Origin: Gemmatimonadota bacterium
GTDB taxonomy: Bacteria; Latescibacterota; UBA2968
Reading direction: 5' to 3'
NCBI GenBank assembly: GCA_009838845.1
Contig: VXRD01000029.1
Location: 1 to 64,000 of the forward strand
Length of the DNA stretch: 64,000 nt
In this document: positions 1-64,000 of the stretch, piece by piece
Layout: each line of letters starts with the position of its first letter
How positions within the stretch are numbered: position 1 is the first letter of the stretch
The notes under the pieces: generated by a model
Databases searched by the model: none
Seen by the model: only the letters and a program-made list of their open reading frames with translations
Told to the model about the DNA's origin: nothing
Made by a program: the position numbers and the translations under genes

Positions 1-702
1 AACGAACAGGCCAAATATCTGGCCACTCTGGAGATCAACGCCCTCATAGACGGTGCTCTGGAAGGAGGCGCCACTGACCCTATCGTGCTGGACGGACACG
101 GCAGTGGTGGAATCAATATCGAACATATCCACCGTGAAGCCCGGGTGATATACGGCCGCCCCAGGGGCTCTGCGTGGGAGATGGGATTGACATTTGAGGC
201 GCAATTTTTGTATGGCCATCACGCGATGGAGAACACCCCTGATGGTGTGCTGTGTCACAGCTGGAGTTCCCGAAGCATTGCCAACTGCTGGTTGAACGAT
301 GAACTGATCGGCGAAATTGGCTTCAACATAGCCCATGCCGGTGAGGTTGGCGTGCCCACGGTTTTCGTCAGCGGGGATCGGGCTGCTATAGATGAGGCTC
401 GACGTTATGTTCCCGACATCGAAAGCGTTGTCGTGAAAGAGGGGCTCAGCCGCACGGCTGCCCTCTCCCTCTCCCCCACTAAAGCTCGGGATCTGCTCCG
501 AGAAGGCGCTCGCAAAGCTATGGGGCGAATCGGAGAAATCCCACCTTATACAATCCCATCTCCGTATATATTCGCGACCGAATATCAGTCCGCTGATAGT
601 GCCGAGGCCAGAGCTACCCGTGAAGACGTTGAGCGAGTAGATACCCGCACCGTCAAAATAACCGGCGATACCATCGCTGAAATTAGTGCAAAAAGAAGAT
701 AG
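1..702 (+). CDS. M55-family D-aminopeptidase (DppA-like), 5' end outside window
   Basis: The reading frame is open from base 1, so the N-terminus lies outside the window; a GTG at 85 is internal. The translation carries the M55 pattern of Zn-dependent D-aminopeptidases: DGHGSGG, YGHHAM, a His in VLCHSWSS, and AGEVGVP, followed by a VSGD segment and LSPTKA. In DppA the first two His and the AGE Glu are metal ligands; the N-terminal Asp and Glu ligands would lie upstream. These enzymes release N-terminal D-amino acids from short peptides in the cytoplasm and are often linked to peptidoglycan-peptide recycling. The stop codon overlaps the GTG at 702 of the next frame by one base. No clear link to the glycan genes is visible. 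Confidence 0.85.
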   Translation, partial: NEQAKYLATLEINALIDGALEGGATDPIVLDGHGSGGINIEHIHREARVIYGRPRGSAWEMGLTFEAQFLYGHHAMENTPDGVLCHSWSSRSIANCWLNDELIGEIGFNIAHAGEVGVPTVFVSGDRAAIDEARRYVPDIESVVVKEGLSRTAALSLSPTKARDLLREGARKAMGRIGEIPPYTIPSPYIFATEYQSADSAEARATREDVERVDTRTVKITGDTIAEISAKRR

Positions 703-740
703 TGAACGTTCGAATTTCAGAAAAAATTGAGATATTTGCC

Positions 741-1769
741 ATGAAGCGTTACAAACTCTTGATTAGCGGCTGTGGAAGCGCTGGCCGTAATGTGGCTCAG
801 GTAGTCGATGGACGTGGAGAAATTGTGGGTCTCGTCGATCCACAGCAGGCACAGTTGGACATGATGCATGAGCAATATCCGGATGCCTTGACTGGCCACG
901 AGTACGCTCAACTCCTGCGAGAAACGCAGCCCGATATTGTAGTCGTGGCAGGACCGGATCACTTGCACGCCGACCAGACTGTCATGGCATTGGAGCAGGG
1001 CTGCCACGTCCTGGTGGAAAAACCGCTTGCTACCACAGTGGCAGATGCCCAACGCATCCTCGACGCAGAGGCAGAGAGTGGCCGGCATGTCATGACCGAC
1101 CAAACCATGCGCTACCTGCATCCCTGGCACGAAATGGCACTGATGGCCCAATCCGGTGAGATTGGCGATGTTTTCTTTGTCCAGGGCGATTACATCCATG
1201 ACATGTGGAGCCATTATTCACCTGAGGGTAAAAGTCACACACCCTGGCGCATTGATCAGCAAAATCCCCAGAATATCCTGCTGGGCGGCGGCTGCCACCC
1301 ACTTGATCTGATTTTGTGGACCGTCGAATCCCCGGTTACGGAGGTCTATGCCTATAGCAATAAGCTCAGCATCCCGGTATTTCCAGATGATGACTGTTAT
1401 ATTGTGATCCTTCAATTTGAAAATGGCGTCACAGGCAAAGTCTTTGTGACAAGCGGCTGCTCCGGACATGGCATGGGCGAGGGAATGGGCGGTGGTTTTT
1501 TAGCCGTATATGGCACCGAAGGCACGTTGTGGAAAGGCCAACTCTTCCGCCGTGGCCATGAGCCAGTTCCAATCGAAGAATCATCTGCTCATGAAGTAAT
1601 TGGTGGACACGGCTGGGGGCGCTCTGTGGTCGATTATCTAAATCTGCTCGATGGCAAAATCAGTAATCCGATCCCGGCTCGATGGGGTGCGCGCATAGTT
1701 TCTATCTGTGAGGCAGCACTGGATTCGATTCGCACGAAGCGCCCGCAATCCCCTCATTGGTTTGAATAG
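741..1769 (+). CDS. Gfo/Idh/MocA-family NAD(P)-dependent oxidoreductase
   Basis: The protein has 342 residues from the ATG at 741. The frame also extends to a GTG at 702 that overlaps the previous stop, but the Rossmann start MKRYKLLISGCGSAG begins properly at 741. The GxGxxG loop is residues 10-15, the family EKP signature is at residues 93-95 (Lys94 is the usual catalytic lysine), and GGGCHPLDL is the substrate-side motif containing the conserved His. Members oxidise or reduce sugars, inositols and sugar acids in the cytoplasm. It lies about 110 bases upstream of the esterase/PHP/sulfatase block and is probably part of sugar processing. The substrate cannot be read from sequence. Confidence 0.85.
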   Translation: MKRYKLLISGCGSAGRNVAQVVDGRGEIVGLVDPQQAQLDMMHEQYPDALTGHEYAQLLRETQPDIVVVAGPDHLHADQTVMALEQGCHVLVEKPLATTVADAQRILDAEAESGRHVMTDQTMRYLHPWHEMALMAQSGEIGDVFFVQGDYIHDMWSHYSPEGKSHTPWRIDQQNPQNILLGGGCHPLDLILWTVESPVTEVYAYSNKLSIPVFPDDDCYIVILQFENGVTGKVFVTSGCSGHGMGEGMGGGFLAVYGTEGTLWKGQLFRRGHEPVPIEESSAHEVIGGHGWGRSVVDYLNLLDGKISNPIPARWGARIVSICEAALDSIRTKRPQSPHWFE

Positions 1770-1876
1770 CCCGCAACCAAAGAATCCCGGGAATCCCAAA
1801 GAGATTTGGATTCGCTTGTGCTTTTCTGAATTAAATTTTATACTGACCTGCAGTCAATCCTGACCGAGACTGGACA

Positions 1877-2905
1877 ATGAGACCCATCATCTTCGAAGAT
1901 GACCTTTCGCAACTGCTGGATCAGTTTGAGCCTTCAATGCTATTCGATGGCTCAACGGTCGATGAACTGGAGAGGTGGCAGGATCGATTTCGATCAACAG
2001 TAGTGGAACTGTTGGGCCTTCGCCCGGAACGGTCGGACCTTTCTCTGGAATTCCTGACTGAAACGGATTGTGGGGACCACGTACGCCATCGCATTCGCTA
2101 CCAGACGGAGCTGGACGTGTTCGTACCGGCTTATTTGCTCGTTCCCAAGGAGTTACAGAATCGGACTCCGGGTCTCCTTTGCCTGCACGGGCACAGCCAG
2201 TTTGGGAAAGATGGTGTGGCGGGGATCGACAATTCACCCGAGCGGAAAGAAGAAATTGTAACGAAGGGATACAACTTCGGCCAGAAATTCGCACAGCAGG
2301 GCTACGTCACCCTGATGCCCGATCTACGCGGGTTTGGCGAACGACGGTCCAATTATCCAAATCCCCGGGTTGACTATTGCATGCGCAACTACCTTTGTGC
2401 AACGCTGATGGGCACAACCGTTGTGGCACTACATCTGTGCGATCTACAGGCTGCACTCGATGTGCTTCAGTCCCTTGATTATATCGACAGTGAGATGCTT
2501 GGCTGTGCAGGGATTTCGCTCGGAGGTCGAATGGCCATGATGATCTCTGCTTTTGATTCACGGGTCAAGATTGCCGTACCCTCGGGCTGTCTGAGCATGT
2601 ACCAGGAACGTTATCAGGCTTTGAAGAAGTGCGGCGCACAACTCATCCCGGGACTTCTCCAGTATGGGGATACGCCGGAGATCTTCTCTCTCATCGCCCC
2701 CCGCCCTATGGTGATTGAATGGGGGTTGAGGGATCGACTGGCGCCACACGAATGGGCGGAGAGAGCATTGGTCAGAGTGCGGAAGGCATATGGGGCAGCC
2801 GGCGCTTCGGATCAGTTATTTGTCGATCAATTTGATGGCGGACATCAGTTCAACATGAAAGTCGCCAGTGATGTTCTGGACAAATGGAGGAACGGTGGTC
2901 TCTGA
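1877..2905 (+). CDS. alpha/beta hydrolase (acetyl-xylan-esterase / dienelactone-hydrolase-like)
   Basis: 342 residues with no signal peptide. The catalytic triad is readable: Ser214 in GISLGG, Asp286 in GLRDRLAP and His323 in DGGHQF. The oxyanion-side segment LCLHGH and the PDLRGFGER strand are typical of prokaryotic carbohydrate esterase-like hydrolases. It probably removes acyl groups from a sugar or cleaves a small ester in the cytoplasm. It is the first gene of a co-directional run with a PHP-domain protein and a sulfatase. A second hydrolase of the same broad type (12581-13564) closes that run. The two share fold and motif order, but their sequences are clearly diverged. Confidence 0.8.
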   Translation: MRPIIFEDDLSQLLDQFEPSMLFDGSTVDELERWQDRFRSTVVELLGLRPERSDLSLEFLTETDCGDHVRHRIRYQTELDVFVPAYLLVPKELQNRTPGLLCLHGHSQFGKDGVAGIDNSPERKEEIVTKGYNFGQKFAQQGYVTLMPDLRGFGERRSNYPNPRVDYCMRNYLCATLMGTTVVALHLCDLQAALDVLQSLDYIDSEMLGCAGISLGGRMAMMISAFDSRVKIAVPSGCLSMYQERYQALKKCGAQLIPGLLQYGDTPEIFSLIAPRPMVIEWGLRDRLAPHEWAERALVRVRKAYGAAGASDQLFVDQFDGGHQFNMKVASDVLDKWRNGGL

Positions 2906-2994
2906 TCACATTGCAAATGAATCCCATCCACCGAATCTTGAACATGAACTTGTTCTGGCGCCGTGATACGTCGAACGGCTGTTGAGGAGGACCC

Positions 2995-5235
2995 ATGCCG
3001 AAATCACGAGTGCAGCGCGTCAGCATCACAGTCCAACCTGTACCGGGTAACGAGCCCGATGCGTTCGAGGTCGAATTTCACGGAAGTAACGGCTCACGTA
3101 GCTGTGGGCACGATCTGGAATTGCCCGCAGGCAAGTTGGGGATGTGGAAGATTACTGCCACCGCATCAGAAACCATAACTGCCGGCGGCGGTTTTCTTTT
3201 TCAGCGGCACTCGTTTCTGTTCTCGCATCGAATTCAGGACTACAACCCAGAGGGACGTGATTTCGTCACTCTAAAAACCCAATGTGATGCGACCTTACGC
3301 CTGATCGTCAATTCAGAAAAGCAGTCCCACCGTCCGGGATTCGCCCAGGTGCTGGTCGATGAGGGTGAGATGAAAACCGGTGATTCCTTCACCATTCAGA
3401 TTGGCGATTCGAGCTATGGAGGCGCGGGGAGCGCCGTTTATGACGGAACGACTCTGGGGCGGATTACCGGCGCCGTGGATCGGACAGGGGATGGCGTCTA
3501 TCGGGAACTGGCCTGCAACCCTTGCAGGATTCACATCACATCCAATCCTGTGCCGGCGCTGCTTCGGCTTCTGGGCCCGTCGATCGTTACGCCCGATGAG
3601 GCCTTTGCACTGCATCTGATGGCCTTCGATGCAAACCACAATATCTGCGAACAATTTGAGGGTCGAGTGACCTTCTCTGGTCCGATTTCAGCGGTTGAGG
3701 GTTTGCCCAAATCCATCTCGTTGGGCTCCAGTGACAGCGGGCTCGTGATTCTGGAAGACATTCGCATATCAGAACCCGGCCTTATCCGTCTGATCGCGGA
3801 AGACAAACGCCACGGTCTAAGGGCAGTGAGCAATCCCATCCTCTGCAAGGAACAGCACGGCCGCCGTCTCCTCTGGGGAGATCTCCATTGTCACGGATGG
3901 GGCGACATTAGCATGTCGCTACTGGACGATCCCACCTTCAAGATTCATCCTGAGCGGAGACACGAACAGTTGCGGAGAGTCGGCCGGCTGGACTTTGGAG
4001 CGCCTGGACCGGCCGTTCCGCCAATCCAGGAGGATCGACCAGAGTTGTGGCGTGCCTATCAGCAAGCCTATCGGAACAACGATGAGCCGGGGACTTACGT
4101 TCCTTTTCTCGCTTCAGAGGTTCACCCGAGACCTGGAGGGGATCGGAACGTAATCTACCGTGAATGGACTGAAACCTACCCCCCCACCTTCTGCACCATG
4201 GACGAAGTGATGGCCGAGTTTGGAGATCGGGAGGATGTGATCCTTGAAGCCCACATCGGGGGTGGTCCCCCCCAATGGTACGATTATCGTCCCAGTCACG
4301 AGCCGCTTCTTGAGGTCGCCAGCGGGCATGGCTGCTTTGAATGGGTGCTCCAGTGGGCCCTGCGCTGTGGCTTTCGCCCGGCCGTTATTGGATCGGGGGA
4401 CACCCACCTTGCTACAATGGGCGCTCCAATCGCCGCCAAAGACTACTTCGGGAGGTGGCACAATATTGGTTTGAACTTCCGAGACACCGGGTATGGGAAC
4501 GGACCGATCGCCGCCGTTTGGGCAGCGCGCTGCGAGCGTAACGAAATCTGGAAGGCAATTCGGGATCGGCGCACCTTCGCCACCACTGGGGCGCGCATCA
4601 TCCTGACCGTAGATGTCAACGGACACACTGCGGGCAGCGAGGCCAAAATCTCGGCGCCTGCTGAGATCACCATTTGCGCGCACGCCTGTGCTCCCGTGCA
4701 GCGAATAGACTTGATTCGGAATGACCGTTGTCTCCACTCATGGCATCCCGATGCAATCGATATAGATCTGACCTATACCGACGAGATTCCGCTGCGAGAG
4801 GGAGCCTATTACGTTCGTCTCCGCCAAATCGACGGTGAATACGCATGGTCCACGCCAATCTGGACCTTCTGTCCGGATGGATCTGAGCAATATGACCTGC
4901 CCAGGTGGAACGCGCACGAGCCTCTTGATCTCACGAGCCTCAGGCCCAACCAGGCGGAGTCTTACGAAGCCGATCTGCACCGTTACCTGGAGGTGGAAGA
5001 AGAGATTGAAGAGTTTCACGATCTGACCCCTTTCGACGTAATCGAGGAAGTCACCGGAAAATGTGCGCTTTTCCTCGGATATTTTGGTATCGATCGAGAT
5101 CCCATCAGTATTCGCTGGTATTTTGAATTCGACATGCCCAAAATCCATGTGGACTGGGGGTGGAGAGATTTTGGACTCCGACCGACCCCTCCCAGAGTGG
5201 AAGAGCGTATCCTGGAGTCTGGCGGGCATCTCTGA
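2995..5235 (+). CDS. PHP/DUF3604-like metal-dependent hydrolase (first copy)
   Basis: 746 residues; the start is fixed by GAGGAGG five bases upstream of the ATG. Residues 1-285 form a beta-rich N-terminal part of unknown role. A PHP-like amidohydrolase core follows with candidate metal ligands in the usual order: His298 and His300 (GDLHCHGWGD), Glu375 (ASEVH), His420 (LEAHIGGG), Asp468 and His470 (GSGDTHLATMGAP). A C-terminal beta region follows FATTGARI. DUF3604 proteins resemble PHP hydrolases, but I know of no well-established reaction for them; a phosphoesterase, sulfoesterase or amidohydrolase role is possible. A diverged paralogue is at 8029-10215, and the two copies bracket a sulfatase and a DegT aminotransferase. 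Confidence 0.75.
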   Translation: MPKSRVQRVSITVQPVPGNEPDAFEVEFHGSNGSRSCGHDLELPAGKLGMWKITATASETITAGGGFLFQRHSFLFSHRIQDYNPEGRDFVTLKTQCDATLRLIVNSEKQSHRPGFAQVLVDEGEMKTGDSFTIQIGDSSYGGAGSAVYDGTTLGRITGAVDRTGDGVYRELACNPCRIHITSNPVPALLRLLGPSIVTPDEAFALHLMAFDANHNICEQFEGRVTFSGPISAVEGLPKSISLGSSDSGLVILEDIRISEPGLIRLIAEDKRHGLRAVSNPILCKEQHGRRLLWGDLHCHGWGDISMSLLDDPTFKIHPERRHEQLRRVGRLDFGAPGPAVPPIQEDRPELWRAYQQAYRNNDEPGTYVPFLASEVHPRPGGDRNVIYREWTETYPPTFCTMDEVMAEFGDREDVILEAHIGGGPPQWYDYRPSHEPLLEVASGHGCFEWVLQWALRCGFRPAVIGSGDTHLATMGAPIAAKDYFGRWHNIGLNFRDTGYGNGPIAAVWAARCERNEIWKAIRDRRTFATTGARIILTVDVNGHTAGSEAKISAPAEITICAHACAPVQRIDLIRNDRCLHSWHPDAIDIDLTYTDEIPLREGAYYVRLRQIDGEYAWSTPIWTFCPDGSEQYDLPRWNAHEPLDLTSLRPNQAESYEADLHRYLEVEEEIEEFHDLTPFDVIEEVTGKCALFLGYFGIDRDPISIRWYFEFDMPKIHVDWGWRDFGLRPTPPRVEERILESGGHL

Positions 5236-5310
5236 CTTGAGTCTCTGCGTATAAAACAGACCGACTGGCTCTCGGGTCAAATTCTGGCATTGGAAAATAG
5301 GAGATAGGAG

Positions 5311-6690
5311 ATGGATCAGCGGCCAACGGACGATTGGACCAGAGATAAAAATATAGGTGAGACAGAAGGGAGACCTCCCAACATCATCCTGATCCTTCCT
5401 GATCAACAGAGGTTTGATTCATTGGGATGTTACGGCAATCGGAATGCAATTTCTCCTCATATCGACCGACTGGCAAGTGAAGGTGCCTGTTTTGAATCGG
5501 CTTTTGTGACCCAGCCTCTCTGTTCCGCGGCCCGATCTTCAATCCTGACGGGACTATTTCCCCACAAGACTGAGGTCTGGGACAACGATGTGACTTTGAC
5601 CGACCACACAACATCTTTTCCGAGGCTCCTGCACGATATGGGTTACACCACCGGCTACGTCGGTAAATGGCATCTGGGTCCGACGCCTGAGCCTTTCGAT
5701 CGACCTGTATCGGGAAGACCGATCCAGCCTCCTCCGGACTACTTTGATGTCTGGCAAGGTCATGACGGGAGTGAATCACAATGGGTTGGAGAGCCCATGA
5801 AGAAATGGACCGTGCCCGACAATCACGAGTCTGCAATTCCCGATTTTGGTCGTGAAGAACCAGGCGAGTACCGTGTTGACTTCGAGTTCGACCGCGGAAT
5901 CCAGTTTATTCGCGAACACCACCAGAATCCATTCTGCTTGATCGTATCTTTCCGGCCTCCGCACACACCGTGGACCGCTCCCCCGAAAAACTGCGAGCGA
6001 TTTCAGGGAAAGGTCCAGTACCCCACGTACTATGCAATGGTTAACAGAATTGATGAAAACGTTGGCCGGATGGTGGATGTCCTGAATACTTTGGGCCTCG
6101 AGCAAAACACCTTGATTGTATATACATCGGATCACGGGCATGATTTTGTCTACCGATGGAATCCTCAGCCAAAACGGAATTGCTACGACACGGCGAGCAG
6201 AATTCCTCTGATCTTCTACTGGATCGGAAAGATCAAACCTGGAGTCCGAAGCGAACTCGTCAGTCACGCAGACCTGGTGCCCACCATCCTGGATCTCTGC
6301 GGGCTAGACATTCCCGATGGCCTGCACGGTCGCAGCGCGAGAGAACTCCTGCTTTCTGGCAAAGGTCCATGGCGTGACTCTGTTTATATTCAGAACCATC
6401 CATATCGTCAGGATGGTCTCTACTGTCCTCCGGAAAGTGACCCTACGATGTTTGAAAGGTGTATTGTAACAAATGAATGGAAACTGATCGTCAACTCAGA
6501 GCGACCTCCGGAACTCTATCATCGTCCCACTGATCCAGACGAAATAAACAACAGGCTCCGCGAACCCGGGCTGGAAGAAGTGCTGCGGACGCTGTTCGGG
6601 AAACTCGAAGATTGGGCGTGGCAAATTGGAGATGGGCAGGCGCTGAGCAAATGGCTTTTATACAAATGGAATAGAGGGCTGGACGGATAA
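5311..6690 (+). CDS. type I sulfatase, variant CSAAR active site
   Basis: 459 residues; the start follows AGGAGATAGGAG. It is an alkaline-phosphatase-fold sulfatase: metal site ILILPDQQ, GYVGKWHLGP (substrate Lys/His), RPPHTPW and YTSDHGHD. The formylglycine motif reads C71-S-A-A-R, with Ala in place of the usual Pro of C-x-P-x-R. The first 22 residues are hydrophilic, so the enzyme should be cytoplasmic. It lies between the two PHP/DUF3604 genes and upstream of the DegT aminotransferase, suggesting a sulfated amino- or keto-sugar substrate. It requires a formylglycine-generating enzyme that is not encoded here. Confidence 0.88.
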   Translation: MDQRPTDDWTRDKNIGETEGRPPNIILILPDQQRFDSLGCYGNRNAISPHIDRLASEGACFESAFVTQPLCSAARSSILTGLFPHKTEVWDNDVTLTDHTTSFPRLLHDMGYTTGYVGKWHLGPTPEPFDRPVSGRPIQPPPDYFDVWQGHDGSESQWVGEPMKKWTVPDNHESAIPDFGREEPGEYRVDFEFDRGIQFIREHHQNPFCLIVSFRPPHTPWTAPPKNCERFQGKVQYPTYYAMVNRIDENVGRMVDVLNTLGLEQNTLIVYTSDHGHDFVYRWNPQPKRNCYDTASRIPLIFYWIGKIKPGVRSELVSHADLVPTILDLCGLDIPDGLHGRSARELLLSGKGPWRDSVYIQNHPYRQDGLYCPPESDPTMFERCIVTNEWKLIVNSERPPELYHRPTDPDEINNRLREPGLEEVLRTLFGKLEDWAWQIGDGQALSKWLLYKWNRGLDG

Positions 6691-6748
6691 GAACCTTTTT
6701 TGATTCCAAAAATCTCAACCAGGGTAAAGATTACTTTAGGAGAATACC

Positions 6749-8050
6749 ATGGCACAATCACTTCTGGCAATTGAAGGGGGCCCAAAGGCCGTTACGGCTC
6801 CTGTAGGAGATGGGTGGGAAAATATCGGCCCGCTTGAAAAGTCGTACGTGAACGAGGTACTGGACGATCCGAACACAGCCCGGCGACATCTCGAGCTCTT
6901 CGAATCTGGTTTCAGCAAACTGGTAAAGACCCAGCACGCGATCTGTACGTGCAACGGAACCGCAGCTTTGCACTCGGCCATTTTTGCTGCGGGCGCCGGT
7001 GTTGGCAAAGAAGTGATCGTGCCATCAGTCACCTGGCATGCCACGATTTCACCCATCCTCCACTGCGGCGCAACACCAGTATTCTGCGAGGTAGATCCGA
7101 ACACCTTCTGTGCGGATCCGGAAGATGTAAAGCAACGAATCACAGACAGGACATGCGCGATTGTCGTCACACACGTCTATGGGAATCCGGCGGATATGGA
7201 TGGACTGCTGGACCTGATCGCCGGAACCGATATCAAGCTGATTGAAGACGCCTCTCACGCACACGGCGCTCTGTGGGATGGCAAGCCAGTGGGCAGCATT
7301 GGCCACATTGGATGCTTCAGCCTGCAGGGCAGCAAGCCAGTTACGGGATTGGAGGCCGGGGTGGTGGTGACAGATGACGATGATCTCTATGATCAGATGA
7401 TGGCATTGGGACAGTACGGTCGTTGCGGGGGATCGTGGAAAACCGATCGGTTTAAGGGATTGCACAACATGGGCCTGGGCGTCAAATACAGAGCGAATCC
7501 TTTTGGTATCGCGATGGCTCGAGGGCGGCTCGAACGCCTTTCAGAGCTCAACGAAAAGCGCCGAAAGTGGTTTGCACAAATGGACGAGCTTCTCGAGAAT
7601 GTAGAGGGGGTTGAGACTCAGAAGGCCTATCCAAAGGCTACCCGCGGCGGTCTCCTGTTGTATGCGGGTCTGGTCGATCCCGAAGCCTATGGAGTACCCG
7701 TGTCGAAGGTTCTGGAAGCGCTGGTAGCCGAAGGAGTGCGGACAAAGCCGGAGATAACGCCTTACGGGTATGGTGTAATGCATCTGGAGTCACTGTTCAA
7801 CGATTTCTCATTCGAGGGCCTTGGGGGTCCCTGGGGATATCTTCCAGATAACGCGAGAAAATCGTATCGACCGGGCAGCCTGCCGATCAGCGAAAGGATA
7901 CATAGCACGTGCTTCTGGCTATCTACCCCTGTAGATCCCGATCCGATCTGGGTCGAACAAACGGCAGAGGCATTTCAGAAGGTATATGACAACCGTTCGC
8001 GGCTTTCTGAATTAACGGATGATACCGTATGTCAAAAAACGCTCGCATAG
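6749..8050 (+). CDS. DegT/DnrJ/EryC1/StrS-family PLP aminotransferase
   Basis: 433 residues, preceded by TTTAGGAGAATACC. It has the sugar aminotransferase pattern: the IEDASHAHGA segment around residues 165-174 supplies the PLP-ring Asp, and GCFSLQGSK places the Schiff-base lysine at Lys197. Members transaminate keto-sugars (usually nucleotide-linked) in the cytoplasm. Its place between a sulfatase and the second PHP protein is unusual for an antibiotic- or O-antigen-type gene; it could instead act in breakdown or remodelling of an amino sugar or cyclitol. Its last 22 bases overlap the start of the next gene, indicating translational coupling. Confidence 0.85.
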   Translation: MAQSLLAIEGGPKAVTAPVGDGWENIGPLEKSYVNEVLDDPNTARRHLELFESGFSKLVKTQHAICTCNGTAALHSAIFAAGAGVGKEVIVPSVTWHATISPILHCGATPVFCEVDPNTFCADPEDVKQRITDRTCAIVVTHVYGNPADMDGLLDLIAGTDIKLIEDASHAHGALWDGKPVGSIGHIGCFSLQGSKPVTGLEAGVVVTDDDDLYDQMMALGQYGRCGGSWKTDRFKGLHNMGLGVKYRANPFGIAMARGRLERLSELNEKRRKWFAQMDELLENVEGVETQKAYPKATRGGLLLYAGLVDPEAYGVPVSKVLEALVAEGVRTKPEITPYGYGVMHLESLFNDFSFEGLGGPWGYLPDNARKSYRPGSLPISERIHSTCFWLSTPVDPDPIWVEQTAEAFQKVYDNRSRLSELTDDTVCQKTLA

Positions 8051-10215
8051 AATGGATCCATGCCTCGATTCCCGGGGATGAACCCGACGGATTTGAGGTC
8101 CTGTTTCGGGGTGCAGATGGTTCTGTTGCATCGGGATCCACATTCAATCTGCCTGCTGGGAAAGTCGGCACGTGGGAGATCACATTTACTGCTGCAGCGG
8201 ATGTGCAGGACGGTGGAGGATTCTGCTTCTTCCGCCGCGGATTCCTCATGGGCCACGCCCCTCAGCTGAATAACCCACTGGGACGCGACTATGTGACAAT
8301 GGCGTCAAATTCTGACGCCGGGCTGGACCTGACTGTCAATTCCGACCACGGTCACGAACCCGAAGTTGCGAGAATCCGAGTATCGAAAGGGATCCTTCGA
8401 AAAGGAGATTGGGTCAGATTGCGAATCGGTGATCGCTGCGGGGGTGGTCCAGGTGCTGAAGTTTATGACTCGACTACAATGGCGCGACTGGAGGCAGCGG
8501 TAGATCGCAATGGCGATGGTGAATTTGTCAGAATCGCGGGTGGAGAGATCCGGATTCGCATTACTTCAGAAGCATCCGCAGATATGCTGCGAATTCTGGG
8601 ACCATCCATTGTCGAACAGGGCGAATCGTTTCACCTCAATCTGGTCGCTTTCGATATCCATCGAAATGTGTGTGAACAATATCAAGGCGTCGTCCAGTTA
8701 ACTGCCCCCGACAATGTATCGGGCCTGCCGGATCGAGCCGTGTTTGAGCCAGTACATAACGGCGTCCTGAGGTTGGAGGACGTGCAGATTAGCCACCCTG
8801 GCGTTTATCGCTTTGAAGCGAGGGATGGAGACCTTCGAGCCATAAGCAATCCGATATTCTGCCAGAAGTCTCCGGACTTCCGGCTGCTCTGGGGAGACTT
8901 TCACTCCCACGCCTGGGGCGATACGTCCATGGCGCTGATGGACGAGCCCAGCTTCAAGTTGGATCCGGATGCCCGACACAGGCAAGCCCGCGAAGTGGGA
9001 CGGCTGGATTTTGCGGCTCCGGGCCCCATGTCGCCACCAGATCAGGCTGACGAACCTGAACTGTGGGAAGCCTTTCAACAGGCATATACCAATCACGATG
9101 AGCCCGGAATATATGTGCCCTTCCTGGCATCGGAAGTTCACACGCGCTCTGGAGGGGACCGAAACGTCGTGTTCCGGGAGATGGAAGATGGGTACCTGCC
9201 GACTTTTTCGTCGATGGAAATCCTGCTGGAAACCTACGGAGATCGGGAGGATGTTCTTCTTGAAGCCCACGTTGGAGGAGGACCGCCAAATTGGGACGCA
9301 TTTCGACCAAATGTCGAACCACTGCTGGAAGTGGCCAGCGGTCACGGCGCTTTCGAGTGGCTCCTGCAGAAGGCCCTGAGGTACGGCTATCGACCGGCCG
9401 TTATCGGATCGGGAGATATCCATTTGCCCACACTGGGCGCCCCAATGGCCCCCCATTGCTTCCGGGGTCGGTTCAACAAGGTGCTCAACATCCGTGACAC
9501 CGGATTTGGGTCGGGCCCTCTGGCAGGTGTGTGGGCCACTCGCTGTGAACGAAAGGCCATCTGGCAAGCTGTCGCTGAAAAACGAACCTTTGCAACGACT
9601 GGGGCTCGAATCATTCTGATGGTTTCGCTGGGAGGCAATCCCGCTGGCAGCGAGATACAGCTTTCAGGCCCAGCCAGGGTTCGTGTGGTAGCTCACGCAT
9701 GCTCAACAGTGCAGCGCGTAGATCTCATCCGGAATGATCGACGCTTGATGACCTGGCGTCCGAACACGCTGGACGTAGATCTGACTTACGTGGATGAGCA
9801 TCCGCTCAAAGAGAATGCCTACTACATACGCCTTCGCCAGAACGATGGAGAGTTTGCCTGGAGTACACCGATCTGGGCAAAGGCGGCAGACGGAGAATCT
9901 CAACCAGCATCGGACTTGCCGTGGTGGAATGAACATGAGACACCCGTTCAGGTGAATTCCAGCGGCGCCGAAAACCACACAAATGATTTGCTGCGTTACC
10001 TGGAAGTGGAAGAGGATCCGAACCTGTTGTCGGAACTCACGCCTGCAGGGATGCTGGATGAAGTGACGGGCCGATCTGCTCTTTTTTATGCATACCTGGA
10101 ACCTCAACACGAACCCGTGAGTATTCGCTGGTATTACGAGTTTTCCATACCCCGAATCCATCTGGATTGGGGCTGGCAGGATTTTGGTGCAAAATCCGGC
10201 AGAGGAAAAGATTAA
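8029..10215 (+). CDS. PHP/DUF3604-like metal-dependent hydrolase (second copy)
   Basis: 728 residues, collinear with the 2995-5235 protein along its whole length, including the N-terminal EPD-F-EV start and the C-terminal YLEVEE and SIRWY segments. Metal-site residues are conserved: His292 and His294 (GDFHSHAWGD), ASEVH, LEAHVGGG and GSGDIHLPTLGAP. The ATG at 8029 lies within the end of the aminotransferase gene. Keeping two diverged copies in one operon suggests two related substrates or a heteromer rather than simple redundancy. No signal peptide is seen. The reaction is unknown. Confidence 0.75.
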   Translation: MSKNARIEWIHASIPGDEPDGFEVLFRGADGSVASGSTFNLPAGKVGTWEITFTAAADVQDGGGFCFFRRGFLMGHAPQLNNPLGRDYVTMASNSDAGLDLTVNSDHGHEPEVARIRVSKGILRKGDWVRLRIGDRCGGGPGAEVYDSTTMARLEAAVDRNGDGEFVRIAGGEIRIRITSEASADMLRILGPSIVEQGESFHLNLVAFDIHRNVCEQYQGVVQLTAPDNVSGLPDRAVFEPVHNGVLRLEDVQISHPGVYRFEARDGDLRAISNPIFCQKSPDFRLLWGDFHSHAWGDTSMALMDEPSFKLDPDARHRQAREVGRLDFAAPGPMSPPDQADEPELWEAFQQAYTNHDEPGIYVPFLASEVHTRSGGDRNVVFREMEDGYLPTFSSMEILLETYGDREDVLLEAHVGGGPPNWDAFRPNVEPLLEVASGHGAFEWLLQKALRYGYRPAVIGSGDIHLPTLGAPMAPHCFRGRFNKVLNIRDTGFGSGPLAGVWATRCERKAIWQAVAEKRTFATTGARIILMVSLGGNPAGSEIQLSGPARVRVVAHACSTVQRVDLIRNDRRLMTWRPNTLDVDLTYVDEHPLKENAYYIRLRQNDGEFAWSTPIWAKAADGESQPASDLPWWNEHETPVQVNSSGAENHTNDLLRYLEVEEDPNLLSELTPAGMLDEVTGRSALFYAYLEPQHEPVSIRWYYEFSIPRIHLDWGWQDFGAKSGRGKD

Positions 10216-10243
10216 CGCAATACGAACAACGGGGGTAGAATCA

Positions 10244-11062
10244 ATGTCCGATCTGAATCCGATTCGCCTGCATTATGTTCGGGAATTCACCCGGTTGAGC
10301 CTTTGGTACGCGAACAAACGGCTGCGGGAAAATCTCGGCGATTTGGAAGATACCGTCAACGTGCGAGTCAATCTGTACCGGAATACCTCACTCTACGACG
10401 GCAACCACCATCCGGCAGCGGGAGATGAAGATCCCGAATGGAACGTCATTGTAGGGAAATTGGGAGAAATCTTCGACAAGTATGGTAATGATAGTGAATC
10501 CGTGGAGATCAGGGGACTTGCGATCCTCTGGCCACTTATGGAAGCGCGCATTCGCACGTTGGGTAACGAACAGCCCAGACCTGGTGACCGTTCACACGAA
10601 TGTTGGAATCATGACTACAAGCACGAGGACTCGTTGAGCCTTCATATTGCCAATGTTTACCAGCCAAAATCTCCCCTCAGCGATATGCACATACAGTTTG
10701 CGGCATCGCTAATCAGGCTGCTCAGAGATTCGCAAGTACATCGGCCGGAAGTAAAAGTGGTTCGATGCGGCAGCTGGATGAATTCGGCACCGCGGTTTCA
10801 AATGCTGTTTCCCGAGGCCTGGATTCAGAGCGCTGAGAGAAGAACAGAGATGCGATACACGATGGGACACTGGGGGCAGTTCATGGACCGGCGGGGTGAT
10901 TTTCACGAAAAGAATGGGGCATTTTTCCGGCGTACCGGCGAGATGCCCTATCCCAGTTCTTTGTGCAGGTGTAAGATTGAGATGGTTCTCGACCACCTTC
11001 ACGAGACCTTCCCCGAAGCTGTGGCATATAACAATCAGCTGGGATATGTTCCAACGGCTTAA
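10244..11062 (+). CDS. uncharacterised conserved-looking protein
   Basis: I do not recognise this family. The frame opens at 10184 inside the preceding gene, but the ATG at 10244 after GGGGGTAGAA is the better start, giving 272 residues. The protein is soluble-looking and unusually rich in Trp, His, Tyr and Arg. Distinctive segments are REFTRLSLWYANKRL near the start, a central DRSHECWNHDYKHEDSLSLH that could bind metal or a polar ligand, and VVRCGSWMNSAPRFQ. It lacks a signal peptide and transmembrane segments. It sits 37 bases before a sulfatase in the PHP/aminotransferase operon and is a good candidate for a new enzyme of this pathway. Confidence 0.6.
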   Translation: MSDLNPIRLHYVREFTRLSLWYANKRLRENLGDLEDTVNVRVNLYRNTSLYDGNHHPAAGDEDPEWNVIVGKLGEIFDKYGNDSESVEIRGLAILWPLMEARIRTLGNEQPRPGDRSHECWNHDYKHEDSLSLHIANVYQPKSPLSDMHIQFAASLIRLLRDSQVHRPEVKVVRCGSWMNSAPRFQMLFPEAWIQSAERRTEMRYTMGHWGQFMDRRGDFHEKNGAFFRRTGEMPYPSSLCRCKIEMVLDHLHETFPEAVAYNNQLGYVPTA

Positions 11063-11099
11063 GATGCCGACATTGACAACGCGCACCGAGGTGACTGCT

Positions 11100-12560
11100 A
11101 TGAATGTCGTTTATATCATGACCGATCGACACAACCCGGAGTTTTCCGGTTGTTACGGTAGTTCCATTACCCGTACGCCTCACATCGATGCGCTCGCCAG
11201 ACGAGGAAAGAGATTCGACAGTGCCTATTGCCCAAGTCCTCTGTGCGCGCCTTCGCGGGGAGCGATGATGGCGGGACGGTATGTTCACGAGATCTCTACC
11301 TGGGACAATGCGTTTCCCTATTCAGGAGTGCCCAGAGGCTGGGGGCATTACTTTGCAGAAAATGGCGTCGTGCTTACGACCATTGGCAAGCTCGATTACA
11401 AACCGGGCAGTGATGCTGGAGTGGAAGATATGCGCCTGGCCAAGGCACGGGAGAGTCTGGACGTACACACGCTGTTCGAAGAGGGCCGCGTGCAACCCCG
11501 ATACCATCACCTGCATCGATTGCGGGAAGCGGGTCCTGCAAGTGGGCGTGGGGAACACCAGCACGACGCGCAGGTCGCAGAAGAAGCGGTACAGTGGCTG
11601 ATGTATGAACGCCCACAAGATCGCCCCTGGGTCCTGATCGTGAATATCAAACAGCCCCATCCCGGATGGAATCCGCCGCAGGAGCTATGGGACTACTACG
11701 ATCCGCTGGTGCGAACCGAAGACCTGGACGAGCGCTATTCGGAACCCGTTTCTCGACTGCACCCCTTCCACCGGGATTTTGTTCGTTACACGTGCAGCGA
11801 TCTTTGCACACCCGAGGAGTTGCGCCGTGGTCTGGTAGGCTACCACGGCATCTGTGAGATGGCAGATCGCAACGTGGGGCGCGTGCTCAAAGCCATAGAC
11901 ACCGAGAATCTCTGGGATTCGACGCTGGTCGCCTATGCTTCGGATCACGGTGGCAGCATGGGGGCACATCGCAATTCCGGAATGGGATCGATGTATGAGG
12001 ATTCAATTCGCGTACCCCTGATCGTGGCTGGACCCGGCATAGAGTCAGGAGGGTCCGAGCCTGCACCTGTTTCACATCTCGATCTTTTCCAGACATTCTC
12101 GGAAGCCCTGGAGTTGCCTTCGCCAACACACATGCGGGGGACATCCTTGCTGGGATCCTTGAGGGGCGAGCCGGGTGCGGCGCTTCCCGAATTCGCTATC
12201 AGTGAATTCCATGGGCCGGGCCTTCCAGGAAGCGCATTTGCTCTTCGATCGGGTTCAGATAAATATGTGGCGTGCGTTGGGGAAAGACCGATGTTGTTTG
12301 ACCTTGCAGAGGATCCTTTGGAGATGCAAGATCTTGCGGAGCGTCCCGATGCGTCTCAAAAACTGGCTCGGCTTCGGCGAATTCTATACCAGGTGTGCTG
12401 CCCGGAAGCGATTGATCAGAGGGCAAAGGCGGACCAGCAGGCGCTTCGCGAAGAACTGGCTAAAAGTGGAAGGCTTGTGGAGGAGTTGTGGAAACGAGGT
12501 TACGAACGGAATCCGGAACGCATGATTCCACGGCCGGAACTTGTCGTGCAAAAACCGTGA
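11100..12560 (+). CDS. type I sulfatase (CAPSR)
   Basis: 486 residues from the ATG at 11100, which follows GAGGTG at 11088-11093. The open frame continues 68 codons upstream inside the previous gene, but that stretch does not look like sulfatase. Motifs: MNVVYIMTDRH at the metal site, C49-A-P-S-R for formylglycine, GKLDY in place of the usual GKWH, IKQPHPGW and YASDHGGS. No signal peptide. It closes the operon with the downstream alpha/beta hydrolase (20-base gap). The GKLD variant suggests a subsite unlike those of its neighbours. Confidence 0.88.
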   Translation: MNVVYIMTDRHNPEFSGCYGSSITRTPHIDALARRGKRFDSAYCPSPLCAPSRGAMMAGRYVHEISTWDNAFPYSGVPRGWGHYFAENGVVLTTIGKLDYKPGSDAGVEDMRLAKARESLDVHTLFEEGRVQPRYHHLHRLREAGPASGRGEHQHDAQVAEEAVQWLMYERPQDRPWVLIVNIKQPHPGWNPPQELWDYYDPLVRTEDLDERYSEPVSRLHPFHRDFVRYTCSDLCTPEELRRGLVGYHGICEMADRNVGRVLKAIDTENLWDSTLVAYASDHGGSMGAHRNSGMGSMYEDSIRVPLIVAGPGIESGGSEPAPVSHLDLFQTFSEALELPSPTHMRGTSLLGSLRGEPGAALPEFAISEFHGPGLPGSAFALRSGSDKYVACVGERPMLFDLAEDPLEMQDLAERPDASQKLARLRRILYQVCCPEAIDQRAKADQQALREELAKSGRLVEELWKRGYERNPERMIPRPELVVQKP

Positions 12561-12580
12561 GATGATAAAGGTTTCTCGAT

Positions 12581-13564
12581 ATGTCACCTATCATACCACC
12601 TGACATCCAGCCAGCATCCACATCTGACCTTGCCGACTCAGATATCCGTGCAAAGCTCATAGAGCTTCTGGGGCTGGCTACAATCCCCGACAGGGTAGAT
12701 TTCACAACCTTAGAAACGCGAGAAATCGAAGACATTCGCGTCACCCATCTGAGCTATCAGAACTCACTGCGCGAAACCGTTCCCGCCATCCTCATGGAAC
12801 CACCTGGGCATACGGGAAAAATGCGACCGGGAATCGTATGCATTTCTGGCACATCCGGCTCTGCAGAACGGGTCGCGCATCCACAATTCCATCAATCTCC
12901 CGATGGTCCATTGATTGGCTGGGGACGTGAACTCGCGCGAAGAGGGTTCACGACACTGGCCATCTCGATCAAAGGCACAGAAGGAAGACGCCGCAGCATT
13001 GAAGAATGGGCAACCGAGAACAAGCTCCTGGCTCCGTATGGACGAAGCCAGATGGGCATTCTCGTCGAAGAAACACTCAGAGCCGCTCGAATTCTTTGCG
13101 CGATAAATGGCGTTGACAAAAACCGCATTGGCCTGACAGGCATGTCGCTTGGCGGCAACGCAACCTGGTATTCGATGGCGTGTGCACCCTGGATCGCGGC
13201 AGGCGTAACTGTCTGTGGTGGCCTTGGCAGCCTGGCCAGCGTCATTCACCAGAGCGACAACGAACGACACAGTGCTTATTACTACATCCCTAACTTCCTG
13301 TGTCATTTTGATCATCCGCGCGTCGTAGCCACCTGCATGCCCCCGCGACCTTTTATGATGATCTCGCCCACCCGGGACGAAGACATGCCGCGCCAAGGCG
13401 TCGATACCCTTATACCCGTTGTACAAAAAGCCTATGCCTCAACAGGGCACGACGATCGTTTCAAAGTCTATCAACCCGACGGCAATCATCGCTTTCTCGT
13501 TGAGTACTTCGAGCAGATGGTCGCCTGGTTTGACCATTTTCTGCTTTCACCCAAAGAGACTTAA
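12581..13564 (+). CDS. alpha/beta hydrolase (acetyl-xylan-esterase-like)
   Basis: 327 residues. Nucleophile Ser189 in GMSLGG, a likely acid Asp266 in SPTRDEDMP, and His303 in PDGNHRF form the triad. An N-terminal helical cap precedes the VCISGTSG strand. No export signal. It is related in fold and layout to the hydrolase at 1877 and is probably a cytoplasmic deacylase for imported oligosaccharides or sugar acids. It is the last gene of the rightward block; the next gene is on the other strand. Confidence 0.78.
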   Translation: MSPIIPPDIQPASTSDLADSDIRAKLIELLGLATIPDRVDFTTLETREIEDIRVTHLSYQNSLRETVPAILMEPPGHTGKMRPGIVCISGTSGSAERVAHPQFHQSPDGPLIGWGRELARRGFTTLAISIKGTEGRRRSIEEWATENKLLAPYGRSQMGILVEETLRAARILCAINGVDKNRIGLTGMSLGGNATWYSMACAPWIAAGVTVCGGLGSLASVIHQSDNERHSAYYYIPNFLCHFDHPRVVATCMPPRPFMMISPTRDEDMPRQGVDTLIPVVQKAYASTGHDDRFKVYQPDGNHRFLVEYFEQMVAWFDHFLLSPKET

Positions 13565-13625
13565 AAAATGAAGACCTTAAATATTTGTCCTTTAGGGTGG
13601 GAGTAATCACTAAACCGACCTCTTT

Positions 13626-14672
13626 TTAATAAGTGGCGGGGCGACGGCCGCTACGGTCGTCCAGGGTGCGCTGGGTCAATTCGAAATAGGGCTCAAAGCC
13701 GTGAAAAAAGCGGTCTAGTTCGTCCACCATCAGTTCGAAAAAGCGCCAGTAGGCGGCCCGGGTGACGCCGGCGATATGGGGCGTAAGGAATACATTGTCC
13801 AGCCCGGTTATTTCGTGGCCGTCGGGGATAGGGTCGGGGTCGAAAACATCGAGGCCAGCGATAATATCGCCGCGCTTGAGGCGTTCGACCAGGGCGACCG
13901 AATCGATGATGGGACCGCGGGAGACGTTGACCAGTACAGTCCCCGAGGGGATCAGATCCAGTTCTGCCCGACCGATCATGCCCTGGGTCCCGGGGGTCTG
14001 CGGGGCCAGACAGACAATCGCATCGGAGCTCGACAGGACCTGTTCGAGTGAGGTCAGGAGAAAGCCCAGGGCTTCGGCCATGGATCCAGGCAGGTAGGGG
14101 TCGTAAACCTGAATGGCAACCCGGAAAGGGCGCAGCAATTCTATTAGGCGACGGCCGGCATGGCCGCAGCCGATCAGTCCCACGGTCTTGCCGGTGAGTT
14201 CGCCACGCAGGAAGCTGGGGTTGTCGCGGGTTTTGCGGCAATTTCCCTCCATGTAGCGGCGCAGATAATAACCGGCGTTGCGCAACGATACGAGAATAAG
14301 GCCCAGGGCCCACTCAGAGACAGGGTAGGACGAGCCATTGGTGGTGTCAACAACGCGGATATCCCGTTGCCAGGCCGCCTCCACGTCGATGCGCTCAGCG
14401 AAACGATCGCCGTTCAATTCGCCGATGAGGCGTAGCTCGGGGGCTTGTTCCATGAGTTCGGGGCCGATATGGGGCGCCCCCGAATAGACGACCAGGGCCT
14501 GGACGGACGCCAGCCGGCGCGACAATTCGGTCTGGTGACCGGGCTGGACCTGACCCGCTTCACAGGGGAGCCATGTCCAATTCGCAAAGCTATCCAGGCG
14601 CTCTAGATCGGCCGGGGCCAGATAGAGATCGCGCTCGGGACCGCCCAGCACCAGGATTTCGGGATCAGCCAT
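13626..14672 (-). CDS. D-2-hydroxyacid dehydrogenase (NAD-dependent)
   Basis: 348 residues; on its strand AGGAGG sits just before the ATG. It has the two-domain D-isomer-specific dehydrogenase layout: an NAD-binding loop GLIGCGHAG (residues 165-173), the NVSRG segment with catalytic Arg252, and His299 in TPHIAG. The usual FEPEP glutamate region reads FDPDPIPD, so the catalytic Glu appears to be Asp. It likely interconverts a 2-keto acid and a D-2-hydroxy acid, which would fit sugar-acid breakdown. It is visibly more GC-rich than most neighbours and is the only leftward gene in the first 20 kb. Confidence 0.85.
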   Translation of the reverse strand: MADPEILVLGGPERDLYLAPADLERLDSFANWTWLPCEAGQVQPGHQTELSRRLASVQALVVYSGAPHIGPELMEQAPELRLIGELNGDRFAERIDVEAAWQRDIRVVDTTNGSSYPVSEWALGLILVSLRNAGYYLRRYMEGNCRKTRDNPSFLRGELTGKTVGLIGCGHAGRRLIELLRPFRVAIQVYDPYLPGSMAEALGFLLTSLEQVLSSSDAIVCLAPQTPGTQGMIGRAELDLIPSGTVLVNVSRGPIIDSVALVERLKRGDIIAGLDVFDPDPIPDGHEITGLDNVFLTPHIAGVTRAAYWRFFELMVDELDRFFHGFEPYFELTQRTLDDRSGRRPATY

Positions 14673-14952
14673 GGAAGGCCTCCTGGAAATCTACTCGCTG
14701 ATCTGCAGGTATGCAAAACGACAAACGCGCCATGGATTTCATAAACTTAAGCCTCAATAGGGTTGGGAACTGGGCAAGATCATAACAAAAACTTAACAAA
14801 GTTTAGAAACTGTTCAAAGATGATTTTACATCTCGCCCACTGCCGATGGTGCGTGAGTGTTCGCGGTGGGACTATGACAACAACGGAAAATAGCTTCTTT
14901 GATTCTAAGGGGTCCAAATTCACTGTTTTGACGAAAGGCAAGGCTGACGATA
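14673..14952. other. divergent intergenic region
   Basis: 280 bases separate the leftward dehydrogenase from the rightward PhyH gene, so it should hold two promoters. It contains an inverted repeat at 14789-14804 (arms AAACTT and AAGTTT around AACA) in an AT-rich stretch, a possible operator. A 72-codon frame starting at 14763 has no coding character and no homology that I recognise. Confidence 0.4.
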
Positions 14953-15759
14953 ATGACCGAAGAACAACGCTATCTTTTTGATCTATGCGGTTTTCTGCAC
15001 CTGAAGAACGTCCTGACTCCGGAGGAACTGGATGCGGCTTCGGAGGCTACCAGGCGCTACATCGACAGCGCACCGGAAGACCTTCCGCCGCATTTTGGAC
15101 AATCAGAAAATCTCAAAGGCTTTGCTCACGGCTTCGCCTTTGACCGGGCGCTGGAAAAGCTGGTCTTTCTGCCCGCAGTCTGGCCCATCGTGCTGGAGTT
15201 GACAAACGGCAAACCTATGCTCGCCAGCGGTACCCTCATGGTCGACGATCCCGACGGACACACCGAGGCGAGTCCGCTGCACTGCGCCCGCGACGACTAC
15301 GGCTTTGAGAGCGCCCGTTACGAGATACACCAGGGCCGTATCTATTGCGACGACTTTGTGGTGTTTCCCTACCTGGACGATGTACATCCAGGTGATGGCG
15401 GGCTCCTCGTGCTCCCGGGTTCGCACAAAAGCCAGTTTGACCGGCCACCGCAGCTATTTTCCCAGGGTCGCATCGAAGGAGAAGTACCGTTGGGAGTCAT
15501 CAATATCACGCCCTCAGCTGGGGATGTGGTCATTATACCCGAATGCCTGACCCACGGGGTCCTGCCCTGGAAACCCGTCGATCGCCAACGCCGGGTGTTA
15601 ACGTTGCGCTACCGCCCACACCACCGCCAGCCCGGCCGTCCCATTCCTGAGGCGGTCAAAGAGCGGCTGGCGCCCGAAACACTCGAATTGCTCGAAACGG
15701 CGCACTACACCCACAAAAAGGAAATCGCCACTCGACAACGGGTGTGCCTCAGCCAGTAA
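14953..15759 (+). CDS. phytanoyl-CoA dioxygenase (PhyH) family protein
   Basis: 268 residues. It begins with the usual PhyH helix (EEQRYLFDLCGFLHLKNV) and contains the double-stranded beta-helix core: PLHCARDD with candidate Fe ligand His110, HPGDGGLLVLPGSHKS, GDVVIIPECLTHG with the distal His, and RRVLTLRY with the 2-oxoglutarate-binding Arg. The HxD motif is not textbook here (HCARDD). The enzyme would hydroxylate or oxidatively cleave a small substrate using Fe(II), O2 and 2-oxoglutarate. It lies directly upstream of a sulfatase stub, in the PhyH-sulfatase pairing seen repeatedly in this window. Confidence 0.82.
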   Translation: MTEEQRYLFDLCGFLHLKNVLTPEELDAASEATRRYIDSAPEDLPPHFGQSENLKGFAHGFAFDRALEKLVFLPAVWPIVLELTNGKPMLASGTLMVDDPDGHTEASPLHCARDDYGFESARYEIHQGRIYCDDFVVFPYLDDVHPGDGGLLVLPGSHKSQFDRPPQLFSQGRIEGEVPLGVINITPSAGDVVIIPECLTHGVLPWKPVDRQRRVLTLRYRPHHRQPGRPIPEAVKERLAPETLELLETAHYTHKKEIATRQRVCLSQ

Positions 15760-15774
15760 TCAAAGGAGGCCTTT

Positions 15775-15885
15775 GTGGCCCATAAAAAGCAACCCAATAT
15801 TGTATTCATATTGACCGACCAGTGGCGAGCACAGGCGACCGGGTATGCCGGTGACCCCAATGTGCAAACGCCACACCTCTTTTGA
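15775..15885 (+). pseudogene. sulfatase stub: first 36 codons only
   Basis: A strong AGGAGG precedes a GTG at 15775. The 36 codons that follow match the first codons of the intact sulfatase at 37004: both read KPNIVFILTDQWRAQATGYA or nearly so, then DPNV and TP. After LF comes TGA at 15883 and, 15 bases later, the start of the oxidoreductase. The catalytic cysteine and everything after it are absent. The signal for starting translation is intact, so a short peptide could still be made. The best reading is a sulfatase gene lost by internal deletion. Confidence 0.8.
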
Positions 15886-15900
15886 TGGGGATAGAGAACG

Positions 15901-16953
15901 ATGAACAATCCCTTGAATTTAGACCCACAGCGCAGATTGAAATTCGGTATTATCGGGATCGGAGAACGGTGCTGGCAGCACATCGAACGGATCAACAACA
16001 ACAGCGATTCATGTCAGATCCTGGCGATATGCGATATCCGCCAGGACCGACTCGATTATGGCCTAAAAATCTGTCGCGGCACACCGATAACCTGTACGGA
16101 TTACCGGGAAATGCTCAAGCACCCAGACCTGAATGTGGTCCTGATCACAACGCCGCACAACCTCCACGAGGCCATGACCATAGACGCCCTCAATTCCGGC
16201 TGCGATGTCATGGTAGAAAAACCCATGGCGATGAACGCCACCGAATGCGATCAGATGAATGCGGCGGCCCGTCTCAACAATCGCATTTTAATGGTAGGAG
16301 AGCAGCACCGATACTTTGCACTGAACCGTAAAGTAAAAGCGCTTATCGATGTCGGATCAATCGGCGATGTCATCTGTATCAATGCCCCGTCCTTCCGCGG
16401 CCCCTGGTCAGATGGCAAACGCTGGTTGAACTTTTTTACAACCTCTGGCGGCGGTCTGCTCTCCGAGTCTTGCCACGACCTGGATGCCTTTTGTTGGATC
16501 ATTGGATCACGTCCTGTAAAAGTGGTCGGCTTCGGAGGGATTGAAGTCTTTCAAGATCAGGATACGCTTGATCATGCCCAACTACTGTACGAATTTGAAA
16601 ACGGCGTGAAGCTCTCCTACGGATTCGGTATCTTTGTCCCGGGTGGGTACAGGGATATTGGAATCCTGGGAAGTCACGGACGGCTGGAATACACGCGATA
16701 TGGAAAGAAGATTTATCAGTATAAATACAGACCGGGTGATCGGCAGCCGGGAAAGCCTATTGTTCACGATCTCACTTTGGAAATGGCGGAAACCGGGCAT
16801 GCGGGAACAAATGCCATGTACCGGGAATTCATTACCTGCGTTCGAGAACGCCGTGAACCCCTTACTGCCGGCACTGTAATCGTGGATTCTGTTCGCATGT
16901 GTACAGCCGGACAGAAGGCGATTCGCCAGGGGAAGATAATTAATTTGAGGTGA
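15901..16953 (+). CDS. Gfo/Idh/MocA-family oxidoreductase
   Basis: 350 residues. Rossmann motif GIIGIGERC near residues 16-24, EKP at residues 106-108, and GGGLLSESCHDLDAF with the conserved catalytic-region His. It is a complete family member of normal length. The gene starts 15 bases after the sulfatase stub and is probably read from the same promoter as the upstream PhyH gene. It is diverged from the oxidoreductase at 741. Probable role: NAD(P)-linked oxidation of a sugar or cyclitol released by desulfation. Confidence 0.87.
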   Translation: MNNPLNLDPQRRLKFGIIGIGERCWQHIERINNNSDSCQILAICDIRQDRLDYGLKICRGTPITCTDYREMLKHPDLNVVLITTPHNLHEAMTIDALNSGCDVMVEKPMAMNATECDQMNAAARLNNRILMVGEQHRYFALNRKVKALIDVGSIGDVICINAPSFRGPWSDGKRWLNFFTTSGGGLLSESCHDLDAFCWIIGSRPVKVVGFGGIEVFQDQDTLDHAQLLYEFENGVKLSYGFGIFVPGGYRDIGILGSHGRLEYTRYGKKIYQYKYRPGDRQPGKPIVHDLTLEMAETGHAGTNAMYREFITCVRERREPLTAGTVIVDSVRMCTAGQKAIRQGKIINLR

Positions 16954-17038
16954 TGTTCCTGAATACAAACTTTTCGACGGCTATCCTAGCCCCGAAGGCT
17001 TTGAAACCTACTTCTCCAATATCTACAAAGGCATTTAA
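16949..17038 (+). pseudogene. possible C-terminal remnant of an unidentified gene
   Basis: Directly after the oxidoreductase, in another frame, about 29 sense codons reach a TAA at 17036-17038. The peptide has a protein-like pattern (PEYKLFDGYPSPEGF, then ETYFSNIYKGI) but no start codon or ribosome site. The frame is closed upstream by TGA at 16946. Given the other gene scars nearby it may be the tail of a deleted gene. The family was not identified. Confidence 0.3.
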
Positions 17039-17144
17039 ATTCATCCAAACACACGAGCCTTCCTAACGCTTGATTTTCTCACCAAACCTGCCTCATCTTC
17101 TTCACACACGCATTTAATCAATCTCGTGGGCAAATTCTCTCTGT

Positions 17145-17172
17145 TTGAAAACAAACCGTGTTCAAAAATAAT
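17145..17172 (+). promoter_or_regulatory. possible sigma70-type promoter for the sigma-factor gene
   Basis: TTGAAA at 17145-17150, then 16 bases, then AATAAT at 17167-17172, in an AT-rich stretch about 70 bases before the sigma-factor start. Each element differs from the E. coli consensus at one position. The promoter consensus of this organism is unknown, so this is only a suggestion. Confidence 0.3.
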
Positions 17173-17239
17173 TTCTTTGACCATGTAATATTTTTTGACC
17201 CAAATGGGACTTAAATACAGGAGGCCTTCTACAGTATCT

Positions 17240-17878
17240 ATGGAAACACCAAAGACAAAAAAGTTAGACACCCTGGTTCGAGCAGCTCAGTTGGGCAAAA
17301 GCGAAGCTTTCGGGCATATTGTTTCTCGTTACCAGAGCATGGCATATGCCAGCGCTTATGCTCAGACCGGCGATTTTCACCTGGCTCAGGATGCCGCACA
17401 GGAAGCTTTTATTGAGGCTTTTCTCTGCCTGGATACTTTGCGAGAACCCGCTGCGTTTCCGGCCTGGTTTCGCCGCTTTGTGGTTAAACACAGCGACCGC
17501 CAACTGCGCAAGTCGCGGCCTCTGGTGATGGATCCAGCAGAGATTCAAACCCTGCCTTCAGATCTGCCCAATCCAGAGGTGCTTTTCACCCAACAGCAAA
17601 CTCGACATGAAGTGCGAGACGCCATTAATGCTTTGCCGAGCGCACAACGCGAAGCCATTGCCCTCTTCTACCTGGAGGGGTATTCACAAAAGGAAATCGC
17701 GAAGTTCTTGGGTGTGTCGGTCGGAACCGTTGGGAAACGACTTTACGATGCCCGTAAAGGGCTAAAAAAAAGGATGGAGAACATGGTCAAAGAAACACTG
17801 CAACAAAACCAACCAGACGAATCGTTTGCTACGAGAGTGCGATTCTTTATCGCTTTGAAACAGCTTCAACATTGTTAG
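17240..17878 (+). CDS. ECF-type RNA polymerase sigma factor
   Basis: 212 residues from the ATG at 17240; AGGAGG lies about 15 bases upstream. The frame reaches back to a TTG at 17195, but the protein-like part starts at METPKTKKL. Region 2 covers LGKSEAFGHIVSRY and QDAAQEAFIEAFL; region 4 has a helix-turn-helix in GYSQKEIAKFLGVSVGTV. It should direct core polymerase to a specific promoter set. The last residues switch from FIALK to an unconvincing QLQHC tail. The -1 frame from there continues smoothly into the downstream ankyrin protein, so the two genes may form one polypeptide or be translationally coupled (7-base overlap). Confidence 0.85.
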   Translation: METPKTKKLDTLVRAAQLGKSEAFGHIVSRYQSMAYASAYAQTGDFHLAQDAAQEAFIEAFLCLDTLREPAAFPAWFRRFVVKHSDRQLRKSRPLVMDPAEIQTLPSDLPNPEVLFTQQQTRHEVRDAINALPSAQREAIALFYLEGYSQKEIAKFLGVSVGTVGKRLYDARKGLKKRMENMVKETLQQNQPDESFATRVRFFIALKQLQHC

Positions 17879-19452
17879 ACGCCGATGCTTCACTCGCCCA
17901 GGCTGAAGCCGATTGGTGGACAGGCGCCGACCAGAATGTCAACCCGGGAACGACACCCATGACATGGGCGACATCGGTCGGTGATGAGGCCATGGTGGAT
18001 CTATTGCTCAAACATGGGGTAGACATAAACACCGCAGACAAGGGCGGAAACACCCCACTATTGAATGCAGTTATGCAGGGACAGCACCAGATGGCTCAAA
18101 TGCTGCTGGACAGAAAGGCCAACGTCGAAGCGAGAGGCTGGTGTAAACACACGCCATTGCATCGCGCAGTGATGCGCGGCGACGAGGTCCTGGTAGAACT
18201 GCTTCTCAATGCAAATGCCGAAATCGAGGCCGTAGATGCAAAAGGCTATACCGCCACTGACTGGGCAGTGCTAAAGGGCCGCCAGAATTTGGTGAATCTT
18301 TTGGTGAAGCGCGGGGCAAAAAAGCCAAGTGTTCCCGTACGCAAACCATTGAAAAAAACAAAACCTGTATCTCAATCTCGCTCAGTCATTGCCGGTGCTT
18401 CGGTTCTCGGACGCATGATAGATGCAGACTGCGCACCCATAGACGGCGAAGATCCAATAAGCGATTCGGAGCAACAGCTTGTATGCGGTGGGGTTAAAGA
18501 CGCTGTTTTGCCGATTCTTGAAACCGGCATTAAGGCCGTAGATCTTTTTGCGCCATTTAAGCGGGGTGGTCACGTTGGTGTGGAGAAGTGCATTGGTGTG
18601 GGCGTACTGATGCTGGGTGAGCAGATTGCCCGCAACTTTATTGCGCAACATAATGGCCGAATCGTTTTTGTGGGATTTGCCGGAGAAGATCCAGCGGTGA
18701 AGTTTAAAGAGTGGCGGGAGTTCGTTTGTGATGGCAAGCTGCTAGAAGAGAACACCGTCTTCGTACTGGCTCGTGAAAAAGACGCTGAATCCAGGCACCA
18801 CCATGTTGTTGAAACAGGCCTGACCATAGCCGACGGCTTTCACAACCAGGGCCATAATGTCCTACTGATCGTAGAAGCTGGATTGGCGCAAAAAAAAGGC
18901 ATCATCCCATTTCTCAGATCGCGCGCGCTCGTCACACCAGAAGCAGCCATTACCACCTTCTATTGGGGATGTCAACCCTCAGATCTCAATGGTGATACTT
19001 TCGGTTTTTTAGATGCTGTTATTGCCATGAGCGGTCACCGAGCCAAGGAGGCTCTGTATCCAGCAATTGATCCTCAGCGGTCGCGCTCAATCCTTCTGAG
19101 TGACAACCGGCTTGAGATGGCTCACAAAGAAACGGTGGCGCAGGTGAGACAAACGCTTGTGCAATACGATAACCAGAATCTACAAGCGGCATTCAAAGAA
19201 GGGCGTTTGGTTGAAAGCCTGATTGATGAAAATATAAAAGATCTTGCATTACGCGCCCGGCGTTTGGCCCTCTTTCTCACACAACCCTATCACGGTACAG
19301 AATCTTGGATAGGCAAGCCGGGCGAAACCGTGGCTCTGCAAGATACGCTTGAAGGGTGCAGGCAAATTCTGGATGGCTGCCACGACGACGTGCCCTTAGG
19401 CTCATTTGGATTTATCGGTAGCATCAATCAGGTGCAGCGCAATTCGGATTGA
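17872..19452 (+). CDS. ankyrin repeats fused to a degenerate F1-ATPase beta-like domain
   Basis: 526 residues from a TTG overlapping the sigma-factor stop. Residues 25-150 are about four ankyrin repeats. After a Lys/Pro linker, residues 175-526 follow F1-ATPase beta-subunit order: LGRMIDADCAPIDGEDP, ETGIKAVDLFAPFKRGG (217-233), TGLTIADGFHNQGHNVLLIV, YPAIDP, RARRLALFLTQPYH, and a tail ending near GSINQV. The Walker A stretch GGAGVGKT is replaced by EKCIGVGV (residues 238-245), and the Walker B Asp appears as Glu. ATP hydrolysis is therefore unlikely; a scaffold or sensing role is more plausible. It is not part of an ATP synthase operon: no other atp gene is near. It is probably a partner, or the fused C-terminal half, of the sigma factor. 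It ends before a clear terminator. Confidence 0.8.
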   Translation: MLDADASLAQAEADWWTGADQNVNPGTTPMTWATSVGDEAMVDLLLKHGVDINTADKGGNTPLLNAVMQGQHQMAQMLLDRKANVEARGWCKHTPLHRAVMRGDEVLVELLLNANAEIEAVDAKGYTATDWAVLKGRQNLVNLLVKRGAKKPSVPVRKPLKKTKPVSQSRSVIAGASVLGRMIDADCAPIDGEDPISDSEQQLVCGGVKDAVLPILETGIKAVDLFAPFKRGGHVGVEKCIGVGVLMLGEQIARNFIAQHNGRIVFVGFAGEDPAVKFKEWREFVCDGKLLEENTVFVLAREKDAESRHHHVVETGLTIADGFHNQGHNVLLIVEAGLAQKKGIIPFLRSRALVTPEAAITTFYWGCQPSDLNGDTFGFLDAVIAMSGHRAKEALYPAIDPQRSRSILLSDNRLEMAHKETVAQVRQTLVQYDNQNLQAAFKEGRLVESLIDENIKDLALRARRLALFLTQPYHGTESWIGKPGETVALQDTLEGCRQILDGCHDDVPLGSFGFIGSINQVQRNSD

Positions 19453-19485
19453 TGCCTCCGGTCGGTTTTTTATGGCGTAATACAT

Positions 19486-19520
19486 AAAAAAAAATGCCAA
19501 TCGCTGATTGGCATTTTTTT
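19486..19520 (+). terminator. intrinsic terminator, likely bidirectional
   Basis: A 10-bp perfect stem (AATGCCAATC / GATTGGCATT) with a GCT loop is flanked by an A-run on the left and seven T on the right. It lies 33 bases after the ankyrin/F1-beta stop and closes the sigma-ankyrin transcription unit. Confidence 0.9.
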
Positions 19521-19699
19521 GTGACTACATTTTGAGCATTCACGCAAACCCTGCAAAGGAAATGTCAACTCCCTGCTTTTTTTGACATCAGGCTCAGAAC
19601 ACCCAGCAAATTGAATTGCCAGCAAGCGATTAAGGTATTAACATGCCTTATCTCAACAACCTGAAGGAAAACCGCAATAACAGAAAGGAGTTAGGTGCT

Positions 19700-20626
19700 A
19701 TGAATCGAGGCCGTCCAAACCTGGAGCCTGATGCGGGCAAAATGTTACCGACAACCAATGCCGATGGGCTCCCGGTCATTCCCATGACCGAAGAGCACAA
19801 GTACCTGTTTGATATGAAGGGCTGGATTTGCCTGCCGGGATTGATTGAGGGCGATCAGTTGGCAGAGATTCACGAACACCAGATGAAGCTCGTTAAGGAG
19901 CCTGAGTCGCTTCCACCAGAAGAACGGAATCCAGTAGGAGGACCTTCTCAAGCACTGCTGGATCATCCCGTGATTGTCGGGATTTTGAATGAGATTGTTG
20001 CAAGTCAGCAGTTGGCAACCGAGGACTGTTATGGGTTTACATTTGAGCGCACACGCACTGACTATCGCGAGGCGGGATACGATCAATTCAAGCCTCACGG
20101 AGGCAGCGGCTATTTCAATCTCATCGGAAATTCACACATCTACCAGATGCTTCCGGGTAAGGTGCATTCAGGATTGACACGCGTGGTTTGGGAATTAAAT
20201 GAGATCAAACCAGGTGACGGGGGCACCATGCTGGCTTCTGGTAGCCACAAGGCAGCATTTAAACGACCCGAGTCATTGAGCAACCGCGAGAGCGAAATTT
20301 GGGATACATATACATGTCCTGCAGGTTCTGCGCTGATCTTCACAGAAGCACTATGCCATACCGGTACTCTGTGGACAAACGAGCATCGCCAGCGGTTGAG
20401 CTTGTTTCACCTCTACAATGCCGTAAACAGCAGATGGGGAGGTCGCAGCGTACCCAAAGAAGTGATTGCTACAATGCCACCAAAACGACAAACGCTGTTT
20501 CGCGCCGTGTGGGTAAGCGGAGGGAATAACATACGATACAACAGGTATTATGACGAAGACAATGCGGCTTTTGGGGATGAAAAAAGCGAAACGCGGACTT
20601 CTGATCAGAGAGTCGTTGCTAATTAG
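19700..20626 (+). CDS. phytanoyl-CoA dioxygenase (PhyH) family protein
   Basis: 308 residues from the ATG at 19700 (AAAGGAG upstream). An ATG at 19643 would add 19 poor-looking residues. The PhyH fold starts at MTEEHKYLFDMKGW (residue 29), very like the start of the protein at 14953. Core motifs: FKPHGGSGYF, KPGDGGTMLASGSHKAAF, GSALIFTEALCHTG with the distal His, and RQRLSLFHLY with the distal Arg. The first ligand motif reads HGG rather than HxD, a subtype shared with 40089. It is convergent with the sulfatase on the opposite strand 24 bases away. Confidence 0.82.
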   Translation: MNRGRPNLEPDAGKMLPTTNADGLPVIPMTEEHKYLFDMKGWICLPGLIEGDQLAEIHEHQMKLVKEPESLPPEERNPVGGPSQALLDHPVIVGILNEIVASQQLATEDCYGFTFERTRTDYREAGYDQFKPHGGSGYFNLIGNSHIYQMLPGKVHSGLTRVVWELNEIKPGDGGTMLASGSHKAAFKRPESLSNRESEIWDTYTCPAGSALIFTEALCHTGTLWTNEHRQRLSLFHLYNAVNSRWGGRSVPKEVIATMPPKRQTLFRAVWVSGGNNIRYNRYYDEDNAAFGDEKSETRTSDQRVVAN

Positions 20627-20650
20627 ACGTGCCGGTCTCGGAGGCTGTTT

Positions 20651-22060
20651 TCAAAGGTTCACGCTGTCCATGACAAACGCGCTGGCCGCGAGGCGGCGAA
20701 GCAGTGTGTCCCGCATCTCGTTCTCCGTATCCCGATGCTCGGGATCGCCGATCAGATTGTGCTGCTCATCCGGGTCCTGCTGCATATCGTACAGCATGTA
20801 CCCCCTGCCGTGCTGATCCATGACGTACTTGTGGCGTTCGGTTTTCACCATCGTATTGCGCGAACCGCCGTAGAAAATCTCTGACAGTACCTCGGTGCGG
20901 TGGTGCGCGGTCGGCTCCGCGAACAAATGCCCCAGCGACTGCCCAAGGGACATCTGCAACTGGTCGAGCCCCAGGGCTTCCAGCAAGGCAGGGCCGACGT
21001 CGATGGTTTCCACCAGCGCATCGCATACGGTACCGGACGGTAGCCGTCCGGGCCAGCGCAGGATCAGGGGGACTCGCAACGCAGATTCGTGAAAGGTGCG
21101 TTTGAACACCCTGCCGTGATCGCCGGTCATTTCGCCGTGATCGGACCAGAACACGACACAGAGATCATCGAGCCAGCCGCGCCGTTCATATGCCGCAAGG
21201 ATCTCACCGCACCAGTGATCGACAAATGTGATCTTGCCATCGTAATTTGCCCGGATCGCGGCGGCGATTTCAGCGGTCAGACCCGGCTCCGTCTTGAAGT
21301 CCTCCTTCTGAGCGACTTCGTCGGGAAGCGTGGCGGGTCGCGGCGGCACGCCGATGGCGGGCGGCGAATCAGCCGGATCATACATAGTGGCGTACTTCCC
21401 CGGCGCGTCCCAGGGGTCGTGAGGTCCGGGGAAGTTGACGAACAGACAGGTCGGACGGTCCCCGGGCGCAGAATCGACGAACTCGACCGAGCGCCTGCCC
21501 ACGTACCCGTCCATGTGGTCGTCCTCCTCAAACACCGCCGGTTTGACGAGCTTTGGGTCGCGAACCCGTTCGCGCGTATCGCTGACGAAGAGCTCGAACA
21601 GATCCTTCTCGCGCAGGTAGTCGGTGAAGTACGAGTCCGAGTTAAGACTCCCCCGCGGTCCCCCGAGTTCGTCGATGACGTCAAAGCCGAGCGCTTGCAT
21701 ATACGGCTCGCCTTCGCGCAAATGAGACACCTTTCTGTGGCTCCAGAGGTGCGACTTGCCCACGGTTGCCGTGTGGTAGCCAGCGTCTCGCAATTGGGAG
21801 AATAGCGTCGGGTAGTTGATCGGCAGTTCGCCGCGGTTGTACCAGATGCCGTGGTTGTGAGGATAGGTGCCAGTGATGAACGACACGCGCGACGGCTGGC
21901 AGACCGGCGACACGGTGTGGCAATTGCTGAACCGCATGCCGTCGTTGGCAAGCGAGTCGATGACCGGCGTTTTGACCCGCGGATGACCGGCGCAGCCCAT
22001 AGAATCCGCCCGTAGCTGGTCCGCCGTGAGAATGAGTATGTGTGGTCGTTCTTGTGCCAT
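20651..22060 (-). CDS. type I sulfatase (CQPSR)
   Basis: 469 residues from the start at 22060, where GGGAAG lies just upstream on its strand; five extra codons to 22075 are possible. Motifs: ILILTADQLRADSMGC, C54-Q-P-S-R for formylglycine, TVGKSHLW, FPGPHDPWDAP and FWSDHGEMTGDHG. The order and the GDHG ending resemble choline-sulfatase/arylsulfatase-type members, but the substrate is unknown. No signal peptide. The gene is distinctly GC-rich compared with the PL4 gene that starts 125 bases away in the opposite direction. Confidence 0.9.
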   Translation of the reverse strand: MAQERPHILILTADQLRADSMGCAGHPRVKTPVIDSLANDGMRFSNCHTVSPVCQPSRVSFITGTYPHNHGIWYNRGELPINYPTLFSQLRDAGYHTATVGKSHLWSHRKVSHLREGEPYMQALGFDVIDELGGPRGSLNSDSYFTDYLREKDLFELFVSDTRERVRDPKLVKPAVFEEDDHMDGYVGRRSVEFVDSAPGDRPTCLFVNFPGPHDPWDAPGKYATMYDPADSPPAIGVPPRPATLPDEVAQKEDFKTEPGLTAEIAAAIRANYDGKITFVDHWCGEILAAYERRGWLDDLCVVFWSDHGEMTGDHGRVFKRTFHESALRVPLILRWPGRLPSGTVCDALVETIDVGPALLEALGLDQLQMSLGQSLGHLFAEPTAHHRTEVLSEIFYGGSRNTMVKTERHKYVMDQHGRGYMLYDMQQDPDEQHNLIGDPEHRDTENEMRDTLLRRLAASAFVMDSVNL

Positions 22061-22185
22061 ATGTATTCTTCCCATTGTTTCGAGTTGCGTGTGAGTGTAG
22101 AACTACTGCGTATATGCATAGTACAAACAAAAATGAACCTCAATCAAGACATTTCGTTGTGCAACGCCTCATAGCAAGACACAAA

Positions 22186-24117
22186 ATGTTCAAAAAGATT
22201 GGATTTGGCAGATTCGCGGCGTGCATTCTGCTTATATCCATACAGTGTATGATCAGCACGCCGGTTTTCGCCGAGGCTTCGATGCTTGTTGAATCTGGCA
22301 ATAGAATCATCCTTGAGAATGGTTCCGTCTCGATGACCATCCAAAAATCTACGGGACGGATTATCTCGCTGGCGCATCAGGGGGACTCTCTCCTATCTCC
22401 CAAACAGTTCGGATATTTCACCATCCTGGCCAGTTATGTCGATGATACGGATACAAATTATATGGCGGGCAAAGAGTCGAACGTGAAGGCAAAGTTTTTG
22501 CGCGACCAAAGCCCTGAGTTCAACATCCACGTCAATAATCCGGAAATGGTCGATATTTCATTCACCCCCAAACAACCCGCAGGTTTCCCGTTCAAGATGG
22601 AGCTCCATTATGTCCTGAGAGCGGGTGATTCGGGGTTCTATTATTATGTTGTAGCCAGCAAACCCGGGGATACGGGCGACGCCGTACTGACACAGCTTCG
22701 TTTTGGGATGCGCCTAAACGATTCGATGGTGAATATCAGGGTCAATGACAAGCTCTCTGGTGTGATTCCGGATAGCAAGGCAATATCCAGCGCAAAGGGC
22801 ATGGTGATGGATGCCACACATGCGCTCCAATCGGGAGAAGTGGATACAAAGTATAACTGGTCATCTCCAACTCAGGAGGCTCTTGTACACGGTTTGCACA
22901 ATGGAAAGCAGGGCGTGTGGATGGTCTCGCCGAGCAATGAATACCTCTGCGGCGGTCCGACAAAACAACACAATACCAGCCACGCGACTGATCGGGGGCC
23001 AATCATCCTGAAGCTGCTCTATTCTCACCACTACGGCAGCAGAGGGGATTACGTCAGCGGTAAATGGGAGAAGATCTTCGGACCGGTTTTTGTTTATATG
23101 AACAAAGGTGAAGATGCCCGGCATTTGTGGTATGATGCAAAGCGCGAGGGTGAAAAACATCGAAAGCGCTGGCCCTACAGCTGGCTGGAACATCCGGAGT
23201 ACCCGATCGACAGGGCTGTGGTTACGGGACAATTCAAAGATACGGGTCTAACACATCACAGCAATGGATGGGTCGTTCTGGCGCGGCCCCAGGAATATCG
23301 AGGACTGAACTGGCAGCAGCAAGGCGCAGAGAACTACATCTACCGCGCCAGGATGGCGGCTGATGGTTCCTATGCAATACCGGCTGTCCGAAAAGGAAGA
23401 TATACGCTTTATGCATTTGCCCCTGACATGATTGGTGAGTTTAGAAAAGATGACGTCACGATCGACGCAACCGGCGAAGTCAAACTCGGCAGTCTGCAGT
23501 GGTCACCCCGTTCTTTCGGCAAGTTGCTCTGGCGTGTCGGAAAACCAGACCGAACTGCTGCTGAATTTCGACGCGGAGATGACCATCGCCACTGGGGGCT
23601 ATGGTTCAATTACCAGAAGGATTTTCCCGAGGATGTCGATTTCGCGGTCGGAAAGAGCAAAGAGCGAAGCGACTGGAATTATGCACATATGGCAATTTGG
23701 GAAGAAAAAGGCGGATGGCAACCCCGCATACAGCCTGCTGACCGGACTGGAGAAGGCAACTGGCGACTACCTACCTGGAAGATTCGATTTCAATGCGATG
23801 AGCCAATGTCCGGGCGCGCGACCCTCACAATCGCTCTGGCGTCGGTAAATCGCGATGGGGGAATCGCTATCGGCCTCAATGGCAAACCTCTGGATAAGAT
23901 TACCGGTTTGGAGAACGACAGTGCGCTTCCCCGCAGTGGCATCTACGGGCGCTTCAGCGAGCACTTTATCGCGTTTGATGCGTCGCTGTTGCGCACAGGA
24001 GAGAATGTGTTGACGCTCGACCTCCTCCCACGGAAACAACACCGCGGGCAACGACAGAACTACCCTCACTTTGGCGTTATGTACGATTATTTGCAACTGG
24101 AAATCGATTTACAATAA
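22186..24117 (+). CDS. secreted rhamnogalacturonan lyase-like protein (PL4 family)
   Basis: 643 residues from the ATG at 22186; the longer frame to 22042 has no signal peptide and runs into the divergent sulfatase start. Residues 1-29 are a Sec signal peptide ending VFA. The order fits PL4: an N-terminal beta-sandwich (NRIILENGSVSMTI), a central catalytic region with HHYGSRGDYVSGKWEKIFGP, an FnIII-like domain (GWVVLARP, YTLYAF), then a CBM-like C-terminus with LLWRVGKPDRTAAEF and VMYDYLQLEI. PL4 lyases cut the rhamnose-galacturonic acid link in pectin rhamnogalacturonan I by beta-elimination. It is the first gene of a long co-directional lyase operon that includes rhamnose mutarotase. Confidence 0.82.
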   Translation: MFKKIGFGRFAACILLISIQCMISTPVFAEASMLVESGNRIILENGSVSMTIQKSTGRIISLAHQGDSLLSPKQFGYFTILASYVDDTDTNYMAGKESNVKAKFLRDQSPEFNIHVNNPEMVDISFTPKQPAGFPFKMELHYVLRAGDSGFYYYVVASKPGDTGDAVLTQLRFGMRLNDSMVNIRVNDKLSGVIPDSKAISSAKGMVMDATHALQSGEVDTKYNWSSPTQEALVHGLHNGKQGVWMVSPSNEYLCGGPTKQHNTSHATDRGPIILKLLYSHHYGSRGDYVSGKWEKIFGPVFVYMNKGEDARHLWYDAKREGEKHRKRWPYSWLEHPEYPIDRAVVTGQFKDTGLTHHSNGWVVLARPQEYRGLNWQQQGAENYIYRARMAADGSYAIPAVRKGRYTLYAFAPDMIGEFRKDDVTIDATGEVKLGSLQWSPRSFGKLLWRVGKPDRTAAEFRRGDDHRHWGLWFNYQKDFPEDVDFAVGKSKERSDWNYAHMAIWEEKGGWQPRIQPADRTGEGNWRLPTWKIRFQCDEPMSGRATLTIALASVNRDGGIAIGLNGKPLDKITGLENDSALPRSGIYGRFSEHFIAFDASLLRTGENVLTLDLLPRKQHRGQRQNYPHFGVMYDYLQLEIDLQ

Positions 24118-24141
24118 CCAACTTAAAACAGGAGTATTCAC

Positions 24142-26376
24142 ATGTATCCGGACAAAGAAGCTGATCTGCTCAAGGCGTTTTCACCTGCTGAACCCATATT
24201 TACAGTAGATCCCGATTATATCAAGCGGGCGCGCTCGTTGAGCAAACGGGAAGATAACCCGTGTGGGCAAGCCCTTAAAGCCCTGCTTGTGAAAGCGGAT
24301 GCCGCTTTGAAGCAGGAACCGCTGACCATTGTGAACAAACCGATCTTGCCTGCCAGTGGTGACAAACACGATTACATGAGTGTTGGACCTTACTGGTGGC
24401 CAGACCCCGATAAGCCTGACGGTTTGCCTTATATCCGACGAGATGGCGAGGTCAATCCCGAGGTTGAAAAAACGGACCGCCCTTTGTTGGCAAAATTCAT
24501 TTCAACGGTGAAAACGCTGGGGTTAGCGTATGGTTTTACACATCGAGAAGACTACGCTGCTCAGGCTGCATTGTTGTTGCGAACATGGTTTATGAATCCC
24601 GAAACCAGGATGAACCCAAACCTTTTGTTTGGGCAGGCCATACCCGGGATATGCGAAGGGCGAGGTATCGGGCTTATTGAGACGGCTGCATTTGCACGCG
24701 AGATGCTCCCTGCGGTCAGTTTTTTGCGCGACTACAGGAACTGGTCCCAAAAAGATATGGAAGATTTGCAGGCCTGGTTTCACGCGTTTCTCGAATGGAT
24801 GTTGAAGCATCCTTATGGGGTTGACGAAGCGCGTCATGGCAATAACCATTCGAGTTCTTATGATATTCAGGTTGTGACATTCGCGCTTTTTGTGGGGCAA
24901 TCAGATCTTGCGCGAATGATATTAAAAGGGGTGGGAGAAAGAAGGATTGCTGCTCAGATTGAGCCAGATGGTCAACAGCCTCTGGAACTCGCACGCACAA
25001 AGGCACTTGGATACGCGAGTATGAATTTGGAGCTTCTTTTAGAACTCGCTGAGATTGGCCGACAGTGGGGTATTGATCTCGCCAATTTTGAATCTACCGA
25101 TGGGCGATCCATGCGACGCGCCTTTGATTGGCTTTATCCCTACTGGACGGGCGATCGCGAGTGGACGCTTCCACAGATTCAACCCTTTTCTGGGGAGCCC
25201 GCATTTAGATGTCTGAGGCTCGCCGCTTACCTTTATTTAAATATGGATTTTGAGCCTGTGAAAGCCGAATTGGCATGCGTGAATCAGAAAGAGAAAGCGC
25301 AACAAATCTACAATCTTTTGGTACCGCCATTTGAAGGAAGCGGTTTACACGCGCTCAGAATTTCCGAAGACGTCGTCATCCGTGATCCCCATGTATTGGT
25401 CGATCCAGAATTAGCGAACGGAGACCCCGCTCTCTTGCCCGATCCAGAATTTGTGAACGGAACCCCAACCCTCAGTGAAGTCGAAGTCGCGTTTTTCAAA
25501 GAGAATGGTTTTCTTGTGAAACGTGGGTTTCTGCAAGAGAAGGAGACATTTGACCGGATCGTGGATTATGTGTGGGAAAATGTGCCGCGTGAGATTGTCA
25601 AACGCGACGATGTGCAAACGTGGTTCGATGCACCACACGGACAGTGGACAGAGGCGGATGCCGAACAGGCAGGGCACTTTTCGCGCGGCACATGGAAGAT
25701 GCGCTCGCGTAAAATTGGTACAGAGCCTTTTTTTGTCGATAAGATCGCCAACCACCCACGTATGCGGCAGTTGGTTTCATTGTTTATCGGCGACCCGGTT
25801 AAGCGTGCAAATCGGGTGCGAGGGGTCTATTGTATATTTCCAAAACCACCAAATTCAGAAAGTCGTTTGGCCCCCCATGGAGACCATACAGCGGCTCAAT
25901 TGTCTGCAATGGTTTTTGTAGATACGGTGCCTCCGCACTCTGGTGGCTTTACAATCTGGCCGGGGTCACATTACATGAGTCACCTGTATCACACTACTGT
26001 TTACGGTCCCCTTGACCCCGACCTCGCAGAGCCATATAGCAAAGCCCGTGACAATGTGCTGAGAGAGATTGCGCCAGTGGAGTTTTCCGGCAAAGCAGGG
26101 GACGTTGTTTTCTGGCATCCTCGCCTTATTCACGGGGGAGGTGTCAATCGCTCTGCTGACCGCGATCGCCCTGTCGTGCGTCTCGTCGTTCCTTGTGAGT
26201 ATCAAAGAGATGGTATGACGCCATATTTTAACCTGTCGCACGGACCGGCACCAAACCGTCAGTGGTGGGTCGATACCCGGAACTTTCGAGAGGATGTGCC
26301 AGCGACCGTTGACAATATGTGGGATGGATGGGCATTTGATACCGGTACAACAGACGCCGGGGACTGCTCAGCGTGA
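24142..26376 (+). CDS. fusion: PL5-type alginate lyase-like domain + PhyH dioxygenase domain
   Basis: 744 residues after AGGAG; no signal peptide. Residues 1-400 match the alginate lyase (PL5) helical barrel: GPYWWPDPDKPDGLPYIRRD (83-102), a catalytic-type NNH at 234-236, and EGRGIGLIE. A linker (415-445) contains two tandem 13-residue units (DPELANGDPALLP, DPEFVNGTPTLSE). Residues 446-744 are a full PhyH domain: FFKENGFLVKRG, Fe ligands His579 and Asp581 (APHGDH), GGFTIWPGSH, His664 (RLIHGGG) and a distal Arg. Joining a uronate lyase to a 2-oxoglutarate oxygenase is unusual and ties PhyH proteins directly to glycan breakdown. The frame is intact throughout. Confidence 0.82.
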   Translation: MYPDKEADLLKAFSPAEPIFTVDPDYIKRARSLSKREDNPCGQALKALLVKADAALKQEPLTIVNKPILPASGDKHDYMSVGPYWWPDPDKPDGLPYIRRDGEVNPEVEKTDRPLLAKFISTVKTLGLAYGFTHREDYAAQAALLLRTWFMNPETRMNPNLLFGQAIPGICEGRGIGLIETAAFAREMLPAVSFLRDYRNWSQKDMEDLQAWFHAFLEWMLKHPYGVDEARHGNNHSSSYDIQVVTFALFVGQSDLARMILKGVGERRIAAQIEPDGQQPLELARTKALGYASMNLELLLELAEIGRQWGIDLANFESTDGRSMRRAFDWLYPYWTGDREWTLPQIQPFSGEPAFRCLRLAAYLYLNMDFEPVKAELACVNQKEKAQQIYNLLVPPFEGSGLHALRISEDVVIRDPHVLVDPELANGDPALLPDPEFVNGTPTLSEVEVAFFKENGFLVKRGFLQEKETFDRIVDYVWENVPREIVKRDDVQTWFDAPHGQWTEADAEQAGHFSRGTWKMRSRKIGTEPFFVDKIANHPRMRQLVSLFIGDPVKRANRVRGVYCIFPKPPNSESRLAPHGDHTAAQLSAMVFVDTVPPHSGGFTIWPGSHYMSHLYHTTVYGPLDPDLAEPYSKARDNVLREIAPVEFSGKAGDVVFWHPRLIHGGGVNRSADRDRPVVRLVVPCEYQRDGMTPYFNLSHGPAPNRQWWVDTRNFREDVPATVDNMWDGWAFDTGTTDAGDCSA

Positions 26377-26419
26377 GCGCAAATGAGATACCTCCTTATG
26401 GCTCCAATAGAGAAATAAT

Positions 26420-28519
26420 ATGCCCGAAGCAGATGCTAAAAACAGTTGGTTTCGATCCCTTCTGGAATTTGGTGATTCACCCGCCGACAAGCGTATCACC
26501 GAATTAATGGCAGAAGAATTGGAAACGCGTCCACAACGCATTCAACAAGCCTTTGAAGCAGGTGCAAAATCAGACTTCTCGGGCAAAGACCGTCAGATGT
26601 TTGATCAGATGTGGCTCAACCAAAATCTAAACGAAGTCAACAAAGAATTGACAATAGATTTTCAAACCGAACTGGCAAACCTCGCAGAATGTGAGGAGAA
26701 AGGCATACAACCCGGGCAGAGTCTCTACAGCCTGTGGCGCAATCCAAGGCTAATTACATTCTACAATTGGTTTGGGTCTAAAAGTACACAGATGCCAAAT
26801 CGACTCACGCCTGAAACAGAGCGAATTTTGCTGACTTTACTATGGGCGCGAACCAGGTACAAGAATGATATTTCTGTCGCAAAAAAGAGCACCTGGTGGA
26901 TCGCGGGTAGTGAGAATCACGACCTGAATACAAAAGCCTGTAATCTTTTAAGTGCGCGTATTTTTGCCAATGAACCCGAGTATGTTGACCGCATTTATCC
27001 CGACCTCGGTTATGGAGATGGCATCGGATATGGCGAGTCGGGCTATTGTGGGCAGGGCAGCAATGATCGACACGGTGGTGGGCGCGCAAATTGGGCGGAC
27101 GGAAAATCTTATAACGCAGCCGATCATTACGATGCCTGGTTGCCCTATCTCAATGACTATTTCACTGAGCGTGCAAAGCGGGGATTCTTTCTTGAAAATG
27201 GTTCGCCTACCTATATGAAGTACACCATCAGTTATATTCTTATGCTCTACAATTTCTGTGGTGATGAGGGGCTAAAAAAGAAAATTGGCATGTTTTTAGA
27301 TCTGATGTGGGCCGATTGGGCACAGCTACAAATTGCAGGTTTACGAGGTGGTCCCAAAACGCGCCACCACAAGACTGCTGGTGGATACGATTCTATGTCG
27401 GATCTTGCCATTTTCTACCTGGGTGGTGAGGGCAAAACCTCGTTCAACTATCCGCAACAACTCTTAAGCGACTATGCCTGGCCAAGAATCGTATGGGAAT
27501 TAGCTCTGGATCGAAAAGGGCTCGGGTCATTTGCATATCTCTCTCGGGGCATTGGAGAAGAAGAACCTACCAGCCCTCGTCCATTGGGCACGGAGCGCAC
27601 CGTGATGGGAGATACGCCATCGCGGTTTGTCAAATACACATGGGTAACGCCAGATTATGTGCTGGGTACTCAGATGGATCACCCTTATGCGCTTTACAAC
27701 CACCTATCAACCGCCGGGCGCTGGCAAGGTCTGGTGACCAAAGATCCCAACACCCGTCTGGCAACCATTGCACTGGATACGCCAGAAGGAGAATGCGAAG
27801 GTGAAAATATCTACGATATGGAATTGGTGTATCACAGCGTCCAGCATAAGCAAGTGCTGATCACCCAACAAAGAAGACGTTGGGCACAATCCAATCCAGA
27901 CTGGTATCCAGCCAATGACAATCGGTATGATCGGGAATTCGGGTTATTCTTAGGCAACGGATGGGATCGTATTGATGAAACAGATGGATGGATATTTGCA
28001 GAGAAGAGAAATGTCTATGTGGCAATACGGGTTATTCTTTTGGAAGCAGAGGCCGATGCCAAAGCCTGGGCAAAAGGGACCGATAGATACCGGGGCAACG
28101 TGGTTCTTAGAAACGACAGCTATAGATTCAATAACGATCAGACGATTTTGCAACTGACCAACAGATACAGTCCCGTTCTGATAGAAGCAGGTCGCAAGGC
28201 AGATCACCCAACATTGGAAAATTTTAAGCGTATGATTTTGCAGGGCGAACTCACACTCTATAGAACCGTGGTAACAAGAGAAACAGGCATTGTTGTCGTT
28301 TACAAGAGTGCCGCGCCTGAAATGGCAGAAATAGTATTTAATGCGGCCAATACAAGCGATGTGCCTACAATTGGTGGAAAGTATGTCGATTATGAGCACC
28401 CAAAAGTTTTCGACAGCCCTTATATCCAATCCAATTATGATAGCGGCCAGATTGAAATTTGCAAAGGCGATTACAGACTCAACCTCGACTTTAACAATAA
28501 TTTAAGGGACGAATGCTAA
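26420..28519 (+). CDS. putative (alpha/alpha)-barrel polysaccharide lyase, unassigned family
   Basis: 699 residues, no signal peptide. An alpha-helical first half contains WWIAGSENHDLNTKACN, whose Asn-His pair resembles the catalytic site of helical-barrel lyases, and a central LQIAGLRGGPKTR. The second half is beta-rich, like the C-terminal sheets of heparinase- or alginate-type lyases, and ends GGKYVDYEHPKVFDSPY then ICKGDYRLNLDF. It is a clear paralogue of the N-terminal three quarters of the 28882 protein. It lies between the PL5-PhyH fusion and rhamnose mutarotase, with gaps of 43 and 34 bases. Family membership is by architecture only. Confidence 0.6.
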   Translation: MPEADAKNSWFRSLLEFGDSPADKRITELMAEELETRPQRIQQAFEAGAKSDFSGKDRQMFDQMWLNQNLNEVNKELTIDFQTELANLAECEEKGIQPGQSLYSLWRNPRLITFYNWFGSKSTQMPNRLTPETERILLTLLWARTRYKNDISVAKKSTWWIAGSENHDLNTKACNLLSARIFANEPEYVDRIYPDLGYGDGIGYGESGYCGQGSNDRHGGGRANWADGKSYNAADHYDAWLPYLNDYFTERAKRGFFLENGSPTYMKYTISYILMLYNFCGDEGLKKKIGMFLDLMWADWAQLQIAGLRGGPKTRHHKTAGGYDSMSDLAIFYLGGEGKTSFNYPQQLLSDYAWPRIVWELALDRKGLGSFAYLSRGIGEEEPTSPRPLGTERTVMGDTPSRFVKYTWVTPDYVLGTQMDHPYALYNHLSTAGRWQGLVTKDPNTRLATIALDTPEGECEGENIYDMELVYHSVQHKQVLITQQRRRWAQSNPDWYPANDNRYDREFGLFLGNGWDRIDETDGWIFAEKRNVYVAIRVILLEAEADAKAWAKGTDRYRGNVVLRNDSYRFNNDQTILQLTNRYSPVLIEAGRKADHPTLENFKRMILQGELTLYRTVVTRETGIVVVYKSAAPEMAEIVFNAANTSDVPTIGGKYVDYEHPKVFDSPYIQSNYDSGQIEICKGDYRLNLDFNNNLRDEC

Positions 28520-28553
28520 CACCCTTCATCCTCAAAGTCAGGAGTAAAATATC

Positions 28554-28868
28554 ATGCAACGCAATGCTTTCAAGATGCAGCTAAAGCCCGGTTACGAGGC
28601 CGAGTACAAAAAGCGCCACGATGAAATTTGGCCGGAGTTGGCTGAAGAATTGAGCAAAGCTGGCGTCTCGGACTATTCAATTTTTCTCGATGAAGAAACA
28701 CTGACACTCTTTGCCGTGCAGAAGCTATCCGACGACAATACTGCAGATGAGTTGCCGGAGACCGCAATCGTCAAGCAATGGTGGGCCTACATGGCCGATA
28801 TCATGGATACCAACCCCGACAACTCGCCGGTCTGCATACCGCTGAAGGAAGTTTTTCACCAGGATTAG
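28554..28868 (+). CDS. rhaM: L-rhamnose mutarotase
   Basis: 104 residues, the normal length. It matches RhaM throughout: an N-terminal RNAFKMQLKPG strand, KKRHDEIWPEL with the active-site His, DYSIFLDEETLTLFA, and the family ending WWAYMADIMDTNPDNSP. The enzyme interconverts alpha and beta L-rhamnose in the cytoplasm, speeding entry into rhamnose catabolism. AGGAG precedes the ATG. Its position between two lyase-like paralogues is the strongest pointer to a rhamnose-containing polymer as the target of this operon. Isomerase, kinase and aldolase genes are not in the window. Confidence 0.93.
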   Translation: MQRNAFKMQLKPGYEAEYKKRHDEIWPELAEELSKAGVSDYSIFLDEETLTLFAVQKLSDDNTADELPETAIVKQWWAYMADIMDTNPDNSPVCIPLKEVFHQD

Positions 28869-28881
28869 CAGAGTGTTTATA

Positions 28882-31548
28882 ATGCGAATCATCAACCGTA
28901 TAATGCTGATCGTTATACTTATAACTGGGCAGACACAAGGAGCTGAATCAGTGAAGAAGAATTTTACCTCCGAAGCGGTCGTGGCTGGCTTTGAACAACG
29001 AGTGGATGCGATGTTTCGCGCTGAATCCGGCAAGCCGTTGGTGCGGGCAAAGAAACAGAAGCCACTCGATCCCGGGCGAGGAAATTATGTGCGGGCCTAT
29101 TCCTATTCCATGGTGGGGTTTGCCGCACGTTGCCTCTACCTGAACGAGATGCTGGAAGAAGCCAATGCCGCACTTGTCGAAAATGCCCAGCATTATCTCG
29201 ACAATCCCATGGACATCAATGATCGCGACAGTTTTCACTGGCATGCGGAGATCGTCATGCGGCTGATTGAGATGTACGGCGCCAACGGTAGTAATCGCAT
29301 CACCAAAAAGACCGAAGCCCTCGCTCTCAAGCCAATTTGGGAATACGTCAGGAAGGTTTCCAGGCTTGATAAGGCGGAATACGAGAAATCCAGGACCTGG
29401 CACATCTACCTGTCGGAGAATCATCATGCCATGAGTTTTACGGTCTGCTGGCAATTTGCCAAAATCGCGAAAAATCGGCCCGAATACAAGGATCTCAAGT
29501 ATGATGACGGCGCTACGGCGGCGGAACATTATCGGGCCTGGAATGCGTATTTTGTGGTTTACTGCCGTGAACGTGCGCGCAAAAGCCTGTGCATCGAAAT
29601 GATGTGCGACGACTATAACAGCACATTGATCAAGGGTTTCTACAATTTCTACGACTTTGGTGACCCGCAGGTGAGATGGTCAGCCGGGCTGTTGCTCGAT
29701 CTTTATTTTGCCTATTGGGCGCAGGAACAGATTGACGGCGTTCAAGGTGGTGGGCGGTCGCGCATCTATTTCTGGAAAGGGCTTAAGCAAAATCGGGATC
29801 ATGGCAATGCGCCGCTGGCCTGGTTCTACTTTGGTATCGGCAAGCAGCCTGCTGTTTATGGTCATGACGTAAACGCGGCTCTCAGCGACTACCGACCACC
29901 AGCCGTGGTGGCCGATATCGCAATCGACGTGGCAGGACGAGGACGCTACGAGGTGCGGCAGCGTCCTCAGGGTCTGGGAAAAACGGGGCGCCCTTTGAAG
30001 ACTGCTGATACACAAGTGCCGACCAGGATGCGAACCGATGGAGGGGGTATTCTGCGCTACAGCTACTGCGATCCCGCCTTCATCATGGGAACGCCGATGA
30101 CGGAAGCGAGGCCTCTGAAGGATTGGGCTGCGATCAGTGCGCAAAACCGCTGGCAAGGCGTGATCTTTGCCGGCGAACACGATGCGCGTATTGTTCCCAT
30201 CGTTCGCCCCAAAGACAACCGGGTGGCCATGAATGCACAGTGGTCCGTGCAGAGCAAAGGCAGCTTGATTACCCAGAAGCTCAAGCACCATAAGGACGGT
30301 GCCGAGATGATCATCTGGATGTCGAAGAGCGGGTTGAGCGCGCCAGTGGAAGAGGATGGCGTGGTCTATGTGGAGGCCAAAGGCGCTTATGCGGCAATCC
30401 GCGTAGCCACAGGCGGTTTCAAGTGGATGGATGGCGAGTTTGAAACGGATCGCTTTGTTCCCGAAAACGCGACCATGATCCCCAATGATGAATACGCACC
30501 AGTGATCATTGAAGTCATGGCCAGGAGCGATGTCACGAGTTTCGACGCTTTCAAAAAAAAGGTGAAGGTCTGTGAAGTTCATATAGATGGGACGGTGCTG
30601 CGCTACAAAACCATCTATGGCGATCAGTTGACCTTTGATACCAGCGCCAAAGCGGTCCCCTCAATCAATGGCAAGCCAATCGACTACGCGCCAAAGAAAG
30701 TCTTTGAAAGCCCCTTTCTCAATGCTGAGTGGAACAGCGGGGTTGTCACCATCAGCAAGGGAACGCGGAAGAAGATCTTGGATTTTACAACAGACAACCC
30801 CGGGTTCCTGTACACCAGGCAGGGTAGTGATCCTTCCTGGTCGTCCATTCTCGAAGAGAAACAGATTCCGATCGGTACGAACTCCTCTGCGGGAATAACA
30901 GGTTCAATAATTGACGTCAATAACGAGGTGGTAGAAAAGGGACCCCATGCATTACGCCCCATAGAAAGTGAAATCAATATTCACACACCGGGCAATAGTT
31001 TGATTCCTCGACGCGATTTTCACAAATGGTCGCGATGGTATCAAGAGGACGGAAACACACAGGTGTTTCGCCTTTTTGATGGCGAGCACAATGTGCGCAA
31101 TGCACGTGCCAATGCGGCCCGGATCGAGGCGTTTAGCAAAAAGAGGTGGAACCGCGGTACCTGGCATGAATGGATTGGCACCTACACGATTGTGAAAGCG
31201 CAGGGGTGTGGCATCTTTCAGGTGAAAAACAGTGGTGAAGACTGGTCTATAATGTTGGTTATGACCGCTGATGGTGACGTCGTATTCCAGCCGCGCAGAG
31301 CGACTTCTAAGACAGTATTAAAGAACATGGAAGGCAAGTCTTTTGATGTCCGCATTCGCGACAACGGCCATACATCTGAATGCTACATCAATGGAGAATT
31401 TGTAGGCCGCCACGACTGGGAAAGACCCAGTGGTCGCAGTACCTTTCGATGGGGTATGTACGTGGGCGGCAAGAAGCTTTCCAAAGATGCCTTATTATTT
31501 GTAACAGGCGCTACAGTAGATCCTGAAGGATCCCCCACCAGGAAGTAG
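28882..31548 (+). CDS. secreted lyase-like protein with C-terminal concanavalin-like domain
   Basis: 888 residues from the ATG at 28882; a GTG at 28873 would add three. A short Sec-type signal peptide ends near QTQGAES. Residues to about 650 parallel the 26420 protein: LSENHHAMSFTVC for the Asn-His site, QIDGVQGGGRSR, and SINGKPIDYAPKKVFESPF near the end. About 200 further residues form a beta-rich module (RRDFHKWSRWYQEDG, GTWHEWIGTY, RWGMYVGGKK) that looks like a concanavalin A-like lectin or jelly-roll lyase fold. It is probably the exported partner of the cytoplasmic paralogue. The substrate is inferred only from context. Confidence 0.6.
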   Translation: MRIINRIMLIVILITGQTQGAESVKKNFTSEAVVAGFEQRVDAMFRAESGKPLVRAKKQKPLDPGRGNYVRAYSYSMVGFAARCLYLNEMLEEANAALVENAQHYLDNPMDINDRDSFHWHAEIVMRLIEMYGANGSNRITKKTEALALKPIWEYVRKVSRLDKAEYEKSRTWHIYLSENHHAMSFTVCWQFAKIAKNRPEYKDLKYDDGATAAEHYRAWNAYFVVYCRERARKSLCIEMMCDDYNSTLIKGFYNFYDFGDPQVRWSAGLLLDLYFAYWAQEQIDGVQGGGRSRIYFWKGLKQNRDHGNAPLAWFYFGIGKQPAVYGHDVNAALSDYRPPAVVADIAIDVAGRGRYEVRQRPQGLGKTGRPLKTADTQVPTRMRTDGGGILRYSYCDPAFIMGTPMTEARPLKDWAAISAQNRWQGVIFAGEHDARIVPIVRPKDNRVAMNAQWSVQSKGSLITQKLKHHKDGAEMIIWMSKSGLSAPVEEDGVVYVEAKGAYAAIRVATGGFKWMDGEFETDRFVPENATMIPNDEYAPVIIEVMARSDVTSFDAFKKKVKVCEVHIDGTVLRYKTIYGDQLTFDTSAKAVPSINGKPIDYAPKKVFESPFLNAEWNSGVVTISKGTRKKILDFTTDNPGFLYTRQGSDPSWSSILEEKQIPIGTNSSAGITGSIIDVNNEVVEKGPHALRPIESEINIHTPGNSLIPRRDFHKWSRWYQEDGNTQVFRLFDGEHNVRNARANAARIEAFSKKRWNRGTWHEWIGTYTIVKAQGCGIFQVKNSGEDWSIMLVMTADGDVVFQPRRATSKTVLKNMEGKSFDVRIRDNGHTSECYINGEFVGRHDWERPSGRSTFRWGMYVGGKKLSKDALLFVTGATVDPEGSPTRK

Positions 31549-31567
31549 ATAGTGGCACTCCTGAAAA

Positions 31568-32995
31568 TTGAGCGTCCTTCTTATTTCACCGATTGCATTT
31601 GGAGGTCAGGCTGTGGACACTGAGAAACAAACGGATTTTTCTGTTGTTCCCTTTGGAAGTGGGGGACAATTAAAAATGATCTATGACAGAAGGCAGCGCC
31701 CTCAAGCCATCTATATCAACAATCGAGTATATATCGTTTATAATGGCGGGGCACCAATGGATGCTGAGACCAGAGAAAAGACATATCCTTTTGTTATCTC
31801 TTTTAACCCCGAGACAAAGTCCTTTTCATCTCCCCTACAGCTGGGAACCAAAGGCTCAAACGACCAGCATTATTGCCCCATAATCTGGGCTGATAATGAT
31901 GACCTTTTACATATTTTGTCAGGTTGTCACAAAACGCCAGGAACACATTTAATATCCAAAAAGGTAGCGGATATTGGAAACAGTGTAGAAGACTGGTCTC
32001 CAGCCCCTGAAATAAGAAACTCGCTTTCTTACCCTACGGTTTATCACATATACAATAATAGACAAGTGGTTTATTTCCGAACAGGAGAGCACAGAAGTTC
32101 GTGGTCATATTTAATTTCAGACAATGAAGGTAAAACCTGGTCAGGACCTGAAAACGATGTCACAGATTTAAACATGGGGGAAGAAACAGCAACAGTAGAT
32201 GATCCGATGGACTTGAATGAGTGGTCTTCTTATCACACTTGCTTTCCGAGTAAAGATGGAAAGTTTTTGCACGCCGTATTTTGTTCTTATGATGACAATA
32301 AGAAGGATATCCCAGAAAAGTTTTACAATCCTCGTTATGGAACCAAAAAGAATCTCGGGATCAAATACAACCTCTATTATGTAAAAATCAACCTTCAAAC
32401 GCATGAGGTCGCGAATTTTGATGGCGAGACAGTCAGACCGCCCATTGATATTGGCACTGCAAATGACAAATGCAAAATTTGGGATACCGGTTGGAGAGGC
32501 GCAGGCGTTCCACCTGATATTGTCATAGATGAAAATGACAATCCGGCCTTTTTGCATGTGCTATCAGAAGACGTGCCCGACAGGTGCAATTACTATTATG
32601 TGAGGTATATTAATCATGAATGGATACAGACGGTTATCACCCCTGCCACTGATGATTGGAACAGTTGCTATCTCAGGCAGGATGAAAGTGGCACGCTGCA
32701 TGCTTATCTGATAGTAGGTGATCACAAATTTATAAAAGGAAAACGTGGCAACATGGACTCCAAAGGTGGAGGAGATATTGAAGAGTGGATCTCCACAGAT
32801 AGTGGATTCACCTGGCAAAGAGCGAGAGATTTGACGCCACGTGCCCCGGAGTATGCCGGTTGGAAATTTAACAATATTCAACCGATTAAAGATCCAAAAG
32901 GAAATGTAAGAGATGGCATGCTCCTCTTTTACGGGTGGAAAGACAGTGAACTGTGTAAAGCGAAAGGGTTTCTGATTATAGACCAGAAATGGTGA
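31568..32995 (+). CDS. BNR-repeat beta-propeller protein, candidate lyase
   Basis: 475 residues if the TTG at 31568 is used, which gives a short hydrophobic lead (VLLISPIAFGGQA). GGAGGT at 31601-31606 instead favours the GTG at 31613 and no leader. The export signal may be damaged, since a stop lies two codons before the TTG. The body has propeller features of the BNR_4 type: NDQHYCPIIWADNDDLLHI, SGCHKTPGTH, SDNEGKTWSGP and DSGFTWQRAR. Ulvan lyases of families PL24 and PL25 are propellers with catalytic His, so a lyase role fits this operon, but sialidase-like or binding roles are possible. The gene is markedly AT-rich. Confidence 0.6.
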   Translation: MSVLLISPIAFGGQAVDTEKQTDFSVVPFGSGGQLKMIYDRRQRPQAIYINNRVYIVYNGGAPMDAETREKTYPFVISFNPETKSFSSPLQLGTKGSNDQHYCPIIWADNDDLLHILSGCHKTPGTHLISKKVADIGNSVEDWSPAPEIRNSLSYPTVYHIYNNRQVVYFRTGEHRSSWSYLISDNEGKTWSGPENDVTDLNMGEETATVDDPMDLNEWSSYHTCFPSKDGKFLHAVFCSYDDNKKDIPEKFYNPRYGTKKNLGIKYNLYYVKINLQTHEVANFDGETVRPPIDIGTANDKCKIWDTGWRGAGVPPDIVIDENDNPAFLHVLSEDVPDRCNYYYVRYINHEWIQTVITPATDDWNSCYLRQDESGTLHAYLIVGDHKFIKGKRGNMDSKGGGDIEEWISTDSGFTWQRARDLTPRAPEYAGWKFNNIQPIKDPKGNVRDGMLLFYGWKDSELCKAKGFLIIDQKW

Positions 32996-33089
32996 GGGGT
33001 TACAACGCGATTGGCAGTTCGCATTTTTATCGTCTGATGCGTATTGATATCCAATCATCACAAAATCTTTTTTCTCGAGAACCAGATAG

Positions 33090-35081
33090 ATGACAAAACA
33101 AGACAGACCCAATTTCCTCTGGATCAGTAACCACGATTCCAGTGCCTGGAACTACGGTTGCTACGGAGATCAATACGCACATACCCCAAATATTGACCGC
33201 CTATCGGCAGAAGGTGTGCGCTACACCAACGCGTTCACCGCTGGCCCAATCTGCTCACCGTCGCGCACGGGCATCTATACCGGCATGCATCCGACCACGC
33301 TGGGCACACATCATCACCGCAGCGCGATCATCCGCCCCGCAGGAGTTGAGTTGTTAAACACAATGCTGACGGACGCCGGTTACGCCTGCACGCAGCCGGA
33401 TAATGACATCAATCTATACGTCTCCAAAGAGGAGCGTGAACAGTATTACAACGCTGAAGATTTCTGGGAGAATCGTCCTGAAGATAAGCCGTTCTTCATG
33501 TATTACAGACTGGGCAGTTCCCACGCAAGTGTATTCAAACTGACGCCCGAGGATGCGCGGAAAGCGCGTTCCTCGCTCTTGAGCGACGACGAGTTGCACG
33601 ATCCGAATGATGTGCCGGTTCCGAGCTTTGTTCCCGACACCCCCCTGTTCAGGGAACGGATGGCGCTCTTCTACGACGCCCTTGCCAATGTCGATAAGCA
33701 GGTCGGGGAGATCCTGGACGAGCTTGAAGCACAGGGGCACAGTGAAGACACTATTGTGGTCTATTGGGGAGACCATGGCACGGGTTATCCCCGGGGCAAG
33801 ATCCACGCATACGACGACGGACTGAATATCCCACTGATCATGCGATTCCCGGAGAAGTATCAGCACCTATCCCCGGCAGAACCCGGTAGTGCGGTTGATG
33901 AACCCGTCCTGCACCTGGACCTCTGCGCGACGACCCTGCAACTGGCAGGTGTCCCTATCGCCGAACACATCCAGAGTCGCAACCTGTGCGGCCCCAACAG
34001 AGATGAATCGAGGGACTTTGTCTGCAGTGCCAGGGATCGGCTGGACAACAATCCGGAAGTAATCCGCACAATCCGCACAAAAAAATACCGTTACTTCCGC
34101 AACTTCCTCCCCCACCAGCCATACGCTTCGTTCTATCCAGACGGCGGATTCTTTGCGAAGGTCCCGGAGGAAGGAACGCCGGAACGCGCCTTCTGGGAGA
34201 CCTCTTGCCTACCGGGCAAACAGAAGGTCCACGACCCCGACGGCGTATTTCTGATGCTCGGCCCGCCGGTCATGATCAAACAGGACGGGTTGCCTGAGCA
34301 TTACCGGCAGTTCCAGATCTGGCAGGATCACAAACCCGCCGAAGAGTTATACGATATCGAGAACGATCCCGAAGAGATAAATAACCTGGCAGATGATCCT
34401 GCTTACAGCAATGTGAAGGATGGCTTGCGACAGAAGCTGTTCGACTGGATGATCGAGACCCGCGATCTGGGGTTGATTGATGAACCGGAAATTGCTGCAC
34501 GAGCAGAGCAGTACAACGGCATTTGCCATGCAGTCGGGGCCCACTGTGATAATTACGAGCGAATCCTGGAAACAGCAGACCTGGCACGCATGGGTGACGA
34601 AGCAAAGGAAGAACTCGCAAAACGACTTGGTGATCCCGACTGCGCCGTGCGTTTCTGGGCTGTTACCGGCCTTTGCTCGCTCGGTGTGGAACGCGAGATG
34701 ATCAAGCAATTGTCACCGCTCCTTGACGATCCCTCAATCAGCGTCAGCCTGGCCGCCGGAGACTATCTGGTGCGGGCAGGCGAAGGCGCCCTGGCCCTGC
34801 CTGCTTTTGAGCGCGCGCTGTCGAGCGATATCCTCTGGGCGCGGCTACGAGCCGGTGCCTATCTGTCATACCGCAGCCGCGAAGAACTCCAGCCCATGAA
34901 ACCGCTTATTCCCGCCCTGGCGCGGGCCATAAATAAACAGGAGATGTTCGGACCGGAACACAATGCGCAACTCGAAAAGAACAATTACACAAGCGGGCTT
35001 GGTGGGCAGCGGGACGGCATCGTCAGGGTGTGGGTATTGGAGCGGGTGATGAAGAGAATTGAACTGTCCGCTAACTTTTAA
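33090..35081 (+). CDS. type I sulfatase with C-terminal HEAT-like repeats
   Basis: 663 residues, longer than most neighbours. Sulfatase part: NFLWISNHDSSAWNYGCYGD, C55-S-P-S-R for formylglycine, YRLGSSHASVF and VVYWGDHGTGYPRGK. The usual GKWH block is missing; the equivalent region reads ACTQPDNDINLY. About residues 505-610 form alpha-helical repeats with the HEAT pattern (LGDPDCAVRFWAVTGLCSLG, LLDDPSISVSLAAGDYL), possibly a protein-binding or oligomerising module. No signal peptide. It follows the BNR gene by 94 bases and precedes a PhyH gene by 26. Confidence 0.87.
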   Translation: MTKQDRPNFLWISNHDSSAWNYGCYGDQYAHTPNIDRLSAEGVRYTNAFTAGPICSPSRTGIYTGMHPTTLGTHHHRSAIIRPAGVELLNTMLTDAGYACTQPDNDINLYVSKEEREQYYNAEDFWENRPEDKPFFMYYRLGSSHASVFKLTPEDARKARSSLLSDDELHDPNDVPVPSFVPDTPLFRERMALFYDALANVDKQVGEILDELEAQGHSEDTIVVYWGDHGTGYPRGKIHAYDDGLNIPLIMRFPEKYQHLSPAEPGSAVDEPVLHLDLCATTLQLAGVPIAEHIQSRNLCGPNRDESRDFVCSARDRLDNNPEVIRTIRTKKYRYFRNFLPHQPYASFYPDGGFFAKVPEEGTPERAFWETSCLPGKQKVHDPDGVFLMLGPPVMIKQDGLPEHYRQFQIWQDHKPAEELYDIENDPEEINNLADDPAYSNVKDGLRQKLFDWMIETRDLGLIDEPEIAARAEQYNGICHAVGAHCDNYERILETADLARMGDEAKEELAKRLGDPDCAVRFWAVTGLCSLGVEREMIKQLSPLLDDPSISVSLAAGDYLVRAGEGALALPAFERALSSDILWARLRAGAYLSYRSREELQPMKPLIPALARAINKQEMFGPEHNAQLEKNNYTSGLGGQRDGIVRVWVLERVMKRIELSANF

Positions 35082-35107
35082 AAATTGTTGAATGGAGGAT
35101 AGCTCAG

Positions 35108-35953
35108 ATGACAGAATCGTCAATTGATCTGGACTGGTATGCGCTTTCAGCGCAAGAAATCAGGCAGTTTGATGAGCAAGGCTATCTCATTGTGCGCGAC
35201 GTGCTCGATCAGGACATGATTGACCGGGTCGTTGAGGCTGCTGATCGGTTGATTGCGAGTGACGACCAACACATGCGCACGGGACGACTGGGCTTTAAGA
35301 ATTGTATTGTGAAAGATGATGCTTTTATTCCCCTGCTAACCCACGCCAAATCGCTGTCGGTTGCGGTACAGCTTTTGGGTGCACATATCCAACTGATGGT
35401 ATCACAACTTGCTTATAGAGGCTCTTCCGATCCCTCGAAGAAAGTTCGGCGGGTCGGATGGCATCGCGATTATGGTGCAGCGACAAAAGTATTGGGAAAT
35501 CATGTGCCCCGTGTTTTGTTAAAGTGCGCGTTTTATCTCAATGATCTGACCGAACCAAACTCGGGTGTGACGCTGGTTGCGCCTGGCTCCAATCGCCACA
35601 GCAACCCCATTGAAGTCCCTGAAGGAGAGCCTGGACCAAAAGGTTATGTTGAGGCTTCTTTAAAGGCGGGTGATTGCCTGTTCTTTGAAAATCGAACCGG
35701 GCATGCAGCAGGTATAAACACATCGGGTAACATGCGAAAGGCGATCATGATTGGTTATGGCTATCGTTGGGTGATGCCGCTGGACTATCGGAGTCAAGAG
35801 CCTGCCTTTATGGATAAACTGGATGAATTGGGTCGGTATTTGGTGGGTGAAAGATATCCAAAAATAGAGGGGTACAAAGCTGGCGGTGGAGATAGCCCGC
35901 TTACGCCGTGGTGTGAAGAGAACGGTGCGCCAGAGATCAGACCGGTTGTTTAA
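35108..35953 (+). CDS. phytanoyl-CoA dioxygenase (PhyH) family protein
   Basis: 281 residues, preceded by GGAGG. The canonical iron site is GWHRDYG (HxD); the distal His is in NRTGHAAGINTS, followed by an Arg in MRKAIMIGYGYRW. PNSGVTLVAPGSNRH is the family's beta-strand turn. The C-terminus reads GAPEIRPVV, and the same last residues reappear as isolated scars at 39982 and 45625. It is probably co-transcribed with the HEAT-repeat sulfatase and is the last gene of the lyase operon. Confidence 0.88.
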   Translation: MTESSIDLDWYALSAQEIRQFDEQGYLIVRDVLDQDMIDRVVEAADRLIASDDQHMRTGRLGFKNCIVKDDAFIPLLTHAKSLSVAVQLLGAHIQLMVSQLAYRGSSDPSKKVRRVGWHRDYGAATKVLGNHVPRVLLKCAFYLNDLTEPNSGVTLVAPGSNRHSNPIEVPEGEPGPKGYVEASLKAGDCLFFENRTGHAAGINTSGNMRKAIMIGYGYRWVMPLDYRSQEPAFMDKLDELGRYLVGERYPKIEGYKAGGGDSPLTPWCEENGAPEIRPVV

Positions 35954-36029
35954 GAAGGAATCAAATCTTTTTGATATTTCTGTGATTCGTTGACGCGCTT
36001 TTGTGTAACGCGGTATTATGGGATGAGGC

Positions 36030-36797
36030 CTATGGCGTCCAAAAACCCCAATGATCCGCCTTGGGCCAGGTCGTGTAGCATTTTTCGCACGAACAAAAAA
36101 AGCGCATCATAAAACGTGGTTTAGCCGCAGTATTGACCGACCCATTGTGGCCGAACAAGTGTTGAAAAAAAAGGATATCACCGCGCTTCGGTGTCAGTTC
36201 GATACCGGGTTCCAGATCTAACGAGGGGATGTCCTTGTTCAGATCTTTCAGGTGCTTGTACTTGACCGGATCGGATTCAGCCAGGGCGCGTATCTTGCTG
36301 GGCGAACCAGGCCAAACACAGGTCCCTCCGCCCTGCGGTTCGATATCGCTTAGATAGAGGAGGCTGGTGATGCGATAGGGCCCGGGAAAGGTCTTGGGCA
36401 CATGCTTCGGGTTGAGGCCGTCGATGTGCGGGTGCCGTGGCATGGTCCATTGCCCCGGACGCCCCAACAAATTTAGTGCAAAGATCGCTTCGGGTGAGTG
36501 CAACGAATCAATCGGTTCGCCCAGCAGCTGCGCTACAGCGTTGAGGTAGTCGTCTGTGGCGCAGGCCATCAAATCGGGATCCTGCACCCCGTTAAAGATC
36601 ACCGCACCGCTGCCTTTGTTATACGTATCGGCGGTCTCCGGCACCATCGACCAGGTGGACGCATCCCCCGCGTCCATGTCCATCAGCTTCCACATCGCCG
36701 CTTCGGCTTGAGCCGCGATCTGATCAGAAATCAGGCCGGAGGCCAGCAAGTAGCCATTTTGTCGGTAAAAGGTGAGTTGATCTTCGTTTAGAGCCAT
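36030..36797 (-). CDS. phytanoyl-CoA dioxygenase (PhyH) family protein
   Basis: 255 residues starting MALNEDQLTFYRQNGYLLA at 36797, where GAGG lies upstream on its strand; the longer frame to 36947 crosses the operator-like region and looks non-coding. Iron site: HPHIDG, with the distal His in FFQHLFGHNGSV and an Arg in KPRFMMRFF. PQGGGTCVWPGSPSK is the conserved turn. It is divergent from the sulfatase at 37004, and the two likely share regulation through the palindromes between them. Confidence 0.85.
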   Translation of the reverse strand: MALNEDQLTFYRQNGYLLASGLISDQIAAQAEAAMWKLMDMDAGDASTWSMVPETADTYNKGSGAVIFNGVQDPDLMACATDDYLNAVAQLLGEPIDSLHSPEAIFALNLLGRPGQWTMPRHPHIDGLNPKHVPKTFPGPYRITSLLYLSDIEPQGGGTCVWPGSPSKIRALAESDPVKYKHLKDLNKDIPSLDLEPGIELTPKRGDILFFQHLFGHNGSVNTAAKPRFMMRFFCSCEKCYTTWPKADHWGFWTP

Positions 36798-36902
36798 AGA
36801 GTATTCCTCATTCGATGGTTTACAAGCCTTTTCTGCCATGTCCCATAATAAGTTAATTTCTGAACTACGGCAAATACTCTTCATTTTTTGTTTTTGTGGG
36901 CT

Positions 36903-36933
36903 ATATTGATTATCAATATTTGTTTGATTATCA
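36903..36933. promoter_or_regulatory. tandem palindromic operator-like sites
   Basis: A perfect 17-bp palindrome ATATTGATTATCAATAT at 36903-36919 contains TTGATTATCA (36906-36915). The same 10-mer recurs at 36924-36933, 18 bases on, about two helical turns. It lies between the divergent PhyH and sulfatase genes. Spacing and symmetry fit a dimeric repressor binding side by side. The regulator is not in the window. Confidence 0.5.
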
Positions 36934-37003
36934 TGAGGTATGGACAACTTTTTCGTATCGTGATTGCATTCTGATTGTTGTGCAATTAAGTAGGGAGGTT
37001 TTT

Positions 37004-38353
37004 GTGGCCAACAAAGAGAAGCCCAATATTGTATTCATTTTGACCGATCAGTGGCGCGCACAGGCAACAGGGTATGCGGGAGATCCAAATGTTAAGACAC
37101 CCAACCTCGATGCCCTGGCTCAAAAGAGTATTCGGTTGGATACGACTGTGTCAACGTGCCCGGTTTGTTGTCCGGCTCGTGCCTGTCTTTTGACCGGGCA
37201 ATATCCACTGACGCATGGGATCTTTTTAAACCAGATTCGGCTTGAGCCCGATACGACCACATTCGCTGAGGTTCTAAAGTCACACGGTTATGACACCGCA
37301 TACATTGGCAAGTGGCATTTGGACGGAGATACCCACGAGCAAAATTTCATCCCACCTGAGCGACGGTTGGGCTTTGACTTTTGGCGCGCGCACGAATGCT
37401 CGCACAATTATTACGATTCGCCCTATTATGATGACTCGGGCATTATGAAAAAGTGGGAAGGATACGATGCGTTTGCACAGACCGATTGTGCGATTGAGTA
37501 TCTGGAGGGCAGGCAGAATGAAGACGATCCCTTTTTCCTTTTTGTTTCATATGGCCCGCCTCATAACCCTTTCCACAAAGTGCCGGAAGAATACAGAGCG
37601 CTCTACAATGAAGATGAAATCGTATTGAGAGACAATGTGCCTGCTGAGTGTGAGGCGATTGCCCGGAATGATATGTGGGGTTATTATGCGCATATTACGG
37701 CACTTGATCACTGTGTTGGGCGTGTTGAAGAAGCACTTGAACGCCTCGGGATGACAGAGGGTACAATTCTTGTGTTTACCTCTGATCACGGTGAAATGAA
37801 TGGGTCGCAAGGCCATGATCGGAAAATACGGCCCTGGGATGAATCTATGCTTGTGCCCTTTCTGTTGCGATTGCCAAATGGGATTGGTCGCCAAATCGAC
37901 ACCCCTTTTGGCATACCAGATATGATGCCGACGTTGTTGGATCTGGTGGGCGCGCCTGTACCGGAAGGCGTCGAAGGGGTGAGTTTTGCCAAACACATGC
38001 TCGGTGAAGCCGATGCGCCTTTGGAGGCTTCACTTTTTGGATGCTACGTTCCGTTTGCCAATTATTCTTATGAACATGGTGGCAGGGAATATCGAGGCGT
38101 TCGCACGAGCCGTTATACTTATGTGCGTGACCTGGAGGGGCCCTGGTTGTTGTATGACAATGAGGCAGATCCTTATCAGTTGGAGAACCTTTGTGGTCGG
38201 CCTGAGGTAGAATCTGTTCAAACGCATCTGGAAGGTTTGCTTTCAGATCTGTTGAAGGAACATAATGACGCGTTTGAGAACGGGCAGGAATTGTTGGATC
38301 GATGGGGGTATGAAATCGTCAATCCCCACGCATTTCGCAGGAAACAAGTGTGA
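37004..38353 (+). CDS. type I sulfatase (CCPAR)
   Basis: 449 residues from the GTG at 37004, set by GGGAGG nine bases upstream; the frame to 36896 runs through the operator region. Motifs: IVFILTDQWRAQATGYAGD, C55-C-P-A-R for formylglycine, YIGKWHLDGD, YGPPHNPFHKVP and FTSDHGEMNGSQG. It is the intact relative of the 36-codon stub at 15775. No signal peptide. It is divergent from a PhyH gene, as the stub was adjacent to one. Confidence 0.92.
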   Translation: MANKEKPNIVFILTDQWRAQATGYAGDPNVKTPNLDALAQKSIRLDTTVSTCPVCCPARACLLTGQYPLTHGIFLNQIRLEPDTTTFAEVLKSHGYDTAYIGKWHLDGDTHEQNFIPPERRLGFDFWRAHECSHNYYDSPYYDDSGIMKKWEGYDAFAQTDCAIEYLEGRQNEDDPFFLFVSYGPPHNPFHKVPEEYRALYNEDEIVLRDNVPAECEAIARNDMWGYYAHITALDHCVGRVEEALERLGMTEGTILVFTSDHGEMNGSQGHDRKIRPWDESMLVPFLLRLPNGIGRQIDTPFGIPDMMPTLLDLVGAPVPEGVEGVSFAKHMLGEADAPLEASLFGCYVPFANYSYEHGGREYRGVRTSRYTYVRDLEGPWLLYDNEADPYQLENLCGRPEVESVQTHLEGLLSDLLKEHNDAFENGQELLDRWGYEIVNPHAFRRKQV

Positions 38354-38471
38354 ACGAAAATCAAAAAGTACTGTGAGCGAAAACGGATTGCAGCTTCTTT
38401 GGTTTAACAAGTAGGGAATACCGCGAACGACAGAAGATCGGCATTTTGAACGACAAATTTGAGGGATAGAT

Positions 38472-39899
38472 ATGAATCAACCGAATATTCTTTTTGTGTT
38501 CACAGATCAGCAACGCACAGATACCATGTCGTGTTACGGCAATGATTGGATTCAATCGCCGCATTTGAATGCGCTTTCGGAGCGGTCTTTTGTTTTTGAG
38601 AATACGTATGTTGGTCAGGCTGTGTGTACGCCATCGCGGGGTACGCTGATGTCTGGGTTGTACCCTCATTCGCACGGATGTGTGGCGAATGGGATTCATC
38701 TACGAGAAGATACAAAGTCGATTGCGGAAATGATGCCAGATACATATCGCAAGGCATATATGGGCAAATGGCATTTGGGCAACGATACCGTTCGCCAACA
38801 TGGGTTTGATGAGTGGATCAGTATTCAGGATAATTTGCGGCATTTGAATACGATTCAAGATGCGCCGATGAGTTCCCACTATGAGTGGTTGGTGGCGCAG
38901 GGCGTTGAACCACCCTCGCATTTGGCACCGGACTTGAAACAATTTTCTGCAGGAGATCGCGCGCGTTTGCCAGCGGAACAACAGGTCGGGGCGTTTGTCG
39001 CGCAGGAAGCGGATCGGTTTATTCGAGAAAATGTCGATCAGCCCTGGTTGCTGGTGTGCAGTACGTTTGAACCGCACCCTCCATATACAGGGCCGTATGA
39101 CGGTTTGTATGATCCTGAGGAATTGCCGGTTGGCCCGACGTTTTTGAAACAACCTGAAGGGCATTCGCGATTTAATCGGGTGCGAGCAGAGCATTATGCA
39201 ACGAAGAAGGAGGCAGGTGAAGATTTAAGTACGGAATTGGGATGGCGAAAAGTGAGATCGCAATACTTCGGAAATATGAAGATTGTTGATGATGCTGTGG
39301 GGCGGATCATTCAGGCATTGGAAGAGACAGGGCAACTGGAGAATACGATTATTGCTTACACGAGTGATCATGGAGAAATGGTGGGCGATCATGCGATGAT
39401 GGAAAAGCGGACGTTTTACGAAGAGTCTGCGCGAGTGCCGTTTTTGCTCAGTGTGCCGTGGTTGAATAAGGAACAGAAACGAATCGATGGTGTGTTTGGG
39501 CATGCGGATTTGGTGCCGACACTTTTGGATCTGGCGGGCGTTGAAGTTTCAGATCAGTGTGAAGGGGAGAGTTTGGCTGGTGCACTCACCGGTGAGCGCG
39601 ATTTGAAGGATCACGTTGCATTTATGGAGTGGAATGGGATTGGCGATCGCAATTTAGGGAATCCAAGCATTAACTTGATGGCGACATTGCCCTGGCGATC
39701 TGTGGTGACGGGTGATCGCTGGAAGTTGAATTTGTGTGCTGGTGATCAGTGTGAGTTGTTCGACCTTAATACAGATCCTTATGAAGAAAACAATCTGTTT
39801 GATGTTCCTGAACATCGCGATCGCATTCGCGATATGGCGGCGAAGATTCGATTGTGGCAACATGAAACAGGAGATACTGTGCCTTTGCCGAGTGTTTAG
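38472..39899 (+). CDS. type I sulfatase (CTPSR)
   Basis: 475 residues, start after GAGG. Motifs: ILFVFTDQQRTDTMSCYGND, C52-T-P-S-R for formylglycine, YMGKWHLGND, TFEPHPPYTGPYD and YTSDHGEMVGDH with a Lys two residues on. All S1-family metal and sulfate-binding positions appear present, so it should be active after maturation. No signal peptide. A collapsed PhyH gene and then an intact PhyH gene follow it. Confidence 0.92.
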   Translation: MNQPNILFVFTDQQRTDTMSCYGNDWIQSPHLNALSERSFVFENTYVGQAVCTPSRGTLMSGLYPHSHGCVANGIHLREDTKSIAEMMPDTYRKAYMGKWHLGNDTVRQHGFDEWISIQDNLRHLNTIQDAPMSSHYEWLVAQGVEPPSHLAPDLKQFSAGDRARLPAEQQVGAFVAQEADRFIRENVDQPWLLVCSTFEPHPPYTGPYDGLYDPEELPVGPTFLKQPEGHSRFNRVRAEHYATKKEAGEDLSTELGWRKVRSQYFGNMKIVDDAVGRIIQALEETGQLENTIIAYTSDHGEMVGDHAMMEKRTFYEESARVPFLLSVPWLNKEQKRIDGVFGHADLVPTLLDLAGVEVSDQCEGESLAGALTGERDLKDHVAFMEWNGIGDRNLGNPSINLMATLPWRSVVTGDRWKLNLCAGDQCELFDLNTDPYEENNLFDVPEHRDRIRDMAAKIRLWQHETGDTVPLPSV

Positions 39900-39943
39900 A
39901 ATCCCCTCTGTGTTTTTATCAATACTGATTTTCTGGAGATGTA

Positions 39944-40008
39944 ATGGAGCAAATATTAACGCAGGAACAAGTGGAACGCGCGCGCCTGAAATCACGCCGG
40001 TTGTCTAA
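39944..40008 (+). pseudogene. collapsed PhyH gene: head joined to tail
   Basis: After GGAG, an ATG at 39944 opens MEQILTQEQVERAR, a typical PhyH N-terminus. Within 13 codons the sequence becomes, in another frame, the PhyH C-terminal tail APEITPVV and stop (39982-40008), nearly the same as the end of the intact gene at 35953. Everything between has gone. The first frame continues to a TGA beyond the next gene start, but it is not protein-like. Confidence 0.65.
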
Positions 40009-40032
40009 AAAAGATAGGGGACGGAACAGAGG

Positions 40033-40073
40033 AAATAGAAGCGAACCAGGGTCTGGTTTACCTGACCATATAG
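40033..40073 (+). repeat. 41-base leader repeat with hairpin, copy 1
   Basis: AAATAGAAGCGAACCA followed by GGTCTGGTTTACCTGACC. The second half can fold into GGTCTGGT/ACCTGACC with one T-T mismatch. It is found again at 47238-47278 with one substitution and one deletion. Here it ends 15 bases before a PhyH start; the other copy lies before a sulfatase. It may be a transcribed regulatory leader or a recombination relic. Confidence 0.7.
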
Positions 40074-40088
40074 AAAGGGAGATTCTCC

Positions 40089-40835
40089 GTGACACTTGAA
40101 GAAAAATTCATATTTGACCTGCAAGGATACATCGTTGTCAAAAATGTACTCTCTCAAGCCGAAGTAGACGAACTCAATGCAATTGCCGATCAAAAAATGG
40201 CCGACCAAGAGGAAGTGAATAACGGACTCAAGATTCCCCGCAGAGTCTCGCTCTGGGGCAAACCCTTCCAAAATCTGTTTGACCACCCCAACATGATTCC
40301 TTACCTCAGCGAACTCCTCGGCCCCCAATTTCGTGCCGACCACGACTACGGCATCTTTATGCGTCAAGGTGGGCGCAAAGGTGGCCTCCATGGTGGGGAC
40401 CATCGTGCAGGTACGCACTATTACAAATATCGCGACGGCGTCATGCGCAATGGCTTGACCGTAGTCGTCTACTTCCTTGCACCCGCCCCCCCAGGTTCTG
40501 GCGGATTCTGCTGCGTACCCGGTTCACACAAATCCAATTTTGCCCTCAACGTCCCTGAAGAGGTTCGCTCCTTTAAGCGCATCCCTCACTACCTCGCCAA
40601 TCCAAGTGCAGAAACAGGCGACGCCCTCATCTTCACAGAAGCGACGATGCACGGAACCTTGCCCTGGACTGCTGAAAACGAACGCAGAACCCTACTCTAC
40701 AAATTCACCCCCGGCCACGCTTCCTACGCATCAATATACTACAATCACGAAGACTACGAAGACCTGACCGAGCAACAAAAACGCGTTCTCACGCCCCCAT
40801 CCGTCCGCCGTCCTAACGTAGTGGAAACGGCATAG
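40089..40835 (+). CDS. phytanoyl-CoA dioxygenase (PhyH) family protein
   Basis: 248 residues from a GTG preceded by GGGAGA. The N-terminal helix is EEKFIFDLQGYIVVKNVLS. The first iron-site motif is GGLHGGDHRAG (an HGG/HGGDH subtype, as at 19700), with the conserved turn GSGGFCCVPGSHKSNF, the distal His in TEATMHGTLPW and an Arg in ERRTLLYKF. It is 19 bases upstream of a secreted hydrolase; a similar PhyH-hydrolase pair occurs at 44538-47183. Confidence 0.85.
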   Translation: MTLEEKFIFDLQGYIVVKNVLSQAEVDELNAIADQKMADQEEVNNGLKIPRRVSLWGKPFQNLFDHPNMIPYLSELLGPQFRADHDYGIFMRQGGRKGGLHGGDHRAGTHYYKYRDGVMRNGLTVVVYFLAPAPPGSGGFCCVPGSHKSNFALNVPEEVRSFKRIPHYLANPSAETGDALIFTEATMHGTLPWTAENERRTLLYKFTPGHASYASIYYNHEDYEDLTEQQKRVLTPPSVRRPNVVETA

Positions 40836-40854
40836 AGACAGCAAGGAGAAGGCA

Positions 40855-42339
40855 ATGGATAGAATTAGAATAATGGCATCGCTGTTTATTCTCGCGACTT
40901 TTACGATTTCCGTAGCGTTTGCTGCCGATTCCGAGAAGGATTCTGGTATGAATTGCGACATGTTCAATATTGAAGAGATTCTGGACGAAAGTACGCTGGA
41001 TATAAAGACGTTGGAAGATTGGCACACGGACAAGCCGACAGGCACGACGCGACAGAAGCTAATCGAAATCAACGTCGCCGAATGGTGGCCTGGACAAGAT
41101 TATCGGATTCCAGTGCGCATGATTGTGCCGCTCGAAGGTAAAGCAAAGGGCTTTCATATCACAGGAGGAAGTCCATATGAAGCACTGATGAAAGATTCGA
41201 AACCAAACGCCTTTCAGGCAAAACTGTTAGCCAATGGCGTTGGCATTGTCAGGACTGTTGTCAAGGTGTTCAATCAGATCCCGGGAAAACAGGGACTGGA
41301 ACAAGAGATGGGGCAATTGTTTCTGAAAGACCTTAACCCGCGATACACGACGGTCTGGATTTGGTCGATGACTTTAATGCGGGCTGTAACCGCCGCGTAT
41401 GCGGAAACCGATCATTTTGAAAAAGGCAAAGTGGCCGGCTCAGGCGGCTCCAAGAACGGCATATCGCCTGCTACCGCCTTGATTAATGACGAGCGTTTTA
41501 CCGCGACATGCTCCAATAGAGCCTTTGCTTACTATTCTCCGACTCGAAGATTCGACAAGGAAGAGATGGATAACGTGCGAGCGGCAAACAAAGCATTCTT
41601 TGAGGCTGTCAAGGCAGGCAATGTCGATTTAAACAAACAACGCGCGCGTTGGTATCAAGCCAATATGGTGGGATCAAAGAGGAGTCTGCATGAACTTGCG
41701 TTGAAAGCGGGAAGATCCTGGGACGAAATACACCACCTGGCAGATTGCATTCTTAGCAGATTGTGTGTGACAGAGAATTGGGATCGGCTAACGGAGCGAG
41801 GCGTCGATATGCTTTTTCAGCCGGGAACACATGACTACGTTGCATTTGACATTCTTTGGGGCGCGCGAAATCATCCTCAGTTGCCAGTCTATTACGAACC
41901 CAGTGGTGGACACAGACAAACACCGCATAGCGCGGCAGCAAAAAATAATCAGAATCTCAATGCCTTCCTCTGGAATCACTTCTTTGGCGGCGAGCCTTTG
42001 CTACAGCCTCCGAAGTCAAATTATACAATCTCCAAGGACAAACTAAGTGTCAGCGTGAGTTTTAATGAAGGACCTCAGCCGAAAAGTGGACGCATATGGT
42101 GGATCTACGATCGCGCTCCGGCAGGTTCCGCCCCATTCTTGCACGAGCAAATCCCCGCAGACCAATGGATGGAGATGGAATATGATGCAAAGACTGGCGT
42201 ATGGACGGCAGCCATACCGTTAAAGGAGGGGTTTTCTCGGATCGATTTCTTTAGCAATCATGGACGAGAGGTTAACGGCTACAAGCAGTATCTTTCATGC
42301 CCTTATACCCGAGTGGAACTTTCGCCATCTCAGCATTGA
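40855..42339 (+). CDS. secreted PhoPQ-related-type alpha/beta hydrolase (copy 1)
   Basis: 494 residues with a Sec signal peptide (residues 1-23, ending VAFA). The nucleophile region KVAGSGGSKNG resembles the GxSK motif of PhoPQ-activated pathogenicity-related proteins (PF10142), with a Ser before Lys. FQPGTHDYVAFDILWG and EPSGGHRQTPH probably supply the acid and His. A C-terminal beta-domain (RIWWIYDRAPAG) follows. It is likely an exported esterase acting on an acylated or methyl-esterified glycan. Copy 2 at 45714 is nearly identical at both ends and much more diverged in the middle. Confidence 0.72.
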   Translation: MDRIRIMASLFILATFTISVAFAADSEKDSGMNCDMFNIEEILDESTLDIKTLEDWHTDKPTGTTRQKLIEINVAEWWPGQDYRIPVRMIVPLEGKAKGFHITGGSPYEALMKDSKPNAFQAKLLANGVGIVRTVVKVFNQIPGKQGLEQEMGQLFLKDLNPRYTTVWIWSMTLMRAVTAAYAETDHFEKGKVAGSGGSKNGISPATALINDERFTATCSNRAFAYYSPTRRFDKEEMDNVRAANKAFFEAVKAGNVDLNKQRARWYQANMVGSKRSLHELALKAGRSWDEIHHLADCILSRLCVTENWDRLTERGVDMLFQPGTHDYVAFDILWGARNHPQLPVYYEPSGGHRQTPHSAAAKNNQNLNAFLWNHFFGGEPLLQPPKSNYTISKDKLSVSVSFNEGPQPKSGRIWWIYDRAPAGSAPFLHEQIPADQWMEMEYDAKTGVWTAAIPLKEGFSRIDFFSNHGREVNGYKQYLSCPYTRVELSPSQH

Positions 42340-42406
42340 TGGCTAAGGTGAAGCAAATGGGATCATTGGGGTTGCGCGTTCGTTTTCCTAAAAATTATGG
42401 CAAATC

Positions 42407-42631
42407 CTACCAGTCTACAACCGATCCATCATCGAGATCGTAACTGGTGCTGCGGGGCCGGGGTTCGCCAACCTGTGCCATGAGTTTATCTTCATCGATG
42501 CTAATACCCAAACCAGGCTCAGTTGGTATTGTTCATCTGTTAGACTCCTGACTGATTGATTTTCTCCAAATGAAAAAACTGGTTTTACTGATGTGATTCC
42601 ACCGTATTGAATCGTAAACTTCCAGTCCCAT
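42407..42631 (-). pseudogene. collapsed gene ending in an enolase-superfamily tail
   Basis: On the minus strand GGAGGAG (42638-42644) precedes an ATG at 42631 that opens a 32-codon frame stopping at 42533. The next codons in the same frame read TIPTEPGLGISIDEDKL, then SYDLDDGSVVDW and a TAG at 42407. That tail is the typical C-terminus of mandelate-racemase/muconate-lactonizing or sugar-acid dehydratase enzymes. The head was not identified: in a neighbouring frame it reads WDWKFTIQYGGITSVKPVF, which looks more protein-like and suggests a frameshift. The TIM barrel is absent. This relic accounts for most of the 368-base gap; nothing else is seen in it. Confidence 0.6.
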
Positions 42632-42707
42632 ATTGTGCTCCTCCAATCAGGTGGTTTTAGTTTTTTGCATGGTCACTTCCCTATTTCTCTGTAAGTTGAA
42701 ATTGTAT

Positions 42708-44270
42708 TTATTTTTCACCTATTTCAGTTTCGCCAACACGATCCTGAGGATTTATCACCATCCATAAACGCAGCACATTTTCCATTAATTCTGGGCCACC
42801 TGTTATGGCTTCATAATGTTCACTTTGGTTTGATGCTTTTGGCAGAGGGGATTGATCACTCAGAAAAGTTTCTACCGATAAGTCCATATACGTTTTTGCT
42901 TTGCTTAAAAAACGTTCTGCCCCTGTTAATTCATACGCACTCATCATCATATTAAATATGCTGGAATAATTGCTGGGATAAAGTACTGCTGACGGCGGAG
43001 GATCTTCGTTGTAATAGGCATTCACCGCTTTCATAAAAAGGATTCTATAGCCTTCAATACCTGTTAGTTTATACCGCGCATAACATTTGTTTGCCTGCTC
43101 GGTACTTCCCGATCCCACCCCATAACCAGCCGACCACATTTCAGTCCAGGCATCCGTTCCAGTACTTGACCTCCGAAAATTCCCCGGTACAAGGGTCATA
43201 AGATTAGCAGATTCAAGAAATCCTTTTCCGCCTTTTGACGGATCGTGATCAAAACTTAAATACAAAGAATCTGTTCCTTCTGACAATTTCTTCATCCTAT
43301 TTGCAAGGTCTGCGGGCATAAAATCCTTTGCGCGATAGAGATTGGATGCCAGATTCATACTTTGTTTCAAAGAATATTGCTCAGGAAAATCTGATGCATA
43401 TAAGATCGCACCTTTATCGGTTGTATTTCGCTCATAATAATTCAATACGGTTTCAATGGCGGTTAAAAAAACTTCTTTGCCAGTTTCCCGATATGCTTTT
43501 GTCCAAACATAGATATAATTGCCGCCATGTGCGGGAAAAGCTCTTCCTTTTCCAGGACTATGCGTGTCATAACTGGCATGTCGGCTAAACTCGCCCGCTT
43601 CTGGTCCTTCGTGCGCATAAATCTGGTGTTCCCATAATCCCAGTGCAAACTTTTCAGCAGCTTCCGGATTAAATTCCCACACCTTGTCCCAATAATTGAA
43701 AATTTTGTACTCGTGTGTCAAAGATCGAGTACCCATTTTAATAGGCGCCTCTGTAAAAAAATCCCAACCGATGTGTTCTCCCCAGGCCATAAATCCCGTT
43801 TCAGGACTTTGGCAGTTGGCAAAAAACCATTTGATTGCTTTATCCGCTTCCCGTGCATACTTGTCATCTCCTGTGATTTCCGTCAAGTGATAAAGTATGC
43901 TGTATAAACCATTATCTTTTGACGTATTTGAACCACGCCAAGTGCGATCGCCATTGCGGATACCTTTGGGTGCATCGGGAGGATTTTCGCGATATACATT
44001 TCCGGTTTCCCGGTTAAGCGTTGTGGCAAAAAGGGGCGAATGTTCTTTTCCGTAACGGTCGCGCCCGCGGGTAATCATATAATCGGCATAAGCCTTTACT
44101 ATGAGAAAGTATTTAGCACCTTCCGATTTTGACAAATCAATCGTGCTCAAATCTTTGGCTGGCAGCTCGGTGGGGCTTTGGGCCGCGACGTTGCCCGAGG
44201 TCAAAGCCAATAGCAATGCAATGGTCAGACCCCTGCCTATCTTCGCACCTTTGAATGGTCTTGCTTTCAT
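42708..44270 (-). CDS. secreted (alpha/alpha)-barrel protein, putative lyase or glycosidase
   Basis: 520 residues with a Sec signal peptide (about residues 1-30, ending NVAAQ). The body is all-helical with repeated hairpins: NGLYSILYHLTEITGDDKY, GFMAWGEHIGWDFF, HASYDTHSPGKG, HGGNYIYVWTKAY and ELTGAERFLSKAK. This is the pattern of six-hairpin barrels used by pectate lyase-like and unsaturated-uronyl hydrolase-like enzymes, but I cannot assign a family. It is AT-rich and on the opposite strand to its neighbours, divergent from the PhyH gene at 44538. It is probably periplasmic or extracellular. Confidence 0.6.
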   Translation of the reverse strand: MKARPFKGAKIGRGLTIALLLALTSGNVAAQSPTELPAKDLSTIDLSKSEGAKYFLIVKAYADYMITRGRDRYGKEHSPLFATTLNRETGNVYRENPPDAPKGIRNGDRTWRGSNTSKDNGLYSILYHLTEITGDDKYAREADKAIKWFFANCQSPETGFMAWGEHIGWDFFTEAPIKMGTRSLTHEYKIFNYWDKVWEFNPEAAEKFALGLWEHQIYAHEGPEAGEFSRHASYDTHSPGKGRAFPAHGGNYIYVWTKAYRETGKEVFLTAIETVLNYYERNTTDKGAILYASDFPEQYSLKQSMNLASNLYRAKDFMPADLANRMKKLSEGTDSLYLSFDHDPSKGGKGFLESANLMTLVPGNFRRSSTGTDAWTEMWSAGYGVGSGSTEQANKCYARYKLTGIEGYRILFMKAVNAYYNEDPPPSAVLYPSNYSSIFNMMMSAYELTGAERFLSKAKTYMDLSVETFLSDQSPLPKASNQSEHYEAITGGPELMENVLRLWMVINPQDRVGETEIGEK

Positions 44271-44474
44271 CTTTCTTCCTCCTCAATGCATTTGAAATCA
44301 CCAAAACTACTGCTGGTGTCCAGGGGCAGGATCCGGATGCATACTACAACAAGGGACGGACATGAAGCAAGCGAATTTGTTCAGGGTGATTTCCGAGCAA
44401 AATTCCAAATAACATACATCGCCTTCCGTAAGTACCTGTCTTTTAAGAATTGTTGAAATCCAACTCTTTTTTTT

Positions 44475-44520
44475 GTACAATGGTTCAGTATTGAAGTTCG
44501 TACAATGGTTCAATATTGAA
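44475..44520. promoter_or_regulatory. tandem 21-base repeats, operator-like
   Basis: GTACAATGGTTCAGTATTGAA (44475-44495, listed less its last base: GTACAATGGTTCAGTATTGA) and a copy with one change (44500-44520) are 25 bases apart. The second contains a perfect 12-bp palindrome TTCAATATTGAA at 44509-44520, and TTGTACAA at the left edge is also palindromic. They end 17 bases before the PhyH ATG at 44538 and lie in the divergent region shared with the (alpha/alpha)-barrel gene. Repressor sites are likely; the regulator is not in the window. Confidence 0.5.
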
Positions 44521-44537
44521 GAAAGAGGGCTTATTCC

Positions 44538-45632
44538 ATGAATACAGCATTGGCAGCACTGAGTACAGAAGAGATCCAACAATTTATTACGAACGGATTC
44601 CTCGTGAAACGAAAGATCCTCGACCCCAAACTTTGTGCTGCTGCACGAGATAGGTTGTGGGCAGGAAACACTTCAAGTCATTTGCGCCGAGACGACCCTC
44701 AAACCTGGCTAAACGGTGTCCCGGAGGCAGATCGTCAAAGCACCCCTGATGGCATGAATGATCGCACCGGTGACCACGGCTGGCGATTGCGTGAACTCTC
44801 TGGCGACGAGGACCTGATCAACTTGCTTCCACGCCGTGTATTCCCGTGGTTTGAGCAACTTCTCGGCGAAGGTGAAGTTGTGACACCAGAGGTAACTTCC
44901 TCCGCGGCCGATCCAGATCCGCGTGGAAGTCGGTTGCGTGGTTGGCCAGTCTGGGGTGGCAAGGAGTTGCGCGGTATGTATTGCGTGTTGCCGAGAGAGC
45001 GTCCGAGCGACTCACCTGCTCTGGCGGATGCCGTCCGTGCCGGTGCACACATTGATCCCGAGCCGGTGCATCTGGTGGCGAGCGCATACGTTGACCAGGT
45101 TCCCAAGGGTGGAGGTGGCATTGCTCTCTTTCCCGGCAGTCATCGCTTGCTCTACGAAGCAGAGCCGGATTCCGCAGACCTCGCTCGCTATTCAATTCTA
45201 CATTCGCCCCATCCGGAAAGCGGCGCTGCGGCATTCGTGCTGCCGCAGCCCCCAGGTCTCAAGGACGCACTCGCCGACATTGAGCCCTTTGAATTTTTTG
45301 GTGACGAGGGCGATGTGGTTTTGTGGCACGGACGCATGTTCCACTCGGCAACGCGGAACTACAGCAATCCTCCGCAGATTCGACAGATGATTCTTTATGA
45401 TGCTTACAAAAAATCTGTATATGACAGAGTATATAACGGCCGTTATGTCAAAGGGCCACGACCATCGCCACCGCCCAACGTGAGAAAACTCCACGAACTT
45501 GAACTTGGGCCAGAAGTTCCCCCGCCAGAGCCTCGCCCGGAAGGTCCGGGGCTTTGGGATGATTGGAGCGAGGCTGTTCGCACGGTTGCAGCTTCTTTCG
45601 CATCGAGGCCATCGGCGAGACGGAGCGCCTGA
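44538..45632 (+). CDS. phytanoyl-CoA dioxygenase (PhyH) family protein, long form
   Basis: 364 residues after AGAGG. N-terminus: STEEIQQFITNGFLVKRKI. Iron site AHIDPE (HxD), turn KGGGGIALFPGSHRL, distal His in GRMFHSATRNY, Arg in RQMILYDAY. The C-terminus is long and rich in Pro and Glu, ending RPSARRSA. The TGA lies within a separate out-of-frame PhyH tail (GAPEIRPVV, 45625-45651), so the last residues may be chimeric. It resembles the PhyH half of the 24142 fusion in its N-terminal and WF/WLNG layout. Confidence 0.85.
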   Translation: MNTALAALSTEEIQQFITNGFLVKRKILDPKLCAAARDRLWAGNTSSHLRRDDPQTWLNGVPEADRQSTPDGMNDRTGDHGWRLRELSGDEDLINLLPRRVFPWFEQLLGEGEVVTPEVTSSAADPDPRGSRLRGWPVWGGKELRGMYCVLPRERPSDSPALADAVRAGAHIDPEPVHLVASAYVDQVPKGGGGIALFPGSHRLLYEAEPDSADLARYSILHSPHPESGAAAFVLPQPPGLKDALADIEPFEFFGDEGDVVLWHGRMFHSATRNYSNPPQIRQMILYDAYKKSVYDRVYNGRYVKGPRPSPPPNVRKLHELELGPEVPPPEPRPEGPGLWDDWSEAVRTVAASFASRPSARRSA

Positions 45633-45651
45633 AATCAGGCCGGTTGTCTAA
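45625..45651 (+). pseudogene. isolated PhyH C-terminal tail
   Basis: In a frame different from the upstream gene, codons read APEIRPVV and TAA, the same ending as the intact PhyH gene at 35953. The upstream PhyH stop codon falls inside it. It is probably the remains of a deleted PhyH gene against which the 44538 gene was joined. Confidence 0.55.
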
Positions 45652-45713
45652 GAGACAGCCTGGAACCAAAATAGGTCTTAGCGAGCCACACCAAATCTGC
45701 AAAGGAGAAGGCA

Positions 45714-47183
45714 ATGGATAGAATTAGAATAATGGCATCGCTGGTTATTCTCGCGACTTTTACGATTTCCGTAGCGTTTGCTGCCGATTCTGAGAAGGAT
45801 TCTGGTATGAATTGCGACATGTTCAATAGTGAAGAGATTCTGGACGAAAGCACGCTGGATATAAAGACGTTGAAGGACTGGCATGTAGATGAGGTGACAG
45901 GCACGACGCGACAAAAGCTCATCGAAATCAATGTCGCCGAATGGTGGCCGGGACAAGATTATCGGATCCCGGTGCGTATGATTGTGCCGCTCGAAGGCAA
46001 GGCGAAGGGCTTTAGCATTACGGGAGCCAATCCCTATGAGACGTTGATGAAAGACTCGCGCCCAACCGACTTTCAGGCAAAACTGCTGGCAGGTGGCGTT
46101 GGCCTCGTTAAGACGCACGTCAAGGCGTTTAGGCAGATTCCGGGGAAACAGGGTTTGGAGCAAAAAATGATGCGCAGGTTCATGAAAGACCTGAATCCTC
46201 GATACACGACTCTCTGGATTTGGTCGATGACCTTAATGCGGGCAACCACCGCGGCGTATGCGGAAACCGACTACTTCGAAAAAGGCAAAGTGGCCGGTTC
46301 GGGCAGCTCCAAGAACGGCATGTCGCCTGCGGTCGCCTTGATACATGACGAGCGTTTTACCGCGACATGCTCCAACCATGCGTTTGCTTACTTTTCGCCG
46401 ACTCGAAGAGCCGACAGGGAAGCAACGGCGAAAGCTGAAGAGGCAAACAAAGCATTCTTTGAGGCTGTAAAGGCCGGCGATATCGACCTGGATCCAAAAC
46501 GCGCCAAATTGTATCAAGGCGTTATGGTGGGATCTGAGCGCAGTATGGGTAAGATGGCGCTGAAAATGGGGAAATCCCTGGACGATATGCAAAGCTTTGC
46601 GGATCGCTTACGGCCCGGGGTGAGCGTTACGGAGAATTGGGATCGTCTGATGGAGCGCGGCGTTGATATTCTTTTTCAGCCGGGAACGCATGACTATGTC
46701 GCCTACGATATTCTCTGGGGAGCGCAAAACCATCCCCAGTTGCCTGTCTATTACGAACCTAACGGTGGGCACTCGCAAACGCCGCATGTCGCTGCTGCAA
46801 AGGACGAACAGAATAAAGACGCCTTCCTCTGGCATCACTTCTTTGGTGGCGAGCCTTTGCTACAGCCTCCGAAGTCAAATTATACAATCTCCAAGGACAA
46901 ACTAAGTGTCAGCGTGCGTTTTAATGAAGGACCTCAGCCGATAAACGGACGCATATGGTGGATCTATGATCGCGCTCCGGCAGGTTCCGCCCCATTCTTG
47001 CACGGGCAAATCCCCGCAGACCAATGGATGGATATGGAACGCGATGCAAAGACTGGTGCCTGGACTGCAACCATACCGTTAAAGGAAGGGTTTTCCCAGA
47101 TCGATTTCTTCAGCAATCATGGACGAGAGGTTAACGGCTACAAGCAGTATATTTCAAGCCCCTATACCCAGGTGAAACGCTGA
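45714..47183 (+). CDS. secreted PhoPQ-related-type alpha/beta hydrolase (copy 2)
   Basis: 489 residues with the same signal peptide as copy 1. The nucleophile region reads VAGSGSSKNGMSP; FQPGTHDYVAYDILWG and EPNGGHSQTPH are retained. The first ~170 bases, including the GGAGAAGGCA leader, and the last ~350 bases are almost the same as at 40855, while the middle differs much more, as if the ends had been converted. Follows the PhyH gene at 44538 and precedes a sulfatase, giving a PhyH-esterase-sulfatase unit. Confidence 0.72.
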   Translation: MDRIRIMASLVILATFTISVAFAADSEKDSGMNCDMFNSEEILDESTLDIKTLKDWHVDEVTGTTRQKLIEINVAEWWPGQDYRIPVRMIVPLEGKAKGFSITGANPYETLMKDSRPTDFQAKLLAGGVGLVKTHVKAFRQIPGKQGLEQKMMRRFMKDLNPRYTTLWIWSMTLMRATTAAYAETDYFEKGKVAGSGSSKNGMSPAVALIHDERFTATCSNHAFAYFSPTRRADREATAKAEEANKAFFEAVKAGDIDLDPKRAKLYQGVMVGSERSMGKMALKMGKSLDDMQSFADRLRPGVSVTENWDRLMERGVDILFQPGTHDYVAYDILWGAQNHPQLPVYYEPNGGHSQTPHVAAAKDEQNKDAFLWHHFFGGEPLLQPPKSNYTISKDKLSVSVRFNEGPQPINGRIWWIYDRAPAGSAPFLHGQIPADQWMDMERDAKTGAWTATIPLKEGFSQIDFFSNHGREVNGYKQYISSPYTQVKR

Positions 47184-47237
47184 GCTGATGGATTTGCGAC
47201 CCAATTTGGCATAGGATTTTCATATTGCAATCAAGAG

Positions 47238-47278
47238 AAAATAGAAGCGAACCATGGTCTGGTTACCTGACCATATAG
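47238..47278 (+). repeat. leader repeat with hairpin, copy 2
   Basis: Second copy of the element at 40033-40073, with G to T at one position and one T missing in the loop. The GGTCTGGT/ACCTGACC hairpin is preserved. It ends 16 bases before the sulfatase ATG at 47295, the same distance as copy 1 from its gene, which favours a role in expression. Confidence 0.7.
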
Positions 47279-47294
47279 ATTACGGAGAACCAAA

Positions 47295-48776
47295 ATGAAC
47301 GATGATCAATTGAACCGTCCGAGCAACATTTTATACATCTTCACCGACGATCAGAGCTTTCGGTCTGTGAGTTGCTACCCCGAGGCGCATTCGTGGATCA
47401 GTACGCCAAACATCGATCGTCTCGCCCATGAGGGGATGCGTTTTTCCAACTGCTATACCAGTGCCTGGTGTGCGCCTTCACGCGCCACGTACCTGACCGG
47501 AAAATTGCCGCATGGCGTGATGAGCATGCACCTGCCCTCGAGCTACCCAAACTATGTCCGCGATCCAGACCAGTGTCCGTACTGGCTCGAGAATCTCCGC
47601 GAGAACGGTTGGTACACAGGCATCGTCGGCAAATGGCACACAGGTCCCGATCACGGTCACGGTCGGTACTGGGATTTTTCTGCCATCTGGGACCACAGCC
47701 AACCCGAAAAATATGGGCCCTATTATGTCAATCAAAATATGAGTATCAACGGGGGGCCGCCGGAACCGGTTGGCGGCTATTCTACCGATAACTACACGGA
47801 GTATGCACTTGAATTTCTCCGCGGACGAGCAGAAGAACCGGATAAGCCCTGGCATCTCTGGCTGTGCTATGACGCAGTACACGGCCCCTGGAAAGTGGCT
47901 GACCGCCATCTCCAGGACTATCCAGATGTTTCCCAGGTCCCCACGCCAGAAGACATCTATCCGCCGCGCCCGACCAAGGCGACACATATGCGGGACTATG
48001 GTGTTTGGCGCGAGGGAGATCAGGGCCAACCGGTAGGCATCCGGGATGGACGGACACTCACCGATTGGGAACAACAATACAACCGGGGCGTGCGCGCACT
48101 GGATGAAGGGGTTGGCAGGGTGATCGGCGCCATAGAGGAGATGGAGCAGTTGGATGATACCCTGGTCGTCTTTACGTCGGACCAGGGATTTGCCTGGGGA
48201 CAGCACGGCTTTCGACTCAAGGTGGCGCCCTATGATGCCAATATCAAAGCGCCGATGATCATGCGGCTGCCGGGACGGATTCCTGCAGGCACAGTATGCG
48301 ATGTGCCAATCGGCGGCCAGGATATCCCGCCTACCTTTCTCTCGTTGATCGGCATGGAACAACCCTGGAAGATGCACGGGGAGGACCTGACACCATTGCT
48401 CTCCGATCCCAACGCCGAATGGGATCGCCCGCTGCTGATGGAGTGTACGGGTCATTATTTTGGAGAAGATACCGATGTCGGCTGTGGCGAGCCAATAGGC
48501 AATCCGCCTATCCCCTGGTGGGTATCTCTGTGCACGGGAAAGTACAAATATATCCGCTGGCTCGTCCCCGGGGAGATCGAAGAGATGTACGATCTCGAGA
48601 ATGACCCCGAGGAACTGGAAAACCTCGCTTTGGAATCCGATCACCACGAGTTGCTCGCCCAACTTCGGCAAGGGACGATTGATGAGCTTCGACGCACGGA
48701 CGCGGGAATGGTCGATAACCTGCCACCAATCAAGGTAATGACCAGAGAGCAGCTTCTCGGCGGGGCTGACAGGTAA
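47295..48776 (+). CDS. type I sulfatase (CAPSR)
   Basis: 493 residues, start after GGAG. Motifs: ILYIFTDDQSFRSVSCYPE, C59-A-P-S-R for formylglycine, IVGKWHTGPDHGHGRYWDF, YDAVHGPWK and FTSDQGFAWGQHGFRLK. The usual SDHG is SDQG. No signal peptide. It is the first of a run of four sulfatases (47295-53051) with gaps of about 60 bases or less. Confidence 0.9.
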   Translation: MNDDQLNRPSNILYIFTDDQSFRSVSCYPEAHSWISTPNIDRLAHEGMRFSNCYTSAWCAPSRATYLTGKLPHGVMSMHLPSSYPNYVRDPDQCPYWLENLRENGWYTGIVGKWHTGPDHGHGRYWDFSAIWDHSQPEKYGPYYVNQNMSINGGPPEPVGGYSTDNYTEYALEFLRGRAEEPDKPWHLWLCYDAVHGPWKVADRHLQDYPDVSQVPTPEDIYPPRPTKATHMRDYGVWREGDQGQPVGIRDGRTLTDWEQQYNRGVRALDEGVGRVIGAIEEMEQLDDTLVVFTSDQGFAWGQHGFRLKVAPYDANIKAPMIMRLPGRIPAGTVCDVPIGGQDIPPTFLSLIGMEQPWKMHGEDLTPLLSDPNAEWDRPLLMECTGHYFGEDTDVGCGEPIGNPPIPWWVSLCTGKYKYIRWLVPGEIEEMYDLENDPEELENLALESDHHELLAQLRQGTIDELRRTDAGMVDNLPPIKVMTREQLLGGADR

Positions 48777-48805
48777 CAATGCGGGGATTGGAGCGGGTGA
48801 TCATT

Positions 48806-50194
48806 ATGGGCACAAAACCAAATTTTCTCATCATTGTTACAGACGATCAGGGCTACGGCGATCTGACTGCATTCAGTCATCATGCGCCAGACGTGCAAAC
48901 GCCAAACATGGACCGGCTCGCTGAGCGCGGCGTTCTCTTTTCACAGGCCTATGTGACAGCTCCCGTATGCAGCCCTTCGCGTGCTGGATGGAATACGGGG
49001 AGACACCAGGTGCGTTGGGATCCGAAATCTTCCTTTTTTTGCGGACATCCTGAAACAGAAAAGAACATCGCCGAAATCATGAAGGCTAACGGCTATACCA
49101 CAGCGCGTTTCGGCAAGAACGATTACGGCCTGGGCTTTCACGATCACGAGGCTCACGAATATCCGTTGAACCACGGCTACGACGAGTTTCTTGGATTCTC
49201 GGCACACGGCCACGACTATTTCCTCCTCACCAAAGACATCGAAGACCGCACGCCCGATCCAAAAGGGCACAGCGCGGTTGTTGGGCCGCTCATGCACAAC
49301 CGGGATTACAAAGAATTTGGGCAAGGGTATCTGACGGAAATCTTCACCGACGCGACAATCGATTTTCTCGAGAGCCATCAGGAAGAACCTTTCTTTGTGA
49401 CACTCTCTTACAACTCCGTGCATCACCTGATCCACCAGGTGCCCAAACGATACCTCGACAAGCACGGCGTAAGGGAGATTCCAAACTACGACCCGGAGAC
49501 CATGGGCGGGTATGGGGACTGGTTCAAAAGGTATAGAATCCTCGGCGAGATCAATGCCGACGAGTTTCGCAGATACTATCTGGCGAACCTGAATTGCCTC
49601 GACGACAATATCGGTCGCCTTCTGGACACGTTGGATCAGCTATCGCTTGCAGACAACACCATCGTGATCATGTTTTCAGACAACGGAGGCGCACCGAACA
49701 CCGGTGCCTGCAACCTGCCGCTTGCCGGGAGCAAGTTTACGCTCTGGGAGGGCGGGATTCGCGTGCCATTTATCCTCGCCCGTCCAAATGAGTCGGCATC
49801 TGGAACGATCTGTAACAGGACGATCTCAACACTCGATATTCTTCCGACCTGTTTACAGGCGGCAGACATCAATCAGCCAGAAGGTTTGGACGGTCAACCC
49901 ATCCCAAAAGATGTCACAAAAATCGCAGACCAGCGAGACCTCTTCTGGCGCTGGGGCGATAGTTATGCCGTGCGCTCTGGTGATTGGAAACTGTTGCATA
50001 AAGGTGGCAGGAGAGGTCAAGAGCCGTCCTGCGATGGGATCGTTGAACGCACAGAGCTTCTCCAGAATACCTGTCTGTTTAACCTGAAGGAAGATCCCTC
50101 AGAGAGCCAGGATCTGATCGATCAGCATCCCGAAGTCGTGGAACGCCTGCAGGATCTGTACGCGGCCTGGTCTGAGGAAGTCGATGGGGGCTAA
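48806..50194 (+). CDS. type I sulfatase (CSPSR)
   Basis: 462 residues from the ATG at 48806; an ATG at 48779 would add nine residues. The sequence around the start, including ATCATTATGG, is the same as at the 56154 sulfatase, supporting this choice. Motifs: FLIIVTDDQGYGDLTAF, C55-S-P-S-R, FGKNDYGLGFHDHEAH in place of GKWHLG, YNSVHHLIHQVP and MFSDNGGAPNTG (SDNG type). No signal peptide. Its C-terminal DLYAAWSEEVDGG reappears in a scar at 57562-57598. Confidence 0.9.
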   Translation: MGTKPNFLIIVTDDQGYGDLTAFSHHAPDVQTPNMDRLAERGVLFSQAYVTAPVCSPSRAGWNTGRHQVRWDPKSSFFCGHPETEKNIAEIMKANGYTTARFGKNDYGLGFHDHEAHEYPLNHGYDEFLGFSAHGHDYFLLTKDIEDRTPDPKGHSAVVGPLMHNRDYKEFGQGYLTEIFTDATIDFLESHQEEPFFVTLSYNSVHHLIHQVPKRYLDKHGVREIPNYDPETMGGYGDWFKRYRILGEINADEFRRYYLANLNCLDDNIGRLLDTLDQLSLADNTIVIMFSDNGGAPNTGACNLPLAGSKFTLWEGGIRVPFILARPNESASGTICNRTISTLDILPTCLQAADINQPEGLDGQPIPKDVTKIADQRDLFWRWGDSYAVRSGDWKLLHKGGRRGQEPSCDGIVERTELLQNTCLFNLKEDPSESQDLIDQHPEVVERLQDLYAAWSEEVDGG

Positions 50195-50197
50195 GAG

Positions 50198-51670
50198 ATG
50201 AAAAACATTGTCGTAATCACCATTGAGCATCTTGCCGCTCGCGCATTGGGATGCTATGGCAATCCCGTCGGAGCGACACCTCATCTGGATCGCTTTGCCA
50301 GCGAAGCCATCAGGTTTGAAAACTGCACCGTACCTTCTCCGCTCTGCGTCGCATCACGGGTCGCATTTTTCACGGGTCGTTATCCCAGCGTTACAGGTTC
50401 CAGAGACAACACGCTGTTGATGCAAGAAAAGGAAGGATTTCATCTGCCAGGGCTATTGAAAGATGCTGGTGTCGGCTGTGGCCTATTTGGGAAAAACCAC
50501 TGCTTTCCAGATGCCGAAACTGCAGGATTTGAAGCGTGTATTGAAGAATCGCCACTTCGGCACAAGCAGCGAGAAGCCTATGGGAAGCCATTTCCTGGGC
50601 CTGCAATACCCATCGACCCATCCGTGTTCGAATCACAAACAAGACGTTTCCGTTGGGGAGATCACCCAAATCCAATCTGGTATGGCGGAACCTACCCTTT
50701 CGATCCTGCTGAAACGCCAGCAAGAGCCAACGTGAATCATGCCCTCGATTATCTCGAACGGAAGGGTGACGAGCCTTCGTTTGTGTGGTTGAGCTTTTCC
50801 GATGTTCATCCGCCCTATCGGGCTCCCGAACCTTTTGCCACGATGTACAGACCAGAGGACATGCCTCTCCCACATAGACCAGAGAGTGAATTGGACTCAA
50901 AACCGTTCGTTCAGCAAGTCTATTATCACGGCGGGTGGCTGCATCTCATGGATGACGAGCAACTGCGCCAGACAATGGCGTACTACTATGGCATGCTCAG
51001 GCACCTGGATGAATGCCTGGGCAAATTCTTTGATGGACTAAAAGCGCTTGGTCGTTGGGACGACACCATCATTGTTGCCACAGGTGACCACGGTGAGTAC
51101 CTGGGCGAACACGGACTCATTCGGAAAACAGCTGCATTCTACGACTGCATTGTCCAGGTCCCATTGATCGTAAGGGGTTTGGAACATGCACGGGATGGTG
51201 CAACAAACGCACTGCAGATTGAGCAAATCGACTTGATGCCCACATTACTCCAGAGTAGCGGAATCTCGATCCCGTTGGGTGTTCAGGGTAGAAGTGTGAC
51301 AGATATGATGTCGGGTATGGCTCCAGAGAGAGACTGTACCTATGCGGAAGTTGGCAGCCGTCAGCCATTGCCAGAGGGAGGACCAGAAGCAGAACTGGAC
51401 GCGCTGAAAGCCGGCATAAGTCGGACGGAGCCCGTACCGGAATTGCCGCTGGTTGAGTCGGGAACGTTCTTCCTTTCTCGGGGTCGCATGGTTCGAAACG
51501 AGAAGTGGAAATACGCACATTATGTGAATGATCGTTCTGAACTTTACGACTTGCAGAACGACCCGGGCGAACTGGTGAATCTGGCAGGAAATCCGGATTA
51601 TCGAGATCGGGAAGAAGCAATGCGCAGCAGGCTGCTGGAACGAACAATTGAAGCTGGCGACCCTCGTTGA
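50198..51670 (+). CDS. type I sulfatase, variant CVASR active site
   Basis: 490 residues; three bases separate it from the previous stop. Motifs: MKNIVVITIEHLAARALGCYG (the metal Asp-Asp position reads Glu-His), C50-V-A-S-R with Ala replacing Pro, LFGKNHCFPD, FSDVHPPYRAP and ATGDHGEYLGEHG. Both the formylglycine signature and one metal position depart from consensus, so maturation or activity may be changed. No signal peptide. It overlaps the frame of the next gene only in a non-coding-looking extension. Confidence 0.87.
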   Translation: MKNIVVITIEHLAARALGCYGNPVGATPHLDRFASEAIRFENCTVPSPLCVASRVAFFTGRYPSVTGSRDNTLLMQEKEGFHLPGLLKDAGVGCGLFGKNHCFPDAETAGFEACIEESPLRHKQREAYGKPFPGPAIPIDPSVFESQTRRFRWGDHPNPIWYGGTYPFDPAETPARANVNHALDYLERKGDEPSFVWLSFSDVHPPYRAPEPFATMYRPEDMPLPHRPESELDSKPFVQQVYYHGGWLHLMDDEQLRQTMAYYYGMLRHLDECLGKFFDGLKALGRWDDTIIVATGDHGEYLGEHGLIRKTAAFYDCIVQVPLIVRGLEHARDGATNALQIEQIDLMPTLLQSSGISIPLGVQGRSVTDMMSGMAPERDCTYAEVGSRQPLPEGGPEAELDALKAGISRTEPVPELPLVESGTFFLSRGRMVRNEKWKYAHYVNDRSELYDLQNDPGELVNLAGNPDYRDREEAMRSRLLERTIEAGDPR

Positions 51671-51710
51671 CCTCTTGCTACAATTCGTCCGCAACGCGAA
51701 AGGAACAGAT

Positions 51711-53051
51711 ATGGAACGACCGCATATCATTCTCATAACAACGGACCAACAACATCACAGAATGGCGAGCTATTCCGGTGACCCTTATGTCAGTACGCCC
51801 AATTTGGATAAACTGGCTGCAGGTGGTAAGAGATTCGAGCTCACCTACGTTTCCAATCCAGTTTGTGTCCCATTCAGGTACGCCCTGGTCTCAGGCCATA
51901 TGCCGCACACTTTTGATGGCCTGGAGCATAACTCCAAGGGGATGGCTTCGGAACATCCGCGGATTTTGGACCATATTGATACGCCATTGATGGGGACACT
52001 CCTCCGAAATTGTGGATATGATACGTACGCCGGCGGTAAGCTGCACGTAGAGGGCACCCAGGTTTTCACAAAAGAAAAGGCAGAGGAATTCGGATTTGAG
52101 TCGCTCACAACCGATCAGAGGGATGAGCTTGCGGAGAGATCTGCTAATTTTCTCAAAAACAGAGATTCCGATCGCCCGTTCTTCCTCTGGGCATCGTTCA
52201 TTAATCCACACGATATATGTAAAGTCCTGGATGAGGATGGGAAGCCGACACATCCTTCGGATCCAGGAGACAACTTGCCTCCCTTGCCGGATAATCACGC
52301 ACCCCCTCAGGATGAGCCAAAGTGGATGCAGAGATTCCGTGATGGGACACTGGGAGACGAGGAGACAATCGAAATCGGCCTCAACCGAAGATTCGGTCAG
52401 CGTGCAATCCACTGGACCGAACACGAGTGGCGGACCTACCGTGCGGCTTACCGTTTTTATATGGAGGACCTGGACCAACAGTTGGGTGTGATACTGGATG
52501 CGCTCGATGACACCGGTCTGCGGGAGAGTACGGTTGTCATATTTACAAGTGACCATGGCGATCATGATGGGGAACACGGATTGACAATGAAGCGGTCGTT
52601 CTACGAAGCGTCGTCACACGTACCGCTCACGATCAGTTGGCCTGGAAGAGTTTCTCCAGGTCAGATCGATGCTTTGGTCAATAATGGGATCGATCTGCTT
52701 CCGACGTTATGCGACTTTGCCGAAGGAGAAATTCCAGATTCACTACCCGGTAGAAGCTTGAAACCCCTTGCTCTGGGCGAGCAACCCGATTGGCGGGAAT
52801 TCGTCGTTGCCGAAACTGTTGGCGGTAGAATGGTAAGGTCTGCCAGGTACAAGTACTCCATTTTCCACTACAATGGTACGTCGGAAGAAATGCTTGTCGA
52901 TATGGTTTCGGATCCCACTGAAACAAAGAACCTCGCCAATGATCCTGAATTCATTCAGATCCTGACGGATCACCGAAACCGACTATCTGATTGGGTCCAG
53001 GCACACGCCGACACGCAAGGCGCCACCTACCTGAAAGCCCTGGCACCGTAG
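51711..53051 (+). CDS. type I sulfatase, variant CVPFR active site
   Basis: 446 residues from the ATG at 51711, preceded by AAAGGA; the longer frame to 51648 lies inside the previous gene. Motifs: IILITTDQQHHRMASYSGD, C52-V-P-F-R (Phe in place of the usual Ser/Ala/Thr), AGGKLHVEG, INPHDICKVL and FTSDHGDHDGEHG. Cys, Pro and Arg of the signature are kept, so maturation is plausible. Last of the four-sulfatase run. No signal peptide. Confidence 0.88.
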   Translation: MERPHIILITTDQQHHRMASYSGDPYVSTPNLDKLAAGGKRFELTYVSNPVCVPFRYALVSGHMPHTFDGLEHNSKGMASEHPRILDHIDTPLMGTLLRNCGYDTYAGGKLHVEGTQVFTKEKAEEFGFESLTTDQRDELAERSANFLKNRDSDRPFFLWASFINPHDICKVLDEDGKPTHPSDPGDNLPPLPDNHAPPQDEPKWMQRFRDGTLGDEETIEIGLNRRFGQRAIHWTEHEWRTYRAAYRFYMEDLDQQLGVILDALDDTGLRESTVVIFTSDHGDHDGEHGLTMKRSFYEASSHVPLTISWPGRVSPGQIDALVNNGIDLLPTLCDFAEGEIPDSLPGRSLKPLALGEQPDWREFVVAETVGGRMVRSARYKYSIFHYNGTSEEMLVDMVSDPTETKNLANDPEFIQILTDHRNRLSDWVQAHADTQGATYLKALAP

Positions 53052-53095
53052 GGGCGTAAAGGCTTACCGCCTACTGTGTTTTATCCTTGCAAATC

Positions 53096-53110
53096 GGGAG
53101 TCAGACTCCC
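53096..53110. other. 15-base perfect inverted repeat
   Basis: GGGAGTC, A, GACTCCC lies 11 bases before the start of the ATPase gene. As RNA it could fold over the start region, which has no clear ribosome-binding site. It may be an operator or the edge of an inserted segment. Confidence 0.4.
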
Positions 53111-53121
53111 ATATTACAAGA

Positions 53122-54270
53122 ATGAACATCAACAGAAAAATTCAGACAAAGGTCTCTGAATACGCGAGGTACTTCCCTGTCACGGCAATTCTGGGGCCTC
53201 GCCAGTGTGGAAAGACCACCCTGGCCAAGACGTGGCTTGCTGAACAGCCGGCGTCACACTATCTCGACCTTGAGCTCCCCTCCGACGTCGCACGTCTGGC
53301 CGAGCCTGAAGATTACCTCCGCCGCCATCGGGATCACATCGTCTGCCTCGACGAGATCCAGCGCGTCCCCGAATTGTTCCGCGTACTTCGCGGGCTCTGC
53401 GATGAGACCGGTTCTCCGGGACAGTTTATGGTGCTGGGATCGGCTTCTCCAGATCTGCTCCAACAGTCGTCTGAGACGCTCGCCGGTCGCATCGGTTTCA
53501 TCGAACTGGCGCCCTTTGTCGAAGAAGAGATCGGGGTGGAGAATCAGTCAAGGCTCTGGCTGCGAGGCGGATTCCCGCGAAGCTATCTGGCCCCATCAGA
53601 CGGAATGAGCCGGGCGTGGCTGGACAGTTTCATCCAGACGTTTCTCGAACGCGACATTCCTCAACTGGGTATCCGCGTACCCGCGATAACGCTACGACAA
53701 TTCTGGGAGATGTGCGCTCACCTGCACGGGGATCTGTGGAACCACGCCAAAGTGGCTTCTTCCCTGGGCGTAACGGGCAAGACGGTTGGACATTACCTCC
53801 GCATCCTTGAGCAGGCCTACATGGTAAGGCGGCTTTCGCCCTGCGCGGCCAACGTCAAGAAGCGCCTTGTGAAGAGCCCCCGTGTTTATCTCAGAGATAC
53901 CGGCATCCTTCACCGGTTGCTGCGTTTGGATTCTTTCGACGACCTGGATGGCCATCCGGTTCGCGGCAACTCCTGGGAAGGATACGTCATCGAGCAAATC
54001 GCCGCGGCGGTGCCCGACGCCGAACTGAGCTTCTACCGGACCTCGGCTGGCGCTGAGATCGACCTGCTGATCCGACGGAGAAATAAGCTCGTCGCGGTGG
54101 AGATCAAAGCATCGTCGTCGCCCCGCCTCGAGCGCGGCTTCTGGTCGGCGCAGGACGATGTCCAACCGGATCAGTCCTGGGTGGCGGCACCAGTGGGTGC
54201 ACCGTTTGCCTTGAGCGAAACGGTAACAGTTGCGCCACCTGCCGTCATCTGCAATGCACTGAATTCGTGA
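53122..54270 (+). CDS. AAA ATPase with DUF4143 domain
   Basis: 382 residues. Walker A GPRQCGKTT (residues 25-33), Walker B with IVCLDEIQRVPELF, then the DUF4143 C-terminal region with SAGAEIDLLIRRRNKLVAVEIKAS, which resembles a PD-(D/E)xK nuclease fold. Such ATPases are common, often mobile or toxin/defence-associated, and of unknown function. The gene is more GC-rich than its neighbours, has no sulfatase-pathway link, and sits between two sulfatases behind a perfect inverted repeat. It looks like an independent insertion. Confidence 0.88.
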   Translation: MNINRKIQTKVSEYARYFPVTAILGPRQCGKTTLAKTWLAEQPASHYLDLELPSDVARLAEPEDYLRRHRDHIVCLDEIQRVPELFRVLRGLCDETGSPGQFMVLGSASPDLLQQSSETLAGRIGFIELAPFVEEEIGVENQSRLWLRGGFPRSYLAPSDGMSRAWLDSFIQTFLERDIPQLGIRVPAITLRQFWEMCAHLHGDLWNHAKVASSLGVTGKTVGHYLRILEQAYMVRRLSPCAANVKKRLVKSPRVYLRDTGILHRLLRLDSFDDLDGHPVRGNSWEGYVIEQIAAAVPDAELSFYRTSAGAEIDLLIRRRNKLVAVEIKASSSPRLERGFWSAQDDVQPDQSWVAAPVGAPFALSETVTVAPPAVICNALNS

Positions 54271-54292
54271 ATCGATATTAAGGAGAACCGCA

Positions 54293-55639
54293 ATGGCTGA
54301 ATCGAAAAGACCCAATATCGTATTTGTCTTCGCCGACGATTGGGGGTGGGGTGACTTGAGTTGCTACGGCCACCAGTTTGTAAAAACGCCAAATCTGGAT
54401 CGGCTCGCTTCGCAGGGCATTCTCTTCTCACAATTCTATGTTTGCTCGGGTGTGTGCTCACCCAGCCGGGCAGCGGTCATGACGGGTCGATTTCCTGCCC
54501 ACTGGGGCATACATGGCCATTTTGCCCGTCACGAGCAGAACGCCCTACGCGGCATGCCAGACTGGTTGGATCCCGATGCAACGACCATCACGGGTCTCCT
54601 GCAACAAAGTGGCTATGCTGTTGGCCACTTTGGCAAGTGGCACCTGGGAAGTGGCGAAGAAGCACCTAATACCACGGCTTATGGAATTGACGAATCCAAA
54701 ACATTCAATGCGGTCGGACCCCCCATTGAGATTCCCGAAGGCAGATCTCAATCTACAGAGGTAATTATAGATGAAACCATATCCTTCATCGAAAGACATC
54801 AGGATGAGCCTTTCTTTGTTCAAGCGTGGTTGCTTGACACCCACGCCACTCTGGATCCTACAGAGGAGCAGATGGAACCCTATATGAATCTTACCGCTCA
54901 GGGCCTGGAAGACAAACACAAAGGTGCACTACGCATCTACTATTCTGTCGTTACCAACGCAGATTACCACATTGGACGGCTCATGGATCGGCTGGATCAA
55001 CTGGGCCTTTCCGACAACACGATTGTCATCTTCTCAGCTGATAACGGCCCTGAGGATATCCACGTCCGAAATGCGTCACACAGTGGCGTCGGTTCTTCTG
55101 GTCCCTTTCGAGGTCGTAAAAGAAGCCTCTACGAAGGCGGTGTGCGAACCCCTTTCATTCTTCGGTGGCCAGGCAGTGGCGGACCAAAAGGCAAAGTTGA
55201 CAACACGACGCCCTTATGTGCCGTAGATCTGTTGCCTACTTTTTGTTCCATCGCTGGCATAGACATTCCAGACAACATTGGTCTGCAGGGCGAGGATATG
55301 ACAGCCGCCTTTCGAGGTAACTCGGTAGATCGCACGACGCCGTTGATGTGGGAGTGGCGATTTCGAGTTCACGGCCATTGCCTTCACAAAAGCCCGATCC
55401 TTTCAATCCGCGAGGGTGACTGGAAGCTGCTTCTCAACCCGGACAGAAGTCGTGTCGAGCTGTACAACATTCCTGCAGATCCGATGGAACTCGTCAATCA
55501 CGCCAAATTTGAAGAGCCCCTGGTCAAGCAGATGTCAGAGCAGGTCATGGATTGGCAAGCCACACTGCCGGAAGGCCCCATCGATGATGATGCTGGATCC
55601 AACGCTTACCCGTGGCCCGGGACAATTTTCGAAAAATAA
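54293..55639 (+). CDS. type I sulfatase (CSPSR)
   Basis: 448 residues after AAGGAG. Motifs: IVFVFADDWGWGDLSCYG, C55-S-P-S-R, FGKWHLGSGEEAP, LLDTHATLDP and FSADNGPEDIH (ADNG type). It belongs to the arylsulfatase A-like branch with the longer DNG loop. No signal peptide. It is followed by a decayed sulfatase copy. Confidence 0.91.
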   Translation: MAESKRPNIVFVFADDWGWGDLSCYGHQFVKTPNLDRLASQGILFSQFYVCSGVCSPSRAAVMTGRFPAHWGIHGHFARHEQNALRGMPDWLDPDATTITGLLQQSGYAVGHFGKWHLGSGEEAPNTTAYGIDESKTFNAVGPPIEIPEGRSQSTEVIIDETISFIERHQDEPFFVQAWLLDTHATLDPTEEQMEPYMNLTAQGLEDKHKGALRIYYSVVTNADYHIGRLMDRLDQLGLSDNTIVIFSADNGPEDIHVRNASHSGVGSSGPFRGRKRSLYEGGVRTPFILRWPGSGGPKGKVDNTTPLCAVDLLPTFCSIAGIDIPDNIGLQGEDMTAAFRGNSVDRTTPLMWEWRFRVHGHCLHKSPILSIREGDWKLLLNPDRSRVELYNIPADPMELVNHAKFEEPLVKQMSEQVMDWQATLPEGPIDDDAGSNAYPWPGTIFEK

Positions 55640-55701
55640 AATGACTGTAGAAACAAAGATTATCGACTAAAAAGCTCAAAGAGCGCATCAGGGGAGTCAT
55701 T

Positions 55702-56148
55702 ATGCAGTCACAAAACAAACCCAACATCATCGATCAGATGGGGGCGAAGTGGCTGGAAGCGGCCCTGAACGGCATCTGCGACCTGCCGAACCTGAAACGC
55801 CTCCAGAGCATGGGCGTAACCTTCACCAATGCATTTTCCAACAACCCGGTCTGCTGTCCGGCTCGGGCGGGCATTGCCACGGGACTCACCAGCCGAGGCC
55901 ACGGTCTGCTCTCCAATGGCTACCGACTCAATCCCGACATCCCCACCTTTATGAAGACATTGCAGATGGCCGGGTGGCGAACCGGCGCGTTTGGCAAGAT
56001 CCATTTCTATCCCTTTGACTCAGAATACTACCCGTACCCGGACTACACGGCTGGGATGTGGTACACAACACCGAAGACAACCGGACCGGCGAGTGGCACG
56101 ACTGGATCGAAGTGGATCGCTGAGGATGCTGCCGCACTCAAGGAATGA
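55702..56148 (+). pseudogene. decayed N-terminal sulfatase fragment
   Basis: 148 codons. Very close to the sulfatase beginning at 63684: over the shared ~270 bases only about a dozen differences were counted. Twelve bases are missing after KPNII, removing FFMV next to the metal-site Asp. The CCPAR signature is kept. Near 56050 the frame shifts: the correct continuation WDVVHNTEDNRTGEWHDW is found in another frame, matching GFDVVHGTEDDRAGEW of the 62021 sulfatase. The gene is then cut off by the next sulfatase start. It is inactive. Confidence 0.85.
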
Positions 56149-56153
56149 TCATT

Positions 56154-57461
56154 ATGGCCACAAAACCAAATTTTCTCATCATTGTTACAGACGATCAGGG
56201 GTATGGAGATGCGGGTTGTTATTGGGATACAGAGGTCGATACACCAACGATGGATGCGATTGCAAAAAATGGGGTGCGTTTTACACAGTTGAGGGTCAAT
56301 CCACTTTGTGCGCCAACGCGTGCATCTCTTTTTTCTGGGCAGTATTCTTTGGAATGCGGCATGTGGCGTGGCCCATCACTGCCGGGGCAGAAAACAGATA
56401 CGTTGCCAAGGCGCATTCATGATGATGTAAAACTTTTACCCGAGTTTTTGAAGGAAGCAGGATATAAAACTGGCATGTTTGGCAAGTGGCATTTGGGATA
56501 TGATGCACCCAATGTGCCCAATGAACGCGGTTTTGAAGAATTTGTCGGATTTTTGGGTGGTGCACACCCCTATTGGCCTTTTGATGGTAGTCGCCTTTTG
56601 CACAATGACCAGCCCATGGTGCATGAAGATCATTTGACGGATGTGTTTACTGGTTATGCGATTGACTTTATTCGGAAACATCGTGATAAGCCGTTTTTTT
56701 GTTATGTGCCTTACAATGCTGTGCATGGTCCCTTGTGGCGAGAACAGGCACCCAAAACATCGGGCAAAGCCGAGTGGTTAAAAAAGTATGAAGATCGCGG
56801 TATTGAGTTCCCCAAGCGCGACTATTGTGCGGTGCTGGATCATATGGATGATGGTGTGGGTAAAATCATGGCGACATTGCATGAGTTGGCTATCGTAGAT
56901 AACACACTTGTCATCTACTTGAGCGATAATGGTGCAATGATTGATAAATTTCCAGGCAATAATGGCCCTTTACGCGGGCAAAAAGGAATGACATATGAAG
57001 GTGGAATCCGCGTGCCTGCGGTGATGCAGTGGCCGGGTGTTATTCCCAAAGGGATGGTATCTGATGCAGGTGCTGTGCATTTTGATTTGTTTGCCACTGT
57101 GCTGGATGCGGCTGGCATTGAGATTCCCAAAATGAATGGACAGCATCCAGTTCATGGAGTGAGTTTGCTTGCGCATTTGAGATCACATGGGCAAGAAGAT
57201 TTGCCAGGGCGGTATGTGTTTTGGGATTTGTTTGGGAAAATGGGAGCGGTAAAAGACGATTGGAAACTGGTTGGTACAGGCCCTAATCATCGCGGGCAAT
57301 TTGCCGAGGCTATTCCGGTTATTGAAGAATTGCAATTTGAATTGTACAAGCTCGATCAGGATATTGGCGAAGCCAATGATTTGGCCAGTCAATATCCTGA
57401 TATTTATAACGATCTTAAAAGCCAACTCATTGACTGGTTTCAACGGGCGAAAGGATCGTGA
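56154..57461 (+). CDS. type I sulfatase (CAPTR)
   Basis: 435 residues from the ATG at 56154, set by AAGGAA about ten bases upstream (an ATG at 56145 is too close). Motifs: FLIIVTDDQGYGDAGCYWD, C52-A-P-T-R, MFGKWHLGYD, YNAVHGPLW and YLSDNGAMIDK. The N-terminus matches the 48806 sulfatase closely. It is AT-rich, unlike the fragment directly upstream, which suggests a recent junction at about 56130. No signal peptide. Confidence 0.91.
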   Translation: MATKPNFLIIVTDDQGYGDAGCYWDTEVDTPTMDAIAKNGVRFTQLRVNPLCAPTRASLFSGQYSLECGMWRGPSLPGQKTDTLPRRIHDDVKLLPEFLKEAGYKTGMFGKWHLGYDAPNVPNERGFEEFVGFLGGAHPYWPFDGSRLLHNDQPMVHEDHLTDVFTGYAIDFIRKHRDKPFFCYVPYNAVHGPLWREQAPKTSGKAEWLKKYEDRGIEFPKRDYCAVLDHMDDGVGKIMATLHELAIVDNTLVIYLSDNGAMIDKFPGNNGPLRGQKGMTYEGGIRVPAVMQWPGVIPKGMVSDAGAVHFDLFATVLDAAGIEIPKMNGQHPVHGVSLLAHLRSHGQEDLPGRYVFWDLFGKMGAVKDDWKLVGTGPNHRGQFAEAIPVIEELQFELYKLDQDIGEANDLASQYPDIYNDLKSQLIDWFQRAKGS

Positions 57462-57512
57462 TGATGGGTGATAACAACAGCGGTTCCTACCCGAATATCG
57501 TGATCAGCCCTT

Positions 57513-57534
57513 TTACACATCCACAGAGACAGGA
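57513..57534 (+). repeat. 22-base leader repeat, copy 1
   Basis: TTACACATCCACAGAGACAG and the next two bases recur at 60175-60196 with two changes. That second copy precedes the PhyH ATG at 60210; this one precedes the start codon of a collapsed gene at 57541. It is likely a remnant of a duplicated 5' region. Confidence 0.55.
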
Positions 57535-57540
57535 TAAGAG

Positions 57541-57627
57541 ATGAAAAGCATTAATGCCTGGGAACTGTACGCGACCTGGTCTAAGGAAGTCGATGGAGAT
57601 CGAAAAACAGGTTATGATAAGGAGTGA
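57541..57627 (+). pseudogene. collapsed sulfatase: start and end only
   Basis: A 28-codon frame begins MKSINA, like the first codons of the 50198 sulfatase (MKNIVV), and at once becomes ELYATWSKEVDG, matching DLYAAWSEEVDG at the C-terminus of the 48806 sulfatase. It then reads out to a TGA at 57625. Ribosome-site-like GATAAGAG precedes it. It is best explained by deletion of everything between a sulfatase start and a sulfatase end. Confidence 0.65.
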
Positions 57628-57631
57628 TTTT

Positions 57632-60142
57632 ATGGGGCAGACGCTTTTTGTTTCATCTAAAGGTGACGATAGAAATTCTGGCACCGAAGAACAACCTCTT
57701 GCTACGCTAAAACGGGCGCAAGAGGTTGTTCGTGCATGCAAACAAAACGGGCCGATAACAGTGTGTTTGAGACAGGGAACTTACTATTTGAACGAGACGC
57801 TCATTTTTGGTGCAGAAGATTCTGGGACGAAAGATGCGCCCATTGTTTATCGGGCTTATGAGGACGAAGAGGTTGTTGTTAGTGGGGCAGAGTCTGTGAA
57901 CTTGATTTGGGAAAACGCCGGAGATGGGCTGGTGAAGGCTAAGGTGCCTGAGGGCTTGGATTTTGATCAGCTTTTTATCAATGGTGAAAAGATGGTTCGC
58001 TGTCGCTATCCAAATGCTGATCCGCGAGATGGGTTTTTTGATGGCAGCATTCGATGGGTTTCGCCAGAGACCTCTCAAGATGCCATTGATTCGGCGCGCT
58101 TAAAAGGATATGCCAATCCGGTGGGTGCTTTTGTACACGGGATGATGTCGATGGGGTGGGGTACATTGCACTTTCGTATTTTGGAAAAAGATCCAGATGG
58201 GGTTTACACCTTTGAGTACGAGAAGGATCGGAAGGTAGAAGGTGGGTGGCAAAACAGTGGGCGAAGAACCAATCCGTATGATGTGTTGGCTGAAGGGCGG
58301 ATGTTTATTGAAAACGTGTTTGAAGAATTGGACGCGCCTAAAGAATGGTTTTTAGATCGAGAAACTCATACACTGTATTTCAAGCCTGAAGAAGGACAGA
58401 CTCTTGACGATGCCACAGTGGAAGCTGTGGTGCTGAGGCATTTGTTTGAGTTTCGAGGGTCGGAGGACAACCCCGTTTGTTATATCACTCTGGATGGGCT
58501 GACACTGACCCATACGTCTTACACGTTTATGGAAACGGATGTCATACCAAGTGGTGGAGATTGGAAGGTGTATCGGGGAGGCGCTGTTGTTTTTGAAGGC
58601 GCTGAATTGTGCACCGTTCAAAATTGCTCGTTTGAGCGCATAGGTGGGAATGGGGTTTTTATTCAAGATTATAGTCGGGACGTCACTGTGAGCGGGTGTC
58701 GGTTTGTAAAGACGGGTGCGAGTGCTGTTTTACTTGAGGGAAATAATTCTGCCGTGAGGTCGCGATGGGCACATTGGTGGGGGTGGCCTGAAGGTATGCG
58801 GGGTGAAACACCGATGGTAAATGGCAGGCCATTTGAGAATGAGAGTATGGCAAAGTTGCCGTCTGAAATGCTGGATGAAGGACAGGAGTTGGTCGATTTA
58901 GAAGCAGGGCCTCAGAACAATAATTATCCGGCCCGGTGTGTGATTCACGACAATTTGATGACGCAGTTGGGCAGTGTAGAGAAACAGATTGCCGGTGTGT
59001 TCATTTCTAAGGCCAAAGAGATTACAGTCAGTCATAATAGTATTTACGATGTGCCGCGTGCTGCGATCAATGTGAACGATGGATGTTGGGGTGGACATGT
59101 GATTGAATGGAACGATATTTTTGATACGTCAATGACCACGCGAGAACACGGAGCTTATAATTCGTGGGGACGGGATCGGTACTGGATGAAGCTAAAGGGC
59201 GAGGCAACACCTGAAGAATTCGCCCGCATGCGCACGATGGCGAAGCTGGATTGTGTCGATCCAATTGCTTTGCGCCACAATCGGATTCAATGTGCGCATG
59301 GATACGATATTGATTTAGACGATGGGTCTGGGCATTATCACATTTATGGCAATTTGTGCTTGCAAGGTGGTATCAAGTTGCGTGAAGGCTTTTTTCGAAC
59401 TGTAGAGAACAATATTTCTACCTTATTCAGCCCACACGTTTGGTATCCCAATAGCGGCGATGTGGTTCGGCGAAATATTCTTGTTCGTCGAGAAGCTTAT
59501 TCACCGCGTGGAATGGGAATGGCGGGTTGCCAGGGCGAAGATAATTTGGTGGATGAAAATCTGTTTGCGGTTTATGAGCCTCCGGAAGATCACAGGGCGT
59601 TGGGTCTGGACGTGCATTCGAAAACATGTGATCCAGGTTTTTACAATCCATCATCTGGAGATTATCGGGCGAAATTTGGATCTGAGGTCGGATTTGAAAA
59701 TTTCCCTATGGATCAATTTGGTGTGCAAGATTCGAGGTTCAAATCTGACGTGCGCATCTGGTCTGGTCTGGGGCAAGCGTTTGATAAAAACGCTGAGTTT
59801 TGGGGCACCTATGTCAATGCTGATCTGTATGACTGGATGGGGGCGACCTTGCGTAGTCTGGTAAATTATGGTAGGGAATCTGCGGTGATTGGGGCTGTGG
59901 AATTAGAGCACAATGATGGTGTTTTGGTAATTGATGTTCCAGCAGAGTCAGAAGCCGCTCAGGTAGGGTTATTGGGCGATACTGTAATTTTGTCTGTGGA
60001 CAATGCGAAGGTGAGAAATATTGAGGATTTGCAGCACATGCTATCCATAGGTGGTGGTGTTACAATTCAGTTTTTGGGCGACGAAGGTATGCGAGAGATA
60101 TCTTTTATGCCGAACAATATTCCCGAGTTAAAAAAAGACTGA
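57632..60142 (+). CDS. right-handed beta-helix protein (GH141-like) with C-terminal PDZ domain
   Basis: 836 residues from the ATG at 57632 after ATAAGGAGTG; no signal peptide despite the family's usual export. N-terminus FVSSKGDDRNSGTEEQPLAT and GPITVCLRQGTYYLNETLIF are typical of the parallel beta-helix glycoside hydrolase/lyase group that includes GH141. QNCSFERIGGNGVFIQ and SHNSIYDVPRAAINVNDG are helix coils. Residues ~765-830 form a PDZ domain: VIDVPAESEAAQVGLLGDTV, then DLQHMLSIGGG. A PDZ on such a protein is uncommon and may bind another protein's C-terminus. A fucosidase- or xylosidase-type role is possible. Confidence 0.75.
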   Translation: MGQTLFVSSKGDDRNSGTEEQPLATLKRAQEVVRACKQNGPITVCLRQGTYYLNETLIFGAEDSGTKDAPIVYRAYEDEEVVVSGAESVNLIWENAGDGLVKAKVPEGLDFDQLFINGEKMVRCRYPNADPRDGFFDGSIRWVSPETSQDAIDSARLKGYANPVGAFVHGMMSMGWGTLHFRILEKDPDGVYTFEYEKDRKVEGGWQNSGRRTNPYDVLAEGRMFIENVFEELDAPKEWFLDRETHTLYFKPEEGQTLDDATVEAVVLRHLFEFRGSEDNPVCYITLDGLTLTHTSYTFMETDVIPSGGDWKVYRGGAVVFEGAELCTVQNCSFERIGGNGVFIQDYSRDVTVSGCRFVKTGASAVLLEGNNSAVRSRWAHWWGWPEGMRGETPMVNGRPFENESMAKLPSEMLDEGQELVDLEAGPQNNNYPARCVIHDNLMTQLGSVEKQIAGVFISKAKEITVSHNSIYDVPRAAINVNDGCWGGHVIEWNDIFDTSMTTREHGAYNSWGRDRYWMKLKGEATPEEFARMRTMAKLDCVDPIALRHNRIQCAHGYDIDLDDGSGHYHIYGNLCLQGGIKLREGFFRTVENNISTLFSPHVWYPNSGDVVRRNILVRREAYSPRGMGMAGCQGEDNLVDENLFAVYEPPEDHRALGLDVHSKTCDPGFYNPSSGDYRAKFGSEVGFENFPMDQFGVQDSRFKSDVRIWSGLGQAFDKNAEFWGTYVNADLYDWMGATLRSLVNYGRESAVIGAVELEHNDGVLVIDVPAESEAAQVGLLGDTVILSVDNAKVRNIEDLQHMLSIGGGVTIQFLGDEGMREISFMPNNIPELKKD

Positions 60143-60174
60143 AGGACAAACATTTCAACTCGCCTACAAAACTG

Positions 60175-60196
60175 TTACACATCTACAGAGACTGGA
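60175..60196 (+). repeat. 22-base leader repeat, copy 2
   Basis: TTACACATCTACAGAGACTG plus two bases, two differences from 57513-57534. It lies directly before the GGAAAGGAG ribosome site of the PhyH gene. Confidence 0.55.
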
Positions 60197-60209
60197 AAGG
60201 AGTCAACCT

Positions 60210-61058
60210 ATGCAACCAGTCCATCCAATGAGCGACGAGGAATTGGACGCACACGTAGCCGACCTGCAAGAAAACGGTTATGTCATCCTGCGGGAGCAAA
60301 TCGCACCCGGGTATCTCGACCCTCTTCGGGATATCGCCCAGCGTGCTGCGGATGATTACATCGCCGAGTGGCGAGGGGGGATGAAGTTGCCAGAAGTGCG
60401 CATTCTCGATGGAAACGGGAAACGCAACTTCACAATCAATCCAAATGCCCGCATCTGTTATATGTGGGGCGAAGCGGCCATAGAGCTTCTCGACCACGAT
60501 ACCGTTCACGCGATCTGCGAACGTGCTATGGGTACTTACTATTTATTAGATCTCATTGCTAATACTGTGCGCTATCATCCGGATGCGCGGCAGGGACGCT
60601 TCCATCGCGACTTCAGACCCGGCCTCACGGAAGAAGGTATGCACAACGGTCTGTGGTTCTTTTTTATACTTGACGGCTATTCAGAGAAAAATGGCGGTAC
60701 AAAAGTGATTCCGCGCACCCATTGCTTTAAAGCCGATGAACCCGAGATCATGGATCCCGAGCCGGATTCAGACAGCAACAAGATTCAGGCGACTGGCGAT
60801 CCGGGTGATCTACTCATTGTAAACGCGGGGGGGCTACATTGCCCTGGCGTAAATCAGACGCCTGATCCCCGGCGCACCCTGAACATCCGCGTTGTTCCAA
60901 AAAGCGAGCGACTGTTCTGCAATGCCTGGGAATTGGCCGGGCCTGAACTGCAAGCGAAAGCCAGTGAAAGGGTTAAGCGTTTTATGCAGCCGCCCGCCGA
61001 CCTTGTTGCCGAACTGCGAACCGACTGGCGCGTGACGCCTCGTCGGGAAAAATCATAA
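60210..61058 (+). CDS. phytanoyl-CoA dioxygenase (PhyH) family protein
   Basis: 282 residues after AAAGGAG. Iron site FHRDFRPG (HxD), distal His in NAGGLHCPGVN, Arg in RRTLNIRVV; the turn EKNGGTKVIPRTHCF replaces the usual PGSH. N-terminus DLQENGYVILREQI. It is 13 bases upstream of the aldo-keto reductase, which is 10 bases from a sulfatase, giving a compact PhyH-AKR-sulfatase unit. The order suggests oxidation, carbonyl reduction and desulfation of one substrate. Confidence 0.87.
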   Translation: MQPVHPMSDEELDAHVADLQENGYVILREQIAPGYLDPLRDIAQRAADDYIAEWRGGMKLPEVRILDGNGKRNFTINPNARICYMWGEAAIELLDHDTVHAICERAMGTYYLLDLIANTVRYHPDARQGRFHRDFRPGLTEEGMHNGLWFFFILDGYSEKNGGTKVIPRTHCFKADEPEIMDPEPDSDSNKIQATGDPGDLLIVNAGGLHCPGVNQTPDPRRTLNIRVVPKSERLFCNAWELAGPELQAKASERVKRFMQPPADLVAELRTDWRVTPRREKS

Positions 61059-61071
61059 ACGGAGGAATATC

Positions 61072-62010
61072 ATGCAGTATAGAACGCTTGGGAAAACTGG
61101 GTGGAATGTAAGCGCTGTCTCCATGGGATGCTGGGGCATCGGCGGACAGTGGGGCCCGGTTGAAGAAAAACAGGCCCTCGACACCATCAACGCTGCCCTT
61201 GATGCGGGCGTTAATTTGTTTGATACCGCGGATGGCTACGGTTGTGGTCAGAGTGAAATCTACACAGGCAAAGCGCTGAAAAGCAAGCGATCTGAGGTCT
61301 ATATCGCGACAAAGGTTGGCAACTGGGGACGCCGTCAGGGAGATCCTCTCGGGTACAAGACGATATACAGCATCATAAATTGTTGTCACGCAAGCCTTTA
61401 CCGGCTCAATACAGACTATATCGATCTGTATCAGTGTCACATCGGAACCCCGGAACATCCCGAAATCTTTGTCGAAGCCTTTGAGTTGTTAAAGAAAGAG
61501 GGAAAGATCCGTCACTACGCGATATCCACCAACGATCTGGATTCGCTCAAAGCGCTCAACTCAGAGGGCGCATGCGCATCGTGTCAGATCAACTACTCAC
61601 TCTTTAACCGGAGGCCTGAGAATGACATCCTCCCCCACTGTCTGGACAACAATATCGGGGTATTACTGCGAGGACCAATAGCTCAGGGTCTTTTGGCGGA
61701 TAAATTTACCGCAGATACAAGGTTTGAAGACATGGTTCGAGATCACTGGAACCCAGGAGAAAGTCAACGCGATGATTTCCTCGCCAAACTCGACAAGGTT
61801 GCGGCACTGCGCGAGTTAGTACCCGAAGGCATGAACATGGTTGATTTCGCGCTCAGGTTCACCCTCGCCAATCCTGCCGTTACCTGCCCCATTCCCGGAA
61901 TGAAGACACCCGAGCAGGCAAAACAGAACGCTGCCGCTGCCGATGGGGAACTCGATAAAGCCACCCTGGACAAGATAGACACGATCTGCCCGTCCGGAAA
62001 ATCAGCATAG
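61072..62010 (+). CDS. aldo-keto reductase
   Basis: 312 residues after GGAGG. The catalytic tetrad is complete: Asp51, Tyr56 (DTADGYGCGQSE), Lys81 (ATKVGN) and His123 (DLYQCHIG). NADP-binding segments include LLRGPIAQGLL and PIPGMKTPEQ. Members of this branch reduce or oxidise sugar carbonyls in the cytoplasm. Placed between PhyH and a sulfatase, it may act on a keto-sugar or an aldehyde made by the oxygenase. Confidence 0.9.
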   Translation: MQYRTLGKTGWNVSAVSMGCWGIGGQWGPVEEKQALDTINAALDAGVNLFDTADGYGCGQSEIYTGKALKSKRSEVYIATKVGNWGRRQGDPLGYKTIYSIINCCHASLYRLNTDYIDLYQCHIGTPEHPEIFVEAFELLKKEGKIRHYAISTNDLDSLKALNSEGACASCQINYSLFNRRPENDILPHCLDNNIGVLLRGPIAQGLLADKFTADTRFEDMVRDHWNPGESQRDDFLAKLDKVAALRELVPEGMNMVDFALRFTLANPAVTCPIPGMKTPEQAKQNAAAADGELDKATLDKIDTICPSGKSA

Positions 62011-62020
62011 AGAAATCATT

Positions 62021-63655
62021 ATGCAGTCACAAAACAAACCCAACGTCATCCTTTTCATGGTCGATCAGTTGTCGGCCAGGTGGCTCGAAGTGGCTCGGGA
62101 CAGAGGAATCTGCGCCCTGCCGAACCTGGACTGGCTGCGTGAAAACGGCACGTTCTTTACCTGGACATTCTCCAGCAATCCAGTATGCTCACCTACCCGG
62201 GCAACGATTGCCACCGGGCTTTGTTCAAGAGCACACGGTCTGATCATGAACGGATACGCGCTCAACCCTGAGATTCCGACCTTTATGCAAGCGCTGCAAA
62301 AGAAAGGATGGCGGACTGGCGCTTTCGGAAAGCTGCACCTCAGGCCGCATCACGAAAGCCTCGTACACGACTACCACCCCTATGGTTTCGATGTCGTACA
62401 CGGCACTGAGGATGACCGCGCCGGCGAGTGGCTCGACTGGGTCAAAGAGGCGCATCCTGAACATTATGAAGCGGCCCTTTCAACGGCCTGGCCCGCTGTT
62501 CCAGGTTACGCCGAATACGGTCCCGACGGCGTCGATCTGAGACCGGCCATACGCGCCGCTAAAGAGCGTCATCCACACCCCACCGAGGCGTGGCCCCAGA
62601 ACTCTCCCAAAGCCTATACGCTGCCGTTTCCCGAGGAGGTATCGCAGTCATCGTGGATAACTGCAAGGGCGCTGGATTTCATCCGCGATACCGGTTCGGA
62701 TCAGTCTTTCTTTGCCCATATCAGCTATGTAGCGCCCCACGGCCCGTTTTGTCCCCCAGCCGAATTCATGGACCGCGTCAACCCGGAGAAAATCCCTGCT
62801 CCTGTCCCGGCTGATTGGCTCAACGATCCGGATGCGCCCGAATACTTTCTGAAAATGGCGCGGGTATTGCACGGCGAGAGCGACGACCGACCATCCTGGA
62901 TGAAAGATATGGCTGTTACACCCGGTTCGGATGGACAGCCCCCCTTGATACCGGATCTCAGCCACGAGCGTCATTGCTACTTTGCCGACATTACCCACCT
63001 GGACGAACAACTGGGTCGGGTCAGGAGGGCTTTGCAAGACGCCGGGCGTCTTGACAGCACGTACATCATTTTTGTGTCTGATCACGGTGAATTTCTCGGT
63101 GATCACGGCTTCTGGCAAAAACAGGAACGCCACTACGACGGCGGTATTCGGGTGCCACTGATCATTGCTGGTCCCGGCCTGCAGAAGAACGCCATATGCC
63201 AGGAAATCGTGCAACTGGAAGACATCTGCCCCACCATTCTCGAAATGACCGGCGTGCCCCTGCCTCACCTACGCTTTCGCCATTTTGGTGGCCGCCTGGA
63301 CGACAGGGCGCCAGCAATTTCAGGAAGGTCATTAGTCGAGCTTTGTCGTGGAGAGGTGCCGGACGATTGGCGGGAGGAGGCGTATGTTGAATCTTTTCCA
63401 TGCTTCGGTCCAGGGACTCTGGGAGCCTGGGCGCGCACCGTACGCACATCCAGATACCGATACACGTTTTATCCTGATGGACACGGCGAGCAGCTATTCG
63501 ACCTCGAGACGGATCCACACGAGCAGAAGAATCTCATCAACGATCCGGAGCATGCCTCTTTACGCCGCGAGTTGAAAGATCGCCTGATGGAACAGATTAT
63601 CCGTCAGGATTATCCCGTTTCTCCACGTGATCTGTTCTGGTTTGGTATTCATTAA
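62021..63655 (+). CDS. type I sulfatase (CSPTR)
   Basis: 544 residues. Motifs: VILFMVDQLSARWLEVARD, C56-S-P-T-R, AFGKLHLRPHHES, YVAPHGPFCPP and FVSDHGEFLGDHGFWQK. No signal peptide. Its first ten residues (MQSQNKPNVI) are nearly those of the decayed fragment at 55702, while the rest of that fragment is closer to the 63684 gene, so the two lineages have recombined near the start codon. Confidence 0.92.
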   Translation: MQSQNKPNVILFMVDQLSARWLEVARDRGICALPNLDWLRENGTFFTWTFSSNPVCSPTRATIATGLCSRAHGLIMNGYALNPEIPTFMQALQKKGWRTGAFGKLHLRPHHESLVHDYHPYGFDVVHGTEDDRAGEWLDWVKEAHPEHYEAALSTAWPAVPGYAEYGPDGVDLRPAIRAAKERHPHPTEAWPQNSPKAYTLPFPEEVSQSSWITARALDFIRDTGSDQSFFAHISYVAPHGPFCPPAEFMDRVNPEKIPAPVPADWLNDPDAPEYFLKMARVLHGESDDRPSWMKDMAVTPGSDGQPPLIPDLSHERHCYFADITHLDEQLGRVRRALQDAGRLDSTYIIFVSDHGEFLGDHGFWQKQERHYDGGIRVPLIIAGPGLQKNAICQEIVQLEDICPTILEMTGVPLPHLRFRHFGGRLDDRAPAISGRSLVELCRGEVPDDWREEAYVESFPCFGPGTLGAWARTVRTSRYRYTFYPDGHGEQLFDLETDPHEQKNLINDPEHASLRRELKDRLMEQIIRQDYPVSPRDLFWFGIH

Positions 63656-63683
63656 AAAAATTTTACAAAAAAGTGACTTATCG

Positions 63684-64000
63684 ATGAACCCAAACAACAA
63701 ACCCAACATCATCTTCTTCATGGTCGATCAGATGGGGGCAAAGTGGTTGGAAGCGGCCCTGAACGGCATCTGTGACCTGCCGAACCTGAAACGTCTCCAG
63801 AGCATGGGCGTGACCTTCACCAATGCGTTTTCCAACAACCCGGTCTGCTGTCCGGCTCGGGCGGGCATTGCCACGGGACTCACCAGCCGCGGCCACGGTC
63901 TGCTCTCCAATGGCTACCGGCTCAATCCCGACATCCCCACCTTCATGAAGACATTGCAGATGGCCGGATGGCGAACCGGCGCGTTTGGTAAGATCCACTT
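63684..64000 (+). CDS. type I sulfatase, N-terminal part (runs off the window)
   Basis: Starts ATG at 63684 with MNPNNKPNIIFFMVDQMGAK and has C55-C-P-A-R for formylglycine, then FGKIH at the window end. The frame is intact to base 64000. It is the healthy relative of the decayed fragment at 55702 and keeps the FFMV that the fragment has lost. The C-terminal part is outside the window. Confidence 0.88.
   Translation, partial: MNPNNKPNIIFFMVDQMGAKWLEAALNGICDLPNLKRLQSMGVTFTNAFSNNPVCCPARAGIATGLTSRGHGLLSNGYRLNPDIPTFMKTLQMAGWRTGAFGKIH

Follow-up and report, generated by a model that had tools for sequence, protein, structure and literature searches.

The window, by which we mean the whole 64,000-nucleotide stretch of DNA analysed, from an uncultured bacterium, carries at 17240..19452 (+) a gene for an ECF sigma factor, ankyrin repeats and a degenerate F1-ATPase beta subunit, split in this copy by a 16-bp deletion. 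As it presently reads, the N-terminal sigma factor occupies 17240..17878 (+), from an ATG at 17240 to a TAG stop at 17876-17878; the frame is open from 17195, and AGGAGG at 17219-17224 lies upstream of the ATG. Pfam placed sigma region 2 (PF04542, Sigma70_r2, 2.7e-8) at 17321..17515 (+) and sigma region 4 (PF08281, Sigma70_r4_2, 1.6e-17) at 17606..17758 (+), both over cut-off, and TIGR02937 also matched above its cut-off (3.4e-25). Regions 2 and 4 were found without sigma1 or sigma3, and the protein is thus an ECF-type sigma factor, as the first-pass annotation had it. No cognate anti-sigma gene was seen among the annotated adjacent genes.

The ankyrin and pseudo-F1-beta part follows at 17872..19452 (+), with a TTG start that overlaps the sigma frame by 7 nt. 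It comprises about four ankyrin repeats (17929..18321, +) and a pseudo-F1-beta region (18373..19449, +), which runs from the end of the linker strand through the nucleotide-binding-fold core to the C-terminal helical domain. The N-terminal crown (beta-barrel) domain of F1-beta is absent from the pseudo-beta, and the ankyrins stand in its place. Pfam reported Ank_2 at 1.5e-23 with four Ank stretches, and ATP-synt_ab (PF00006) at 2.6e-14, above the gathering cut-off. The best family models were those of the alternate F1 beta (TIGR03305, 2.6e-43) and AtpD (TIGR01039, 1.6e-42), both far under their curated cut-offs. The AtpD score of 145.9 bits, against an equivalog cut-off of 462.85, marks the pseudo-beta as a divergent relative of AtpD rather than an AtpD itself; a separate, normal AtpD/AtpA pair lies on contig C77 of the genome. 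In the comparison across the AtpD, AtpA, Rho and FliI families, FliI (7.8e-20) and AtpA (1.2e-7) were far weaker than the beta models. An origin from Rho or FliI/SctN was ruled out, since the AtpD profile outperformed FliI and the pseudo-beta grouped with beta, not alpha, in the tree.

We also modelled the window ankyrin-beta protein with AlphaFold2, using an alignment that included the homologue from a distant member of the same class (G043, described below) and 24 AtpD sequences, and obtained a pLDDT of 81. Foldseek against the PDB returned F1-beta chains of solved ATP synthases as the best matches (E ~1e-27, TM 0.56-0.62 by query; E 4e-27 with TM 0.61 at best). Because AtpD sequences were in the alignment, this fold match is not fully independent, though it agrees with the profile matches. 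The model is in line with the first-pass reading of an F1-beta-collinear region behind about four ankyrins. It suggests that the F1-beta fold is largely retained, and motifs such as FLTQP and DTLEG are kept in the C-terminal helical domain. A full-length model of the G043 protein was poor (pLDDT 61) and too uncertain for use.

A protein search of 60 relatives found the same arrangement in two of them, in each case as one chain. In a sister species of the same genus (G003), the locus is one uninterrupted frame of 759 codons (742 when counted from the ATG) and 98% identical. In G043, a 732-codon frame has the same domain order at 34% identity, and 47-48% identity in its sigma part. In both proteins, a single polypeptide gave Pfam matches to sigma region 2, sigma region 4, Ank and ATP-synt_ab, so that a domain lies behind sigma4 in the same polypeptide in both relatives, and the frame is broken in the window. 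The single-chain architecture is well supported, and its conservation at 98% in G003 and with the same order in G043 supports the view that the link between sigma factor and F1-beta is not due to chance.

The DNA alignment of the window with G003 (~2.2 kb) contained exactly one indel, a stretch of 16 bp absent from the window. The missing bases are GAAACAG AGAGATATA, with a second GAAACAG on the other side; the remaining copy of this 7-bp direct repeat, at 17857..17863 (+), marks the junction. The deletion shifts the frame, creates the TAG at 17876 and leaves the TTG as a second start for gene callers. The first-pass annotation was right that both frames exist, but the overlapping pair that it described, a sigma gene and a partner, is a single gene cut by a deletion. 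A programmed frameshift at 17860 was ruled out as the main reading, since the window DNA itself lacks the 16 bp that G003 has. As judged from the sequence, the gap could be either a true slippage deletion in the organism or an assembly error.

The 7-nt overlap, and a TTG that could permit re-initiation, might still allow the strain to make a sigma factor on its own and, by translational coupling, a separate ankyrin-pseudo-beta protein that acts on it in trans, in an anti-sigma-like manner. We regard this as very unlikely, since one 16-bp loss between two copies of GAAACAG accounts for the split, the last residues of the sigma frame (LQHC) are read out of frame, the TTG has no evident ribosome-binding site ahead of it, and both relatives encode one chain. 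The single frames in G003 and G043 rule out the two-gene, anti-sigma reading of the locus, and with it the 'anti-sigma-like partner' suggested earlier; the presence of one polypeptide in both intact relatives indicates that the module acts in cis.

We then compared the catalytic features of the pseudo-beta with those of AtpD. The P-loop (18565..18609, +) reads GGHVGVEKC-IGVGVL, where AtpD has GGKIGLFGG-AGVGKT, and its Lys and Thr are replaced by Val and Leu. The destruction of this motif, already remarked upon at first pass, extends to G043, where the equivalent residues read AGVGVG. Among 80 F1-type frames picked up by a genome scan regardless of their P-loop, 79 kept the motif, and the sole exception was the G043 fusion; another P-loop count was set aside, as possession of a P-loop had been the basis for gathering its sequences. 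At the Walker B position (18859..18876, +), AtpD VLLFID has become VLLIVE. The Glu for Asp noted earlier is thus real in the window lineage, but G043 has Asp at this position. Walker B is followed by a shortening common to both lineages: the distance to the adenine pocket (FxHLD motif) is 52 residues in the window and 54 in G043, compared to 80 in 75/75 AtpD sequences. By this alignment, both share a loss of ~26 residues of the predicted catalytic interface. The GVGERTREG motif of the catalytic-Glu region and the adenine-pocket PADDxTDP motif are also lost in both, and RGGK of AtpD has become RGGH in the pseudo-beta. These substitutions and losses predict an F1-beta part that is catalytically dead, and has long been so.

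Loss of catalysis has not meant loss of constraint. The beta parts of the window and G003 differ by 10 synonymous and 4 non-synonymous changes (dS 0.039, dN 0.005), and the share of synonymous changes, 10 in 14, speaks against neutrality (binomial p 0.0002), indicating purifying selection on this part. These data bear on whether the window copy is decaying, with the fusion a rare and dispensable accessory and the deletion a mark of its loss. The broken frame would fit such a reading, as would the small number of carriers, since a profile built from the three pseudo-beta domains found the fusion in 3/47 genomes of the class and 3/64 of the phylum. Across the whole gene, however, dN/dS between the window genome and G003 is about 0.16, and there is no second lesion in 2.2 kb; the architecture has been kept over the long term in G043, and misassembly at a direct repeat would give the same picture. 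We therefore consider decay unlikely.

The only other strong match of this profile in the phylum, in the genome G056, was a normal alternate F1 beta with GGAGVGKT. A peptide-pattern scan of 84,980 species genomes, run both with the window domain and with a profile, and which can miss divergent members, yielded no further fusion, only AtpD sequences with an intact P-loop and the contig of G043 itself (JABJJN010000054.1, labelled 'Gemmatimonadetes bacterium isolate SI074_bin69'). Viral contigs yielded no fusion, and neither did two other phyla, represented by 82 and 9 genomes. This sigma factor of three parts, one of them a dead F1-beta, is real and conserved but rare.

The two pseudo-beta lineages (window/G003 and G043) share 21-35% identity by segment, and 28-36% with ordinary AtpD. 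As they are no closer to each other than to AtpD, a single origin is argued from the architecture, the P-loop loss and the deletion, and not from the beta tree, in which the branches are too long for the donor to be placed (SH-aLRT 76). In the sigma tree, the sigma domains of the window, G003 and G043 grouped with one homologue from G014 that has neither ankyrin nor beta, with an SH-aLRT of 89, below the 95 mark.

Extensions at the C-terminus are known to replace anti-sigma factors in the groups ECF41, ECF42 and ECF238, where they act through a ligand-induced change in conformation or through protein interaction (PMC8999054). A close parallel is ECF42 (Streptomyces Sven_0747 and others), in which sigma2-sigma4 is likewise followed by protein-interaction repeats in one chain, and here, as there, no adjacent anti-sigma factor was found. 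Unlike ECF42, with its ~200 residues of TPR, the extension described here consists of ankyrins and a pseudo-F1-beta, and the YCII neighbour of ECF42 was not seen (PMC8999054). Pfam found no TPR in the window protein, which therefore falls outside ECF42. ECF41 and ECF56 (SnoaL-like) and ECF238 (CorE, cysteine-rich) also place a sensory or inhibitory module behind sigma4, but these are small, a SnoaL-like domain of ~120-150 residues or a cysteine-rich tail, compared to ~540 residues of repeats and dead ATPase here (PMC8999054). What appears to be new is the identity of the module, a dead F1-beta, and not the C-terminal extension as such. In a literature search confined to non-subscription papers, and hence without the 2021 ECF re-classification, we found none in which an F1-beta homologue forms part of a factor for transcription initiation.

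Seen from the ATPase side, the best match in sequence and fold is to AtpD (TIGR01039) and the alternate F1 beta (TIGR03305), with a collinear nucleotide-binding-fold core and C-terminal helical domain. Unlike AtpD, the pseudo-beta has no crown and no functional P-loop, is shortened by ~26 residues at the catalytic interface and is fused behind a sigma factor. Subunit B of V/A-type ATPases is another F1-family subunit that has lost the catalytic P-loop and kept its fold as a structural partner; it is not fused to a regulator, and the window domain appears to be nearer to F1-beta. The F1-like gliding ATPase of Mycoplasma (G1-beta, MMOB1670) is likewise an F1-beta paralogue put to a new use, with an additional domain at its N-terminus, but its GGAGVGKT is intact and it operates within an alpha3beta3gamma ATPase ring (PMC11864180).

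Taken together, we consider it probable that the product of the locus is one polypeptide, an ECF sigma factor under the control in cis of its ankyrin and dead F1-beta extension, which would serve as a nucleotide-independent docking module. Control by protein docking is favoured by three features: there is no annotated anti-sigma neighbour, two protein-interaction modules lie in cis, and the nucleotide site is not usable. The extension begins immediately behind sigma4 and may, at rest, hold sigma2 and sigma4 unable to bind core RNA polymerase or the promoter; alternatively, activity could require a bound partner, as has been suggested for ECF42. Together, the ankyrins and the pseudo-beta would form the docking surface, and binding of a cytoplasmic partner would switch sigma2/sigma4 between inactive and active states, and with them a putative regulon. 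Against this interpretation we count the fact that there are only three carrier genomes and that the frame is interrupted in the window copy.

The first-pass annotation had also offered a scaffold or an energy-state sensor. Sequence cannot decide between them, and the missing Lys, Thr and ~26-residue stretch argue against a conventional nucleotide sensor. Such a sensor would have the pseudo-beta bind nucleotide without hydrolysing it, or dock on the alpha subunits of ATP synthase, and pass the energy status on to the sigma factor. Non-catalytic F1-alpha subunits do bind nucleotide without hydrolysis, the F1-beta fold appears to be largely retained, and FLTQP and DTLEG persist in the domain that in F1-beta carries the DELSEED region. 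However, both lineages have lost the P-loop residues, GVGERTREG, the interface residues and the PADD motif, and the crown, which holds the F1 ring together, has been replaced by ankyrins. These losses disfavour the energy-sensor idea, which we consider improbable. We are equally doubtful of its broader form, in which the sigma factor would have adopted a dead F1-beta as its sensor and would monitor through it the ATP synthase of its own cell, or energy metabolism, as one of several ECF sigma factors that use captured machine parts (F1-beta, FliG, FliM-like) for control.

A dead beta might instead oligomerise, with itself or into an F1-like ring, and so keep the sigma factor in store in an inactive complex. 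Domains of the F1 family do form rings, and a fold kept without catalysis suits a structural role, but with the crown and part of the subunit interface gone, storage of this kind is highly improbable. The docking module that we favour looks like an old motor part reused for control. If this is correct, a core bioenergetic fold has been captured, stripped of its catalysis and kept under selection inside a sigma factor.

The window gene belongs to a wider set of sigma factors with long extensions. In the class, 22 of the 27 strongest sigma matches (E up to 1.1e-30, a set that includes both query loci) sit in frames of at least 330 codons. Their extensions include ankyrin arrays, GNAT, LRR and HEAT repeats and a FliM-like region, preceded by a similar linker ('..MVEETL..PSRDERF..'); weaker sigma matches carry TPR, three FliG_C domains, a BFN nuclease domain or FG-GAP repeats. 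If the proposed control holds, an ECF group in a little-studied phylum would swap many kinds of C-terminal module on one sigma core, and would offer a ready collection of natural variants in which the control of ECF activity by extensions can be studied.

Several members of this set were observed individually. A frame in G013 (contig 244, L195:436-2463, +) joins an ECF sigma factor to FliG_C (PF01706, 5.6e-32), with two stretches passing alone and a third repeat visible, and one in G043 (contig 75, L193:659-1837, +) ends in a FliM-like domain (PF02154, 4.2e-6, just above cut-off). FliG_C domains reach 19 per genome (in G043) across the class, many in separate FliG-like frames of 340-420 codons, and were found in 0/11 genomes of the window's genus. 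In the window's own genome, a bifunctional-nuclease (BFN) domain (2.9e-16) is fused to an ECF sigma factor, in a protein that also matches KH weakly (contig 153, L204:1453-3075, -). A GNAT acetyltransferase-like extension of ~420-520 residues recurs behind ECF sigma factors in several genera (L175, L176, L177, L182, L184, L187 and L189); the GNAT match was over cut-off in L175 and L182 and absent in L187, and L176, L177, L184 and L189 were assigned by sequence likeness.

The annotated neighbours encode PhyH, Gfo/Idh, sulfatase, amidohydrolase and polysaccharide lyase proteins, and two adjacent frames had no Pfam match. PhyH, Gfo/Idh and sulfatase genes lie close to the window gene and to that of G043 alike. 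These genes, with the polysaccharide lyases, give a weak hint of glycan use, weak because each genome has at least 141-150 PhyH genes. In the window's own genome, at least 150 PhyH (phytanoyl-CoA dioxygenase) genes were counted in 5.75 Mb. Immediately upstream of its sigma gene the window has a Gfo/Idh gene (15901-16953), which is absent from that position in G003, where PhyH adjoins directly (L207). Further along the window, at 24142-26376, an alginate lyase domain (1.2e-85) is followed by a PhyH dioxygenase domain (1.8e-17) in one frame, an unusual fusion.
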